Position numbers and translations under genes: made by a program | NCBI GenBank assembly: GCA_002261195.1 | Contig: MVBO01000004.1 | Span: 419,022-483,021, forward strand | DNA length: 64,000 nucleotides | Direction of reading: 5' to 3' | From: Bifiguratus adelaidae | Lineage: Eukaryota; Mucoromycota; Endogonomycetes; Endogonales | In this document: positions 1-64,000 of the stretch, piece by piece | Layout: the number at the start of each line of letters is the position of its first letter | How positions within the stretch are numbered: position 1 is the stretch's first letter | The notes under the pieces: model-generated | What the model was told of the DNA's origin: nothing | The model's database searches: none | The model's input: only the letters and a program-made list of their open reading frames with translations

Positions 1-2
1 GC

Positions 3-530
3 GTGACATTAGATCACTCAGCCATCCAATCTGCGCTTGGCAGCATCATGAGCCGATTTGACAACAGCGACGACAATGACGATCATCCCCAGCGACCGGT
101 GAACCATGATCAGGTGCAACGAATGAATAATGCTCACCAACAAATCTATGGTCAACAAGGTGGTCAGCCGGGAAATCAATCACCGCAGGAGATGGGTATG
201 GCAGCTGCTTTGCAAGCCTTCAAGAACTTTTCCAGTGGAGGTGGCGGTCAGCAATCAGGCGGCCAAAATCAACTCATGGGCATGGCTATGGCCGAAGCCC
301 AAAAGCTCTTTGCTGGCTCCGGTGGCCAGATGGGTAGCAGTGCTCAAAACGAGATGCTGCAATCGGCTGGCATGATGGCCTTGAAGTTGTTCATGACACA
401 GAAGGCTGGTGCAAGTGGAGGCGGCGCTGGCGGTGAGATGGCACAGATGCTCTTGGGACAACTCATGGGTGGAGGTGGCTCGGGTGGAAGCGGTGGTGGT
501 ATCGCTTCAATGATTGGAAAGTTCTTGTAG
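3..530 (+). CDS. 3' end of a glycine/methionine-rich conserved fungal protein (5' end outside window)
   Basis: The frame is open to the left edge, so only the last 175 or so codons are visible; the first in-frame codon is GTG, not a convincing start. The visible part begins with an acidic, Asp/Asn-rich stretch, then a low-complexity region rich in Gly, Gln, Met and Ala in which short amphipathic segments (MAAALQAFKNF, MAMAEAQKLF, AGMMALKLFM) repeat about every 35 residues. It ends in a Gly/Ser-rich tail. This composition resembles the uncharacterised fungal proteins grouped under DUF7721, but I assign that only tentatively because there is no catalytic motif to check. No signal peptide or membrane segment can be judged without the N-terminus. 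Function unknown. Confidence 0.6.
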   Translation: MTLDHSAIQSALGSIMSRFDNSDDNDDHPQRPVNHDQVQRMNNAHQQIYGQQGGQPGNQSPQEMGMAAALQAFKNFSSGGGGQQSGGQNQLMGMAMAEAQKLFAGSGGQMGSSAQNEMLQSAGMMALKLFMTQKAGASGGGAGGEMAQMLLGQLMGGGGSGGSGGGIASMIGKFL

Positions 531-1866
531 ACGAGATGTCTGTCGTTACCAGCCGTGTCATAAAGCATATCTTTGTGTGCGCAACAACAGCATTCAAGAC
601 AAGCGATCTCCACAAAGGGATGATCGGAATGTCACGATAAGCATTAGGTGATCAAATGCTCAATGACCTTGCCATAGATCCGCGCCAGCATTTCCGTCCA
701 ATGACAACCAACTCTCATATGCCCTAAAATGACGCCTTGCAATCCAGTCTAAAGATTGTGGGCAAAAGCGTATCAAAGGGATCTTCACCGTTAAAATGCG
801 CGTTTCTCCCGCGGACAAAGATTCACGAATGCACGAAAACCAGAAACGCGGTTCAACCCGAAATTGGCGCACGAGCGCCTTGGCATCCACTCGCCGTTCG
901 ATTCGTCGCTTGGGTATTGCCAATCTAAACTCGTGCTTTTAGTGGCACTTTCTCCGCCCTCTTGCGCGCATCCCTCCAACGCCATCTACTAACGTGAAAA
1001 CGCCTCTTGGGGAGACTCGATATCGGTTCGGATAACGCGGCGTTCACTCCGTGGGCGTTGTACGCGGCGCTAACTTCATGGCACTGTTGTTAAGCCCTCT
1101 TGCCCTAAAGTGACGTACATCTTGAGGAAGGTCGAGCCACCAAAGAGGCCATATGGCTAATTGAGGCTAAAGCCTAACGACTTGGCAGCGATATAAATTC
1201 GCGCATGGTTGCACACCACGTCGGCCAAAGTGTTGCGCCAAGAATGCACGCTTGCCAATTATGTTCCACAACCCGTTTTCGCATGTCACAACTGTCCAAT
1301 GTCCGCCCGGAATGTTTAACGCCAATGGAGTAAATCTGTTAGCCAACGACAGTAGATCTATGGTTCCGAGCAGAACTGGAAAGGCTACTATGCCTAAAAA
1401 GGTGATGCTTCGCTGTTGGGCGCGCACAGAAGCTGCGTACCGAACCTTATTGGGGAATATATGCAACTGCAAGATGGAACAAATCCAGACCGTTGGCGCG
1501 ATCTTGACGACACAATTTAGCTAACAGATGTCATCTGGGTGCTGTCATCAAGATGTGTACTTGGCCAACGACAAGAATGTCTTGACGGAAGATTAGAAAG
1601 GGATAGAAGGGGACCAAGCAAAAAGTAAAAGCTAATTAAGGGTTGCAAATGGATTTTTAAGGCCCCAACTACCGGAATGAGCAGATGAGTCTTACCTTCT
1701 CGAGACGTTACGCATCGGACCGCTGTTGAATGGGAGATACGTTTTTCTTCCGTTTTTTCCGGTTTTAAAGCACGTAACTAACGTTGTTATCCACAGTGTG
1801 GTCAGTTTTGCTTGTGCATCGTTGGTTGACCTATGACTTGGCGATAAAAGGCTTCTTTCAAAACGT
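531..1866. other. Intergenic region, no supported gene
   Basis: About 1.3 kb between the Gly-rich protein and the RapGAP gene. Open frames of up to about 100 codons occur on both strands (for example near 1170-1520) but show no family resemblance, no codon-level repeat and no splice-supported extension. The last 250 bases, T-rich with tttttc tracts around 1740-1765, are a plausible promoter for the gene at 1867. Confidence 0.5.
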
Positions 1867-3888
1867 ATGGGTTATTCTCCACAGTATTCGACTCGCGACG
1901 ACAGTGATTTTGCAGAGTCCATCGTATCCATGAGCGATTCATCATGGCTGTTGCCCATGAACACTCGACCTCGTACTCAACTTTCCTTGGCAGAGCGAAG
2001 TGAGGTTATTGTTGTCAGGCGAGAAGGTGATGCGCTCTACAAGTCCACTTTGCAGGAACTCCAGAATGTTCGAGCGTTCCTGTATACCACCTTTACATCA
2101 AATGCCAAGGGAGACTCCCAAGTTAGCCTCAAGAAGCCGCAATTACGTCCATCCTTGAGTCCATTGCCTGGTGACACCTTTGCCTTACCTCCGTCTCCTC
2201 GCCGTCTGACGTTCTTCCAGTCGACCTCGGCCGGTTCACTGAGATATCCGAAGGAATCGGTCAGCTCTCCTGGGCAACGACCGGTCCTTAAGCGTTCCGT
2301 GAGCAGCCTTAGTACCCACATCTCGCCCCGTCGCTCCAACGCATTCTTCTCCTGCGACCATCACATGGTCCTGCCTGCTCCACACTTCAACATTGAAGGC
2401 TCAAACCGGGCTCACACATCACCACGAGACAAGGTCCGATGCAAATTGCAAGGTGCAATCGACTACGCTGTTCATGTGGACAGTCAACGTGCCCAAATAA
2501 GTCAATGGTTTCGAAACCATTGTATGGGCAAAGAGTATCGAACGTACTATGGACCTGATCTGAGTATTGCAACGATTTGTCTCGATCCCACCTTACGCCC
2601 CTCCGACTCTCTCAAATATACCCCACGACCTGGCCTCATCTTTCCCTCCATGGTTGGACGATCCGAACGGTACCTTGTTATTCATCGGACGGTGGACACG
2701 ACAGTGTATCGTCAAGTATCAGATTGCTTGGTACGATCCATGGAAGACAATGTACTCGATCCTTGGCTCTTGGTCGTCAAAGCAGCGCATCCCCAAATCA
2801 AGGTAGAAGAACTGACTCATGTGCCTGTAACTGATATGACAGCCTCTCAAGGGGAGCGGTTGTTGTGCAACTTTGATGATCTTGAGGTGAGCAGCATGTG
2901 TATGCGCGATGAAGCAACTTATTCGGGGTTAGGCGCGTCGCAAGTTTAAGGTTGGCCTCTTGATGATCAAGGATGGGCAGACGAGCGAAGAAGAAATGTA
3001 TTCGAATCTGCATGACTCGCCGAGATTGGAAGCCTTTCTGGACAGTCTTGCGCAAAAGGAGCCTCTTAAAGGTTACGCTGGGTGGTCCGGTGGACTGGAC
3101 ACAAAGAGTAAGCTTCACATCAATATTGCACCTTCGCGCTCAATTCTTTGCTTTAGATGAGGAGTCGGGTGAGCATTTTTATACCACGAGTTGGAACGGA
3201 TTCGACTTTGTGTTCCACGTATCCACCTTAATGCCTCTCAAGGAGGATAAACAGCAACTGCAACGAAAACGACACATTGGCAATGGCAAGTAGAATGACT
3301 TCATTGCAGACAAAGGGCTCATGCCCAGTAGATATCGTATGCATAGTCTTTATCGATCACGATGCCAAATTCGATCCAACATCCATCAGGACACAGTTCA
3401 TCCATGTGTTTTTGGTCGTGCGTCCTCTAGAGGATAGTGCCGGTTATCGGTAGGTATGATGCTCGGCCTTCAGTACGAAACCTAATTGGACATGTAGAGT
3501 TGAAGTTGTCTCGCGGGCAGATGTGCCAAACTTTGGTCCTCCTTTGCCAGATCCACCGATATTTCTAGATCAAGAATCGTTTCGATCCTTCATTTTGGCT
3601 AAAAGTAACGTAAACATGCAGGCATGTCCATAGCTTACCCGTCTGTTAGTTATGAATGCCGAAGAGGCTGCATTCAAAGCCCAGAAATTCGGACGCCTTC
3701 ACCATCGTGCCCGCAAAAGTCTATTACGCGCTTGCATCGACGCCATCACCACGTACCAAAAGTCTCAGTCCGAGAAACCTGCCCGATCCTACTCTCAAGA
3801 CCTGCCCAGACCTAAACCTATCCTAGGATGGAAAGACAAGCGAGGCTCATTGCAAACCACTGCACCAACACCCGCTAAAAGTGCTTGA
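1867..3888 (+). CDS. RapGAP-domain GTPase-activating protein, 6 exons
   Basis: Predicted 591-residue activator of GTP hydrolysis on a Rap/Rheb-type small GTPase. Exons: 1867-2886, 2945-3107, 3157-3285, 3332-3449, 3498-3604, 3650-3888; all junctions keep frame. The first 200 residues are Ser/Pro-rich and probably disordered. The GAP domain runs from about residue 190 to 540 and contains the family landmarks FKVGLLMIKDGQTSEEEMY, GGLDTK, FHVSTLMP and RKRHIGND. In Rap1GAP the Asn of HIGND is the catalytic 'Asn thumb'; it is present here. After the domain comes a basic helix (LAKIMNAEEAAFKAQKFGRL) typical of the family, then a short tail. Intron 3 (3286-3331) begins GCAAGT and is a GC-AG intron; it follows the Asn codon directly. 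The gene is convergent with QCR9. Domain assignment is firm; the GTPase target is not known. Confidence 0.9.
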
Positions 3889-4091
3889 TTCACCACACCC
3901 ATAATCCAATTCTGCGCCGTGATCGTATGATATAAAAAGTAAAACAGTCAACATGCTGTCGTAGAAGTATAGCCATGTCCGTAAAGAATTGTATACACTT
4001 GATGCGTTGACATGCCGTTTATTGGGTCATTTGCAAAACGTGAAAGCGGTGTACAATGGAATCTATAGTCGGTATAGCGGTTACGAAAAGC

Positions 4092-4359
4092 TCAAGCTTC
4101 CACATATTTGTCCTTGATATCCTTCCATTGTTTCTACACAATCTCGGTAAGCATCGCTCCATACGCGCAGCTCTCGTAGACTTACTCCCTTGTTCCACTT
4201 GTCCCATACTCTGTCGACGGCTTTATCGTAAATCATCTCGAAAGCAAAAGCCGATGCAAAGATAACACCAATATATACAGAGTTACGTCTGAATAGCGTG
4301 TTGTATACACCCTTGGAAAACCGGTTGAGTCCCGTCGCAGATCCAGCAGCAGAAGGCAT
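4092..4359 (-). CDS. QCR9: Cytochrome bc1 complex subunit 9 (QCR9/UQCR10), 2 exons
   Basis: Small (71 aa) nuclear-encoded subunit of respiratory complex III in the mitochondrial inner membrane. Exon 1 is 4186-4359, exon 2 4092-4133, with a 52-nt GTAAGT-TAG intron between. The core is diagnostic of the family: a single hydrophobic helix (YIGVIFASAFAFEMIYD) directly followed by KAVDRVWDKWNKG, and after splicing KQWKDIKDKYVE, matching the usual C-terminus. The start is the ATG whose product opens MPSAAGS; an upstream in-frame ATG at 4425 would add 22 atypical residues and would run into the divergent NOT1 start. The length fits the family (about 65-75). Its start codon lies only about 56 bases from the NOT1 start, so the two share a promoter that contains TGACGTCA. 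Confidence 0.92.
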
Positions 4360-4415
4360 TGTGTTGTCGTTGCAAGCAAGCGTTTGGCTGCAAAGCTTGT
4401 GTTGTCTTTCATTTG

Positions 4416-7400
4416 ATGACGTCACAATTTACTATGCTGACGTTGAGCGCGACCTTGGCTTCTCTTGCGCAGAGTATGAATCTAGATCAACACGACAGCT
4501 CAGCGTCGTCTGCATCTGCTAGTGGGGGGCAAGGCTCTGCACGAACATCCAATAGCACGTCTCCGTTCACACAACGGTCGACGACGACGTATAGAACTCA
4601 GCGGTCATCGTTGACGACGATCGTGAAGGCTCAAGTCACTCTGCTCGTGACCAACCTTACGAATGAGAATTATACCCACAATGCAGCTCACATTCGCGAT
4701 GTAAGTGATCCATAGTATGCTATATGCTTCTTTGACGTACTCATGGTTGCGTAGCTGGTTGAAACCCACGGCGCTCCCATACGCTTGCATTTGCTGCGCT
4801 CTGTGTTCAATGACTCGATAAAGCCACTAGCGGAAGCGGCTGCCAAGAATCAAACACCTGGAGCTCGCGATGCTACGTTGACACCAACAAACTTACCTGC
4901 ACCGGCGCGTTTGCTGAAGGAAAACGTGCAGTCGGCTCTCTCGGCTCCCGAGAACCTCGAGTGCGTTGCAGAGGCTTTCGGTCTGGCAAGTCGGACAGAA
5001 ATCTTTAAGGATATTGATGTCAAGGCTATATGCGTGGAGCTGGGCTTAGATGAAGCCGAGATAGCTGCCGTCGTCACTCGCGTGATCAGTGATGGTCGGA
5101 AAGAGGTGGCAGAAGCCTGTAAGTCTTGGAACAAAGCAATTTGCGACTGTCCTAAATCATTTCTGTAGGTGCTCCTGCTCTGCATCTCATCCTTCAAACC
5201 CTGCCTCCACAACTACCGTACCCTCCCTTTTCAACCAAACCCACGTTGGCATACATCCTCACGACACTTTTGACATTCTGTACAACGCCTTCTCCGGCAA
5301 TGGAGTTGGTGGGCGTTGAAAAGGAAGACGTTGATCGTCTTGTTCGCGCCGCACGTGATCGCTACGTGAATGACGAGAATGGTGTGCCCGAGTCGTTGAA
5401 GGCATTTGTTGGCGACCTCGAGTCTCAAAGGTAGGATAAATGGATCTGATCGAGGCATGTTCTTGATTTAAACAACGTCCTAGTGACACCGAGCAAAAGG
5501 TCAACCCTACGTTACTGGCGTCAGCCATGCTGGAAGCTGGCTACGTCTGTACTTCTTCGCCAATCACATTCAAACAAGTCATTGACAAGGCAAGAGCGTC
5601 TGGCAACACACCCATCGGGGCGGTGGCCGGCAGTCTTGTACAAGAAGAAGCAGTGGCGCAATGTCTGGGTATCATGGTCCGTACCCACAATGGTTTGACG
5701 AGTGCTAGTGGCCAGATCGCCGGCCTCGTCGAAGATCCGGAATCCATCAAAGGATGGAAGCTGGATGTTTTCGTCAAGGGTATCGAAGACTTTGTAAGTG
5801 TTCTGTGGCGCATGTAATGCAATCTCTTACCAAATGACCTTAGAATCCCTCTTTGGACTGGAGCAAAGTAATTCATGCTCTAGATTATGAAAATTTCCTG
5901 GTGTATGATATCAAAGGGTTCACCATGATCATTGAAGCCTGGAGAGAGAGCAAAAAAGGGTCAGAGCCTTTCCCTGTTCAAGCATTCTTTGGTCGGTGGA
6001 AGCATCTTCAAGGTGAACTCTCAGCTTTGTATCAACTTTCAAACCTGCCAATCGAGGTCATCAACCTTAACGACTATCCCCTTCGTAAAGTGTTGCAGGA
6101 TGAAGACGTTGAGGCGGCGACCCCAGCGCTGCGAGCTTTGGCTGTGCAGTTGACCCAACAGCAGGCCAATTGCTTGGATCTCATTGAAAGCATCGTCGGT
6201 CTAGCGGACTCCGAGGTCATGGAGGATGTCAGGATATTCCTGGAACGCCTGGCGTCGAAATCCCCAGAGGTGGTTTTCCTTGCTCTAGTACAGATCCAGC
6301 CGATTCGGAACCCATTACACGAGGATCTCATTTCGCGACTTTTGAACGCTTTTCTCAACCAACAATCCAGCAGTACATTGGTCTTCTCAAAGCTTTGGTC
6401 TACCAACCCTCAATTGCTTGTATCCGGGTTCCTCGACGTATACAACAAGGAACCTTCAGCATTAAGTCGGATTCTCGATATATCGCAAGAGCTCAAGATA
6501 TTGCGGGATGTCCTCAAGTCCAAGCCGCTGTCGTTCTCCATCGACCTCGCTGCATTGGCATCAAGGCGTGAATTTTTGAATTTGGAGAAATGGTTGCAAG
6601 ACAATATTCAGGATCAAGGAGAGCCATTCGTTCGGGAATGTCTCGACTTCCTCAATTTCAAGGTTCGCAGCGACATTATGCGACAAGATGAGCAGCACCC
6701 CGGTAGTGCGCCGCAAACGTTACCTCTGACATTGGAAGCTATCGCCGTTTTTCTCAAAGTTCTCCATAACAGCGAGCTGTCCGAAGCCAACTCGGACACT
6801 TTGCGAGAGTTGCAGAACCTCTGTGTCCAGACTCATCCTCGTCTGGTGAACATTCGTGACCAGGACGACCCAACCGCCATCGGCAGTGAAATCACCTTCT
6901 CCCATGATGTCGAATCGGAGGCCAACTCAAAATATGAGCAAGTGTACACGGAGAAAGTAAGCGTCGAAAGTATGGTGAACACGTTGAGAAAGTACAAGGA
7001 GTCTCAAGATCTACATGAACAAAACGTGTTTGCGTGCATGGTCCACAATCTCTTTGACGAATATCGCTTTTTCTCAAACTATCCAGCAAGAGAGCTCACA
7101 ATCACCAGCATCCTTTTCGGCTCGCTTGTGCAATACAACCTCGTCACCCGCATGTCGCAAGGTATCGCCTTGCGCTATGTCCTGGATTCTTTGAGAAAAC
7201 CGCCGAGCAACAAGATGTTCATGTTTGGACTGCGTGCTCTCTTTCAGTTCAAGAACAGATTGAGCGAAATGCCGCAATATTGCGAATACCTCCGTCAGAT
7301 ACCACACCTGTTACAAGCTCAGCCGGAACTCGCACGATACATCATGCTAGACGCTGGCCAAGGTCAAGCAACTGAATCGCCTCCGTTAACTTCGGAGCTT

Positions 7401-10400
7401 GCTTCAAACGCCGTAAATGAGGCGACAGCTGCGGAACGGTCTGCTGATGGGTTACCACAACCGTCCATCTTCTCCGCCATCAATGTCGGTTCAATGGATC
7501 CAGCTGAAATGGCAAAGCAAAGGGAACCTGAAGTAGCCACCCAAGACAAGATTCTCTTCATCATCAATAATCTCACCAAGAGCAACCTCGATGCCAAGGT
7601 ATCCGAAATGAAGGGCCTCTTGGAAGACTCTTCACACAAGTGGTTCGGAAACTATCTTGTGGTGAAGCGCGCAAGTGTGGAGCCAAATAATCAGGAGCTT
7701 TATCTCCTGGTGTTAGATGCCTTGAATAGCGAAAGTGTTCGCGCACATGTCCTCCACGTTACGTTTGTGAACATCAAGATCTTGTTGAACTCTGATAGTA
7801 CATTGCAGTCGTCGACGGAGCGCACTCTGTTGAAGAATCTCGGATCATGGCTTGGAGGATTGACTTTGGCGCGGAACAAACCTATCAAGCACAAGAACAT
7901 CGCATTCAAAGAACTCTTGCTCGAAGGTTACGACCACAACCGTCTGCTTATTGTCATCCCATTTGTTTGCAAGGTTTTGGAGCAGTCATCGAAGAGCAAG
8001 GTCTTCAAGCCTCCTAATCCTTGGCTGATGGCAATCATCAAGTTTATGGTCGAGCTCTACCAATTTGCGGAATTGAAGTTAAACCTCAAGTTTGAGATTG
8101 AAGTCCTCTGCAAAGCGCTTGATCTAGACTTGAGCAAGATCGAACCGACAAGTATACTCAAGTCTAGACCGCCAAGGCAGCTTGCATCGGATCGAACAAA
8201 CTTGGCGAATGCGATCCGTGGTATCGAGGAGAGTTCCTATCCTGCGCAGGGCAGAATACTCGGCCATGTTTCCAACCTTCAAGAAGCTGCAGAGCAAAGC
8301 TCAACTGCGGCAGGAGGCGAGATCAGCTTGCCCAACTTTGCTCAGTACATCAGTATCAATCCGCAATTGACATTGTTCAACAGTCAACCTGCCTTCCGAC
8401 GATTGGTATACATCGCTATCGACCGTGCCATACGCGAGATCATTGGTCCCGTAGTAGAACGATCGGTGACAATCGCTAGCATCTCCTGCCGAGAGCTTGT
8501 GCTGAAGGACTTTGCAAATGAAGTGGACGAGACGAAGATGCGTAAGGCAGCCTTGGCCATGGCTCAGAACCTTGCAGGCAGCCTGTCCATGGTAACGTGC
8601 AAGGAGCCTCTGCGTGTCAGCATGGTCAATCATATGCGAAATCTTTTGCTCAACAATGGCTTCACCGAACAGAATCTGCCAGAGCAGGCCATTCAAGTCA
8701 TCACCACGGAGAATATTGAACTGGCTTGCTCTGTCATTGAGAAGGCGGCAATGGAAAAGGCGATACCCGAAATGGACGAGACTCTGCAACCGGCTTACAT
8801 TCTACGCAGAAGACATCGCGAGCGATCGAATCAACCCTTCTTCGATCCTTCGATATATAACGCGTCGCGGTACCCAGCCAATCTTCCAGAGCAGCTCGGG
8901 CCAAAACCAAATGGCCTTGGACCTCAACAACTCCGCGTATACGAAGATTTTGCCCGTCATGCTCGCCTTACGCCTCAAATCCCGTCACCTGTGGAAGTTG
9001 AACGGGCAGTACGACAACAATTGCCCGAGATGACTCCAGCAATGTCCGAAGGGCCCGACGCAGAGACCCTACAAGACCACGGCCGCCAGATTGTTGAGAA
9101 ATTCGCCCTCATTTTGTCGGAATTGGACAATTTGATCGCCCAGAGCAGTTGCACCACGTTCAGTGCCTTGCCGCAGGACAGCCGCATCAGATTGATTGTG
9201 CGACAGTCTCCTGTCCTTGCCGTTCAATCATACAGTCCGGTCGAGATTGCTTTTCTTTTGGCACAAAAGACTGTTCAGCAACTCTATCGATCTGATTATT
9301 CTTTGGCTCGCGAGGTCTACGTATCTCTGCTGGAGCGTCTGTGTGAAACGTCTGCCAGCGTTGCGAAAGAGGTCACTTCTTGGATCCTTTTCGCCGATGA
9401 CGATCGCAAGTACAATGTGCCTGTCACTGTTACTCTACTCAAGTGCGGCTTCATCAACGTTTTGGACGAGGATCTTCAGCTCGCAAAATTGGTCGATGCC
9501 GGTCGACAACAGATCATAGAATTTGCTGTCAATCTCATTCGCGCTTGTCTTGACGAGAAGCCTGCCATCGCGACACCGCAAGAGTTTTCGAACTCCTTGG
9601 AGGCCTTGAGCAAGGCTCATCGGCAAGGCCAGATACCTGATAATATTGCGAGAGCAGTTGAATCATTGGTACCCTCTGACGAGGGCAATAACGATGAACA
9701 AGGGGACGATTCTGAGGCTAAGGAGCGTTTACGGTATCTGTTTGCGGAGTGGGTTCGGCTCAATCAGCACCCGTCTTCAACGGACAAGTCGCATGCGGCT
9801 TTTGTATCGCAACTTGTGCAACAAGGTATCTTTAATGACGAGGAGACATCGGCAACATTCTTCCGCGTCAGTTTGGAAACTTGTGTGGAGTACTTCAACA
9901 AGGAGAAGGGTAACGGGCAGCAAGCGTTGGATACCTCTTATCAACCTGTTGACGCCTTCTCAAAACTCATCGTGTTGCTGGTCAAATCGCAGGGTGAGAA
10001 TAAGGAAACGGATACTGCAGCAGCCCAGGCGCAAACTGCCTACTTCACCAATGTTCTTACTATCATCGCACTGGTGCTGGCACATCAACATGAGCAACGT
10101 CGTCACCAGTTCAATCAAAAGCCTTTCCTTCGCTTGTTCGCTTGTCTTCTCAAAGATTTCAACAGCATGGAGCAAGACTTTGCAGCCATCCAACTTCAAC
10201 TTCTCGAGGCTATTGGCAAGACGATGCATACATTGCAACCCTCGTATTTCCCTGGCTTTTGCTTTGCATGGCTGCAACTTATCTCCCACCGTCTTTTCAT
10301 GCCCAAGTTGCTCACCATGGAGAATCAGAAGGGTTGGGCCAGCTTTCATCGCTTACTCATCAGCCTGTTGAATTTCCTCGCACCGTTCCTGCGAAATGTT

Positions 10401-11240
10401 GAACTTCGTGAAACTACTCGGACGCTTTACAGAGGGGCTTTGAGAGTCCTGCTCATTCTCCTTCACGACTTCCCGGAGTTCCTTTGCGAGTATCACTTCA
10501 GTCTTTGTGACGCCATCCCGACATCTTGCATCCAAATGCGCAACTTGATCTTGAGCGCATTTCCCCGAAACATGCGCCTTCCAGACCCATTCACGCCCAA
10601 CTTGAAGGTAGATCTCTTGCCAGAAATCAATCAATCGCCCCAGATATTGTCTCATTATGTCGACATTCTTGAGGTGGATGGCTTCAAGTCAGAGCTGGAT
10701 TCCTTCCTCAAGTCCCGCAATCCCCAATTCTTGTTCAACCTGCGCAATCGCTGTACAAGCAAGAAGGACGAAAACGCGACTGAGGGTAGTGCCACGACCT
10801 ACAACATTCCTTTTATCAACGCATTGGTGCTTGATGTCGGTGTGCAGGCAATCGCTCAAGGCGCGCCCATTACCCATAGCGCACCTATGGACATTTTCCA
10901 AAATCTACTGGTTGACATGGATCCTGAAGGCCGCTACTTGTTTTTGTCCGCCATCGCCAACCAATTGCGCTATCCAAATAGCCACACCCACTATTTCAGC
11001 TGCGTTCTGCTCTATCTCTTTGCGGAAGCCGCTCAAGAAAACATCAAGGAGCAAATCACCCGAGTTCTTTTGGAGCGTCTCATTGTCAATCGACCTCATC
11101 CATGGGGCCTCTTGATCACCTTCATCGAGCTCATCAAGAATCCTCGTTACGATTTCTGGCAACACAAGTTCACTCGATGTGCCGTTGATATTGAACGTCT
11201 TTTCGAAAGCGTCTCTCGACAAGTTGAGGCTGGAGGCTAA
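4416..11240 (+). CDS. NOT1: CCR4-NOT complex scaffold subunit NOT1, 5 exons
   Basis: Predicted 2205-aa scaffold on which the deadenylases CAF1 and CCR4 and the NOT module assemble to shorten mRNA poly(A) tails; human CNOT1 has about 2376 residues, yeast Not1 2108. Exons: 4416-4700, 4755-5118, 5169-5430, 5484-5793, 5844-11240; introns of 50-54 nt, all GT-AG and frame-preserving. The N-terminus has a short Ser/Thr-rich lead, then the HEAT-like region (IVKAQVTLLVTNLT, LHLLRSVF). A MIF4G-like region that binds CAF1 begins near residue 970 (KILFIINNLTKSN). The DUF3819 region, which binds CNOT9/CAF40, lies near 1235-1375 (RLVYIAIDRAIREIIGPVVE). The conserved NOT1 C-terminal domain covers about 1790-2205 (NLILSAFPRNMRLPDPFTPN). 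The start is either 4416 or the ATG at 4434. It is divergent from QCR9. Confidence 0.95.
4417..4424. promoter_or_regulatory. TGACGTCA palindrome at the QCR9/NOT1 divergent start
   Basis: A perfect 8-base palindrome, the classic CRE/ATF-type bZIP site, overlaps the first ATG of NOT1 (ATGACGTCA) and lies 58 bases upstream of the QCR9 start. The overlap raises the possibility that NOT1 actually starts at the next ATG, 4434. The same octamer occurs at three other places in this window, each in the promoter of a housekeeping gene. Binding is inferred from the motif only. Confidence 0.55.
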
Positions 11241-11478
11241 TGGACCTCAGTCTAGACAAACTCTCTCGTTTCCCAATGTGCAGATAGATGTATATAACGG
11301 TAGTTTTACTGTGTGCAGATGCACCATGTATAGTAGATGACTTATGCTTACCATCTGGTCTCTCATGTCCTTTTCATCCATCGCTGGCTTGCAAGTGTTC
11401 CTCTCGAGCCCTAAATAGGAGACATCCGGAAGAATTGGGTACAGTCTTGCTCATTGTTATCGTGTCTTTTGGGCCACC
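11241..11478. other. Short intergenic spacer NOT1 / zinc-cluster regulator
   Basis: 238 bases holding the NOT1 3' region and the promoter of the zinc-cluster gene transcribed in the same direction. No further gene, RNA or repeat seen. Confidence 0.4.
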
Positions 11479-13710
11479 ATGAACGATGAAAGGGCCCCTA
11501 TGGCTGTTGGTCGTGGAAAGCGCACGCAGCCCTGTGAACAATGCAAGAAAAGACGTCGAAAATGTGTCATGCCAGAACATGGGACGAATGAGGCAGACAG
11601 ACGAAGGTGTGACAGGTGTGAGCGACATGCCTTGGAGTGTACGATACCCAACCCCATTCTCACGAACATGGACGACGAGGATATTCGACAATTCATCAAG
11701 GACGAGTTTGAGAAACTTTAGAACGCTATGGCCTCCCTAGGGTACGACATCTCAAGCATATCTAGTGGTTTGTCCATGTCCTCTCTGAACTCTCTTTTTG
11801 GTTCCTCCCAGTCTTCACCTGTTTCTTTGGTGTCGTCGATTTCTGAGGAGGAGTCGGGGAAGCAGACGGATCACCGTCAGCAACTCACAACAGCCAAAAG
11901 ATTGAAGACCTACGAGATTGAATCTCCAACATCCATTGTTATACAGGCACCGGACGGTCGACTAATTCAATGGGTCGTTTCACCTACACGCCAGGGACTG
12001 AGTGTTGTATCCAATCTACAGTCCCTGGAAGAGCTGTTTCAGTTCACTTGCTATGGCTCGCAAGCGTATACGAATCCGCAAGTTCTACAATCCCACTTCT
12101 CCTATCTAGCACCGCCTCCTCAATCTATCTCAGAATCTTCTCGCGCAATCTTGCGACTTACGAATGGCAAGAGTGTCTTTACTAAATACGAGTCCCAATC
12201 GATACAACGTCACCTGCAAAAGCTCAATCACCCAAAGCCAGTAGATCACATTGCTGTGCAACGTCTCGAACCTCGTCGTTGGATACCTTTTCTACTCAAG
12301 AAATTCTTTAAAGTCACTTATGTACCTCTCCTTCACGCATCAACGTTTTTGCACCGGTATAGACGCATGGAGGATCCTTCTCGGTCAGGAATTGTCATGG
12401 CTATAAGCTCGATCACGGTGCTCAATCGATGGTATGAACCAGATACCTTTGGCGAGCGCACACTCTCGCCCAAAGAGGCCAATCGACTTTGGGAATACTA
12501 TGCTGGTTGTGCTCACGAATTGGCGGCTGAAACGTTCGACGACATTTCGCTCGATGCGCTGGTACTTCATACCCTCTTGCTGAGTTTCTGCAGAATTTTG
12601 CAGCGTTGGGAACTGTGCGTCGCTCATGCCAATCACGGACTACGCATCGGCTACGCACTGCAATCCAGGTACCTCAAGATCGACAACAGCGGCGCAAGTC
12701 CGGAACATGTTGCCGAGTTCGAGATCGAGACGCAAGAGTGGTTAAGGTGCATGTGGTCCATCTACAGTTTCTGCATCTGGCAAATTTGGACCAAACAAAG
12801 ACCGATTTTTTCGCGGGATGAATTGTGTGCCCGTATTCAAGAAACGCCGAATCTCAAGCCGCTGCCCGAAGAGCCAGATCGTACCCGAAGCATGATTAAG
12901 AACTACATTTACTTCATTGACATACTGAAGAAATGGTTGATACCCCACGATTCATTTACGCAGGAGCTCTTGGCATATGTGGTGGACAACCCTCCATATG
13001 CGCATATTGACCTCTGTGTCAAGGTAGAACGAGACGTCCTTGACTGGTACCTTCAACTTCCGGTCGAGGTCCGCTTCACCGAGACACCACTCAAGCTCAT
13101 TTCAGTCGATGAATTCATTCAACAAGCAGCTACACAATGGGAGCTGGAGGCCATCGTTGACTTTTGGACCATTTGGATCCTTTTCCATTTCCGATATCTA
13201 CCCAACGAGATTGGTAACCTGGAGGCGCCTATTTCAGCCCAAGATCAGTTCTTGTACAACTCTCTCGAAACGACCATCATCGCCGCAAAGAACATTTTGA
13301 ATGGTCTCATCTACATGATTGATCACGTCAAAGATCATCCTTCAATTCACTGTCTGCACTTGGTATGCGAGGTCAATTGGGTCATTGCCAATATTGGTGG
13401 CCTCGACAAGCGTCGGGTCCGATCAGCTAAGCAAGATGTGCTGAAATCCATCTTCATTATTGACACCTACTTTCGACAACTCAACATTAGTAATACTGAA
13501 CTCATCCATCGGACCTTCCAATTTGATGGACATGAAGCCGAAAGCTTTTTCAAACTTTTCGCGAAGGATCCGCAGTTGGTTGGCTTCGAGCAGAAAGAGC
13601 GTGGATTCAGTGTAGCTGAAAGAGAACAACGGCGGTTCTTGGAGATGCTGAAGAACAAGGATATCCAGGATGTGTTACAGAGCTTTGCCAATGATTTGCG
13701 TGTATCATAG
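11479..13710 (+). CDS. Zn2Cys6 fungal transcription factor, 2-exon model
   Basis: A fungal zinc-cluster DNA-binding regulator. The N-terminus carries the binuclear cluster CEQC-x6-C ... CDRC-x6-C, with both C-x6-C spacings exact and an 18-residue loop, preceded by a basic GRGKRTQP stretch. In the raw frame a TAG at 11719-11721 separates the cluster from a 660-residue open frame that continues in the same phase. I prefer a model with a 60-nt GT-AG intron at 11706-11765 that removes this TAG, keeps frame and gives 723 aa; its 5' site (GTTTGA) is weak. Alternatives are a genuine nonsense codon, or a truncated product starting at 11728 without a DNA-binding domain. The body resembles the fungal-specific middle homology region (KKFFKVTYVPLLHASTFLHR and the following helices, about residues 170-370). 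Target genes unknown; the neighbouring SDR and MFS transporter are possible but unproven targets. Confidence 0.75.
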
Positions 13711-13949
13711 TATAGAAGGCAAGTAGTGAATACATTTGATGTGTATATTCGACTCTTAAAGCCGCAGGAAGGCTTTGTCAAAATGTTTTCATTCCAAATA
13801 GTGTGAGCTTTTTTTAGGGTATGCAATGCTTATTCTACAGCCAACGAGGTCAAGGGAGACTGTCTAGATGATGTGAACTGTCCTACGACAATCTGTGGAG
13901 CAAATTCCACGACGAGTCTATAGCATTCTCAAAGTTTGCAAGGTTTATC

Positions 13950-14821
13950 CTACCAGGGAAGCAATTGACCTTTGTAATTGTAGAATTTGCCGTTACTCTC
14001 GGTGGTGCATCCGCCAATCACTTGAAGTATTCCCTCAGCGGACTCTTCAATAGTGATTTGTCCCCTTTGACGTGCCATATCGGTCTTGACGATACCTGGA
14101 TGAATGGCGATAAAGATGAACCCTTTGTCTTCGTAGTGATAACTGAAGATTGTGCTTACTATGCAAAACTGAGTTGTAGATAAGGTGCGCTCCTTTTCAG
14201 CACCTACACATGTTTAGAGCTGCTTTGCTCACCATATAGCTTGCTGTTGCCGGTCTAGGCTTATACTGGGAAACTAGTTCCAGTGAACCCGCCATGGATG
14301 ATAGGTTCACGACCAAACGACGTTGACGCTTCTCGAGTGAGGGTAGAAAGGCGCGCGTGACGTTCAGAATGCCGACTACGTTCGCATCGAACGTCTTGTT
14401 AAAGTCGCTGGCATCGCTAAAATCCGAAGTCAAAATGCGGTTTGGAGTGGTCGGGACATTGTGTACTTACACGTCCTCAAACGCGCTACCATGCGATAGA
14501 ATGATACCAGCGCTAATGAAAAGGTGTCAATATCAATGTTCGAATGATGCTTGGTGACTCCGCCTACTTGTTGATCAAGATATCCAATCCTTGTGGCACG
14601 ACTTTGTCCACCTGAGAAGCCGCAGCGCTGATACTCTCCAGATCCGTGACATCGCAATGGACTACGTGAAGACGGTCCGATCTCAAATCTTCAAGCTCAG
14701 TCGCTGTATTCGGACTACGTACTGCAGCGACTACAGTGTTACCTGTAGAAAGTAATTGTTTGACGAGACCGAGGCCAATGCCTCGAGAGGCACCCGTAAT
14801 CAAAATGGTGGATGTTGCCAT
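13950..14821 (-). CDS. Short-chain dehydrogenase/reductase, 4 exons
   Basis: A classical NADP(H)-type SDR of 237 aa. Exons in transcription order: 14568-14821, 14471-14512, 14208-14416, 13950-14158; introns of 49-55 nt, all GT-AG. Visible signatures: the Rossmann nucleotide motif TGASRGIG near residues 9-16, CDVTD (adenine pocket), NNAG rebuilt across the first intron, the catalytic Ser in NLSSMAGS, and YMVSKAAL (Tyr-x3-Lys). The C-terminal half (FIAIHPGIVKTDMA) matches the carbonyl-reductase-like subgroup that includes norsolorinic-acid ketoreductase relatives. Substrate cannot be read from the sequence. It is a distant relative of the SDR at 55092, which has no introns, so the two are not recent duplicates. 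Confidence 0.87.
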
Positions 14822-15968
14822 GTCTGCTGGCTATTCAGAGGGTGAGGATGACAGTAGAGGAGAGAGAGCGCGGATGGTTGCCAGCTAATCACTTTAGAGT
14901 GCTATATAATCGCCGCTTCGGGCTATTCTGCATTTCGGCATATTCGGGGAATCCGCCGAAGATCTGCAAAACGTGGAGATATATGGGTCTGGATGGCTTC
15001 GTTAAGCTATTATGATGCCGGCAAGGCTATGTTGCAGCCATACGATTAGAAGTGTAAAACTAAGCGAGGCAACTCAGGACACCTCAAGACACCTGAGTTG
15101 CCCTAAGGTGTCCTCAGGTGTCATGAGCTTAGCGGGCGTTCGAGCCTTATATTCAAATTACCCTTACTACAACAACTCACTAGTGCCTTAAGGTTCCCGT
15201 AAATTCGAGCCAGGCAAAGGACGATAGCTTCTCAGCTTGCTACTAATGTCACGGAGTTGGTTCCAATAGGGTAACTAGGGTACTCCCCGGATGGTGTGAT
15301 TAATACGAGTATCGGTAATCTTGGTTGAGAGGAAAAGCAATAGCATTCGCAACATTATCTGCCAGCACACTCGCCTTTCTTGGAAAGGTTGGAAGGTCCA
15401 CGAAGTGACATGAGATCTCGCTCAATCTCGAGCAGGTTTACACGAGCTGCTCCATTGTTCAGGGAGATGACATAGAGTAACCGTACCTTACGAGATAACG
15501 GATGAACGACTTCCTTCATACGACAGGCAACATCGTGATTGCAGCCGATTATTGAGCCATCGACATTTGGCGCAAAAGTTAACAAATAAGGTTCGCAAGA
15601 GAAGGATCCGCCGTTCACATCGGCAGGACCCGTGGTCTTATGGTGGGAAAGTCGCCTCCGTGATAAGGAGAGATAACCCGGCTTCCCTTTTTAGCGCGCA
15701 GGGATATACAATGCGAGCATCGATCAAAGTGCCTCGGCTTGAAAAGTATGTACGACATTGCTCGGGCACCTGGTCAAATGGCGTGAGCAATGACCAAATT
15801 CGTCATAGAATATGGACTATTGCATGTCCGAAGGCGAGTGTGAAGTTGTTGCGTTGTAGTATTGCGTTGTTTAGATTGTATCTGTCGTTAAGAGGTGGTT
15901 CTCGATGAGGTTGTATATATAGAGAGTGATAAACTGGGGCTGGAAGTACGCTCCCGTTTTATACAACA
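14822..15968. other. Divergent intergenic region SDR / MFS transporter
   Basis: A 1.15-kb spacer containing the nested inverted repeat at 15061-15131. A TATA-like tatatataga lies at 15914-15923, about 50 bases before the MFS start. Open frames here (for example 15552-15908) are unsupported. Confidence 0.4.
15061..15131. repeat. Nested inverted-repeat cluster
   Basis: An 11-bp perfect inverted repeat (GGCAACTCAGG at 15068-15078 and CCTGAGTTGCC at 15092-15102) is interleaved with AGGACACCT / AGGTGTCCT and enclosed by TAAGC / GCTTA at the outer edges. The same element (CTCAGGTGTC and its reverse) therefore appears four times in about 60 bases. It sits in the 1.1-kb divergent region between the SDR and the MFS transporter. 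It could be a cluster of binding sites for a dimeric regulator or a cruciform-forming remnant; the sequence alone does not decide. Confidence 0.6.
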
Positions 15969-17970
15969 ATGAGCAATGAACAAGAGCGGAGTCCTATCAA
16001 GGACGTAGAAGCTGAATTCGCTGAAAGCGTAAAGAGCACTGAAGCTGGTCCAACAAGTGATGCGAGCAGTGATACTTTGGGTCAAGGTGGTACATTTCTC
16101 GGTCCTCTATCATCCTACAAAATCCGGCCTGACTATGAAGGAATTCATCGCTTCAAACCTGAATATAAATGGACAAATGAAGAGGAGAAGAAGTAGGTTA
16201 TAGAATTTGATCAGCTACAGTCTCATGCTCTTGTTTACAGATTAGTCAGGCGTATCGATGTGCGAATCATGGCCTTTTGCTGCGTCATGTTCTTTGCCCT
16301 TCAGCTTGGTAAGTGGTATTGAATTCTGGGCTATTGGGTTTGCTGATTGCTTTGGCTGGTAGATAGAGGAAACATCGGGAATGCGCTGTCGGACAATATG
16401 TTGGTTGATTTGGGTCTGACCACCAATGACTACAATCTCGGGCAGTCTATATTTTATGTCAGGTCTGTCCTGATTGCATGGCAAACTATATTGCCTGACA
16501 TGGGTCTCTAGCTTCTTGCTCGCTGAGCTTCCCTCGCAAGTCATATCCAAACGGCTTGGACCGGATAGGTGGATCCCTATTCAGGTTTGTTATCGTGTTC
16601 GGCGGACGTAGACTTACACGAGGATCTTTGCCAGATGGTTTCATGGTCCATCGTAGCCGCATCTCAGTCCCGACTAAACAGTCGGGCAAGCTTTTTTGTA
16701 ACTAGATCGCTACTAGGAATCTTTGAAGGCGGCTTCATTCCTGGTTGGTATTCACATGTCACTCTCGATCCGTAAGCTAAATCCCACCTGCAAAGACATT
16801 GTTTTATATTGCAGCTACTTTTATACCGGCAAGGAGTTACCTATCAGGATGAGCTGGTTTTGGACTGCGAACTCGCTAACTGGCATCATTTCGGCATTAT
16901 TGGCCGCAGGCATTCTCAAGCTTCGCTACGTCACCGACTGGCCCGGTTGGCGATGGCTTTTTCTCTTGGAAGGCATTCTCACCGGACTCATTGGCATTCT
17001 TGCCTATTTCTATCTACCACCTTCACCCACGCAAACTGCCTCCCGCTTCCGAGGAAAGAATGGATGGTTCACCGAGCACGAAGAGACCATCATGGTCACC
17101 CGCGTCTTGAAAGATGACCCTGGCAAAGGTAAAGCGGCCGTTATAACAATAGTGTATCTGAAGGTGCTGAACATGATCCGCAATTCTGTTTTAGGTGGGA
17201 TGCACAATCGACAGGCTTTATCATTCAGGAAATTCTGGCTATCCCTCACGGACTATGATCTTTGGCCCATCTACCTTATCGGACTCACCTTTTCAATTCC
17301 CGCCGGACCTCCAGGAGCTTATTTAACCCTCACACTCAAGACCCTTGGCTTTGATACCTTCCAAACCAATTTGTTGACTATTCCAACCACAACCCTATTC
17401 ATTTTACAGGTATGCATTCGCCATGATTTCGCGCAATTCCAACTGACCTTTTCACAGCTTCTCTTTTGGACATGGGTCAGTGAACGGATCAAGCAAAAGT
17501 TTGTCCTGAGCACCATCGAACCCTTGTGGGCCTTGCCGTTCCTCATCGCCTTGGCAGTTTTACCAGACACCGCCAAGGCTTGGGATCGATATGCCATTTT
17601 GACCTTGCTCTTGGGACACCCCTACGTACACGCCATCCTTGTGGCGATGTGCTCAAGACAAGCTGGATCCGTTCGGACGCGTACTGTAGCGTCCGCCATT
17701 TATAATATGTGTGTCCAACTCAGTGGCATCATCTCCTCCAACATCTACCGTGCCGACGATGCACCCTACTATCATCGCGGCAACCGAGTTCTCGTTGGCA
17801 TTGCGGTCATGAACGTCTTCATCTTTTTGTTTGCGCGCGTATACTATGGCTGGAGGAACCGTGTACGTGATCGAAAATGGAATGCGCTCACGCCTGAAGA
17901 GCAAGCACACTACCTGGAGACGACAACTGATCAAGGCAACAAGCGTCTAGATTTCCGCTTTGCCACGTAA
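15969..17970 (+). CDS. MFS permease of the Dal5/allantoate (anion:cation symporter) type, 8 exons
   Basis: Predicted 547-aa plasma-membrane transporter with about 12 membrane helices. Exons: 15969-16192, 16241-16308, 16363-16462, 16512-16584, 16635-16771, 16815-17128, 17195-17409, 17458-17970; every junction keeps frame. Family landmarks are [10 protein letters not shown] before helix 1, DRGNIGNA after it, the LPSQ and GPDRWIP loop, [40 protein letters not shown], and after the central loop [14 protein letters not shown]. These fit the Dal5/Tna1 group, which carries allantoate, nicotinate, pantothenate and similar organic anions. The exact substrate is not inferable. It lies head-to-head (divergent) with the SDR, which may or may not be functionally linked. 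Confidence 0.88.
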
Positions 17971-18126
17971 ACCTGCCCCTCTTTATTGAGAGTCTTTTGA
18001 AATGTATCACATATCACGGCTATCCACTCATGCATAACCAATCTATCCATTTGTTTTCCCACTCTCTGATCCCATTGTTCTCCATTGCAGCCAATCAACG
18101 CATTCCTCAAAATTTTCTCTTTCGCC

Positions 18127-18608
18127 ATGGGGAACGTGAGTAGCAAGCGCATGGCATAAAAGGACGAATGCTTAGAATGCTTAGGGTCAAAAAGCACAGA
18201 TGCGCCGAGATCGTTTGGCCAAGGAGAGCAAAAAGGGTGACTCCTCACAAAAGAAGCAGGCAAGTCGATTGAATGCCATGCAAATGGCGGTTTGCTGACC
18301 GGCCAACGACGAGTAGAATGAGGCGGCCAAGTCAGTGATTTGCAACGTATGTCGGTCAACGTTTCTATGTACTGTGCGGGAGAAGGCGTAAGTAGAGATA
18401 CGCGTGCTTTGAAGACAGCCGAGTGGTTAAGGCAGCGAAGCTTTCTACTCGGGAACTGATAGTTGTTGCGCTAACGTAGACTGGCTGAACATGCTGAGAA
18501 CAAGCATTCAAAGGGTGTAAAAGAGTGCTTTCCCGGTAAGTGAACTTTACAGAGTGCAGGGATAGTGTTGACGCCTTTCTAGACTTTGTAGAACAACCCA
18601 AAAAATGA
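18127..18608 (+). CDS. Small zinc-binding protein (DUF1909 / At2g23090-like family), 5 exons
   Basis: Rebuilt from five short exons: 18127-18135, 18185-18259, 18317-18387, 18480-18535, 18583-18608; total 78 aa. The product starts MGN-GQKAQMRRDRLAKE, continues with a Lys-rich segment and NEAAKS, then the single C2H2-like finger: ICNVC, 18 residues, HAENKH. This order (MGNG..K, basic region, NEAAK, CxxC, EHAxxKH) matches the small zinc-finger family around At2g23090 and ZNF706. The first exon is only nine bases. Intron 2 (18260-18316) starts GCAAGT after CAG and is a GC-AG intron; no GT site gives an open frame. Intron 3 (18388-18479, 92 nt) is longer than its neighbours and contains a tRNA-like A-box sequence. 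The family's cellular role is poorly defined. Confidence 0.85.
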
Positions 18609-18860
18609 GCTCATCTTCTCTGTGATTCCACGTTCCTCTGGATGCACTTATCTATACACTACCTTCAATAAACGCCATCTTGTCCAAATTATACATTGCC
18701 CAATCTCGTCCCTAAATGCGTGCAATTGAACATGATCCACCAAAACTGCTAACCTCCGATGTATCTCAACCAGCGCCGGCTGCCCGTTTGGCACGTTGAT
18801 GAAAAGCACGAACAAAGCGGAAAGCAAAGATGGAATGATGGGAATGATTATCAAGGATAA

Positions 18861-21030
18861 TTAGTGCTCACAAAGGCTATAGTCTCTGAGAGCATCCATC
18901 TGAGCGTTATCCACGTGGAATTTGCGCTCTCGCATGAGCTCCAAGCGGATTGCCTCGGCTTCGGCTCGCGAAAACCCAGCCTTGGCGTACCGCATAATGT
19001 GCAAGAGGACTTCAAGCGGCATGCGTCGTCCAAGGACCTTCGAGATCGCCTCATCAAGTGCGCTTATCATTGGCGGTCCATAGGTTTCCCACTGCTGGGG
19101 AGGAATGTCGCTACTAGAAACTATTCGATGATCTGGATCCACTAAGAAGAAGCACAGAATTTTGCGTTGTCCGAACTGTCCACCGGAAACTCGGAAAGTC
19201 TTCACCCATGTCCTCTTCTTCGGATTCAGCTTCGGAATCGTAACCGTATTCGTCAAGTTTGGATAAGCGCATATCTCATCTTCAAGAGGGCGTTGGTGTA
19301 TTTGCAGCGCTTCATCGTCAGTACCATCTAGATAGGTAAGACCCACAACGTTGTGTCGAAGACGATTACGGAAGGCGAGCAATCGTCCCGGCGGTATCGG
19401 CAAAATCGCGAGTACTCTCTCTGAATCTGGTTTTGCGAATATTCTCCATGACCAATACAAGTGACAGGGCACCGTGACTTCCTCGTATCGCTCGACATGC
19501 TCTTTTGGTCATTCGACTATATCATCGACATGATGTGGCCATAATTCCTCCTCGCGAGCCACTCTTATGGCAAGACCCTTGTCGGCAATATTCGACGATG
19601 ATTAGTAATATAATCCAGATGCAATGATGTATTCGTGGCTCATGTCTTCCACTGCACTAGCGTGTTAGCACGACCTTTAACCTTGGAGCATTCACCTACT
19701 GTGCCATACTCCGCTGTGACGCTGACCAGGTTCGAGGACATAGTTGGCAGCTTTGATGATGTCCTACACAAGATTGATGATCTACCCGTGTACCCCATCG
19801 CATATAAATACTTCTCACCTGTACTTGTCTGCCTGCAAGCTTGCTGTCCAAAACTTCCTGAAACAATGGCACGAACAATTGAAAAGCCGATCTGATGTTG
19901 TGATAAAGTTCAGCGTTTGATTTAAGGTCCGAATTGTTTATATAACTATCGATACTGACTTTGTAGTTGGCATCGCTAGTAATGTCTATAGGCAGCCACT
20001 GATAAATAGAATCTTCGAAGTGACATCCTCGTATGTCCGTCTGAGGGACAGCGTCAGACTGTAACGGCAGCGCATGCTGGCTCCAAGATTGACCCTTGAC
20101 ATAGGGATACAGAAACGGGTGAATCAGGTCCAAAACCTTGCGATCAGAACCTGGATGCTAGTCATTCGGTTCCCTTTCGGCAATCTTGTCCAAGTTGAAT
20201 TCAAGCGACTTTTGAAGCGCATCGGGAACGACACTATCAGCGACCACAACCTGGTTGGCGACTTCGTAATTACGTAACACTTCATCCTCATTTGCTGCAA
20301 GTAGTAATCTCATGAAACTGCGGGAATATGGAGTCTTTACGCTCCTCTCCTGTATCTCTGGCGGCTGAAGCACATAGCACTAAACACAAATTAGTAAAAC
20401 ATAGAATCCATGCCGTCAAAGCGAAACGAGGCCATACCGCTTTACATGTGTCCATGCACCTGTTGACATAAAGGTCGCCGATTACGCGTTGTCCACATGT
20501 ATCCCAGGCCCTGTCCCATGCATGTTCTTGCGCCTCAGCATCCTGTTCGCCGCTCTGACGGCATCGTGTATGCTCCTGCCTCAATTCTTCCAATTCCTTG
20601 TCCTTATTATCGTACTCGACTAGAATTGGGTCGGTCCAAGTGATGTTAATCGGTGGGTCGTCTTTCTTGATCAGCATAGGGACTATCGTCGCTTCTGCGC
20701 GAGAATGTTGCATGTTCGTCGGATGCGCAGGTTTTGTGGCTCAATCTCCGAAACTTGCTGCGCTTCCGTCACAAGCTTCTCCAGCGCTACAATACTTTCG
20801 CGAGGCGAACAGCCCGCTGCTGTCAGTTCCAGCAAGTACTTGGAACGAATATCTTTATCCAGGACCTTGCTCTTGTTTGACTTGCTCTTGATGGACCGTT
20901 TTGATGCTCTCGCGGGCCATAAGAGATAGCACTCGAAGAAGAAAGTTTGTACTTCGAAGTCTATATAAGGTTGATCGGCGTGGTCACGCGAATTAACTGC
21001 GCCACCGACAACGGGAGCCGCGTATTGCAT
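18861..21030 (-). pseudogene. DUF4246-family gene broken by three nonsense codons
   Basis: Conserved DUF4246 blocks run in order on the minus strand: VVADSVVPDAL, HPGSDRKVLDLIHPFLYPYV (about 20157-20098), WLPIDI...SYINN, IIKAANYVLEPGQ, HEYIIASGLYY, LLAFRNRLRH, KILCFFLVDPDHRIVSSSDI, PPQQ and RLELMRERK..LCEH. Three in-frame stops fall inside these blocks: TAG at 20158-20160, where the family has Trp in DWHPGS; TAA at 19602-19604 after LYY; and TGA at 19509-19511. No GT-AG intron can remove any of them without deleting conserved sequence. The 5' end is uncertain; I place it near 21030. Several introns are visible, among them one with a TACTAAT branch signal near 20390 and a probable GC-AG intron near 20680-20745. 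Biochemical role of the family is unknown. It is convergent with the small zinc-finger gene. Confidence 0.78.
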
Positions 21031-21163
21031 TCATGATGAACTCAGGATGAGCGTAGACATATCCTGGGCGCGCATAATGGACGGTGGACACGAGGACAAA
21101 GAAATTTGAAAGAGCATTTTGTCTAGATGTGGCGGCAAAGCTCTAAACCCCGCGAATTTTATT

Positions 21164-22007
21164 TTATGATCGGGACCTTCGGCGTCTCTCCCGACTTTCG
21201 GTGCGTGGGTGAGGTCTATTGTATGATCGGCGGCGATGAGGGGATGGCGATCGTTGACGTCGCGGTGGAGACCTTGATCGAGAGCGATAATGTCGAGGAG
21301 GTGAGCGGGAACGGCTACGTGAGCGAGAACGTGGTCTATATCGGTGTGACGGTAAACCTGAAGGACTTTTGGAGCGTCTTCGACGGGATGATGTTGAAGA
21401 TGAGGGTGACCTTTTACCAATGACATCGTCCCAAGCGCTCCACTTGTCATCGTCTCCATCTTCATCGTCGTTATCGTCTTCAACTCTCTTGTCTATTACG
21501 CGCTCTTCGTCGATCGTGCTCCGACCGCCGTCGCTTCGTTCTGTCTTCTTCTTTTTCCGCCTTCCAAAGTCATCCCATTCGTCGTCATCCTCTTGCTTCC
21601 TGCTCTTTCGATACTCAACTTCCTGCCTTTCCATATATCCACCTCCCCTCCCTTCTCGTTGACCTTGAGCCTCTCTTATGTCAGGACGAACAGCTGAACA
21701 TGTATTGCACCGCTCTCGTTTAGCCCAGTTGATATTCCCGCACCTAGAGTAAGAGAGTGTAAGCGACATGACGAGTGGGCAAGCCTCTTGAGCAGCACTC
21801 ACGCGAGACATTGCCAATCCTTTTCCGAGAATAGACCCTAGAGGCAGAATCAATTCAATGTGTTCACTGAACTCATTCCAGATTCATCACGCATGGTTGT
21901 ACACGGAATGACACCATGTGGAAGACATGTGTACGTACATTGTATTTAGTGGCCGTGTCTCTACCTATACCACGCCCTGACCCTCGACTCTGTTCTCGAC
22001 GCGACAT
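21164..22007 (-). CDS. ZRANB2-like RanBP2-type zinc finger / SR-rich protein, 3 exons
   Basis: Predicted 227-aa nuclear RNA-binding protein related to the vertebrate splicing regulator ZRANB2. Exons: 21939-22007, 21803-21837, 21164-21743. The single RanBP2-type finger spans the second junction: DWQCLACGNINWAKRERCNTC, with the W-x-C-x2-C-x3-N-x6-C-x2-C pattern intact. It is followed by the family's RxGRGGGYMER and EEDDDEWDDFGRRKKKK segments, an acidic stretch, and a C-terminal third dominated by Arg-Ser and Arg-Ser-Pro repeats. In ZRANB2 the fingers bind single-stranded AGGUAA and the RS domain contacts the spliceosome; a similar role is inferred here. The first intron (21838-21938) is 101 nt. 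The ATG at 22007 opens MSRREQSRGSGRG. Confidence 0.87.
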
Positions 22008-22021
22008 GAATGCGCACAAAT

Positions 22022-23881
22022 TTAGCGTTTGAAATCTTGAATCACTTGGATGATGGCAGTGAGCGATATGATTGTGGCTGCAAGAGTGACGAGCACAGAA
22101 ATGGCATCACGCGTCAATGACTGGACAAAATCGGTGCAGTTGCGTAGTCTGAATCGCCAACTGTAGAATTCGTTGGATAGCTTGCAGAAAGTTATACCAG
22201 CTTCACAGTAGAAATGGCTTGGCAACTCCACACCGTATTCAAAGAAAATGCCGTGCAAATGCGTTACGAAGACGAACAAAGTCGGAACAATCGATAGTCC
22301 CGAGATAGTAAGCCAACTGTACGGATTCGGGTGTGTCTAGCAATAGGGCGTAGATTTCCATTTTCTCTCTGAGTCGCTGATCATCAGGTTTGATTCCTGC
22401 CGAGAAGTATGCAACTGAATACCGTAATTGATACAAGGTGCGCATCTAGCCGTAACTCAATTTGCCGATAACGAGCGTATTGTGATTCTGCCGGTTCTGC
22501 TAAGCGGAACTGAATCCTGTTCTCAATTCTGATGCGAAATCCCTGCTCTACGAGTTCCTTCAATGTTTGTTATGAATCAAGAACGGACGTCAAAGCCATC
22601 TTCTGAAAGGGCCCCCAAAGTGGTGGTGAATGCCTGCTTGGCAGATGGTGCCTTCAGGCGTCTCTATCACATGTCCGGTGCCGGAGTAGCTGAGGAGCTG
22701 AGACGCAAGGCATGATGTCATGCTTTTGATTTGATCGCTTCCGGTGAGCCAATCTTTGATGGCCCTATCATATCTCCCATTCTCGCTGCGATTCCCGATG
22801 TCCCATTGAGAAAGAACAGCGTTAAATAGGTAGGCAAAGTCACTATGATGGGAGATGGGAATATATTTGTTGACTATAGCATCAACGCTGCCAACAACAA
22901 GTTTGTAGGCCGCCAGCTATCCTGAGCGAAGTTCTTCCATAGCACGCTCCAATCTCGCAAAATCATGGTACCCAATAGTTACAGCGACGCTTGGCAAGTG
23001 CGATTGCAATATCCTTGTGTTCGTTATGCCTTGGTCCGGTAAAACGGCACTGATGCCCTTAATGTACTGTGCGAATCCATTGACGAATTCTCCTGGCTTT
23101 CGGATTCCAGAGTTTGTCAGGACGCCATTGGCTTAGGTATCTTGTCTTGGTCTACGATGATAACGCGCCGAAGTGGCCCACTATTGCCTCTGATCCTTTC
23201 GATGTATTGAATAGCCTGCCCATCTAGCTAAGATATGTGACTCGCATCGCTGTTTCTCTGGGATAGCGTTTCGCCAATAAACGCGTTCGCAAGTAGCAAC
23301 TTTGCATCGAGCGTTTCCAATCCCATGTTACAAATCCTTGAATGTCTTTATTGATCTTGGTCAAATCGACTGACCGGAGCATCATCCGGATTTCAGATAA
23401 AGTGGGGCGTTGGGAATACGAAAGGACGACCAATCTGGAAGATAATATCCAAACCTTGTCATTCAGTGCCTCATTGAGATGAACAGCTGGCTCAAATACA
23501 GTCGGCATGGATTCCGGTGTTTCTTGTGCTCGATTCGGAAAGCCAGACATTGTATGCACTTTTGAAGCCTGCCAAAATCCGAGAAAATCATAGCAAGCTG
23601 TCGGAAAGATTAACTACAGTGCAGTGAGTTAGGATGTCTCGGTTAACATTAAAGGGCTGGATCAAATGGAGGTGTTAAATGAAATTGTGTAATGAAACAG
23701 TGTACGCCCGACCCCGACTGCTTGGCAAGGAGAAAAAGGCTCCGTTAGGCTTCTGAGGCTTATAGCCAAACGTATCGAAGCAATGTGGCTCGGAGGGCAC
23801 ATAATCACTTGGCGATAGGTTGGTCCCACGTTGGCACTTGTACAACAGCAAACCGGTTCCATCTCGGATCTTCGGTTTCAA
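22022..23881 (-). pseudogene. Decayed coding sequence of unknown family
   Basis: Stretches of protein-like sequence on the minus strand are chained together over about 1.8 kb but broken by stops and frame changes. Examples are frames around 23881-23675, 23559-23224, 23220-23115, 23100-22922, 22921-22610, 22445-22239 and 22279-22022. The middle part reads as a continuous helical protein (AVTIGYHDFARLERAMEEL, then VNKYIPISHHSDFAYLFNAV after a stop). The last part ends in a hydrophobic helix (VLVTLAATIISLTAIIQVI). I do not recognise a domain. A former capsid-like gene of a fungal virus, or a lineage-specific orphan, are both possible. No intact start or splice model restores one frame. Confidence 0.5.
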
Positions 23882-24362
23882 CTTAAAGCCTGCTTGTAAA
23901 TCAAGCGCGGGAGTAGTGTTTGGGATAAGGCTTGTCTAGCAAACAGAATCGAGTCGAGCATGCTGTCAGATTGTAGTTTCACAAGTTGTCCTCTAACCAT
24001 AATTAAGATGTAGAACTAAGACTAGTTGCCGTATGACCTGTTACCGAAACAATCACATGATTCCCCTAGACCATCAGAACTCAGCAAGCAATCTTGCAGC
24101 TACTCACTTGACTGTATTCATCCCTGATCGCCGTTGACCACCGTCGCCACCAACTGAAACAATGCGCAGCAATAATTTCCTTATTTGGACAACGCGCGGC
24201 GCGTTTCATTAAGGGCTTTTGGAACACTTGGTCTTTTACTGCGCTTAACTCCTCGCTTTGTCTTGTCTCTGATCGTATATAACACCGGAGCAACATCCGA
24301 CTTTATTGACGTGCACCTAGGAGTGAAAGACTGACGTTACCTACAACGCATTCCTACGGAGC
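23882..24362. other. Intergenic region upstream of the BRCT gene
   Basis: About 480 bases without a supported gene. The 60 bases before the ATG at 24363 are the likely core promoter and 5' leader. No repeat or RNA seen. Confidence 0.35.
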
Positions 24363-27300
24363 ATGGCGGCAGTGTCGGAATCGTTGCCTCTGGATTCGGA
24401 AAGACTACTGCTAGAAATGCAGTTATCTGGTTGTGTCTCAGAATCCTCACTTATCTCAGACCATGGCAATTATAATCTATCCTTCGCCAATCTTTCCCAA
24501 TCCCTCTTAAAAGCACAACCCTCAGTATCCGCAGCTGTTCGATCCTCTTCCCCGTCGGAAGCTTCCCAGTTTTCTGAAGTCAACTATCAAGCGAACGAGC
24601 AACAAGTTCGAAGACCGAGTTCGTATACGCCTACCGCCATGTCACCAAAGTCACTATCATCGAAAGCGCAGGAAGGTCTCTACGTTCGCAACTCACAAAA
24701 CAGCACAGACGATGATCTCCGGGAAGAGAACAGCGACACGGAGCTAAGTGTGGGCAAAAACCTGAGCGCTTTTGAGGCGCGTGAACGCCAATTCCCAACA
24801 TCACAAGATTCAGAAAGACTGCTTAGTACACCTGTCGCTACTCAACTGACCACAGCCAATCTGGATCTTCTCACGTTCCCACGTACCGCATGGCCTAACG
24901 CGGATCATCCACCTCGCCGGCCCAAACAATGCAGTTCACCTACGAAAGTAGTTACAAGGCAACCGAAAAGCAAAGCTCAATCCCACACATCCTCCTCATC
25001 TTCATCTATGTGCCCTCAAGATTTCCCTGGTTTACTCACGTCGCCTTGCAACCGGAATGGTCCAAGGCGGACTTCTCGCTTTTCAAACGGGAACGTGAGC
25101 CCAAAGATTTCAGTGTCATCTCTTAAACAGGATATCTATAACATACCCGAGGTGATTGAACGGAAGGTTAAAGATGCTATTTCACAATCATCACGCAGAC
25201 CGCGAGCAAACTCGAACGAATCTGTTGATCTTGTCGACGACGTCTTGTCAGAGGACTGCGAGACTATGGATGTGAAAGCGTTGGATGACGAAATGGATAA
25301 TGAGAGAAGGGCACCTGCTAATCTGCCGCCTCGTGTTTTTTGCCTGCAGCAACATGTACATATCGCTCCTCAAGAAGGAAACTACAGCTCTGCACACCTG
25401 GACGCGGCGAAACCATCTAGCTTACTAGCTACAAAAGGTACGAAGACGTCAACTCCTCCCGGTTCAAAGCAAAATCTATCCAAGCACGTCATCAAGCCCA
25501 ATCCGTCAGAAAGTCGCCGTAATGAGCGGCAGTCAAGCGCACCGACTCGGAGTCCGAGGAATCTACCTTCGACTCTTGGTGGTATATTCACACCGATAAA
25601 TCACGTCAAGGAGCAATGGAAGCAACAAGTCAACGCCGTCAGAGAAGGCCCTTCAGCACAACCGCCCACTAGCAACATCACCTCGAACTCCCAAACTGTC
25701 AATGTCACTTCGTCTCCGCCAACGACTGCTGATCAAACAGCCAAAATCACAAAAGCTGCACGAGAACCACCACGGCCGCGCATTGTTTTAAATTATCAGC
25801 CTTCCCAACTCAGCATCGCGAGCCCAATCTCCGATATCGCTCACATCTTCGAGGCCGCCGCAGATGTAAGATTATCGCCAAGTGACATGCACTTCGCCAG
25901 CGAATCTTATGTAGAAAAGAGAGGTTTCGACAAGGAGTGGGTTGGAAGGCATGTCGAGAGTATGCCCATCGATATTCCGTTGAGTGAGATCAGCTTTGAG
26001 GATGATCAAGACATGGAGCGGCCGCGAATGGAATCCGAAGGTGCCATCAATGACGAGGATCAACATGGCACGCACATAACGCATGGTACGTCTCAAACTA
26101 AAAATTATTCTTCTGTTCTAACCGTCTTCCGGTAGACAATGAGAAGACAGAGGAACTCATAGATGGGCGTGTGGAATCCTCGGAGGCTCCCGGAGCGGAT
26201 AGGGTTACAGCTGCGCAATCTGCCTCAGCCGGAATGTCTGATCGACCCTATAGTACCCACAATCCAACCGATCTCATCCATCACCTACAACTTCACAATA
26301 CCCATCCATCAAACGATGCTTCTCACACCGACGTTACTTCCCTCAAGATTCTCTCTCGTGATGACACCATTGATCTTGCCCCAAGCGTCATTGCTCCAAT
26401 GTGCAGCCCTCATGATCATCAAGATGGACCACGTTCAGCTGTTTCAGTCGCTGAAGTCGGCGTGCAAACCAGTCAAAGTTTGTTTCCTAGTCAACGATCT
26501 GAAGCTGTCCAGACATCTCAATCCTTATTTATACCCGCTTCACCTTCAACACCCATCTCTCCCAACAACGCTTCACCGGTGCCTCTTGCAAAAGATCCCT
26601 CAATCCAATTATCAGAGGCAGCAGCGTGGGATCCAATTTCACGCAGTAGCGACCCTGATGTCTTATGTGAACTATTGTCCTTTCCTACCCCACCGCAGTC
26701 CGATCACGAAATGCCGAGGGGCCTGCCTAATGAAGCTCCGGGCAATCCCTACCCACAAGACGATGTCAGCGAGGCAGAAGCAATTCCCCTATGGTTGCCG
26801 TCGACATCACCTGGACGAAGACCTTTGACCAGAAAATATGGATTGTCAGCTGCCACCCGCGCACGACGAAGTGTGGCTATCACGCAGCAAGAAGCCGTAG
26901 CACCTGCCGCAAGAAAACGGACCCTGGAGGCAGGCATTGACCAAGCAACTACCCTGTCGAAAAGGGCGCGCCGCCGAGCCGCACCTTCAGCACCTTCAGC
27001 ACCATCAAACACCCTTTCATCAGATCAAGGATCCGTCCAAGTACATCAAAATTCTCTCTTCAAGGGTTTTGCCTTTATTCTTACCAAGGTCGAGCAGTCA
27101 TCATCCTTGTCTTCACGGGCCAAGGCAACGAACAATCCAGACTGTGCCGTTGCCCATATTTCCAGTCTTATCGAATCAAACGGAGGCCGAGTCATTTCCT
27201 GCTTCGAAGAAGTATTCGAAAGTAGTAGATCTCTTTCCCGATCAATCGCCCCGACCTCATCCCGTCGCCGGACCGAGACAGCACAAGTACATACGATAGC

Positions 27301-27844
27301 GCTCCTGTCCACCGAGCATCAGCGCACCGTTAAGTACCTCGAGGCGTTGGCACTGCAAGTCCCGTGTCTCTCTATCAAGTTTATCACCGATTGCATCTCT
27401 CAGCAACGGTTACTTGAACCCCGTGATTACCTGTTAATCAACGGTGTATCGAGGGAACTGGGTGCATTCAAGGCCGGTCTCGGGCTAACGAAGTGGCAAG
27501 ACTGGTATGCAACTCGATCAGCCGGTCTCTTTCATGGTTTGTCGATGCATGTTTGCGCTTCTGGACCCAAATTCAGACATTTGGAGAAGCTCGTCCTTTA
27601 CAGTGGTGCTCAACTTGTCTCCATGCCCGGATCGCAACGGGAAGCAGACCGAAGAGTTTGTGACTACGTCGTTTCACCAAAGGCACCTTCCCATGCCTTC
27701 ACCACACAAGTTGAACAACGCTTCTTCCGTCGCGACAATCATCAAGAGACAATCCCCATCATCAGCAAGGAATGGCTTATCGAATGCCTCATCAACGAAC
27801 GTATTGTTCCTCATCACAATCACCCCGCCTATCACACTTGGTGA
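24363..27844 (+). CDS. Tandem-BRCT DNA-damage checkpoint adaptor (Crb2/Rad9/53BP1-like), 2 exons
   Basis: Predicted 1143 aa. Exon 1 24363-26085, exon 2 26136-27844; the 50-nt intron is GTACGT-TAG. The first 850 residues are low-complexity and rich in Ser, Pro and Gln, with many potential SQ/TQ and SP/TP phosphosites and two near-repeats (VQTSQSLF twice, near residues 680-705). A basic KR-rich segment (KRTLEAGIDQATTLSKRARRRA) precedes the C-terminal module. The C-terminus has two BRCT-like units: LFKGFAFILTKVE...GGRVISCFEEVF, and GLFHGLSMHVCA...GAQLVSMPG...PIISKEWLIECLINERI. A C-terminal tandem BRCT behind a long disordered region is the layout of Crb2, Rad9 and 53BP1, which couple damage-marked chromatin to checkpoint kinases. 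I did not identify the Tudor domain found in those proteins, so orthology is likely but unproven. Confidence 0.72.
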
Positions 27845-27964
27845 TTACATCCATTTTGTCTACCTAGTGTATAGAAAAAGTAGCAGGTTCTAATGTTCTA
27901 ATTGTACATGGATTGCTGGCATCAACACAATAGGCTTTATACATACAGAACTTTGTCTAGTTGT

Positions 27965-28501
27965 TTATCCCAACACATCTGACCAGTCCAGATCGTCGAA
28001 TGAAGCGGGATCAAACTTTTGCTTCATGCGTGGATCCTTGATCATTCTATGTCAAACGGTCAGTATGATACCGTGATGAGAGTCTTTACTATAAAAAATC
28101 CCTCACCTAGCATCTATGCGGATATCCTCACCTTCGATACCGATCGAAGGTTCCGGCACCTTGGCTTCCAGCACATAATGATTGTCGCAATGTGGGCAAT
28201 ACTCGTCGACTTCCGTGTAATCCCTAAAGCGGACGCGCGCATCAGTTTTCACTCGATCAATGAGCGCTTGCAGCCATCCACTTACGCCATATCTTTCCGA
28301 AACACCTTTTTACACTTTTTGCACGCAAAGACCATCTCGGTCGTCTTTCGGAGTTGATGATCACTTGCTTCGGCATGACACTCGGGACAGTCGAACCATC
28401 GTCGGCAGCAGGGTGCCCTTATGGACACCTAGACCATCCTCAGCTATCATCAACCTTATAAATGCCTCTCTTACCTGCGCATTGAGGATATGCTTGCACA
28501 T
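27965..28501 (-). CDS. CHY-type zinc-finger protein, 4 exons
   Basis: Predicted 122 aa. Exons in transcription order: 28475-28501, 28286-28428, 28107-28223, 27965-28046; introns 46, 62 and 60 nt. The protein is almost entirely metal-binding: MCKHILNAQ, APCCRRWFDCPECHAE, DHQL, FACKKCKKVF, DEYCPHCDNHYV, followed by an acidic tail ending WSDVLG. The Cys/His order (C-x-H, CC, C-x2-C-H, H, C-x2-C, C-x2-C-x2-H) matches the CHY zinc-finger domain; RCHY1 and the mitochondrial Hot13 carry related domains. The stand-alone form with this short C-terminus is widespread in fungi and uncharacterised to my knowledge. It shares a 118-bp divergent promoter with CCT3, containing TGACGTCA and, 16 bases before its ATG, an ACGCGT hexamer. 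Confidence 0.87.
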
Positions 28502-28560
28502 ATCAAGCTCTAAAAGACGCGTTTCACCCTCATTTCAATGGTTGAGGGTGGGTTTGCGTG

Positions 28561-28568
28561 TGACGTCA
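28561..28568. promoter_or_regulatory. TGACGTCA palindrome in the CHY / CCT3 divergent promoter
   Basis: A perfect CRE/ATF-type octamer roughly midway between two divergent start codons: 59 bases upstream of the CHY start (28501) and 51 upstream of the CCT3 start (28620). Functional assignment is by motif identity and position only. Confidence 0.55.
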
Positions 28569-28619
28569 TCAAATGTCAATAAGGTCGCGTCGCTTTTTGC
28601 ATCTTCTGCACTCTTCATC

Positions 28620-30632
28620 ATGCAAGCACCGGTGATTGTGATGAGTAAGCAGGCGTGTTGAGGGCAATTGAGATCATCTGTGGATACTGAAATGTCTTGT
28701 AGACACCAACATGGAGCGCGAGAGTGGGCGTAAAGCTCAACTCTCCAACATCCAGGCGGCCAAGGTGAGTCTCGGGCAACAGAGTCGAGCTAGGTCGTGT
28801 TCAATTGCCCGACCGGACACTTTGGAAGCTTGTTGTATGATTGTGGCTGACGCTAACATGCTAACGCTTGTTGTTGATCTGCATATAGACCGTGGCCGAT
28901 GTGATTCGAACATGTCTCGGTCCCCGCTCCATGCTCAAGATGTTGCTGGATCCCATGGGAGGAATTCTTTTGACCAACGATGGCAACGCTATTCTTCGAG
29001 AGATTGAAGTAGCTCATCCTGCCGCAAAGTCCATGATCGAACTTTCTCGTACACAAGATGAAGAAGTGGGAGACGGAACGACAAGTGTCATCATCCTTGG
29101 TAAGTCCAATTAGTGGCCGACGGCCAATTGAGTCAGGATTGACACACTGTCGTTCATAGCGGGTGAGGTACTTGCACAAGCACTTCCATACCTCGAGCGA
29201 AATATACATCCCATTGTCATTATCAGCGCATACAAGAAAGCTCTCGAGGATGCTATCAAAATTGTGGACGAGATTTCAATCCCTGTGAATGTGGATAACA
29301 AGGAGGAAATGCTAAGGTTGATCAAATCTTCTATCGGCACCAAATTTGTTAGCCGGTGGTCCGATATGATGTGCAACCTCGCTTTGGACGCTGTTAGAAC
29401 CGTCGCTACATTAGAGGAACATACCGGACGTCGCGAAGTCGACATCAAGCGTTATGCTCGCGTAGAGAAGATCCCCGGAGGAGAAATCGAAGAGTCCAAA
29501 GTTCTTGACGGTGTGATGGTTAACAAGGACGTGACACATCCAAAAATGCGCAGACGCATCGACAATCCACGCATCGTCTTACTCGACTGCCCCTTGGAGT
29601 ACAAGAAGGGTGAATCGCAGACAAATATCGAGATTAGCAAGGAAGCCGATTGGAACAGGATCTTGCAGATAGAGGAGGAGCAAGTCAAAGCCATGTGTGA
29701 CCGCATCATCGAATTCAAACCCGACCTCGTTTTCACCGAAAAAGGTGTATCAGATCTCGCACAACATTATTTCCTCAAGGCAAACATTACTGCTATCCGC
29801 CGTGTACGAAAGACCGACAACAACCGTATTGCCCGTGCCACTGGTGCCACGATTGTGAATAGAGTGGAGGATCTCAAGGAGAGTGACATTGGCACAAAAT
29901 GTGGCAAATTCTATGTTGACAAGATTGGCGACGAATATTTCACGTTCCTTACCGAATGCAAGGACCCAAAGGCTTGCAGCATCGTCCTTCGTGGACCTTC
30001 CAAGGATATCATAAACGAAATTGAGCGCAACTTGCAAGACGCCATGGGTGTTGCTCGCAATGTCTTTTTCAACCCTCGCCTCAGTCCTGGCGGAGGCGCT
30101 ACCGAGATGGCTGTGTCGGTGAAGTTGGAGGAACACGCCAAGCTTCTAAAGGGCGTTGAGCAGTGGCCATATAAAGCAGTGGCCGAGGCTATGGAAGTGA
30201 TTCCCAGAACATTGGTTCAAAACTGTGGTGGCAACGCAATCAAGGTGTTGACGCAATTGCGGGCCAAACATGCCAATGGCGAACACACTTTTGGAATTGA
30301 TGGCCACGCTGGCAAGGTGGTTGACATGAAGGATTACGGCGTGTGGGAACCCAATGCGGTCAAGGTCCAAACAATCAAGACGGCTATAGAGGTAAGATTG
30401 CGAACAGAAGTATTTGCGCCGACCAGATGCTCATGATATTGCATTAGTCTGCCTGTCTATTGTTGCGTGTGGACGACATTGTATCTGGTGTGTCGAAGCG
30501 GAAAGAAGGTGGTGGAGGTGGTCAACCTATGGCCGCTCAAGGCATTGAAGACGGCAATGAAGTGAGTACTATGCATCCGCTGTACTTTGCGGTCCGCTAA
30601 TGTATGTTTAGGATATGGTTCCCGAACGGTAA
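28620..30632 (+). CDS. CCT3: CCT/TRiC chaperonin gamma subunit, 6 exons
   Basis: Predicted 554-aa subunit of the cytosolic group II chaperonin that folds actin, tubulin and many WD-repeat proteins. Exons: 28620-28644, 28703-28764, 28889-29099, 29160-30391, 30448-30561, 30612-30632. ATP-binding and family motifs are intact: IRTCLGPRSMLKMLLDP, LTNDGNAILRE, DEEVGDGTTSVIILAGE across intron 3, GTKF, the apical-domain LVFTEKGVSDLAQHY, CSIVLRGPSKDIINE, and SPGGGATEMAVS. Sequence throughout is the gamma type (MQAPVIVMN at the start, KRYARVEKIPGGEIEES). Length fits (about 530-550 in other species). The second intron (28765-28888) is 124 nt, the rest 50-60. It is divergent from the CHY gene, 118 bp between start codons. 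Confidence 0.97.
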
Positions 30633-30967
30633 ATTGGCGATCTGTAATAGACCCTTTCGCTCGTCAGTGGCACATCCTTCCAAAAGATAATAAAACCTCG
30701 GCTTTCGAATTGGCTAAATGCAATGGTGACTTGACCATTTCCATTCATACACGTTGCATGATGTGTGCGACGTTCATCACGCTTGTCAACCTTGAGCTTT
30801 CCAGCCTTTTCTTCGCCTTGCTAACGTGCCTCTTGTTCCGTAACGCCAATGACTAATATGGCAACTTCCTTCGTTCATTGTTCCCAGGCATAGAAGTCAC
30901 CGGCAACATTGGAGCTATTCAGAGTATAAAGGGCTGAGATGGATCAGAGGAGGAAGCTCATACAATC
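30633..30967. other. Intergenic spacer
   Basis: 335 bases downstream of CCT3. No gene or RNA is supported. Confidence 0.35.
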
Positions 30968-31905
30968 ATGTCGACATTCAACAACATTGCTGGTTATACC
31001 AACAAGCCAATGGTTTACAATGACTCTAAAATAGCTCATCCTTACGTTGAAATATTCATTGTCCTGCTCACGTGTTCATACTCGTTACTGTGGTCCTTAT
31101 GCAACATACGGTACCAATCCTATCACCAATAACCCGAACCACTCGTGGTGTAGAACGTGCTGTCAAGGACCCAATATTTGAAAACACAATACTACCAACA
31201 CTGGGTACCACTGGCCACGCCCTTGGCACCGGTATCGGCAATGTGAACACGTCCAAGCCCCATCCTTTCAACGACCCAAGTCTTGTTCATGGTGGCCCTC
31301 AGGCAATACATGGCACTAATCCTGTCTCGAATAATTCTGTAACGCGTGGATTGGACCGCGCGGCAGCCAACGCTCAATTTGGCACCGATAACATTGCCTA
31401 CGACAGCACCGCCGATGCGAGGGCGCCCTGGAGTCGCTGGTATTGCAGCTACTGGCACAACCTGCGCAGGCGGCTATGCCAATAAGCCCACAATCTACAA
31501 TGACCTAACCTTGCTTCATAACGGGTCCTGAAGCCACCCGTAAAACCAATCCAATTACCAACGATCCGGTTACCCGTGGCGTTGACCGCGCAACCTAATT
31601 ATGCTCAATACGACAATACGACCACCGGGGCAACTGGAACAGGATATGCCAGTGGATCTTCCGGGTCGCGAACACGGGGGATATCCTTACTTCCGGTTTC
31701 ACGGGAGCTGGTAACACTATTGGGGCGGGACTTGGCGCTATGGGTACCCACGGGTACCGGCTATACATCCACCTGTACTACAAGCGTGACTGGTGCCGGC
31801 CCTGGAATGACAACCCATACCACCTTGAATCAATCCTCAGCAGATCCCAATTTTGATAAATGGAACTATTCAGTCCGTGTCCAGCAACCCTCAAAAGGCT
31901 GCTGA
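30968..31905 (+). pseudogene. Decayed gene for a hydrophilic repeat protein
   Basis: Starts MSTFNNIAGYTNKPMVYNDS and then needs several frame changes (near 31060, 31130, 31400, 31530 and 31600) to stay protein-like, with stops in between. A unit encoding about TNPITNNPVTRGVDRA recurs at DNA level at about 31096, 31310 and 31548, spaced 214-238 bases. A second unit, GGYANKPTIYND, resembles the N-terminal AGYTNKPMVYND. The product would have been Asn/Thr/Gly-rich and hydrophilic, like stress-induced hydrophilin or LEA-type proteins, but the family is not identified. No set of GT-AG introns that I tried restores one frame. Confidence 0.6.
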
Positions 31906-32236
31906 AGGGCCAAGCGCGGTAGGAACAAGCTCAAGCGACGCTGGACAATCGCCATCTCCAAGTACGCAACGGAGATCCTCTTTTGTCTCTCTTCAACTTT
32001 ACACTTGGGTAGCCCAAAGGATTTGTACCTGACTCTCAAACATGCAGCCCTTGGATCCCGGTTTCCATAAACATGATGGCAAGCGCATGTCTCGCCAACG
32101 AATCTGTGCATAGTTAGCCTGCTAGTTATGATGTTGAGATCGAATCTGTTTATTTGCTCCCATCTTACAGAACAATGGAAATCATTCACATCTTGGGGAC
32201 GTGCGTCGCACTGACAGGTGCGGTAATGGTGACCGT
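31906..32236. other. Intergenic spacer
   Basis: About 330 bases between the repeat-protein remnant and the 3' end of the secreted-protein gene. No supported feature. Confidence 0.3.
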
Positions 32237-33007
32237 TTAGCGGTCAACGCTGGCACATATAGGCACTAGCCCCGGTGCGAAGAACTCGTGCACCGTTTGC
32301 TCAGACTTGGGGGATTCGGTAGCCGAGCGTCGTTCCCAGCGTCTAACGAGGCTGTTGCTTGGTGCCGCTTGACGGGGAGCTGCGGGTTGTGAAGAGATAC
32401 TGGGCGCCGCGCTTGTTGGTATAGCGGCCACGGAGGCATTCGATGGGCTTGCAACCGCCGAAGGCGTAGCGGCAGCCGCTACCGTCAGCACATGTAAAGC
32501 CGTACTCGTAACATTAGCCGCGGATTGCGCACTATTAGTTGTCGCTTGGTTTATCGGTTGACAGTGAGGTGGACACCACGGTTGCGATTGACTATAGCCA
32601 TTTCCATAGTAACCGTTAGGATAGCCCGCGTAGTTATAATACGGGTACATGGCGGGTCTTGCCACGGATCCTGAATAGGGATAGGCCGATGATGTATCAT
32701 AGCTGGGCGTCGATCCATCTGATTGTCGCTTGCTCTTCCTGCCTTTCTGAGAAGGCGAATCTTTGGAGTTCGCATTGAGGATATCTGTCAATTGACCGAT
32801 TACGTCTTCTTGTTCGTTGTAAGTTTTATCATAAATTTTTTGGAGTAATTCTTGCAATTGTGTGGTAAGCGTATCCAGATGCGAGTCGAACGTGAGCGAG
32901 TTTGCGGAGTCACTGTTACGCCTTTCTACTTGGGCTGGCGACGCGCTCGCTTGGCTGAGAAGAGTGAGAATGCCGATAGCAGCGCCTAGAGAAGTTGAGA
33001 TTTTCAT
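32237..33007 (-). CDS. Small secreted protein with Kex2-like sites, unknown function
   Basis: Predicted 256 aa, no intron. I start it at the ATG giving MKISTSLGAAIGILTLLSQASASPAQ, which is a good signal peptide with cleavage after SAS or ASA; the more upstream in-frame ATG at 33076 would put 23 charged residues before it. After the signal comes a polar helical region with heptad-like leucines (HLDTLTTQLQELLQKIYDKTYNEQ). A basic KGRKSKRQ site follows, then a Tyr/Gly/Asn/Pro-rich segment (YNYAGYPNGYYGNGY), one Cys pair (WCPPHC), an Ala/Ser/Thr-rich region and a second dibasic cluster (VRRWERR). Dibasic sites suggest processing by a Kex2-type protease. Family not recognised. Confidence 0.7.
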   Translation of the reverse strand: MKISTSLGAAIGILTLLSQASASPAQVERRNSDSANSLTFDSHLDTLTTQLQELLQKIYDKTYNEQEDVIGQLTDILNANSKDSPSQKGRKSKRQSDGSTPSYDTSSAYPYSGSVARPAMYPYYNYAGYPNGYYGNGYSQSQPWCPPHCQPINQATTNSAQSAANVTSTALHVLTVAAAATPSAVASPSNASVAAIPTSAAPSISSQPAAPRQAAPSNSLVRRWERRSATESPKSEQTVHEFFAPGLVPICASVDR

Positions 33008-33343
33008 GGCTAACTTGATGCCATCTTGAAGAGTTCTCTCGCTTATATGTCTCTGGATACCGCGGTCTGCGTGCATGGCGAGACAGCTAAATCACCGATC
33101 ATCATGGCAACAAATGCCTGAGCTGTTGCATCTGATGCCATTGTCGCTAGGAAAGAGGAAAACGCGATCACCGGCTGTGATAGTGTTTGACGTTCGAGTT
33201 GATACGGTCAATGGTCTGCATGGAAACGATGCAATCCTTTCTCCATTCAAGCATAATTACAAGTTTACACACGGAGGGTCATGGATGGACATGCAAGATT
33301 GAAAACAAACAGATATCTGTTGTGGCCCCCCTTTTTACCGTTT
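33008..33343. other. Intergenic spacer, secreted protein promoter / SPT16 3' end
   Basis: About 335 bases between the start of the secreted-protein gene and the SPT16 stop, both on the minus strand. It should hold the promoter of the former and the 3' UTR of the latter. No other feature supported. Confidence 0.3.
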
Positions 33344-36300
33344 TCATCGTCGTTTCTTTTTTCGAACGTCGTCATCATCTTCAGCTGCACGTTTTCCATG
33401 CTTCTTCTCATCAGCTACATGCGGACGTAAGTGATGTTGTCCCTGGTGGACGATGGCCATACGTACCTCGGCGAGCTTTTTCTTCCAACTCATCCCAGTC
33501 TTCTCCACTTTCTACCGATTCGGCTTCGGAACCTTCATCTTGACTAGCTGCTTCATCAAAGCTGCTCTCCTCGCTTTCGCTTTCGGCAAAGTCGGACTCT
33601 TCGACTTCAAACTCGGACGCGGATTCTGATTCATCCTCGGAATTCTCATCCTACACGGCCATATAAATACGCGCAATCCACCACCAGGTCGTTCGCTTAC
33701 ATCTGATTTCTGGGCATCCAAAAAGCCCCAACCACCTTCTTGGAAGAAGGATGCCGGGTCAGAAGTAACCGTCTTCATGATCAAGGGCCAGTTCAAGTTC
33801 ATGGGTCCCTCAGTCGTAGGAATATCGACAGAACTGCACGACATCATAAGTGTAAAGGACAATGATCACGTGGCGCACTTACTCTAGCCATTCTTTGACA
33901 TTTTCCAGCTGGGTCATGGGTACGGTATTGATTTGAATGACGGGCCGTGAGTAGTCTTTGAGGACGAACACAATATCAAAATTCTTGATACCAAACTGCA
34001 ATCGCGAGCATCAATATGACGCTTCCATTGACTGAGAGTGTTCAAAACGTACCTGGACACGTTCGAGATGGGCGACTTCGATCTCACTGAGTGTAAGCAC
34101 AAGGAATGGTGGGTCACTGAGATGCACCAAACAATCGGTCGTAGGTTGCAGCAAAACGTTGGATCGGAACGGCACACCAGGGAAACCCAGTTCTCGAAGA
34201 GGCACGTCAGCTTCTATGCGATTGTCGCTCTGCAAAAGAATTAGTATTGTTTCCAAACAGCAAGCGTCATGCACTTACAGCTTCGGTGATCTTCTCTGCA
34301 AACTGCTTGAACTCTCGATTCAAAGCAGCCCTTCGTCGTCGTTCTTCTTGTTCGGCTTCGAGTTCATCCTCGTCACCGTAATTGTGACGTCTTCGACGGT
34401 TACCGGTTTCATCGTATTGTACATCTGATGCTTCACGATAGAATTGAATGTCTTTCGTCTTCTTCTTGCCAATCATGATGGGGTTCTTGAGGTGGATATG
34501 GATGATAACGATCAGTTCATTATCACAAGGTTGAAAGAACAAATGTTTCATGTTGCTGAAAAGGATATCTGCACAATGCAATGAGCAAAAGCCTCGACGA
34601 ACTTTCAAAGAGTCTGCCCTTACCAATGCGATGATCGGCTCGCAATGGTGACTGATATCGTAGACCGTTGGTGTGAATCTCAACTTCACCAGGTACACGC
34701 TTTCCATCCAATCCAGGTCGAGCAAATACATCACCCAAGCGGATGGGTCGACGACCCTTGACTTCAATGAGCTTTTCTTGGACCACAATGTCTGCCATCT
34801 CTCGGCGTTCCGCGTCACGTTTGGCAGAATCTCTCTTCAGATCAGTGATTTGCTTGTAGACCTCGGCCATACGATGAGTATCACTGCTTCGGTAGGTCAA
34901 AGCGCGCACAAAGTTGGCATCGACATCGTCGGATGGGATCTCATCTTTCTTGCTTCCCGCTTGTCCCGGTGTCACAAAGTTCAATCGAAGCACGACAAAC
35001 TCGCCTTCGTCACTTTTGCTGACACTCTTGACGGTGGAGATGTGGAAAGGTACTCCTAGTCCATAAATGGGACAAATGATCGATTCTGCGCGATGATCCA
35101 CCATGACTCGCAAGTTTTTGACTTCACGAGGCAATTTTTGCTCTGTCTTGTAACTTTCAAACTTGCGGAAGACTGTCTCCTTTTCACTGTCGATTTCGCC
35201 ATTCTGATCGGAGTATTTAGACAGATTCCTGGCGAGATTTTGCGCGGCAAGTTCTTTTTGATGCGCTTTTCGGCGCATCTCGGGTGAGTCTTCATCCTGC
35301 TCCTCGTTTCGTAATTTGCTCTTCAGGATGGCCGATGTCGCTGCCCGAGACTTTTTCTCTTGCTGACGTGGCTTGACTTCTTCCTTGACTTCTGCCATCT
35401 CTTCGTCTTCGTCGCCACCCTTGAAGTAGTAGCAGATGTCATTGAGGCTCTTGGGACAGTCGGTAAGCACGTAAGCGCCATCGGGCGTCACCCTGACGGT
35501 ATCGACGAGCAAGAGCGAATACACCCTGGACTTCTCGTCCTGAGGTTCGGGATTAGGGATGCCCTGGAAACCCACGGAGAGATTTAAGATCATGCCGCTT
35601 TCGAGTTCTCGGTTGTTTTTGGCATTGATGGTAGAGTTGCTCTCGCGGAATTCTATCCCCATGCTGGAGCCCAAGCTCTTGACAAAATATTGCTCCAAAT
35701 CAGATCTCTTGCTGCGAATATATTGCAGAGCCTGGTTATAGACGTCCTTCATCTTCACTCCTTCTTTGACGGATTCAATAATCTTGTGTTGAAGGTCTAG
35801 GAGGAACTCATAGGTCTTTTCTTGAGTCTTGTTTGGGTCTATAAGATATGTGCGCCCAATGTTGGAGCAGTAATTTCTGTATCGAATGCCTAGCGAGCAC
35901 AGAATGGTACCGGCGTGCAATTTTTGATCGTTGGATATGGCCGAAGATCGCAAATCGTATTCACCGCCACTCTGGATGATGGGAGTATAGCACCAGTCTA
36001 AAAAATCAGTGACAAGCTTTATCGAGACATATTAGTATGCCAATCGGATATCTTGGCGTTTGCACTCACATCATTCGGAAGCTTCAAGCCTCGCAACACC
36101 TTGTTGTCGGCAATGGTCTTTTCTACCATGTCTGCGAGCTGCTCATGAGTTATGGGCTTCTCTTCGTCGATAAGCGTGGACATCTTTTCAACAAAATACC
36201 CTCGCATGAGCTGTGACGACACTCTTGCTCCACTTCGCATTGTTCGCTATGAATCTTAGATGAGCCCTATATCAAGAACTTTTGCCCTGATATTTACCAA

Positions 36301-37209
36301 TTCCTCTTCCTCCTTGACGGCGAGAACATTAGCCAAGCCAGCCGTGATATCCACTTGTTCAAACTGAGTGTCGAAGTCGTTGAGCGCCTCCTTCCACTCA
36401 TCTACGACCTTTCCCTTGTACTGATCTTTAACCGGAACACCCAAGCGTTTCTGCAGCGAAACATGAGCTTCCGTGTAGGAATTATCTGGCTATACCCACC
36501 CCATCTCGACTTTTCTTGACTTGCTCCAGGACATTCTTGTATAGCTCCTTATTCTTTTCCGCATCTTTGGTTCTCACATGGACTTCCATCGGTATCCTTT
36601 TCTCAGCTGCATCCAGAGCTTGCAAGTGCGCCGCTAATCGTGGAATCAAATCAGACATTGTCTCGAAAGCGTACTTTTGCCTACTAACCTTTGCTATGAC
36701 TGGTAATGACGTGCAGCTTGTCAGCTGTAAACAGTAGAATGGTTTGAGGAAACTCATAAGCCAGCAACCATGTCTATAGCCACGCATTTTAGTATCCTGA
36801 ACGATGACGCGCAGTCGGAACGTACCTGAATCGCGGTGCCTTTTTGATACGGATTCGCGTCTTCTACGCTACCTACTACGAGGGCCAAAGCGTCGGCCTT
36901 TTGAAACGTAGTGGCATAGTCATTCTGTTAATGCAATGTTGCATGTGAGTGTTTCTGTCAAATGCAGCGAGGATCCCAGAACAAGGTCGTGGTCGACACT
37001 CGCTTCAAGCCCTGGTGCAAAGATCACACAAAGAGCACCAGTACAATCCAGCATACACTGCAGGTCCTATCTCGCCACCAACCGAGGCGACCTCGCGCAA
37101 TGCAACGACCGTGACCGAGACTGGATGCTGCACGTACCTTCCAGTGAGCCAACAAAGCCCTCGCTCTCCTATGAAATGTCTTTGCGTCAAGCTTTACTTC
37201 AGACGCCAT
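33344..37209 (-). CDS. SPT16: FACT histone chaperone subunit Spt16, 13 exons
   Basis: Predicted 1026 aa; yeast Spt16 has 1035. FACT removes and redeposits H2A-H2B during transcription and replication. Exons in order: 37138-37209, 36826-36924, 36689-36773, 36500-36633, 36298-36450, 36070-36246, 34624-36016, 34279-34568, 34053-34229, 33883-33995, 33701-33833, 33467-33650, 33344-33414. Landmarks: [28 protein letters not shown] with NPYQKGTA; an aminopeptidase-like domain with [12 protein letters not shown]; the [12 protein letters not shown] block; the middle domain with [16 protein letters not shown]; the Pob3/histone-binding PH-like region with [12 protein letters not shown]; and an acidic tail ending in [16 protein letters not shown]. 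Two splice choices are subtle: the 55-nt intron 36634-36688, which restores SHSKAAHLQ, and the AAG acceptor at 36017, used instead of a TAG 22 nt further on. Intron 1 is 213 nt. Confidence 0.95.
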
Positions 37210-37327
37210 ATTCTACAGCTAGCCAATTGACAATCCGAGGCGGTAACACGATAGCAACCGCAATAAACGAGAGACAAGAGGCGCGACTGAAAGCGCGAAA
37301 GTCAAAATCGGCCAAATGAAATTATAG

Positions 37328-37335
37328 TGACGTCA
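37328..37335. promoter_or_regulatory. TGACGTCA palindrome upstream of SPT16
   Basis: A perfect CRE/ATF-type octamer, extended to GTGACGTCAC and to AGTGACGTCACT, 118 bases upstream of the SPT16 ATG. It lies in the 265-bp spacer between SPT16 and GIS2, both on the minus strand, and is followed by ggcgcgag. Confidence 0.55.
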
Positions 37336-37474
37336 CTATTTTGGCGCGAGAAGAACTGCATCATTTAATCGTACAAACTGTCAACTATATGCTAGAAAAT
37401 GCATGGAGAACATCTTGAATTAAGCTTGGTTAGGCTAGAGAATAATTGGCTTTAGTCTAGCATTATCGAATGAT

Positions 37475-38246
37475 TCAGCTACCTACGCATTCGCGGCTAA
37501 TGTGGCCAGGTTGTCCACATTGATAGCAGGCCTTGGTCTGCGGTTGTGAGCATTGGCTCGAAATATGTCCAGTTTGCTAAAGAGAATTGAGTCCTTCCTT
37601 TCAGGTAATCCTGTCTGGGCACAACTTACGCCACAGTTGTAGCATTTTTGGCCATTGGGGCAATTGGCAGCGCGATGACCCGTCTGACCGCAGGTGTAGC
37701 AGGTACCACCGGAGGAGAATCCACCGTAGCCGCCTCCACCTTGGTAGCAATCCCGGGAGATGTGTCCAATCTTGCCGCATTTGTAACATTCAGGGCCGGA
37801 TCGTCCGCCCTGGTTGACTTCAGGGCAATCTCTGGACAAGTGACCAGTTTGGTTGCAGTTGTAGCATGCCTTCTCCTTTCTGGGTTCTGTGCAGTCGCGG
37901 CTCATGTGGCCGGTACCACCGCAATTGAAGCTTAAGACATGCCATCAATAGAATGTACAAAGATTTCATCACGTTTTCTTACCATTTGGATTCGGAGGTA
38001 CACTCGTTGGCGCGGTGACCTTCTATATAGCGCGCGCAAAGGAAAATAAGACATGCCAAGGTTAATATACCAGCCACAACGCGGAGCCCAGACAACCCCC
38101 TCTCTCCCCAGATCTGGCATCACCGCCACCAAGCATGCCGAGCACACAAGGGTTCGAATACGTCAAATGGGAAAACAAAAGGTCACCGAGCCTTCACTCA
38201 ACTCGCCTTCACCACATCGATAGCACGTTTGAGGTCGACTGAACAT
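37475..38246 (-). CDS. GIS2: CCHC zinc-knuckle protein (Gis2/Byr3/CNBP), 4 exons
   Basis: Predicted 160-aa single-stranded RNA/DNA-binding protein with seven zinc knuckles; yeast Gis2 also has seven and associates with translating mRNAs. Exons: 38207-38246, 37983-38022, 37630-37930, 37475-37576. All seven C-x2-C-x4-H-x4-C units are intact, from [14 protein letters not shown] through [14 protein letters not shown], separated by short Gly- and Arg-containing linkers. Intron 1 (38023-38206, 184 nt) starts GCGAGT and is modelled as GC-AG. Only this donor gives the exact C-x4-H spacing in knuckle 1; the nearest GT donor would give C-x6-H. Orthology to Gis2/CNBP is clear from knuckle number and order. 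Confidence 0.92.
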
Positions 38247-38563
38247 TTCGCAGATGAGCTAGAGGAGAACGAAACACCTTATAAGACGAAAATTTTGATG
38301 TTGGGTCACGTGGACACGAAGCGCGTTTTTTGACAGGGTGAGAAAAGACGTGCCTACAAGGAATAGGATCTCAACACCGCGCCTTCATCCTCACCCAAGC
38401 CTGTCTAGTAGACTATCGATGCCATTGAGCGTGATAGTTGTTCAGTCTCACATGCTTTCAATGCGTCTCAGAGTGATATCATCGCCACGCTTTCAAAATT
38501 GCCTAAATGGGAGTTAGTGGCCTTTGCGCACTCTAGACTTTGTCTTTCTTCACACCTAACGCT
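38247..38563. other. Divergent promoter region GIS2 / conserved fungal protein
   Basis: 317 bases between two divergent start codons. Contains tcacgtggac (an E-box-like CACGTG) near 38307. No gene or RNA supported. Confidence 0.35.
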
Positions 38564-39409
38564 ATGCCCTACTTTGTCCTCACCAACAATACACATCTTC
38601 CACTCAACATCGCGCTATCGCACTTGGGTCCTGTGCATTATGCCAATCATGTGATGCCGGGCGATACCATCTTTTTTACGTGCGGTTCCGTCTGGTTTAC
38701 GGTGGAAGTCAAGGTGGCCACAGAGACAAATTCCTATCAATGGCATCATACAGCTGTGCCTATTGCAGGCGCTGTGGTGGGCGCTGGTACGTTGGCGGCA
38801 GGTGGATGGGTGTTTGCGGGAGCGGCGGCGGAAGCGGGTATCATCTCATCGATAGGGTTGATGGGCGCCAAGTTATCCAAGATGGCAGCTGGAGCAGGAA
38901 CGTTGGGCTCAGTTCAGCGGTTGCGAACGATGAAAAAGGGATGGAATCAATATGGCAAGGGGCCTGCCAAGGGGTGGTTGGACGGATTCAAAGGCGGAGT
39001 TGTCTTGCGCAAGTATCGCGTCTATGTACCGCGTCAGGGTCTCTTGGCCTATGTCAAAGGTGGACCTAGCGAACTGACGTCCGACGAAGAGAGCGGACAA
39101 CGATACTTGAATTTGGATGGACATTGGGATCCATTTGACATTGTGTGCCTGCCTGGCGGTGTACCCAAAGGATTGGTGGAGGCACTCAAGAAGGACAAGA
39201 AGGAACCGATGAGGATTGAGACGCCTCAAGCCAAGCAGGTCCAAGCTGCCTCTCCATCGACGCTGGCACAAGACGGTGAACCCAAAGGATTCCTTGAGGA
39301 GGTCAATTCGGACGATGAAACGTCATCACTGCCAGACACTTCACCCTATGTCCACGGCAGCTCTGAATTCAGTAAATCTGCCCCTGCGCTCCCTCCACGT
39401 AACTCATAG
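38564..39409 (+). CDS. Conserved fungal protein of unknown function with an Ala/Gly-rich hydrophobic segment
   Basis: Predicted 281 aa, no intron; the ATG opening MPYFVLTNNTHLPLNIALS is the first in frame with good context. The N-terminal 60 residues look like a small beta-sandwich (FVLTNNTHLPLNIAL, PVHYANHVMPGDTIFFTCGSVWFTVEVKV). They are followed by a long Ala/Gly-rich hydrophobic stretch (about residues 68-110) that could insert into or associate with a membrane. Next comes a basic segment (RLRTMKKGWNQYGKG), a second folded part (KYRVYVPRQGLLAYVKGG, WDPFDIVCLPGG) and an acidic Ser/Pro-rich tail. I recall similar uncharacterised proteins with 'PLNIALS..PVHYAN' openings in basidiomycetes, but name no family. 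Convergent with the uL23 gene. Confidence 0.75.
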   Translation: MPYFVLTNNTHLPLNIALSHLGPVHYANHVMPGDTIFFTCGSVWFTVEVKVATETNSYQWHHTAVPIAGAVVGAGTLAAGGWVFAGAAAEAGIISSIGLMGAKLSKMAAGAGTLGSVQRLRTMKKGWNQYGKGPAKGWLDGFKGGVVLRKYRVYVPRQGLLAYVKGGPSELTSDEESGQRYLNLDGHWDPFDIVCLPGGVPKGLVEALKKDKKEPMRIETPQAKQVQAASPSTLAQDGEPKGFLEEVNSDDETSSLPDTSPYVHGSSEFSKSAPALPPRNS

Positions 39410-39512
39410 GTCATCCTGTATCATTTTAGCACTCCTCTTCACGTGTACAAAGACACTTGTAAACACTATTTTGACATTTTATTGTGTATGATAGTCCAAT
39501 GAAGAATACAGT

Positions 39513-40421
39513 TTAGATGAAGCCAATCTGCGGAAATACAGAGGGTCAGTCAACAGGTCCCTTCGTATGCGTTATTAAACAACTCACCTTGTTGGCTACG
39601 TCCAAAGCATCAACATCAGCGGAAAGGCGAACGTAGGCCTTCTTGTATCCATCGGGTCTAAAAGACGCAAGGTCAATTCACAGGTCCTGGAACGTGCACT
39701 CATAAACTCGAGACGACATCCTACCTGATGAGAGTGTTGACCTTGATGGCATCAACATCGTAAAGCTTCTTGACGGCATCCTTGATCTGTCTTTTGTTGG
39801 CCTTGACGTCCACAATGAAGACCAAAGTGTTGTTCTCCTCAATCTTCTTCATGGCGGTTTCGGTGTTCAGGGGTTGACGGACGACACGATATTGATCCAT
39901 GCGAGGCAAGTGGGGAATGGACTTGCGGGGGTACTTGGGATCGCGAGCCAACTTCAAGGTCTTGGGGCGGCGGAAGGTTGTGGAGACGCGGATCTTCTTT
40001 TGAACCTTGCCATTTGTGCCCTTAAGAGCGGCCTTTCTGGCGGCTTGCGCCTTACCAACGTCTTGGCCTTTCTTGTTAACGGGTTTAGCTAGAAAAGTGA
40101 GCAAACTCATCGTTAGCCATCATGTCTGCCATAATGATCACCGCGAGTAGATGGAAGGACATGGGCTGCCGTAGACGAGGCGGCCAATCTTTGCACACAA
40201 ATGGTCCTGTTGACAGGCCACTATGACGGAACATGCAAAAGGATGCAAAAGGATGCAAGCATAGCTCCATCCGGATGCGTACCTTTGATGGATGGATGTC
40301 AATGTCGTGTCGCATCCATCCAACCGTCCAACCTTTCGAGGGCATCTGTCCATAACATCTACTCCTGTCGACACCCATCCGAAGCAAATGCACAATTCTT
40401 ACCTGTCTTTGCAGGAGACAT
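39513..40421 (-). CDS. RPL25: 60S ribosomal protein uL23 (yeast L25, human L23a), 4 exons
   Basis: Predicted 155 aa. Exons: 40403-40421, 39725-40088, 39588-39657, 39513-39527; introns 314, 67 and 60 nt. The product starts [15 protein letters not shown], has the basic N-terminal extension used for nuclear import and rRNA binding, and the diagnostic core ([74 protein letters not shown]). uL23 lies at the polypeptide exit tunnel and contacts the signal recognition particle and nascent-chain factors. The first intron, 314 nt after a 19-base exon, is by far the longest in the window; it contains a 9-bp hairpin and direct repeats. A TGACGTCA site lies 92 bases upstream of the ATG. Confidence 0.96.
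40290..40321. repeat. Hairpin in uL23 intron 1
   Basis: A perfect 9-bp inverted repeat, GGATGGATG (40290-40298) and CATCCATCC (40313-40321), with a 14-base loop inside the first intron of the uL23 gene. Nearby lie two copies of gcaaaaggat (about 40233-40252). Intron hairpins in ribosomal protein genes can serve autoregulation; that is only a possibility here. Confidence 0.55.
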
Positions 40422-40512
40422 GTCTATAAACCACTGGAAAGTAGAGAAGGAACCTTACTTGCGCCTTCAAGAAGCCTCTTCACCGGCCAGTGCGGTGGCT
40501 TGGGAGGTTTCG

Positions 40513-40520
40513 TGACGTCA
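40513..40520. promoter_or_regulatory. TGACGTCA palindrome upstream of uL23
   Basis: Perfect CRE/ATF-type octamer (context tcgTGACGTCAtaaa), 92 bases upstream of the uL23 start codon on the minus strand. Confidence 0.55.
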
Positions 40521-40639
40521 TAAAATTCAGCGCAGCCAAATTGGGTAGATCAGAGTACGAATGCTGGGCTGAAGATCCATTGTTAGGTGGCCCAAAAATA
40601 TTGAGTATATTGACTGCCGGCGCCGATACAGATCGGCGG

Positions 40640-41580
40640 ACGAATTTGAAATGATAATAGCTTATCTAAAAACTCCCGGACTACCTACAAGAGATCTATT
40701 TATATCATGCTCTCCTCTCCATCGCATAATATGTGATCTATACTGTCCGCCCAACGGCAGCGGTTGCACTGAATCCCATCTAGGATTGAAGTCATCCATC
40801 ATGGCTTGAAGAGGCTCGCGTGTTCCATCCTCGATGTTGGGTTTAAAGAGAGTAATCGTCAATCAACTTCGCCTTTTGGCAAAGGATTGGGGTCTATTAG
40901 GTATTGCGGAGTGGTGCGAGCAATGAAAGGCTTCCCGATGATAAAGGATGGTTCATTCCAGAGGCTCTCCCAACGACTGAACGGGCCCACATCGGCTCGA
41001 AAAGGTTGGGTATTCCGACTTGATTTCTGTGCTTTTAACCAAAGCGACGCAACCGGACGATGGCTTGTTCAAAATCCTGCCGGAAACGAACGTTGTTGGC
41101 GTTTGCCGTTCGGAGTAATTGGCGATTGTCCAGTTCTTGTAAAGGTCAAGACATCATATGCGCAAGCAGAGTAGAGAAGCCTTGCACCAATACACGAAGA
41201 TTTGGATGACCTCTCCGTAGCGCTCTTTTTGAGCTCCTGGACAGTTTCGCGCCGCTGATATTACTCGTGATTGGGAACTTCGGCATATTTGTTCCAGTAA
41301 AGGTATTCGTATTGAGGGATCCGAGTGAGATTGTGTGCTTCATCCAATACGACCACAAATCGTTCACATGGAAGTGACAATGAGGATGATGCATTCAAAG
41401 TCGTAATTAGAGGTCATCACGCAGACCTTTCAGCCGCTCCATGATGAATAGGTCTGTGCATTTGCCTTGCATTGTCCGCAGGAGTACGCGCGTCCAAAGC
41501 AGCGGAACCACTCGCATGGCTGACTTTCAGAATTGCAGGATAAATACAGATGCGAGTTTATTGCGTTGTGAACATTTTAC
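40640..41580 (-). pseudogene. Decayed coding sequence with a DEAH-like segment
   Basis: Protein-like fragments on the minus strand between uL23 and RNR1. The clearest is a run from about 41372 to 41269 reading FVVVLDEAHNLTRIPQYEYL, ending at a TAA. It is preceded by fragments such as MTSNYDFECIIL and GKCTDLFIMERLKGL in different frames, and followed by MMDDFNPRWDSVQPLP near 40760-40810. VVLDEAHN resembles Walker B boxes of superfamily-2 helicases or ATPases, but the other helicase motifs are not recognisable, so the family is uncertain. Multiple stops and frame changes indicate a dead gene. Confidence 0.4.
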
Positions 41581-41614
41581 AAAAGAATTAGGCAAATGCC
41601 CCATGTATCGTCAT

Positions 41615-44600
41615 TTATCCGCTGCACATGACACAAGCATCGGGATTATCAAGCTGTCAAAGAGACATGAGTGACACATAAACGCAGCAATCCAATCTTC
41701 ATCGACTTACCGAACACAAAATGGCAGCCTGCGCCTGTTCCTCGGAAGCCTTATCTTTGATCACCATAGTGTCCATGCGCTTCTTGAGCGCCTCTTGATC
41801 AACGGTGAACTTGATGGCATCGGCAGCAGGACGACTACGCAAGTAGTACATGCCAGTCTTCAGACCCTTCTTCCATGCATGGAAGTGCATGGAGGTGATC
41901 TTGCCAGCCGTGGGTTGCGGCAAGAACACATTCAAGGATTGCGATTGATCAATAAAGGGAGCGCGATCGGCAGCGAGATCGATCAGCACACGTTGAGGAA
42001 TCTCCCAAGCGGTCTTGTAGAGTTGCTTGATTTCGTCAGAGAGCTCTGGAATGTTTTGCACCGATCCATTGTCTGCAATGATTTGGTTACGGATGGAGTC
42101 GCTCCACTGATTCATCGAGATGAGATCGTTCAGCAGGTGATGATTCTACCACACAAGCAAAAGTTAGAAAGTGGCGTACGAAGGGAACAGTCTGGTGGGC
42201 GAGGCGACGATACTTACGACAATCTGGAATTCACCGCTCATGACCCGACGTTGATAAATATTGCTGAAAAGCGAATGTCAGCAACGAAAAGGAGGCCCGA
42301 TACACTCCGCGCTTCACTCACCTAGTGTATGGCTCAAAGCATTCATTGTTGCCCAGAATCTGACTCGTGCTCGCGGTAGGCATTGGAGCGAGCAACAAGC
42401 TGTTGCGAAGACCATGCTTGACAATGTTAGCCTTCAGAGTAGCCCAATCCCAAAGATCAGTAGGAGTGACGTTCCAGAGGTCGAATTGCAACAATCCTTG
42501 GCTGGCAGGCGATCCTTGGAACGTTTGATAAGGTCCTTCTGTCTGCGCCATCTCACAGGAAGCTTCCAAAGCAGCGTGATATAACGTCTCAAAGATGTCG
42601 ATATTCAACTGCTTCGCTTCCGTGGACTCGAAAGGGTAACGCATCATCAGGAATGTGTCTGCGAGACCTTGTACACCGAGACCGACACTGAATGGAGGGT
42701 TAGGCCACATGCTTTTATGGACAAGAATATATCACTTACGGTCGGTGGCGCAGGTTGCTGTTTCGCGCCTCCTCAACTGGGTAATAGTTGACATCAATGA
42801 CGCGATTCAAATTCTTTGTCACGACCTTGGCGATCTCATGGAGCTTCTCAAAGTCGTATGTGTTGTCGGCCGTGATAAACTTTGGAAGAGCGATGGATGC
42901 CAGGTTGCACACGGCCACCTCGTCAGGAGCGGTATACTCAATGATTTCTATGTCAACTTCTCATCAGCAAAGAGCGATTCCATGGCTTGTTCATTGACAT
43001 ACCTGTGCACAAGTTTGAGCTGGTAATTGTGCCGAGATTCTTTTGATTGGATTTCTCATTGCAAGCATCTGAGAACATGTTAGTACATGAACTTCAAGTT
43101 TGACACGGACCCATACCTTTGTAAAGCATGTAAGGCATGCCCGTTTCGATTTGTGCATCAATGATGGCGAACCACAGATGTTGTGCCTTGACCACCTTTC
43201 GAGCCTTTCCACTCCTTTCCCAATTCAAATAATTCGTCTCAAATTCCTTGCCGTATGTGCTGTCTAGGCCAGGGCATTCATGTGGACAGAATAGGGACCA
43301 TTCCTCATTCGCCTCAACACCTGAAACGCAAGTTGTTCGTGAGACTGGATCAAAATACGGCAATACTTGGACTTACGTTTCATGAAAAGATCAGGGATCC
43401 ACAAGCCAAGGAACAAATCTCTTGCACGAAGTTCATCAGATCCAGAGTTCTTGCGAAGATCTAGGAACTCGTAGATATCCGAATGCCAAGGCTCAAGGTA
43501 CATGGCAAAGCTGCCATTTCTCTTACCACCTCCTTGAGTCACGTATCGAGCAGTGTCATTGAACACTCTCAACATGGGAACAATACCGTTTGAGGTACCG
43601 TTCGTCCCGGCGATATAAGCTCCAGCGGCGCGAATCTTTTGGAAGCCAATACCAACGCCGCCAGCAGACTTTGAGATGAGAGCCGCAGTACGAACCGTGT
43701 CATAGATGCCTTCGATACTGAAACGCAGTCAATTACCGCGCATAAGGTGCGGTCACCATCTTACCTATCATCTTTCATCTGGATCAAGAAGCAGCTGGAT
43801 AATTGTGGTCGAGGTGTACCAGCATTGAATAGCGTGGGTGTCGCATGCGTAAAGTACTTTTGAGACATCAAGTTGTAAGTCTCCCTGACGCGCTCAAGAT
43901 CTTCTCCATGAATACCGATAGCCACGCGCATGATCATATGCTGCGGACGCTCCACAATTTTGTCTAGTAATGTATCGATGAGCCTCTGCTCCTCATCCAG
44001 CCTAGCAATTAAGTCAACCTACCATCAATTCTCAGAAGATAGCTTCGTTCCAGCGTCTTGAATCCGAAAAAATTGTATCCATAATCCCGCTCATAGTCAA
44101 TCATGCTCTCAATCTCCTTTCCATGCTTTTGAAGCACATTCCACAATTCCTCCGAGATCAGCGGACTTCTCTTCTTGAGCTTTGGATGGACGTAATTGTA
44201 AAGGAGGGACGCGACTTCAAGAAAGCTCTCCTTGGTCTCCTTGTGAAGATTTGACACGGCAATTCTAGCCGCGAGAACAGCGTAGTCAGGGTGCTGAGTC
44301 GTCATGTACGCTGCCGTCTCCGCCGCAAGGTTGTCTAGTTCTACCGTTGTGATGCCTGCGTACATTCCGGTGACCACCTGAAACGCGTTCGCAATGAGTA
44401 CGCGCACGTCAAACCTGGACTGAATTATGGCTCACCTTTTGAGCTACTCTCACAGGGTCAATGTACTCGGCATTCAAGCCTTCGGCCAAACTCTGAATGC
44501 GAGTTGTTATTTTGTCAAATGAGACAAACTCACGTTGTCCGTCTGCACGAGTTCCACCATCAGCAACCGGTTCTGTCCAAGCTCTACTTGAATTCAACCC

Positions 44601-44621
44601 ACCTCTGTTTATGACGTTCAT
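41615..44621 (-). CDS. RNR1: Ribonucleotide reductase large subunit (class Ia), 12 exons
   Basis: Predicted 794 aa; reduces ribonucleoside diphosphates to deoxyribonucleotides with the small subunit. Exons: 44603-44621, 44436-44542, 44023-44377, 43765-43963, 43377-43717, 43117-43320, 43003-43068, 42740-42947, 42322-42687, 42218-42263, 41711-42145, 41615-41653. Visible: [18 protein letters not shown] (ATP cone), [20 protein letters not shown] with the first redox Cys after it (SCFL), the dATP/specificity-site region with GGVGIGF, NLCTEI with the radical Cys, [31 protein letters not shown], and the C-terminal thioredoxin-accepting pair CVMCSG. Intron 1 is 60 nt, in frame and stop-free, so a retained-intron product would read through; splicing is supported because it rebuilds the conserved NRDGQREFV. 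An ACGCGT box lies 86 bases upstream of the ATG. Confidence 0.96.
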
Positions 44622-45771
44622 TATGTAGAGTATGAAGAATGAAGAGAGAGCACAGGGGACTCACGTCTCAAATGACTAAAATTTGCGAGCGCGTCGACTT
44701 CATTTGACGCGTCGCCAGCTTTCCATTTTAAGACGGATGACGTGTTCATTTTACTGCGGCAGGGCAATGATGTGGAAGGCCCTCTATAAGCAAAGGAGCA
44801 AGGCTGATGCATCCCGTGACCAGGCCTAGCCGTACTTTTCCAGATCTTCAAATTTCTCAGAGAGAGTGCTAATCTACACACCTTTACCATCTGGCTCTCT
44901 TCATGCTTACAGACAAGAGTGGCGCCTGCTTGGTAGTGATAAATCCCTTCCCACGTGGGCGAGATATGACCAAGATGAAAAGGGAATAGGTTTGCTAGAA
45001 TGTCCGTGTCCTGTAGATCATCACATTGTGAGTGCAACATTTTGAGTGAGGAACCCATTTTGCCAAGCTTTCTCACGCTGCAAGCCACCAGCCATCATAA
45101 ATTTATCACACAAACAACATGAGGGATAACGGCCGACGTAGCAAACGTCTTGCCTCTACCCTTGAGCTCTTCCATGCTCAATAATGCACCCTGACATGCC
45201 GGAGCACGGTCCACGTCGTGCCAAGACATTCAGTACATGGGCGGAAAAATCCCACTGTTCAAGCGAGTATCCGCGTCGCTGCGGCTAATGGTTAGTGCGA
45301 CGTGCGACATGCGACACCTTGCAGGTTACACATATCACTCTATGGTTGTAGATCCGCCTTCTAGAAGCGCTATACTTCTATCAGCCATATTGCATATGTA
45401 AGCCATCTATGGACTCCATAATAGACCACGGACAGGTGGGCACCGTCATCAGCAGGTCAATGACAAATCCCATCATCAGCAGTTGACCGCAAAGATTATC
45501 AAAAATTTCAATTTGTAATACTGCAGCGACACATCTGTGTGACATGATATGCCGCATTGATTGCCCCCTCCGCTCATGTACGACCCGCACCGTGCCTCCC
45601 CTCATCTAAACTCCGGCCATTTTGGAGCAAGGATCACCCGTATGTAGCACTCTAATTGGCGCTAAATATTTGTGAATATCTTCAGGGTGTGAGGTACTTA
45701 GGAGACATTTCACTTCTTTTCTCTCTTTCACTCTCCTTATCGGTTCGCCGCCCTTGTCTCTCATTATAAAC
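44622..45771. other. Divergent region RNR1 / chitin deacetylase
   Basis: 1.15 kb between divergent starts. Holds the MCB-like element near the RNR1 end. Open frames of 75-155 codons on the minus strand (for example 44621-45088) lack family resemblance and probably represent 5' leader and promoter sequence. A CT-rich tract (tctttctctctttcactctcc) directly precedes the deacetylase start region. Confidence 0.4.
44707..44712. promoter_or_regulatory. MCB-like ACGCGT upstream of RNR1
   Basis: ACGCGT in the context ttgACGCGTcg, 86 bases upstream of the RNR1 start; a second partial copy (gcgCGTCGA) is at about 44691-44697. This is the MluI cell-cycle box recognised by MBF (Mbp1/Swi6, Res1/Res2), known to drive RNR genes at G1/S in yeasts. 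Assigned by motif and gene identity. Confidence 0.5.
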
Positions 45772-47137
45772 ATGTTGAAACTTGCAGCCCTAGTAGCTGT
45801 TACTGCAGCATCGGCTGCTTCTGCAGCATCCGCAGCATCGGCTGCTTCGGCGGCGACCAGCGTTAGCAGCGCTAGCAGCACTTGGCCCACCACTGCTCCA
45901 AACAGCATTGAAATGCCTTCGATTACGCAGACGACATCTTTAGACCCCAATGTGGAGTGCCAAGCCTACACAGCTCCAGAGTTCCCTCTTCTCTATGACT
46001 CAAAGAGCTTCCCTCAACCTTGGGTGACAGCGTCAGTAGGCACCAACACGAGCGCGGAGTTTCAGGCGGTGTACAACGCCATCGACTGGTCCAAAGCTCC
46101 GAATATTCCCGTCAGAAAACTTTTGTCCTCTGGGGCCCTCAATTTCACTGGCTACGATCAAGACGAGGATCCTGACTGTTGGTGGTCAGCGTCCACTTGC
46201 GATAAGCCAAAGATTCCCGGTATTCCGGCCGATATCACTGCTTGCCCGGAGCCCGGTAAGTGCATGGTTGATCTCTCGTTGCCAAACAACCTTCTCACTG
46301 AGACTGAAACATAAATCAGAAACCTGGGGTTTGACCTATGATGATGGTCCAAATTGCTCTCACAATGCCTTTTATGACTATCTTCAAGAGAAGAAGCTCA
46401 AGGCAACCATGTTCTACATTGGTTCCAATGTCATGGACTGGCCTTATGGTGCCGTTCGTGGACTTAACGATGGTCATCACATTGCTGTTCATACCTGGTC
46501 TCACCAGCCCATGACGACCTTGACCAACGAAGAACTTGTTGCTGAATTCTATTACACCAAGAAGGTCATCAAGTATACGACTGGTGTCACTCCTCTCTAC
46601 TGGAGACCTCCACTTGGTGATGTTGACGATCGTGTCCGTTGGGTTGGCATGCAATTGAACTTGAGTGCTATCCTCTGGAATGAAGATACCATTGACTGGA
46701 ATGCTCAACCCTCCGGTTCTCTTCCTCAATCCGTTGTCGAGGGACTCTACGAATCTTACATTGAAATGGGTACCAACGGCACCTTTGCACACTCTGGTAA
46801 CATTGTTCTCACTCACGAAATTGACAACACGACCATGAGCTTCGCTCTCGACTACTTGCCTAAGATCACGGCTGCTTACAAGCACGTCACTGATGTCGCT
46901 ACCTGCATGAACATTACGCACCCGTACGTTGAGAATTACGTTCACTCCACCTTCGACAGCCTCACCACGACTAACACGACAGTCAACGCTGCGGCTAGCG
47001 GCAATGCATCCGCAATCGCTTCTGCTTCTGCCACTGGCTCTGGTACCTCTTCCTCCTCCACTTCTGGAGCTTCCACAACCTACACGACATCCTTGTTGTC
47101 GGTGGCTCTTGTCGCGGTCGTATCTATGTTAATCTAA
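45772..47137 (+). CDS. CDA: Chitin deacetylase, secreted and probably GPI-anchored, 2 exons
   Basis: Predicted 433-aa carbohydrate esterase family 4 enzyme that converts cell-wall chitin to chitosan. Exon 1 45772-46255, exon 2 46320-47137. The N-terminus is a signal sequence followed by a perfect-looking Ala-Ala-Ser repeat. The polysaccharide-deacetylase domain begins at the intron: TWGLTYDDGPNCSHN (catalytic base Asp and metal Asp), HTWSHQPMTTLTNEEL (metal-binding His-x3-His), YWRPPLGDVDDRVR (motif 3), ILWNEDTIDW, and IVLTHEIDN (motif 5 His). The C-terminus is a Ser/Thr/Ala/Gly-rich stalk and a terminal hydrophobic segment (SLLSVALVAVVSMLI), the arrangement of a GPI-anchor signal as in basidiomycete Cda proteins. 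Several Asn-x-Ser/Thr glycosylation sites are present. Confidence 0.93.
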
Positions 47138-47417
47138 TGTACAAGCTAAAAGCCTCTTTATACCCTTGTGAGACTTTTCATTGTCATTGTTGGTTACAAG
47201 TATGGAGAGATTGTATTAGACTGGTCGTTGGTTAGTTGATCTGAATATGTTTTGCGAGAATCGCGTCTTCCAAATATGGCAAATGATATTGCCGCTGCTT
47301 TATTGCCAACTCGTTTCTTCCCTCATTCCTCTATTGTCACTCACACTCACTCATTGGTCTTCTCCTAACTCTTGACAAACATATACAAGTGTTTTAACAG
47401 TAGTCTGTCTCATCACG

Positions 47418-48869
47418 ATGCCGGACGCTCAAGTGTTGAGTTACGCGGAGAGCGATCTGGCCAGCAAGTTACGTGGCGACAGTGTCTTTCAGGACGCCTT
47501 CATACGCTTTCAAAACGCTCTGAAGTGCTCTGTATGGTAAGTGGAGGAGGCTTAATGTCTCCGCTTGGCTCAGTAATCTCATTCTCATCCTCTACAGTCA
47601 TGACCTATTGAATAACCCGCAAACGGTCATGGAGTGTGGACACACCTTTTGCCGGTAAGTAGCCATCTACCGTCACTTGTTCACTTACATGTAAGCATAG
47701 CAAATGTATAGAGGACGAGCTGGGTGAAACGCGACGATGTCCACGATGTCACCTCCCGGGCATTATGAAGAATCTGACACCTAATCCTGTGCGCAATACT
47801 CTGGTGCATTGTGTTCAAGCGCTCATCAATCTCAAGACCGTCTCTAGTCCGACGTCTTGTATACAACAATCAAAAATAAGCAAACGTGCAAGCAGCGAAA
47901 GTATAGTACGCGCCACGCTCTCTCCCTTGCTGTCCAGCACCCAAGATCCTCATGGTCCTCGGCACGATGACGACGAAGGGGAAACAGCTGCTCCACCTAA
48001 GACAGCTCGCACATCCAGAAGTGTCCAATTCGATGAGCTAAAAGCCATCGCAAACGGAAAGAAACGATCTCTCGAAGAAGACCCCGTCGTGTATTCTGAC
48101 TCAGAAGATGAAGTGAACCCATCGTCATGGAATCCCGAAAATGTTCTTCGTATACAGGAATATCACATCTATGAAAATTCTCAAGAGACCGAGATTACGA
48201 CAGCTCAGGAGGAGGACGGTTCGTTACGGGATCTGACCAACAAACCACGCCAAAACACTGCAAAGAAACATCGAACCGATGGCGATTTTGAAACCATCAA
48301 GGGAAGCTATGTCAGCGAAACGGTCTCACCTGAGAGGACGGAGAGCAAGTTGTCGGACGCCATTCACTCCTTTCAAGTACCGAGCCTTCCTGCTGTACAA
48401 AGAAAGGTGAACGCATCCGTGGATGACGAATGTTTTGTGCCTTCTTCGCAAATGGTTGAGTTACCCGAACCTATAGACAGAGAAGGGACGCCCAAGTCTC
48501 CGTCTCCGATCATCACAGAACAACCACCACAAAACGCCCGAGAAGAGACGGTGATGGAAGCTGATGCAATGGACACAAACGTGATTACGCGGAAAGAGTT
48601 TGAGAAGCAGATGGCAGCTCTTCGTACAGAAGCGCTTGACGCTCAACGTAAGTCATCTGCCTACGTTTGGCGTGAGGTTGGTGGAGTGCAATAACTGATT
48701 TCGACCTCTTACAGTGGCGTTGCGACGTCAGTTCGATGCAATGAAGGACAAGTTGGAATGTAAGCAAATCTTTAATCTCTTTGATTTCAAAATTCTTATC
48801 ACTCTGTTTACAGCAGAGATACGATCACTTAAAGATGCACTTTTGCAGCAAGCGAAAAAGCATGTATAG
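47418..48869 (+). CDS. RING-finger protein, probable E3 ubiquitin ligase, 5 exons
   Basis: Predicted 407 aa. Exons: 47418-47536, 47598-47654, 47701-48647, 48715-48759, 48814-48869. The C3HC4 RING near residues 38-80 is assembled across the first two introns: CSVCHDLLNNPQTVMECGHT, then FCRKCIEDELGETRRCPRC. This supports both junctions. A conserved-looking helix follows (NPVRNTLVHCVQALINL). The middle is acidic and Ser-rich with basic patches (KKRSLEED, KKHRTDGD), probably disordered. The end is a coiled coil (FEKQMAALRTEALDAQLALR, then LKDALLQQAKKH). The layout of N-terminal RING, disordered linker and C-terminal coil is seen in several nuclear E3 ligases; a specific ortholog such as Rad18 cannot be claimed because no SAP or UBZ domain is visible. 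Confidence 0.82.
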
Positions 48870-49167
48870 ACTGCAGTAATCATACAAAGGTCGGAAGGGG
48901 TATTGTAATATAGCGCAAGCAATGTGTAGCATAAAGGGAACTTGGCATCAATCGACCCTAATCGTGATTTTCTCACCGATTGAGCGAGCTTTGTGTACTC
49001 GCTCATCCACCATGCTGTTATCGCATGATTGAAATTCTTAACAGATCTTCGTCAATAGTATTATTGCTCCTATTCACATCAACGTCCCATCATTTCAACT
49101 CATTGCTGCGCCAAATTAACGCGCCATTACCTTTCTCGTCCATCAGGTCCAAGAATCTTGCTTGTTC
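48870..49167. other. Intergenic spacer RING / HOOK genes
   Basis: 298 bases between two genes read in the same direction; no extra feature supported. Confidence 0.3.
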
Positions 49168-51736
49168 ATGACTCGGCCACAAGCACACGTGAGCAAGGGA
49201 ACGACGGCTGCCTTTGTCGAATGGGTAAGTAGACAGCTGCTTAGCGTCGACCAGTCGCAGATGTGGCACCATGCCGTTTCAGAGAGCACCATTTGACCAT
49301 TTAACTGGTCTTGTCCCTTTCGCACGTGCAGCTCAATACCTTTGACTCTATATCACAACCCGTCACTTCACTGGCAGACTTGTCGGATGGTATCGTTTTA
49401 TTTGAGATACTGGCAGAGATGTAGGTAGTCGCTCAGGCTTCTTTTGGATCTTTCACTCACGGTTTGGAAGCGACGCCCAATGGTTCAAGCAGATTCGATC
49501 AGCCGACGTTGGAGACAACTGGGTCTATCGATACAACAACCTCAAAAAAGTCTACAAACTTATTTGCCGCTTTTACGACGATGTGCTAGGTCACCCCAAC
49601 GTAGAAGATGCCATTTCCCTGAACCTCACAGTTATTGCACAAGATGGAGATGAAGTCGAGTTGGTGCGACTGTGTCAGCTTGTACTTGCCATCGCCGTTC
49701 AATGCGAAAAGAATCAAACGTATATCGCCAAGATTCAACGTCTAAGTCAAAAGAGTCAGCATTCACTCATGTTGAGCATCGAGCAGGTGGGCCTGGAGTT
49801 GTACCAGGTGAGGATATGCTTTGCTCAAGCTCATTTAGGTCATGACTCAATTGAGCACATCCGACGGAAAGCCTCGATCACCCATGGCAAAGTATGTACA
49901 GGCGCAGAGTTACAAGGGTTGACTGACGAGATTGCCATCTTTAGACCGATCAGCATACCCCCCGATACAGCTGATCTCGACAAGGCGAACCGACAGTTGA
50001 TTGAGGATAATGCTCAATTGCGATTCCGCTTTGTAAGCTTCACAGCTCGTGCTAAGGTCTGGAGATACTCACCCATGTATGGCAGGATGAACTTGAAATG
50101 GAAAAGGAAGAGCTCAAGCAGCGACTAAAAGACATGGAGGATGCAGTTGCTCAAGCGCAGCAGACTGGCAAATCCGACTTTATCATGCGCACTGAAATCG
50201 ACCATTTAAAGCAGGACATGTAAGTTGAGAGTTCAGTTGAGCATGGTGATGCTGACGCCGATTGTAGACTTCGTAGCGAGGACAAGAGGCAAGAAAGCGA
50301 AATCGTGATAGAGAATCAAGCAAACACAATCGCCGATTTGCGCAAGAAGGTGAGGCGACATTACCGCTGTTGAAAATGATCCTTACTTTTCCCCAATCTT
50401 AGCTCGCAGAGATGCAGGAGAGGGCCGATGAAGCTGATCGCCTCAAAGATCAACTAGAAGAATATCGGCATGCCTCAGAAAAATTACAAAAGACGGAAAA
50501 TGTCATCAACAAGTACAAGAAGAAGCTTGAGGAAAGCGCTGACTTACGACGTCAACTTTCTGTGAGTGTGATAAGTGTGGAGATACACCTTGATTGACAC
50601 GGTATACCTGTAGAATCTGGAAGAAGTCAATCGAGACCTTTTAGAGCGAAACCAACAAATAGAGGAAGAATACCGCAAACTATCATCCTTCAAATCCAAT
50701 ATGGACACCTACAAGGAGAAAGTGACCCTTCTCGAGGCTGCTAATGCAGAACTATCTCAAACAAAAGCTAGACTAGAGCATGAGCTACAACACGCCGCCG
50801 ATCAAGTCATTGTCATGGAAGAAACAAAAGCCAAGAGCTCGGAGCAAATGCAAACACTCATGGACCGTTTGCGGGAATACGAGATTGGAGGTAAGCGAGA
50901 TGCGTGAAAGTCGATATCCGTGTGCTCAAACGGAGACAGGCGTTCCATCACCTGCAGATGAAGATCAGGATACCCAATTAGCAAGCCAAGTCTTGTCCGA
51001 GACCGATCCCGAAAAACTTGTCGCGCGCATCAAACAATTAGAACGCCGCAACCAGGAACTTCAGGCCTCGAGTGATCGCTTTACAGAGATAGAACGAGAA
51101 CGTCAAGAGCTCGACCAAAAGGTCCAACGACTCTCACGCGATATGGATGCCATTCGCGGTACGACCGATCCAACTATGGCCTCCGCCTCCACGGAACAAC
51201 TCCGTCTCCTTATCCTCGATCTTCGCCGCGATTTGGAACGCCAACGCGAAAACGCTGACACGACGCTTTCGGGCCAGAACGCCAATCTGTACAAGCAAGT
51301 TGTCCATCTGCAAGAACAACAACATGTCTTGCAACAAAAATTGCAAAAGACCCGAGAGGTAAACTGCCGACGATTATGTGCATCAGGATTGACGATGTTT
51401 TAGTTTATCAAGGAACAGGATCGGTTGATTCGTCATTTACAAGAACAACAACAACCCGATCTGGCCCAACAACTCGCCAGCGAGAAGGTAAGTTTCGCTC
51501 CCCAACTTGCTTCACGACACTGACTCGCATGTACTTAGCGAAAGGTACACGACCTCTTGCAACATTCACGTCGGGAACAACACTTGATGATGTCGGCATG
51601 GTACGATCTTTCACAACGTCTCGCTCGCGAAACCAGTCAACAGCATTTGTTGGCATTACGCCGTACGCACAAGGAAAAAGTCTCTTGGTTAGGACAACAA
51701 CGTAAAATAGTGGTAGATGGTCGATTAAGAGTGTAA
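49168..51736 (+). CDS. HOOK-family dynein cargo adaptor, 10 or 11 exons
   Basis: Predicted 686 aa (670 if an additional in-frame 48-nt intron is used). Exons: 49168-49224, 49332-49420, 49471-50032, 50086-50219, 50268-50349, 50403-50561, 50614-50890, 50940-51358, 51404-51487, 51539-51736. The N-terminal 160 residues form the calponin-homology-like Hook domain (AFVEWLNTFDSIS, SLADLSDGIVLFEILAEID, WVYRYNNLKKVYKLICRFY, LCQLVLAIAVQCEKNQTYI) that binds dynein light intermediate chain. The remainder is almost entirely heptad coiled coil (IKQLERRNQELQASSDRFTE and similar), as in HOOK proteins and fungal Hok1, which link early endosomes to dynein. The optional intron lies just after LELYQ, starts GTGAGG, and contains no stop, so it cannot be decided from frame. 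Confidence 0.88.
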
Positions 51737-51774
51737 GCATGTGTACATGATACGATATGGATACAAGTAAAGGT

Positions 51775-52650
51775 CTATACCATATGGAAAACCGCGCCAA
51801 CGACGGCCATGACGAGGGTCGTTGCCGCAACGGCCATAGAGGAGGCTCCAGATGTGGGTGTCGCAGCGGAAGCGGAACTGAAGGTGGCAGAAGCAGAGTT
51901 ATTCACGACCGCCGAGGTAAAGTTCACACTGGATGCAATGGCATTGCTAGCGAGGGAGAAAGAAGGCAAGATGGGGGCCGAAGCGCCGGTCGTGGTAAAT
52001 TGAGCGGCCCCGGTGACATTAGCTGAATCGGAAGCAGAAGGAGAAGATGTAGACGACGACGAATCGGTAGAAGAGACAGTGGAGGACGATGTGGTACTGC
52101 TGGCGCTAGGGAATATCATCGTGCTAGGTCCCGAGTAATCACCAGGGATGACGGCTTCACATCCATCTTGACTTCTGCCACGGTTACAGGGTCCACCAGT
52201 AGCTGTCGATGAAGCATTAGCACAGCATCGAACACAGTATAATCCAGTGTTTGGCTCGATAATGTTGATAAAGGCCGCGTTACTCTGGCAAGATGATCCT
52301 TGGGGAGCATATGGATCGAATTGACCTCCACCATCAGTCAATTGCATACCATACACTGTAGGATCGAATTGTCCAGTCACCTGGACATAACTGTCTTGTG
52401 CGAGATAGTTGGCCGATAGAATCATACCACCGGGAATAGGATTGGCATTAACCGAGGCAGCATTGCCCATACAAAACGCCTGTCCCTCGTATTCTTCCGC
52501 ACTCACAATCGCGCCTTGGTCCGGAGGAAGAAAGATGCAAAAGCTGGTGGCACTGTCCACGTATATCTCAGTGCCACCTGTCAAGCGCTTTTGAAGAGCA
52601 GCTCCTTGAACAGCTGCCACCAAGAGGGGTATCACCGCGAGTGTCTTCAT
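51775..52650 (-). CDS. Secreted Ser/Thr-rich glycoprotein, probably GPI-anchored
   Basis: Predicted 291 aa, no intron. The start gives MKTLAVIPLLVAAVQGAALQKR, a signal peptide followed by a dibasic KR site; the more upstream in-frame ATG (52755) would bury it. A Cys-containing folded region follows (FCIFLPPDQG, AFCMGNAASVNANPIPGGMI, a long QFDPYAPQGSSCQSNAAFIN block, GLYCVRCCANAS, CNRGRSQDGCEAV), with about eight cysteines. Then comes a Ser/Thr-rich stalk and a C-terminal hydrophobic segment (MAVAATTLVMAVVGAVF) typical of a GPI signal. This resembles fungal 'macrophage-activating glycoprotein'-like cell-wall proteins. A TATA-like tatatatg lies about 35 bases upstream of the ATG. It is convergent with the HOOK gene, 38 bases between stops. 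Confidence 0.82.
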   Translation of the reverse strand: MKTLAVIPLLVAAVQGAALQKRLTGGTEIYVDSATSFCIFLPPDQGAIVSAEEYEGQAFCMGNAASVNANPIPGGMILSANYLAQDSYVQVTGQFDPTVYGMQLTDGGGQFDPYAPQGSSCQSNAAFINIIEPNTGLYCVRCCANASSTATGGPCNRGRSQDGCEAVIPGDYSGPSTMIFPSASSTTSSSTVSSTDSSSSTSSPSASDSANVTGAAQFTTTGASAPILPSFSLASNAIASSVNFTSAVVNNSASATFSSASAATPTSGASSMAVAATTLVMAVVGAVFHMV

Positions 52651-53190
52651 TACAAAGGATAGGAGAGGAATGAAGCGAGAGAGATTATATATATGTAAGA
52701 AGCGCTCTTGGCGCGATTGTAACACTTGCCATAAGGAGCGATGAACGATGAACAATCGAACAATTGATGAACAATGAGGTCATTTATGTTATGAAGTAAG
52801 AGAAAAGTGGTCTAGCATAGATCGATGAACGACATAGTCTAGAGTAGGCAGGCCATGGAGTTGAAAACATACTCATCATAAGGACGCGCAATCCTTGCAT
52901 AGAGAGCCCTACCAGTCCACCAGAGGACTTGTGCAACGCGCGCGCTTCCTTTCTGTGCGATGATAGGAATTCCCCTGAATTCTATTTATGGAGATAAGCA
53001 GCTAAATTTGAGAGTACAAATAGTTCCCGGAAGTAATGACCATTTCGGGTCATTATGTCGAGGGTCGGTTATCGGTTGTCAATCGGGAATAGTAACACGG
53101 TGTATCGCGTATGCTGACGCCATGGCTGACTTGTATCGCGTAGGTTTATTTATGAAACAAAGATGAACGGAATTTCCCATGTTCAAGCAC
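52651..53190. other. Intergenic region
   Basis: About 540 bases between the secreted-protein start and the GMC-oxidoreductase remnant. The part near 52680-52695 carries the TATA-like element of the secreted-protein gene. Otherwise no supported feature. Confidence 0.35.
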
Positions 53191-54790
53191 GTTCGGACAA
53201 GATGAGATCAGCGACTTTTTCGCCGACGGCATATAGACAAGAATGAATATAGCAAGGGAGAGGCATTGGGAGTATACTGGCATCTGCAACACGTAATCCT
53301 TGGACACCTTTGATGCGGAGCGTCAATGCCTCTCTGTGCGATGTGCCAAGCGTTGCGGGTAATGGGTCAGGAAAGACCCCTCTTGCGACACTAGCAATTG
53401 ACCTTCAGGAGTGCCGTGCACATCAAACGCATCGCTTTTCGGATGGAGACACGCATGGCGACATTATCAAACTCCGTGGTATTGTACTGATGGTCGATGA
53501 TTGGGATTAATATTTGGAACCGAAGAAGCGAGCGTGATGGAACCTCGAGAGGTTGGCGTCATGACAATGGTCGCCAGGGTGACGAGTGAACCACCCATGG
53601 GATCCGGTACTCCCGCACCATCGTAGAGGACGGCGTATTCCACGTGAGGTAACAGTGGATGTTGCAACGCTTTGGTTTCATCCGGGACACTTCCCTTTCT
53701 GGCGAGATCAAGTACTGTGCTATTGAAAACGATCGTAAATGAGCCAATCCACCGGATGGCTAGTCATGAGAATTGGTTCGTTCCGTGGCGACCCAACGGC
53801 CAATCCCTTCTCGGGCTCTCTCAACTTCCAGGCTTCAACAACCGCCAGGGGATCATGCAAGTTGCGCCTACATGGGGCGAGTCGACAACCTGCGGGATAC
53901 CGTGCTTGGCGAGCTCGTCGGCGGGTCCAATGCCTGACTAGAGATGGATGTGAGGCGTTTGAAAGGCGCCCGCAGAAAGGAAATTTTCCTTTCGCACGTA
54001 AATGGTATCTCCACCCAGCAATTCCACCCCGTGTCGGTATGATCATTGAAGAGAACACGATTGACTCTGGTAGCGTGGAGAGCATCAACACCAGTCATGT
54101 CATAGGCTAAACTCTCCTGTTGCCGTTTCCTCTCTCGCCAGTTGTCCTTTACTTCGCCAAGACCAAGCGGACGGCCGTTATTGGCGTCCGGAACGCGCTC
54201 GAAACGACGGTGTTCCCAAGCCTCTTTCAAAGGCTCGCGCAACGGAAATCGGCGTTTCGGATTGGTCGATATCTGTTCGGTATACATGGGACCGTCGAAG
54301 CCGTGCTGCGATGGGTCAGCGGTCGGATCGTGATGATGCTCCACCCCCTTAAAGTATGGCAGTAGCCCATGGTAGCTCCAGGCGTCATCGCCGACCAGCT
54401 TGGCCCATTCACAATGGTGACCAATGGATCCGCGTGTTCAGGCGCGCCATAATTGGTCGCCGAACCACCCGAAAACACTTTTCCTGCCGTAAGGTACAAC
54501 GGCCGATTGTTCAAACCCGGTTGTGGAACAGTCTGATAAGCCCAGTCAATGTCCGTATAGTGCGCTTGAAAGGCTGCCAAAGGAGGCCAATGACTGGATT
54601 GCCTTCAGGACGTTGTCATGCCTCAATGACGAGGATAAACAAGCACGGAGCGGCTTGCTTTAGACGAGCTGCAATAACGCATCCGGTGAGACCTCCTCCA
54701 ACAATGTAGTCTGCTTCAGCAAGTCCTGTAGTCATAACGAGCAAACACTGGTCTTACATGTTTTGGCTGCGGGATCATACACACAGGCTA
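53190..54790 (-). pseudogene. GMC oxidoreductase (aryl-alcohol oxidase / choline dehydrogenase type), decayed
   Basis: GMC-family motifs appear in correct order on the minus strand but in different frames with stops between: ADYIVGGGLTGCVIAARLKQ (FAD-binding Rossmann motif, ~54690), YTDIDWAYQTVPQ and LTAGKVFSGGSATNYG (~54560-54450), VDALHATRVNRVLF, FSAGAFQTPHIHL then a TAG then SGIGPADELAKHGIP (~54000-53900), and the C-terminal GVQGLRVADASILPMPL with YAVGEKVADLI (~53310-53215). Intact members are 560-620 residues, FAD-dependent, and oxidise alcohols or sugars, often secreted or in natural-product clusters. The stops are not removable by GT-AG introns (for example the TAG before SGIGP). This is a dead gene. 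Confidence 0.8.
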
Positions 54791-55091
54791 CCCTTTTGAC
54801 TGGGCTTAGCATGATATTATGCGATCGTCCTTTGACTGGGCCCATCAAGGCGAGATGAATGGATGGCTAGATCTCCCCCATGGTGCCTTCCAAGCCGTTC
54901 CCCAAAAAGGGATCAGCGCCAACTTCCATAAAAGGAAAACATTTCGGCGCATCTGCGCACCTGAAGTTACACAAGGGTTTTTCCCTTATGTCAAATGTTG
55001 CTCTCTGAATAATGGTGGATTAGTCAGACAGCTTATGATATAAAAGCATTGTAGGAACGCAACGAGTTCTTCATCTCTTAAGGGCAAAAAC
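54791..55091. other. Intergenic spacer GMC remnant / SDR
   Basis: About 300 bases, divergent. A TATA-like gatataaaag lies near 55037-55046, about 50 bases before the SDR start. Nothing else supported. Confidence 0.35.
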
Positions 55092-55904
55092 ATGTCGTCT
55101 TATGTGGTAACTGGAGCAAGCCGAGGCATTGGCCTTGAATTCGTTCGTCAACTGAGTGACCATCCATCCAACACGGTGATCGCTGTGGTCCGAAACAAGA
55201 GCAATATTCCTCACTTGGCACCGTTGCTCGCCAGAGCCAATGTACATGCAGTTCAAGCGGATGTGACGTCGCCCGAGCAATTGGCCGAGGCGGCAGTCGA
55301 GGTCGGCCAAATCACGGGTGGATCGCTCGATGTCCTTATCGCCAACGCGGGTATCTCGGAGAAAGGGGCTGGTGTGACGCTTGCTCAACCGGGACTTGAT
55401 CAAAGAGAACTCGGCAAGGCGATGGTCAACATGTTTGAATGGAACACTGTCAGTGCTGTCTGGACCAACAATGCGTTCCTTCCTCTCCTGCGAAGAGGCA
55501 AGCAAAAGAAGATCATCGACACATCTTCTGGTCTCGGTGATGTTGAATTCACCAAGAAGACAAACACTTCCGGTATGGCGCCCTACAGTATCTCCAAAGC
55601 GGCTCTGTCCTTCGCAGTTCTCAAGTACGCCATCGAGCTTCAACCCGAGGGGTTCACTGTGGTGGCTATATCGCCAGGCCTGGTCGATACAAGCTCAACC
55701 AAGGATACTCCTCCGCCTACCGAGGAAGAAATGAAGCAATTTGCTGTGGTGGCGGAAACGTGGGCGGCCGCCTATCCAAATTGGGATCGGAAGCCAATCA
55801 GCGTGGAAGAGTCTGTCCGATGCCAGTTGCAGACGATCGAAGCGATCGGTCCACAAGATAATGGTAGATTCATGTCGCATCACAATGATGATCAGTGGTA
55901 CTAG
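55092..55904 (+). CDS. Short-chain dehydrogenase/reductase, intact copy of a duplicated pair
   Basis: Predicted 270-aa single-exon SDR. The nucleotide motif TGASRGIG is at residues 7-14; ADVTSPEQL, the ANAG structural motif, SSGLGD with the catalytic Ser region, and YSISKAAL (Tyr-x3-Lys) are all present. The C-terminal part (VVAISPGLVDT, then a Pro/Glu-rich loop) is typical of the carbonyl-reductase-like group that includes fungal norsolorinic-acid ketoreductase relatives. A degenerate second copy lies at 57958-58771, and an amidohydrolase gene follows each copy, so SDR plus amidohydrolase was duplicated as a unit. Substrate unknown. Confidence 0.9.
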   Translation: MSSYVVTGASRGIGLEFVRQLSDHPSNTVIAVVRNKSNIPHLAPLLARANVHAVQADVTSPEQLAEAAVEVGQITGGSLDVLIANAGISEKGAGVTLAQPGLDQRELGKAMVNMFEWNTVSAVWTNNAFLPLLRRGKQKKIIDTSSGLGDVEFTKKTNTSGMAPYSISKAALSFAVLKYAIELQPEGFTVVAISPGLVDTSSTKDTPPPTEEEMKQFAVVAETWAAAYPNWDRKPISVEESVRCQLQTIEAIGPQDNGRFMSHHNDDQWY

Positions 55905-56413
55905 TGAGGAGGCGTCAGGACATTTTGTGTTATCTCTAACTCGATGGATAAAAGTACATGATCCGTGAGGGAAAGTACGGCGTTGCTCCAGACGCTGTGT
56001 CTTGTTCAATTCTTACATGCCGAAGCAGTTTTGGGAGGCATCAGTCTGGTGCCCTATGTGCTATATGCCCGTTTCAATCTCCTAGGTCTCAATTCAAGTT
56101 TAACCTGGTGGGATGGGATGAAAATGGAAAAGTTTGTGGACAATAGACTGTTAGACTAAACTCCTACGCGGCTTTAGTCATCCCTAGGTCGGCTCGTTTC
56201 AGTAGATCTGGGAATTAACAAGTAGAAAGAAGGAAGAACTCACTGACTCATCCTTTCCGAAGCCGTCCAACCGTTTCTAATGGGCTAAAATATCTCAAAC
56301 CCTGAAACAGGCAATTTTTGAATGCGGCACTTCGGGGAGTCGGACGGCGTGGACGAGGATATAATACTCGCAGAAACACTAAAACTCACGGCAGGATAAT
56401 CATTGGCTTAATC
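55905..56413. other. Spacer between SDR and amidohydrolase, unit 1
   Basis: About 510 bases; the equivalent spacer in unit 2 is about 340. A TATA-like gatataatac is at 56358-56367, some 50 bases before the amidohydrolase start. No gene supported. Confidence 0.35.
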
Positions 56414-57653
56414 ATGGCCACAGCTATTACCAACGTTCGCGTCTTTGATGGAGACAAGGTTATCCAGAACCAAACAGTCCTCATACCGGGCCACATCATT
56501 GCTATCGGTGGCATTGTCCCAGAAGGAGCCGACGTCATCAATGGAGAAGGTGCGACCTTGTTACCAGGGCTGATCGATGCTCACGTACATACCAACGAAG
56601 AAGGTCTTCGCAACGCGCTCGTCTTTGGCATTACCACGGAATTGGAAATGATGGGCCACTTTACACCAGAGCAGCGCCAATTGATTGCTGAATCTGACGA
56701 TATGGCGGATGTTCGGTCTGCCGACTTTGGTGTCACAGCTCCCGATGGTCATCCCCAAGAGCTAATTCGCAAGGTTGCAGCGCGTTCTGGTCCTCCGGCC
56801 CATCAGCATGGCGTCGGTGATTGTCCCGCAGAACTTCAGGCAGCACCTACGGTTAGTACCCCGGAGGAGGCCAAGGATGTCGTTGCGCAACGTGTTGCTT
56901 CAGGGGCTGACTACATCAAGATTATGATTGAAGAGGGTAGCGTGCTACAGGAGCCTGGTTTGCCAACATTGAGCCATGAGACACTAGTTACTGCTGTTCA
57001 AGAGGCGCACCGCCATGGCAAGATGGCTATTGCCCACGCAATGACTGCGGAAGCTACCGAGCAGGCAATTGCCATCGGGGTCGATGGTCTAGCACATCTA
57101 TTCATCGATCAACCTCACACATCTGAAATAGTGAAGCGTATTGTCGCATCTGGCGCATTTGTCACACCATGCCTTGCTCTCAACTCTTCTGTCATGGGCA
57201 GGACCGGAGCCGATCTCGTTGCTGACGAGCGTGTCTCGTCGAAATTGAGCCCAGTATGGCTCAAGGCCCTCTGCGGTAGCTTCAACACATATCCTCAAGG
57301 CAATTTTGACAATGTCCTCGGGACCGTGGCTGCCATGCATAAGGCAGGAGTTGACATCTTGGCTGGGACAGATGTGTCTGTCCCATTTCCCCAACTCGGG
57401 CGGGCTTACTCATGGCGCAAGTCTTCATCACGAGTTGCGACTGTTGGTCGAGGCGGGGCTGACTCCTATTGAGGCTCTTCGAGCAGCGACGTCTGTGACA
57501 GCACGGCGCTTTGGACTGGATGATCGAGGACGAATTGCCGTAGGGGCCCGGGCTGATCTGGTTCTTGTGGATGGGGATCCAACAAATAACATTAGTGACT
57601 CTATCTATTCGCCATGTATGGCGTCGCGGAACTCGTATGTAGACATTATATAA
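56414..57653 (+). pseudogene. Amidohydrolase, frameshifted copy (unit 1)
   Basis: Alignment to the intact copy at 59115 shows the same protein from MATAITNVRVFDG to the DVSVPFP motif, including the metal ligands His-x-His (DAHVHTN) and the Lys of DYIKIMIEEG. At 57392-57405 the copy reads CTCGGGCGGGCTT where the intact gene has CTCGGCGGGCTT: one inserted G shifts the frame and the reading ends early at 57472. The correct frame continues (GLTHGASLHHELRLLVEAGL, VTARRFGLDDRGRIAVGARA), but a second lesion, loss of two bases near 57600-57604 (GACTCTATC versus GATTCTCTATC), scrambles the last 18 residues. Both lesions are small, so inactivation may be recent. Confidence 0.88.
57233..57391. repeat. 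159-nt tract identical to 59940-60098 (copy A)
   Basis: From gtctcgtcg to catttccc the two amidohydrolase copies match at every one of 159 bases, third codon positions included. The sequence immediately upstream (the preceding 110 bases) differs at about one base in five, and the downstream side diverges at once. A 39-base identical island (ggcggggctgactcctattg and the bases after it) follows about 50 bases later. This is the pattern of a gene-conversion tract. Confidence 0.8.
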
Positions 57654-57957
57654 TAGAGCTGAATTTTATAGAGCAGATGTAGTTCTTCTTTGGTGTCCTG
57701 GATCTCTCCCGAGGAAAGAAGATTGCCTCGTAATCCCATTGCGCATCTTTCTCTTTCTAGACCACCTTGGGCCTATAACCCTACAGCAAGCCTCGTGGAT
57801 GGCTAACAACCACCAACGCGGAAGCTGTTACCTCCATCCATGGCAACTCTGACATCCCCGTAATCCCCCTTGCTTAAACAATGGATGACGCATAGACAGG
57901 AACACCTAATCAATCTACTGGACCCTCCGTTACATGAATCACCTCATATTCTGCGCC
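57654..57957. other. Spacer between duplicated units
   Basis: About 300 bases between the amidohydrolase pseudogene and the SDR pseudogene. No feature supported. Confidence 0.3.
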
Positions 57958-58771
57958 ATGTTCTATTTACGTGATAAATGGAGCAAGCCGAGGCATTCGG
58001 CATTAAATTTGTGCGTCAACTGAGTGTCAATCCATTCAATACTCTCTTGGAGTCTGTTCGAAACGAGGGCGATATTCCTCGCTTGAAGCCTTCGCTGTCA
58101 AGAGCCAACGTCCATGTTATTATTGAAGCGAATGTGACGTCGCTTGAGCAACTGGCCCAAGCTGCGACAGAGGATAGCCAAATCGCAGGTGGATGGGTGG
58201 ACGTGCTGATTGCCAATATAGGCACCGTGGGGGGGGGGGATGGCATTTGTGCACGCCTTGCTCCGCCGGAACTTGATCAAAGAGTGCTCGGGAAGGCAAT
58301 GATTGACATGTTTGAACACAATACGCTTAGTAGCATCTGGACGAACAATGCGTTCCTTCCTCTCTTGTGAAACGGTAAGCAAAAGAAAATCAGCAACATG
58401 TCATCTGCCTTGGGTGATATGGGATTTACCAAGCAGTCAAAATATCCTGCGTTGGCGCCTTGCAAGATTCCCAAAGCCGCTCTGTCATTTGCCGTCCTCA
58501 AATACGCGCATGAGCTAGGAAGCGAACTTCACAGTGGTGGCCTTATCACCTGCATTCGTGGACATCAGCACGACCAAAAAGCAGCCGCCAACCGAACAAG
58601 AGATCAAGTAAATTGCGGTAATGATTGAATGGTGGTCTCCTCTATTCCCTGCTTGGAATCGTGAGCCCGATGTCATGCAAGATTCCGTACGCAGTTGGAG
58701 ACGATGGAAGCAATGGTCCAGAGGATTGCGGGAGATTCATTTCCCATCACAATAATGATAAATGGTTCTAG
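57958..58771 (+). pseudogene. Short-chain dehydrogenase, degenerate copy (unit 2)
   Basis: Aligned base by base with the SDR at 55092, this copy has an ATG at the equivalent place and the same length, ending at the equivalent TAG. An extra base near codon 7 puts the nucleotide-binding motif out of frame with the ATG. A TGA replaces the CGA-type codon in the LPLLR segment (58368-58370), and a run of nine Gs at about 58230-58238 lies within the former NAG-motif region. More small changes break the frame toward the end. Conserved pieces still readable are KFVRQLSVNPFNTLLE, NVTSLEQLAQAA and TNNAFLPLL. Not functional. Confidence 0.88.
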
Positions 58772-59114
58772 CCGCCGAGAATACAACAACTGTAGGCATG
58801 TCTTCGAAGAATATAAATCATGATGCGCAAAGCACATGTCCTATACTCAGGGCATACCAACGACACACGTGGCTGCGACTGGAGTTCGTTCCGACGTGCA
58901 AATACCAATCATTGTACAGCGTACTGAGCCATTGATGTTCGCATCCCTGTAGAGGTGCGGAATTACATCTTGGAGGTGGAGCGTGCAAAGGCGCGGAAAT
59001 ACACAATGGCACCCAAATTCCCGGAATAGTGTCTGGTTAAATAGATTACCCGACAAATATACATACACTGAACCGCAGACCAAATCCCCATAGCTGGATA
59101 AGCATCCTCTTTCC
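58772..59114. other. Spacer between SDR pseudogene and amidohydrolase, unit 2
   Basis: 343 bases, promoter of the intact amidohydrolase if it is transcribed on its own. No obvious TATA element within 60 bases of the start. Confidence 0.3.
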
Positions 59115-60359
59115 ATGATGACCGCCATCACCAATGTCCGCGTATTTGATGGGAACAAGGTCCTCGAGAATCAGACGGTCGTCATTGCTGGACAGACGAT
59201 CAGCGCTGTGGGAGGAGCCGTGCCTGAAGGAGCGAACATGATCAACGGAGAGGGTGCAACCCTTTTACCGGGACTTATTGATGCGCACGTACACACCAAC
59301 CCAGATGGACTTCGCAACGCTCTCGTCTTTGGCGTCACCACGGAACTGGAGATGATGGGCCACAGGACTCCAGAGCAGCGCAAGCAAATCGCCGAGTCGG
59401 ATGACATGGCGGATGTTCGGTCTGCCGATTTCGGTCTTACAGCCCCAGGTGGTCATCCGAGTGAGATACATAGCAAGATTCCTCGGCCTTCTGGTCCACC
59501 TGCCCACCACCATGGCGGTGGTCAAGGTTCCCCGCAACGCTATGGGGCAGCACCCACAGCTTCTACCCCAGACGAAGCCAAGGATTTCGTCGCGCAACGT
59601 GTTGCTTCAGGGGCTGACTATATCAAGGTCATGATTGAAGAGGGCAGCCTGCTTGATGCGCCTGGTCTGCCCATGTTGAGCCACGAGACACTGGTCACGG
59701 CTGTTCAAGAGGCACACCGACACGGCAAGTTGGCCATTGCCCACGCACTGACTTCTGAAGCTACAGAGCAAGCCATTGCTATCGGCGTCGACGGTTTAGC
59801 ACACCTATTTATTGATCAACCTCATACAGACGAACTGGTAAAGCGTATTGCGGACTCTGGGGCCTTCGTCACACCATGCCTTGTCCTCAACTCTTCCATC
59901 ATGGGCAAAACCGGAGCCGGTCTCGCTACAGACAATCGCGTCTCGTCGAAATTGAGCCCAGTATGGCTCAAGGCCCTCTGCGGTAGCTTCAACACATATC
60001 CTCAAGGCAATTTTGACAATGTCCTCGGGACCGTGGCTGCCATGCATAAGGCAGGAGTTGACATCTTGGCTGGGACAGATGTGTCTGTCCCATTTCCCGA
60101 ACTCGGCGGGCTTGCTCACGGCGCAAGTCTACATCACGAGTTGCAATTGTTGGTCAAGGCGGGGCTGACTCCTATTGAGGCTCTTCGAGCAGCGACATCA
60201 GTTACCGCACGTCGTTTTGGACTGGACGATCGAGGACGGATTGCTGTCGGTGCCCGCGCTGATCTTGTACTGGTGGACGGGGACCCAACAACAAACATTA
60301 GCGATTCTCTATCTATTCGCCATGTATGGCGCCGAGGCGTTTTATTGAACGCAAAATAA
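59115..60359 (+). CDS. Metal-dependent amidohydrolase, intact copy
   Basis: Predicted 414 aa, single exon, beginning MMTAITNVRVFDGNK; either of two adjacent ATGs may be used, and the second aligns with the start of the broken copy. It belongs to the amidohydrolase superfamily, imidazolonepropionase/prolidase-like branch. It has an N-terminal beta-sandwich strand, then GLIDAHVHTN with the metal-binding His58 and His60, DYIKVMIEEG with Lys171 (the likely carboxylated bridging lysine), His residues in AHRHGKLAIAH and GLAHLF, and catalytic Asp322 in AGTDVSVPF. The C-terminal sandwich closes with GRIAVGARADLVLVDGDP. Relatives include fungal enzymes that hydrolyse cyclic amides, carbamates or dipeptides. 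There is no signal peptide, so it is cytosolic. Tandem duplicate of the pseudogene at 56414. Confidence 0.9.
   Translation: MMTAITNVRVFDGNKVLENQTVVIAGQTISAVGGAVPEGANMINGEGATLLPGLIDAHVHTNPDGLRNALVFGVTTELEMMGHRTPEQRKQIAESDDMADVRSADFGLTAPGGHPSEIHSKIPRPSGPPAHHHGGGQGSPQRYGAAPTASTPDEAKDFVAQRVASGADYIKVMIEEGSLLDAPGLPMLSHETLVTAVQEAHRHGKLAIAHALTSEATEQAIAIGVDGLAHLFIDQPHTDELVKRIADSGAFVTPCLVLNSSIMGKTGAGLATDNRVSSKLSPVWLKALCGSFNTYPQGNFDNVLGTVAAMHKAGVDILAGTDVSVPFPELGGLAHGASLHHELQLLVKAGLTPIEALRAATSVTARRFGLDDRGRIAVGARADLVLVDGDPTTNISDSLSIRHVWRRGVLLNAK
59940..60098. repeat. 159-nt tract identical to 57233-57391 (copy B)
   Basis: Partner of the tract at 57233-57391, inside the coding sequence from codon 276 onward and including the catalytic AGTDVSVPF segment. 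See copy A for the flanking divergence. Confidence 0.8.
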
Positions 60360-61000
60360 ACAATGCAAGCACTGTCTTGCAAGAGAATGGGACATACCTA
60401 TTTATAATGTCCGCATGCAGTTTAAAATAAAGTCTCCCTATGGAACTCGTCCGGTTCACAACTCTCATGATCTGCCGAGACGATGCTGTTTGCGCAGTAA
60501 GGTGAGCAGGTCACTCAAGGTCCACCGCCAAAGGAAGTTATCCATGCTTTGTGCAGGTACACTCCCCATCGATAAGTCACCTGCCGCAGCACAGCTATAA
60601 CTTGATTCGGCATGCAAATGGTTTCTTTCGGCAGCGAACAATTTGATCTGTCGTGACAACCGGCGAGAGTTCATTGACAAGCACGTCCACTCTAGACCTG
60701 TACGATAGGTGGGCCGCGGTAAAGGACAAGCTTACTCGCAAAAAGGAGATATTGGCGATATCAAGGTGTAAGATACGGACGGAAACATTTTGCAAGCCGT
60801 TGATGATCAGCAAGTGCCTCTGCTGCGGAGCCGTGTATTGCAGCTGTTAGGCGAAGAGCATGAGCAACCAAGCGACCCCGGATTGAAATTGACGGTGACA
60901 GAGCTTGTCATCCCATTCACCGAGTCTCCGCGTGCGCAACAGAGTCAAAGAGGATCGACGCCCTGGACAAGGTTAACACGGACCCGTCGACCACATCGAG
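60360..61000. other. Region without an intact gene
   Basis: About 640 bases after the intact amidohydrolase. One stretch (60775-60990) reads as protein (DDQQVPLLRSRVLQLLGEE and VTELVIPFTESPR) but has no start, and stops flank it in all splice choices tried. It may be the 5' part of a dead gene. Family not recognised. Confidence 0.35.
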
Positions 61001-61004
61001 TTAC

Positions 61005-61390
61005 CATGGACTCTATCATCTTGCTCTCTGGGCCAGTCGGCGCTGGCGAGACGACCATTGGATACGAACTCACTAAGGTATCCCCCAACAACACGGTATA
61101 CATGGAACGCGACACGTTTGGACCCATTTCGTGAAAGGCGCTCCTGCTGAGGCACGCCACCAGCGCTTTCTCATCGTATTGCGGGCCATGACAGCCGCTG
61201 CAATGCCTTACGCAAAGTCTTGGTTCCAAGTGATCGTCGACTTTCCAGACTATACGCCCCGTATACGGCCTTTACGTGTCGTGTGAAGTACAGCAAGCTA
61301 GAACCATTCGTGATGAAACGAGTGATGCAGCGACCATTGCCTCCAAGATTCGACAAGGTCTTGACGCTGGTCGATTGAGAGTGTGAACGT
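61005..61390 (+). pseudogene. P-loop kinase-like remnant with a mutated Walker A
   Basis: The frame starting MDSIILLSGPVGAGETTIGYEL carries a Walker A box in which the invariant Lys is Glu (GPVGAGETT instead of GxxGxGKT), followed by NNTVYMERDTFGPIS and a TGA at 61131-61133. After a frame change it continues VKGAPAEARHQRFLIVLRAMTAAAMPYA, then stops again. The order resembles small gluconate/shikimate-kinase-like nucleotide-binding proteins (AAA_33 type). Loss of the lysine plus stops indicates a dead gene. Confidence 0.6.
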
Positions 61391-61873
61391 GCAACATGTC
61401 TGCCCTGGTCCAGAGGCTCGTTGCTTTCGAGCATGCCACTCATGGACAATTTCGTTGAGGTGTTCCATCCTAGACATCTATCGATCTGGTCTCATTGTTT
61501 GTCTGTATTTGTCTACGTCTTATCGTCAATGAAGGATGTAATTTTCACTAGCTTTCCAGCTTTGACCAGATAGATAATGTGGTCGGTGGCATTGACTTGA
61601 GTGGATATGGAATGACTGGAAGACTCTAGGCCGAAACATGTCCAAATGGCAATTAAGGATATGTCATGATTACAGTGATACCAAGGCCATGTATAATGCT
61701 GAACGCTGTTCTACTGTTATCCGCCATGAATAACATGAGCCATTCATTGCTGCATTGGATCCAATGGCCTCCTTCCTGGCTCAGAGTGTATCATCCACTC
61801 TGCAAGGTACGAATTTGAAAGTACGAATTATTCATATTTTGGAACACTGGCAAACGCGGTGTTTTGACACATC
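61391..61873. other. Intergenic region upstream of prefoldin subunit 3
   Basis: About 480 bases without a supported gene; boundary between the accessory island and the conserved genes on the right. Confidence 0.35.
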
Positions 61874-62565
61874 ATGGAGACCAATCCACGCGGTATACCC
61901 AAATCGCCCTTCGTGGTAGGTACTGCAGTTCACTCTTGTTCCAATCACCTCTAACTCTGTGAAGGAACGGGTAGAAGATTATGTGTCTGACAAGGAACCG
62001 GTCGAGGCAGTCTTGCGCAAGTTTCAAGAAGCGGTTAGGTACGTGATCCCGGCACACAATCTCGTCTTATAACTCGATCGTCTAGCAAATACAAGTTTAT
62101 GGAAGTATCATCCCTACAGCGGCGAAAAGTGCTAGAAGAAAAGATCCCAGATATCGAAAAGACATTACAAATGGTTCAGTTTTTGGCCAAGGAGGCACAA
62201 GCACGGGAAAACGGGGAAGACGACGAACCGGTCGAGACTGATTTCGAGCTGAATGAGACGCTGTATGCTAAGGCGACCATTGTTCCCGGCAAGACAGTCT
62301 ATCTCTGGCTAGGCGTAAGCAGGCGCACCCCATGATGGCGCAAACATTGACTCGTTATGTCTAGGCCAATGTCATGCTGGAATACACGGTAGAGGAAGCA
62401 GAAGCGCTCTTGAAAGAAAAGCTCGATACTGCAAAGCACTCGCTCACGACCATCGCCCAAGACCTAGAGTTTCTTCGCGATCAAATCACCACCATGGAAG
62501 TCAACATTGCCCGCGTTTACAATTGGGATGTCAAACAACGAAGGTTGCAAAAGGAAGGCAAATAA
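61874..62565 (+). CDS. PAC10: Prefoldin subunit 3 (VBP1/PAC10), 4 exons
   Basis: Predicted 181-aa alpha-type subunit of the hexameric prefoldin chaperone, which hands unfolded tubulin and actin to the CCT chaperonin. Exons: 61874-61915, 61965-62038, 62086-62314, 62365-62565. The product reads [18 protein letters not shown], then [23 protein letters not shown] (first coiled-coil helix), [13 protein letters not shown] and VYLWLGANVMLEY (the beta-hairpin core), then a second long helix ([20 protein letters not shown]) ending [11 protein letters not shown]. All are typical of subunit 3. Its partner chaperonin subunit CCT3 is also in this window. Its stop is only 8 bases from that of the convergent MTQ2 gene. 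Confidence 0.95.
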
Positions 62566-62573
62566 GCGTACGC

Positions 62574-63317
62574 TTAGGTTGTATGTACATGCCAAAACTT
62601 GAGGATAGATTGCTTTTCACGGCCTGCTTGTCGTTTGATACACACACTGCTCTCGAATCCCATCGTCTTCATCATCTCCATGATCTCTTTCGGTTTGTTT
62701 TCCTCAATCACCAAGAGGTAAAAGACGCCTCCGGGCGACAAGAGGTGCTTGACCTTGGGCAACACCGCATCAATAACTTGTCGTCCATCAACCCCACCCG
62801 CCCAACTGGCCACAATGGATTGGGATCCCACCTCTTCACTTGGCGTGACGGCATAAGGGGGGTTCATGGTGAGGATATCCACTCGCTTATTCAGCCTTGG
62901 TACCAGGCCATCGACCAAGGACGTGCGAATTACGTCTAGAGGCACGCTATTGGCGATACTTGTCTTAACTGTCGCGATAGCGGCCTTTTTATTTAGATCG
63001 GTGCATATGTAGAGGGCGGGACCGGCGAGTTTGGCGAGAAAGGCCGAGATACAGCCTGAACCTGACCTAGAAAGACATGAGAAACGGAAAAGTGTCGACT
63101 AGTTTCTCTACTGACCCAATCTCTAGACAGACGGACGGATGACGGGCGCGAATTGCGTCGGCTTCTCCTTCGAGCGCATCAAGGAACAAAAAGGTGTCCT
63201 CTACCGCATTGTGAGCATCAGGCACTAGGACACGTTGCGCACAGCTGTACCTGCTGGTTCATAGACATCTAGGTAGTCCTGTTGCGTCAAATGCCGCAAA
63301 TCCGGCGTTGGGATCAT
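62574..63317 (-). CDS. MTQ2: eRF1 methyltransferase catalytic subunit (MTQ2/HEMK2), 3 exons
   Basis: Predicted 214-aa S-adenosylmethionine-dependent methyltransferase that, with Trm112, methylates the Gln of the GGQ motif in release factor eRF1. Exons: 63251-63317, 63116-63200, 62574-63066. The N-terminus MIPTPDLRHLTQQDYLDVYEPAEDTF has the family's VYEPxEDT(F/Y) signature, rebuilt across intron 1. Motif I (LEIGSGSGCISAFLA) is rebuilt across intron 2, and the catalytic NPPY is present in VDILTMNPPYAV. The late part (LLSPGGVFYLLVIEENKPKEI) matches the eukaryotic HEMK2 form. Length fits (about 214-225). Convergent with prefoldin subunit 3 with an 8-base gap, so transcripts must overlap. Confidence 0.94.
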
Positions 63318-63335
63318 ACACTGTATATTGTTAAG

Positions 63336-64000
63336 TTATGGTTGACTCATGAACGCTTCCAATTTCTCTTCCAATGCGCGTCTAGCTGCTCGCTCTTCCT
63401 CCAACAAGACTTCAAACTCTTTGCGAAGCTTGTCCAGTTCAGTCTTGACATGGTTTCGGGTGCTGGAAGGGACAAAGGTGTCTTGGGGGGGGGTGGCAGC
63501 TTGTTGGGCGAATCGATTGCGTAGGGCTCCAACACCACCTGTGGGAGGTGATGACGATGGCTCCTCCGCCTTTTGTGGCTTGTCTTCCTCCTTGCGTTCC
63601 CATGGACGACGTCCTGTGGATGGTTTCAAGGACGGCGGAGGAGCATCCTTGGAAATGCCGGCGAGAGGTGTGGCATATTTGACGAAGATCGGTTTCACCG
63701 GTTTGGCCGGTGGAGCAGGGCCAGTGCGAGCTTCGGCGGTCGGTTCTTCCTTGACGGGTTCCGGTTCCTACAAAAGAAGGCTTGAACCATCTGTCTTGTC
63801 ATTCTTCCGTCGTCACTTACCTGTGACACGTCAGAGGCCAATTGAGCCGAAAGACCTGGCTCGACCGGTTTCGCTGCTTCCTCACTAGGTCCACGCCGTC
63901 CTTTGGCGGGTCGTGCACGAGCGGGTGCCACCAAGCGAGGACCAGCGGGTACGTCGGGTAGGGTAGGCTTTGGAGGCTCCTCCACTGGTTCGTCGGGGTG
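63336..64000 (-). CDS. Proline-rich protein with C-terminal coiled coil (5' end outside window)
   Basis: Two exons are visible: 63821 to the right edge, and 63336-63777, joined over a 43-nt GTAAGT-TAG intron; the upstream part is beyond the window. Visible residues (about 207) are rich in Pro, Ala, Arg and Glu: PKPTLPDVPAGPRLVAPARA, EPTAEARTGPAPPAKPVKP, KPSTGRRPWERK, GALRNRFAQQ. They end in a coiled coil (TELDKLRKEFEVLLEEERAA) of about 40 residues. The proline-rich motifs could bind SH3 domains, as in actin-patch regulators such as Aim21, but I see no diagnostic domain. A run of nine Gs (63485-63493) encodes Pro codons. Its stop is 18 bases beyond the MTQ2 start, tail-to-head on the same strand. 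Confidence 0.65.

What the first reader, a model, noticed from the sequence alone, without database searches (positions are those of the whole stretch)
55092..60359. Tandemly duplicated SDR-amidohydrolase pair with reciprocal loss
The pair SDR then amidohydrolase occurs twice in the same order and strand. Unit 1 keeps an intact SDR (55092-55904) but its amidohydrolase has a one-base insertion and a two-base loss. Unit 2 has a wrecked SDR (57958-58771) and an intact amidohydrolase (59115-60359). Exactly one working copy of each gene survives, split across the two units. This is the pattern expected if both activities are needed in one pathway but neither needs two copies. It suggests an undescribed two-enzyme catabolic or detoxification step: a hydrolase opening an amide or lactam and a reductase acting on the product or precursor.
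Basis: partly seen in the sequence, partly recalled or inferred. Interest (0 to 1): 0.75.

Follow-up and report, generated by a model that had tools for sequence, protein, structure and literature searches.

The report
Decaying tandem gene pair in fungus
A two-gene stretch in a small-genome fungus was copied side by side long ago and one copy of each gene has since broken; this looks like ordinary gene duplication and decay, and it does not by itself show that the two enzymes work together.

Summary
In an 18.6-Mb fungal genome (NOT1 nearest to Endogone/Jimgerdemannia) an SDR gene and a COG1228-type amidohydrolase (AH) gene lie twice in the same order and strand. SDR1 and AH2 are open; SDR2 is wrecked (two stops, frame-changing indels, catalytic motifs lost); AH1 carries a one-base gain and a two-base loss. 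Both pairs have similar synonymous divergence (dS 0.87 before the AH tract, 0.96 SDR), as one old tandem duplication would give. Overall the broken copies changed faster. The pathway reading is not supported: one loss per pair gives a split half the time by chance; 0 of 80 bacterial AH loci have an adjoining SDR of this kind; the two genes have differently distributed relatives; a broken GMC oxidoreductase lies next door. Linkage in other fungi could not be tested. Ordinary duplication and decay; interest low.

The parts
55092..55904 (+). SDR1, intact classical short-chain dehydrogenase/reductase, 270 aa
   Evidence: open frame; PF00106 E 1.2e-29; motifs TGASRGIG, NAG, YSISK present
56414..57653 (+). 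AH1, amidohydrolase copy 1, broken: frame of 352 codons, two frame lesions towards the 3' end
   Evidence: eleven active-site-region residues unchanged in aligned columns
57233..57391 (+). 159-bp tract identical to AH2 59940-60098: conversion tract or assembly collapse
   Evidence: longest identical run 159 against a maximum of 76 in 5000 codon shuffles
57957..58771 (+). SDR2, wrecked SDR copy: two in-frame stops, several frame-changing indels, Tyr of YxxxK and NAG motif lost
59115..60359 (+). AH2, intact COG1228-type amidohydrolase, 414 aa
   Evidence: open frame; PF01979 E 1.4e-26; H58, H60, K171, H210, H230, D322 invariant in 20 sequences
59940..60098 (+). partner of the 159-bp identical tract in AH2
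53868..54577 (-). neighbouring relic of a GMC oxidoreductase, frame broken near 54438 and apparently truncated (context, not part of the pair)
   Evidence: the relative on contig C24 matches the two pieces in directly adjoining stretches (that relative has a stop in its matched second piece); solved GMC-type relatives; Pfam GMC_oxred_N only 16.3 bits, below its cut-off

Best explanation
One tandem duplication copied a roughly 2.8-kb segment holding SDR and AH. The copies then diverged for a long time (dS about 0.9), and one copy of each gene was freed from constraint: SDR2 decayed thoroughly; AH1 evolved faster than AH2 over most of its length yet stayed under purifying selection, exchanged a 159-bp stretch with AH2 by gene conversion, and lost its frame only recently. 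The split pattern is what redundant gene pairs do; it needs no shared pathway. AH2 most likely is a metal-dependent amidohydrolase that cleaves an amide or peptide-like bond, for example releasing the C-terminal amino acid of an acylated or xenobiotic substrate, and SDR1 an NAD(P)H-dependent carbonyl reductase. Shown: copies, lesions, dS, tract, rate asymmetry, catalytic motifs. Inferred: single event, order of events, conversion as the cause of the tract, enzyme activities, substrates.
For: Same gene order and strand with BLASTN matches of 82% and 70%. NG86 dS 0.869 for AH before the tract (270 codons) and 0.958 for SDR (254 codons). Trees: win_AH1+win_AH2 SH-aLRT 99, win_SDR1+win_SDR2 100/98. 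AH dN/dS about 0.16 before and after the tract, with 24 synonymous against 10 non-synonymous codon differences among the 82 codons after it, nearly all of which lie where AH1's frame is already broken. Polarised residue changes: AH before the tract AH1 32, AH2 9, ambiguous 12; AH overall 36, 16, 13; SDR2 53, SDR1 19, ambiguous 26; end branches AH1 0.22 and AH2 0.079, SDR2 0.73 and SDR1 0.079. 159 identical bases against a shuffled mean of 31 and maximum of 76. A third gene next door, a GMC oxidoreductase relic, is also broken.
Against: No similarity remains between the two intergenic stretches, so one event is inferred from dS and order alone. dS is 0.506 in the 82 codons after the tract, lower than 0.869 before it, and there the rate asymmetry vanishes (AH1 5, AH2 4, ambiguous 1). 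dS near 0.9 is imprecise. The identical tract could be an assembly collapse. No relative with the unduplicated state could be examined.
Confidence: 0.72

Rival explanations
1. The AH1 lesions and the identical tract are assembly or consensus errors; AH1 is a working second hydrolase and only SDR2 is truly lost, so there is no reciprocal loss.
For: Lesion 1 lies six bases past the end of a 159-bp identical tract, where a collapsed repeat would join two copies; lesion 2 borders a 25-bp identical run (a length within the shuffled range); the region after lesion 1 keeps a purifying-selection signature, 24 synonymous and 10 non-synonymous; the eleven active-site-region residues checked are the same in aligned AH1 columns.
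Against: Two separate lesions; the 1798-codon NOT1 exon of the same window is open; AH1 shows 32 against 9 residue changes before the tract, so it was already less constrained.
Confidence: 0.22
2. One reading: SDR and AH are two steps of one catabolic or detoxification route, and selection kept exactly one copy of each.
For: The intact copies are the slower-evolving ones in both pairs. In bacteria 49 of 80 AH loci have a neighbour in one of four ORF clusters whose single scanned representatives are MarR or TetR regulators, and 6 loci share a cluster whose representative is an MFS transporter, fitting an inducible catabolic or detoxification role for the AH.
Against: A split pattern has probability one half under independent loss (reasoning). 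0 of 80 bacterial loci have an adjoining SDR of this kind. Selection to keep each gene does not imply a shared pathway.
Confidence: 0.15
3. AH1 had gained a different substrate after duplication and was lost when that substrate vanished.
For: AH1 changed faster before the tract while keeping dN/dS well under 1 and its active-site residues.
Against: Faster change is equally expected of relaxed constraint; no test for positive selection was possible without outgroup DNA.
Confidence: 0.1

Closest known systems
Tandem gene duplicates with complementary pseudogenisation and gene conversion
   Same: adjacent copies, one copy of each gene broken, similar dS, faster evolution of the broken copies, identical tract
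   Different: nothing in kind; the duplicated unit holds two genes instead of one
COG1228-type amidohydrolases with solved structures (Cc2672 3MTW, 2QS8, 3MKV, 3FEQ/3N2C, ochratoxinase 4C5Y, ADH3 8IHS)
   Same: Amidohydro_1 fold; Foldseek probability 1.00; sequence matches; six presumed metal-ligand columns invariant
   Different: 20-25% identity in the Foldseek rows of these entries; own clade with 59-73% identity to proteins of bacteria and fungi whose substrate I found no report of (listings)
Classical SDR carbonyl reductases, nearest solved 7XWH by phmmer; Sniffer type 1SNY/1YO6 also match
   Same: PF00106, TGxxxGIG, NAG, YxxxK
   Different: the 119 listed homologues beside the query itself are 40-59% identical, many of them unnamed or hypothetical
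Fungal metabolic gene clusters
   Same: enzyme genes side by side (SDR, AH, GMC relic)
   Different: no conserved linkage shown; no regulator, transporter or backbone enzyme recognised beside the pair among the ORFs scanned

Membership tests
Classical SDR (SDR1) | TGxxxGxG cofactor motif, NAG, YxxxK | tested here: met
   TGASRGIG at residue 7, NAG at 85, YSISK at 165; PF00106 E 1.2e-29. The motifs as family markers are recalled
Classical SDR (SDR2) | same motifs in an open frame | tested here: not met
   two stops, Tyr to Cys, NAG to NIG, glycine motif interrupted
Amidohydrolase superfamily, COG1228 type (AH2) | HxH, Lys, His, His, Asp metal site in an Amidohydro_1 fold | tested here: met
   H58, H60, K171, H210, H230, D322 invariant in 20 sequences; PF01979 E 1.4e-26; Foldseek. 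That these residues are the metal ligands is recalled; the label COG1228 is recalled and also stands in a reference title in PMC11342369 (passage)
Xaa-Pro dipeptidase equivalog NF051886 | score over the curated cut-off of 500 bits | tested here: not met
   123.5 bits
Ochratoxinase / OTA amidohydrolase | hydrolysis of ochratoxin A | not testable with these tools
   fold similarity only, 20-22% identity
Tandem duplicate of a two-gene unit | same order and strand, similar age of both gene pairs, sister pairs in trees | tested here: met
   the lower dS of the AH 3' end (0.506) fits less well
Metabolic gene cluster | linkage of the two genes kept in relatives | tested here: inconclusive
   bacteria: 0 of 80 adjoining; fungal relatives could not be examined
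Gene conversion | identity tract far longer than chance, with abrupt edges | tested here: met
   159 against a shuffled maximum of 76; 60 of 60 identical in two windows, 38-57 of 60 in the other 18. Assembly collapse gives the same picture

The most novel reading that the evidence does not exclude
The fungus took up a bacterial-type, substrate-induced amidohydrolase, coupled it with a fungal reductase into a two-step detoxification cassette, and keeps exactly one working cassette through selection while gene conversion and decay reshuffle which unit carries which working gene.
Probability: 0.1. Interest if true: 0.45.

Novelty: new member of a known kind. Interest (0 to 1): 0.18.

Why it matters
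Mainly as a compact example of how a duplicated gene pair decays: copies of similar age, one thorough and one late loss, rate asymmetry and an identical tract, all within 5.3 kb. It also warns that a reciprocal pattern in only two pairs carries almost no information on pathway membership. If the pair did act together it would point to an untested amide-opening route in an early-diverging fungus.

Tried and rejected
Splicing as a rescue of AH1: none of nine typical 5' splice-site hexamers (recalled) occurs in 57331-57600, and an intron there would have to remove residues that are invariant among the 20 aligned sequences (within H335 to E342); rejected. A subtelomeric graveyard: the contig continues 6,455 bases past the window with long open frames (one that I take by eye for chorismate synthase) and no TTAGGG array; rejected for lack of evidence. 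Further copies of the unit elsewhere in the genome: none found. A single fungal clade for the AH: not rejected (p-AU 0.424) but not recovered in the free tree; transfer from bacteria is plausible and unproven. Shared contigs between the two homologue lists: a hand-copied part of the contig lengths (about 60 and about 30 values out of two lists of 120 rows; one or more may be miscopied) overlapped only in the window's own contig; very weak. Structure model of AH2: mean pLDDT 64.9, pTM 0.71, enough for the fold, not for substrate docking. Paper searches for a similar duplicated pair or for this amidohydrolase clade gave nothing on point among the rows listed (listings and abstract starts only). 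Papers on Mucoromycotina (listings; passages) did not identify the organism.

Full report
What the window is. The window lies on a 489,476-base contig of an 18.6-Mb, 286-contig genome. It is fungal: its NOT1 exon is nearest to Endogone sp. (58%) and Jimgerdemannia (59%), then Umbelopsis (54%), among the 120 listed of 1115 matches, so it is most likely a Mucoromycotina fungus near Endogonales. Bifiguratus is a small-genome candidate that I recall; no call names the organism, and the passages seen in PMC10386755 (find) only mention that genus.

Check of the observation. SDR1 (55092-55904, 270 codons) and AH2 (59115-60359, 414 codons) are single open frames. SDR2 aligns to SDR1 at 574 of 803 bases, with two in-frame stops, several frame-changing indels, and the catalytic Tyr of YxxxK and the NAG motif lost. 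AH1 aligns to AH2 at 1010 of 1231 bases and has a one-base gain and a two-base loss towards its 3' end. Pfam agrees: adh_short E 1.2e-29 for SDR1, Amidohydro_1 E 1.4e-26 for AH2, E 7.3e-11 and 2.1e-11 for two AH1 pieces; a 130-residue frame within SDR2 matched nothing. No other close copy was found in the genome. A Pfam search lists 22 Amidohydro_1 matches, three of them the window's own copies; of the rest only the C207 gene was also matched by AH2 itself, at 37-45%.

One old duplication. NG86 dS is 0.869 for the 270 AH codons before the identical tract, 0.506 for the 82 codons after it and 0.958 for SDR (254 codons). The two gene pairs are thus of similar age, although the 3' end of AH looks younger. 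In trees each window pair is a sister pair: AH with SH-aLRT 99 among 71 rows (quick tree), SDR with 100/98 among 33 rows. The intergenic stretches no longer align.

Gene conversion or collapse. Bases 57233-57391 and 59940-60098 are identical over 159 positions, while in 5000 codon shuffles the longest run averaged 31 and never passed 76. In 60-base windows identity is 38-52 before, 60 and 60 within, and 49-57 after. Lesion 1 of AH1 is six bases past the end of the tract. Either a conversion event took place long after the duplication, or the assembly collapsed a stretch; the data here cannot tell. The other listed runs (23-40 bases) are within the shuffled range.

Timing and rate. After the tract, nearly all of it where AH1 is already out of frame, 24 codon differences are synonymous and 10 not, with dN/dS about 0.16, the same as before it. 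AH1 therefore lost its frame late, or the lesion is an error. Residue changes polarised with four outside proteins put 32 on AH1 and 9 on AH2 before the tract (12 ambiguous), but 5 and 4 (1 ambiguous) after it; with five outside proteins 53 fall on SDR2 and 19 on SDR1 (26 ambiguous). So overall the broken copies are also the fast ones. All eleven active-site-region residues checked are unchanged in the aligned columns of AH1; what the frame lesion removes is the last part of the barrel and the C-terminal strands that in the AH2 model lie at 384-388 and 401-406.

What the enzymes are. AH2 has 7402 matches; the 119 listed beside itself include the AH1 fragment (82%) and otherwise run from 59% to 73%. 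Named ones are mostly bacteria (Ktedonobacteraceae, Actinomycetota, Paenibacillus, Deinococcus) with five named fungi (Capronia, Coleophoma, Tulasnella, Pleurostoma, Claussenomyces); a scan of bacterial and archaeal genomes gave 341 relatives, of which 80 loci were kept. Solved relatives by sequence and fold are carboxypeptidases, prolidases and ochratoxin-hydrolysing amidohydrolases, at 20-25% identity in the fold comparison; PMC11342369 (passages) lists carboxypeptidase and dipeptidase activities for several of them. AH2 fails the Xaa-Pro dipeptidase equivalog cut-off (123.5 of 500 bits). In bacteria, 49 of 80 loci have a neighbour in one of four ORF clusters whose scanned representatives are MarR or TetR regulators, 42 of these lying divergently upstream; only one representative per cluster was scanned. 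This suggests an inducible catabolic or detoxification hydrolase. SDR1 is a classical SDR; the relatives that bear an organism's name among the 120 listed are fungal (Sugiyamaella, Umbelopsis, basidiomycetes, some ascomycetes).

Are they one pathway? With one loss in each of two pairs, a split pattern has probability one half (reasoning). Of 80 bacterial AH loci, 3 have an SDR ORF of this kind (phmmer E up to 1e-5) within the flanks held and none adjoins the AH (nearest gap 1601 bases); several loci have short flanks, and distant SDRs may be missed. The AH and SDR come from differently distributed families. A GMC oxidoreductase relic at 53868-54577, split between two frames where its relative on contig C24 matches in adjoining stretches, lies beside SDR1, so decay is not confined to the pair. 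I therefore accept duplication and loss and regard the pathway claim as unproven. Fungal synteny, the test that matters, was out of reach.

Verdict. A real but ordinary case of tandem duplication, gene conversion (or collapse) and pseudogenisation; the AH1 lesions deserve resequencing before anything is built on them.

Noticed in passing
53868-54577 (-): Relic of a GMC oxidoreductase: two pieces that match adjoining stretches of a relative on contig C24 lie in different frames here (break near 54438), and the rest of the gene was not recognised.
   Followed up: partly
57233-57391 and 59940-60098: 159-bp identical tract between AH1 and AH2.
   Followed up: yes
14564-14812 (-): A further SDR-like stretch (41% to SDR1) with one stop in the matched frame; may be an intron-bearing gene.
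   Followed up: no
60997-61131 (+): Short frame resembling a P-loop start (by eye); the longer frame has no Pfam match and the piece no other copy in the genome.
   Followed up: partly
L024-L103: In bacteria this amidohydrolase clade often has a neighbour in a MarR- or TetR-type ORF cluster (49 of 80 loci), which suggests an inducible enzyme of unknown substrate.
   Followed up: partly
   Followed up: no
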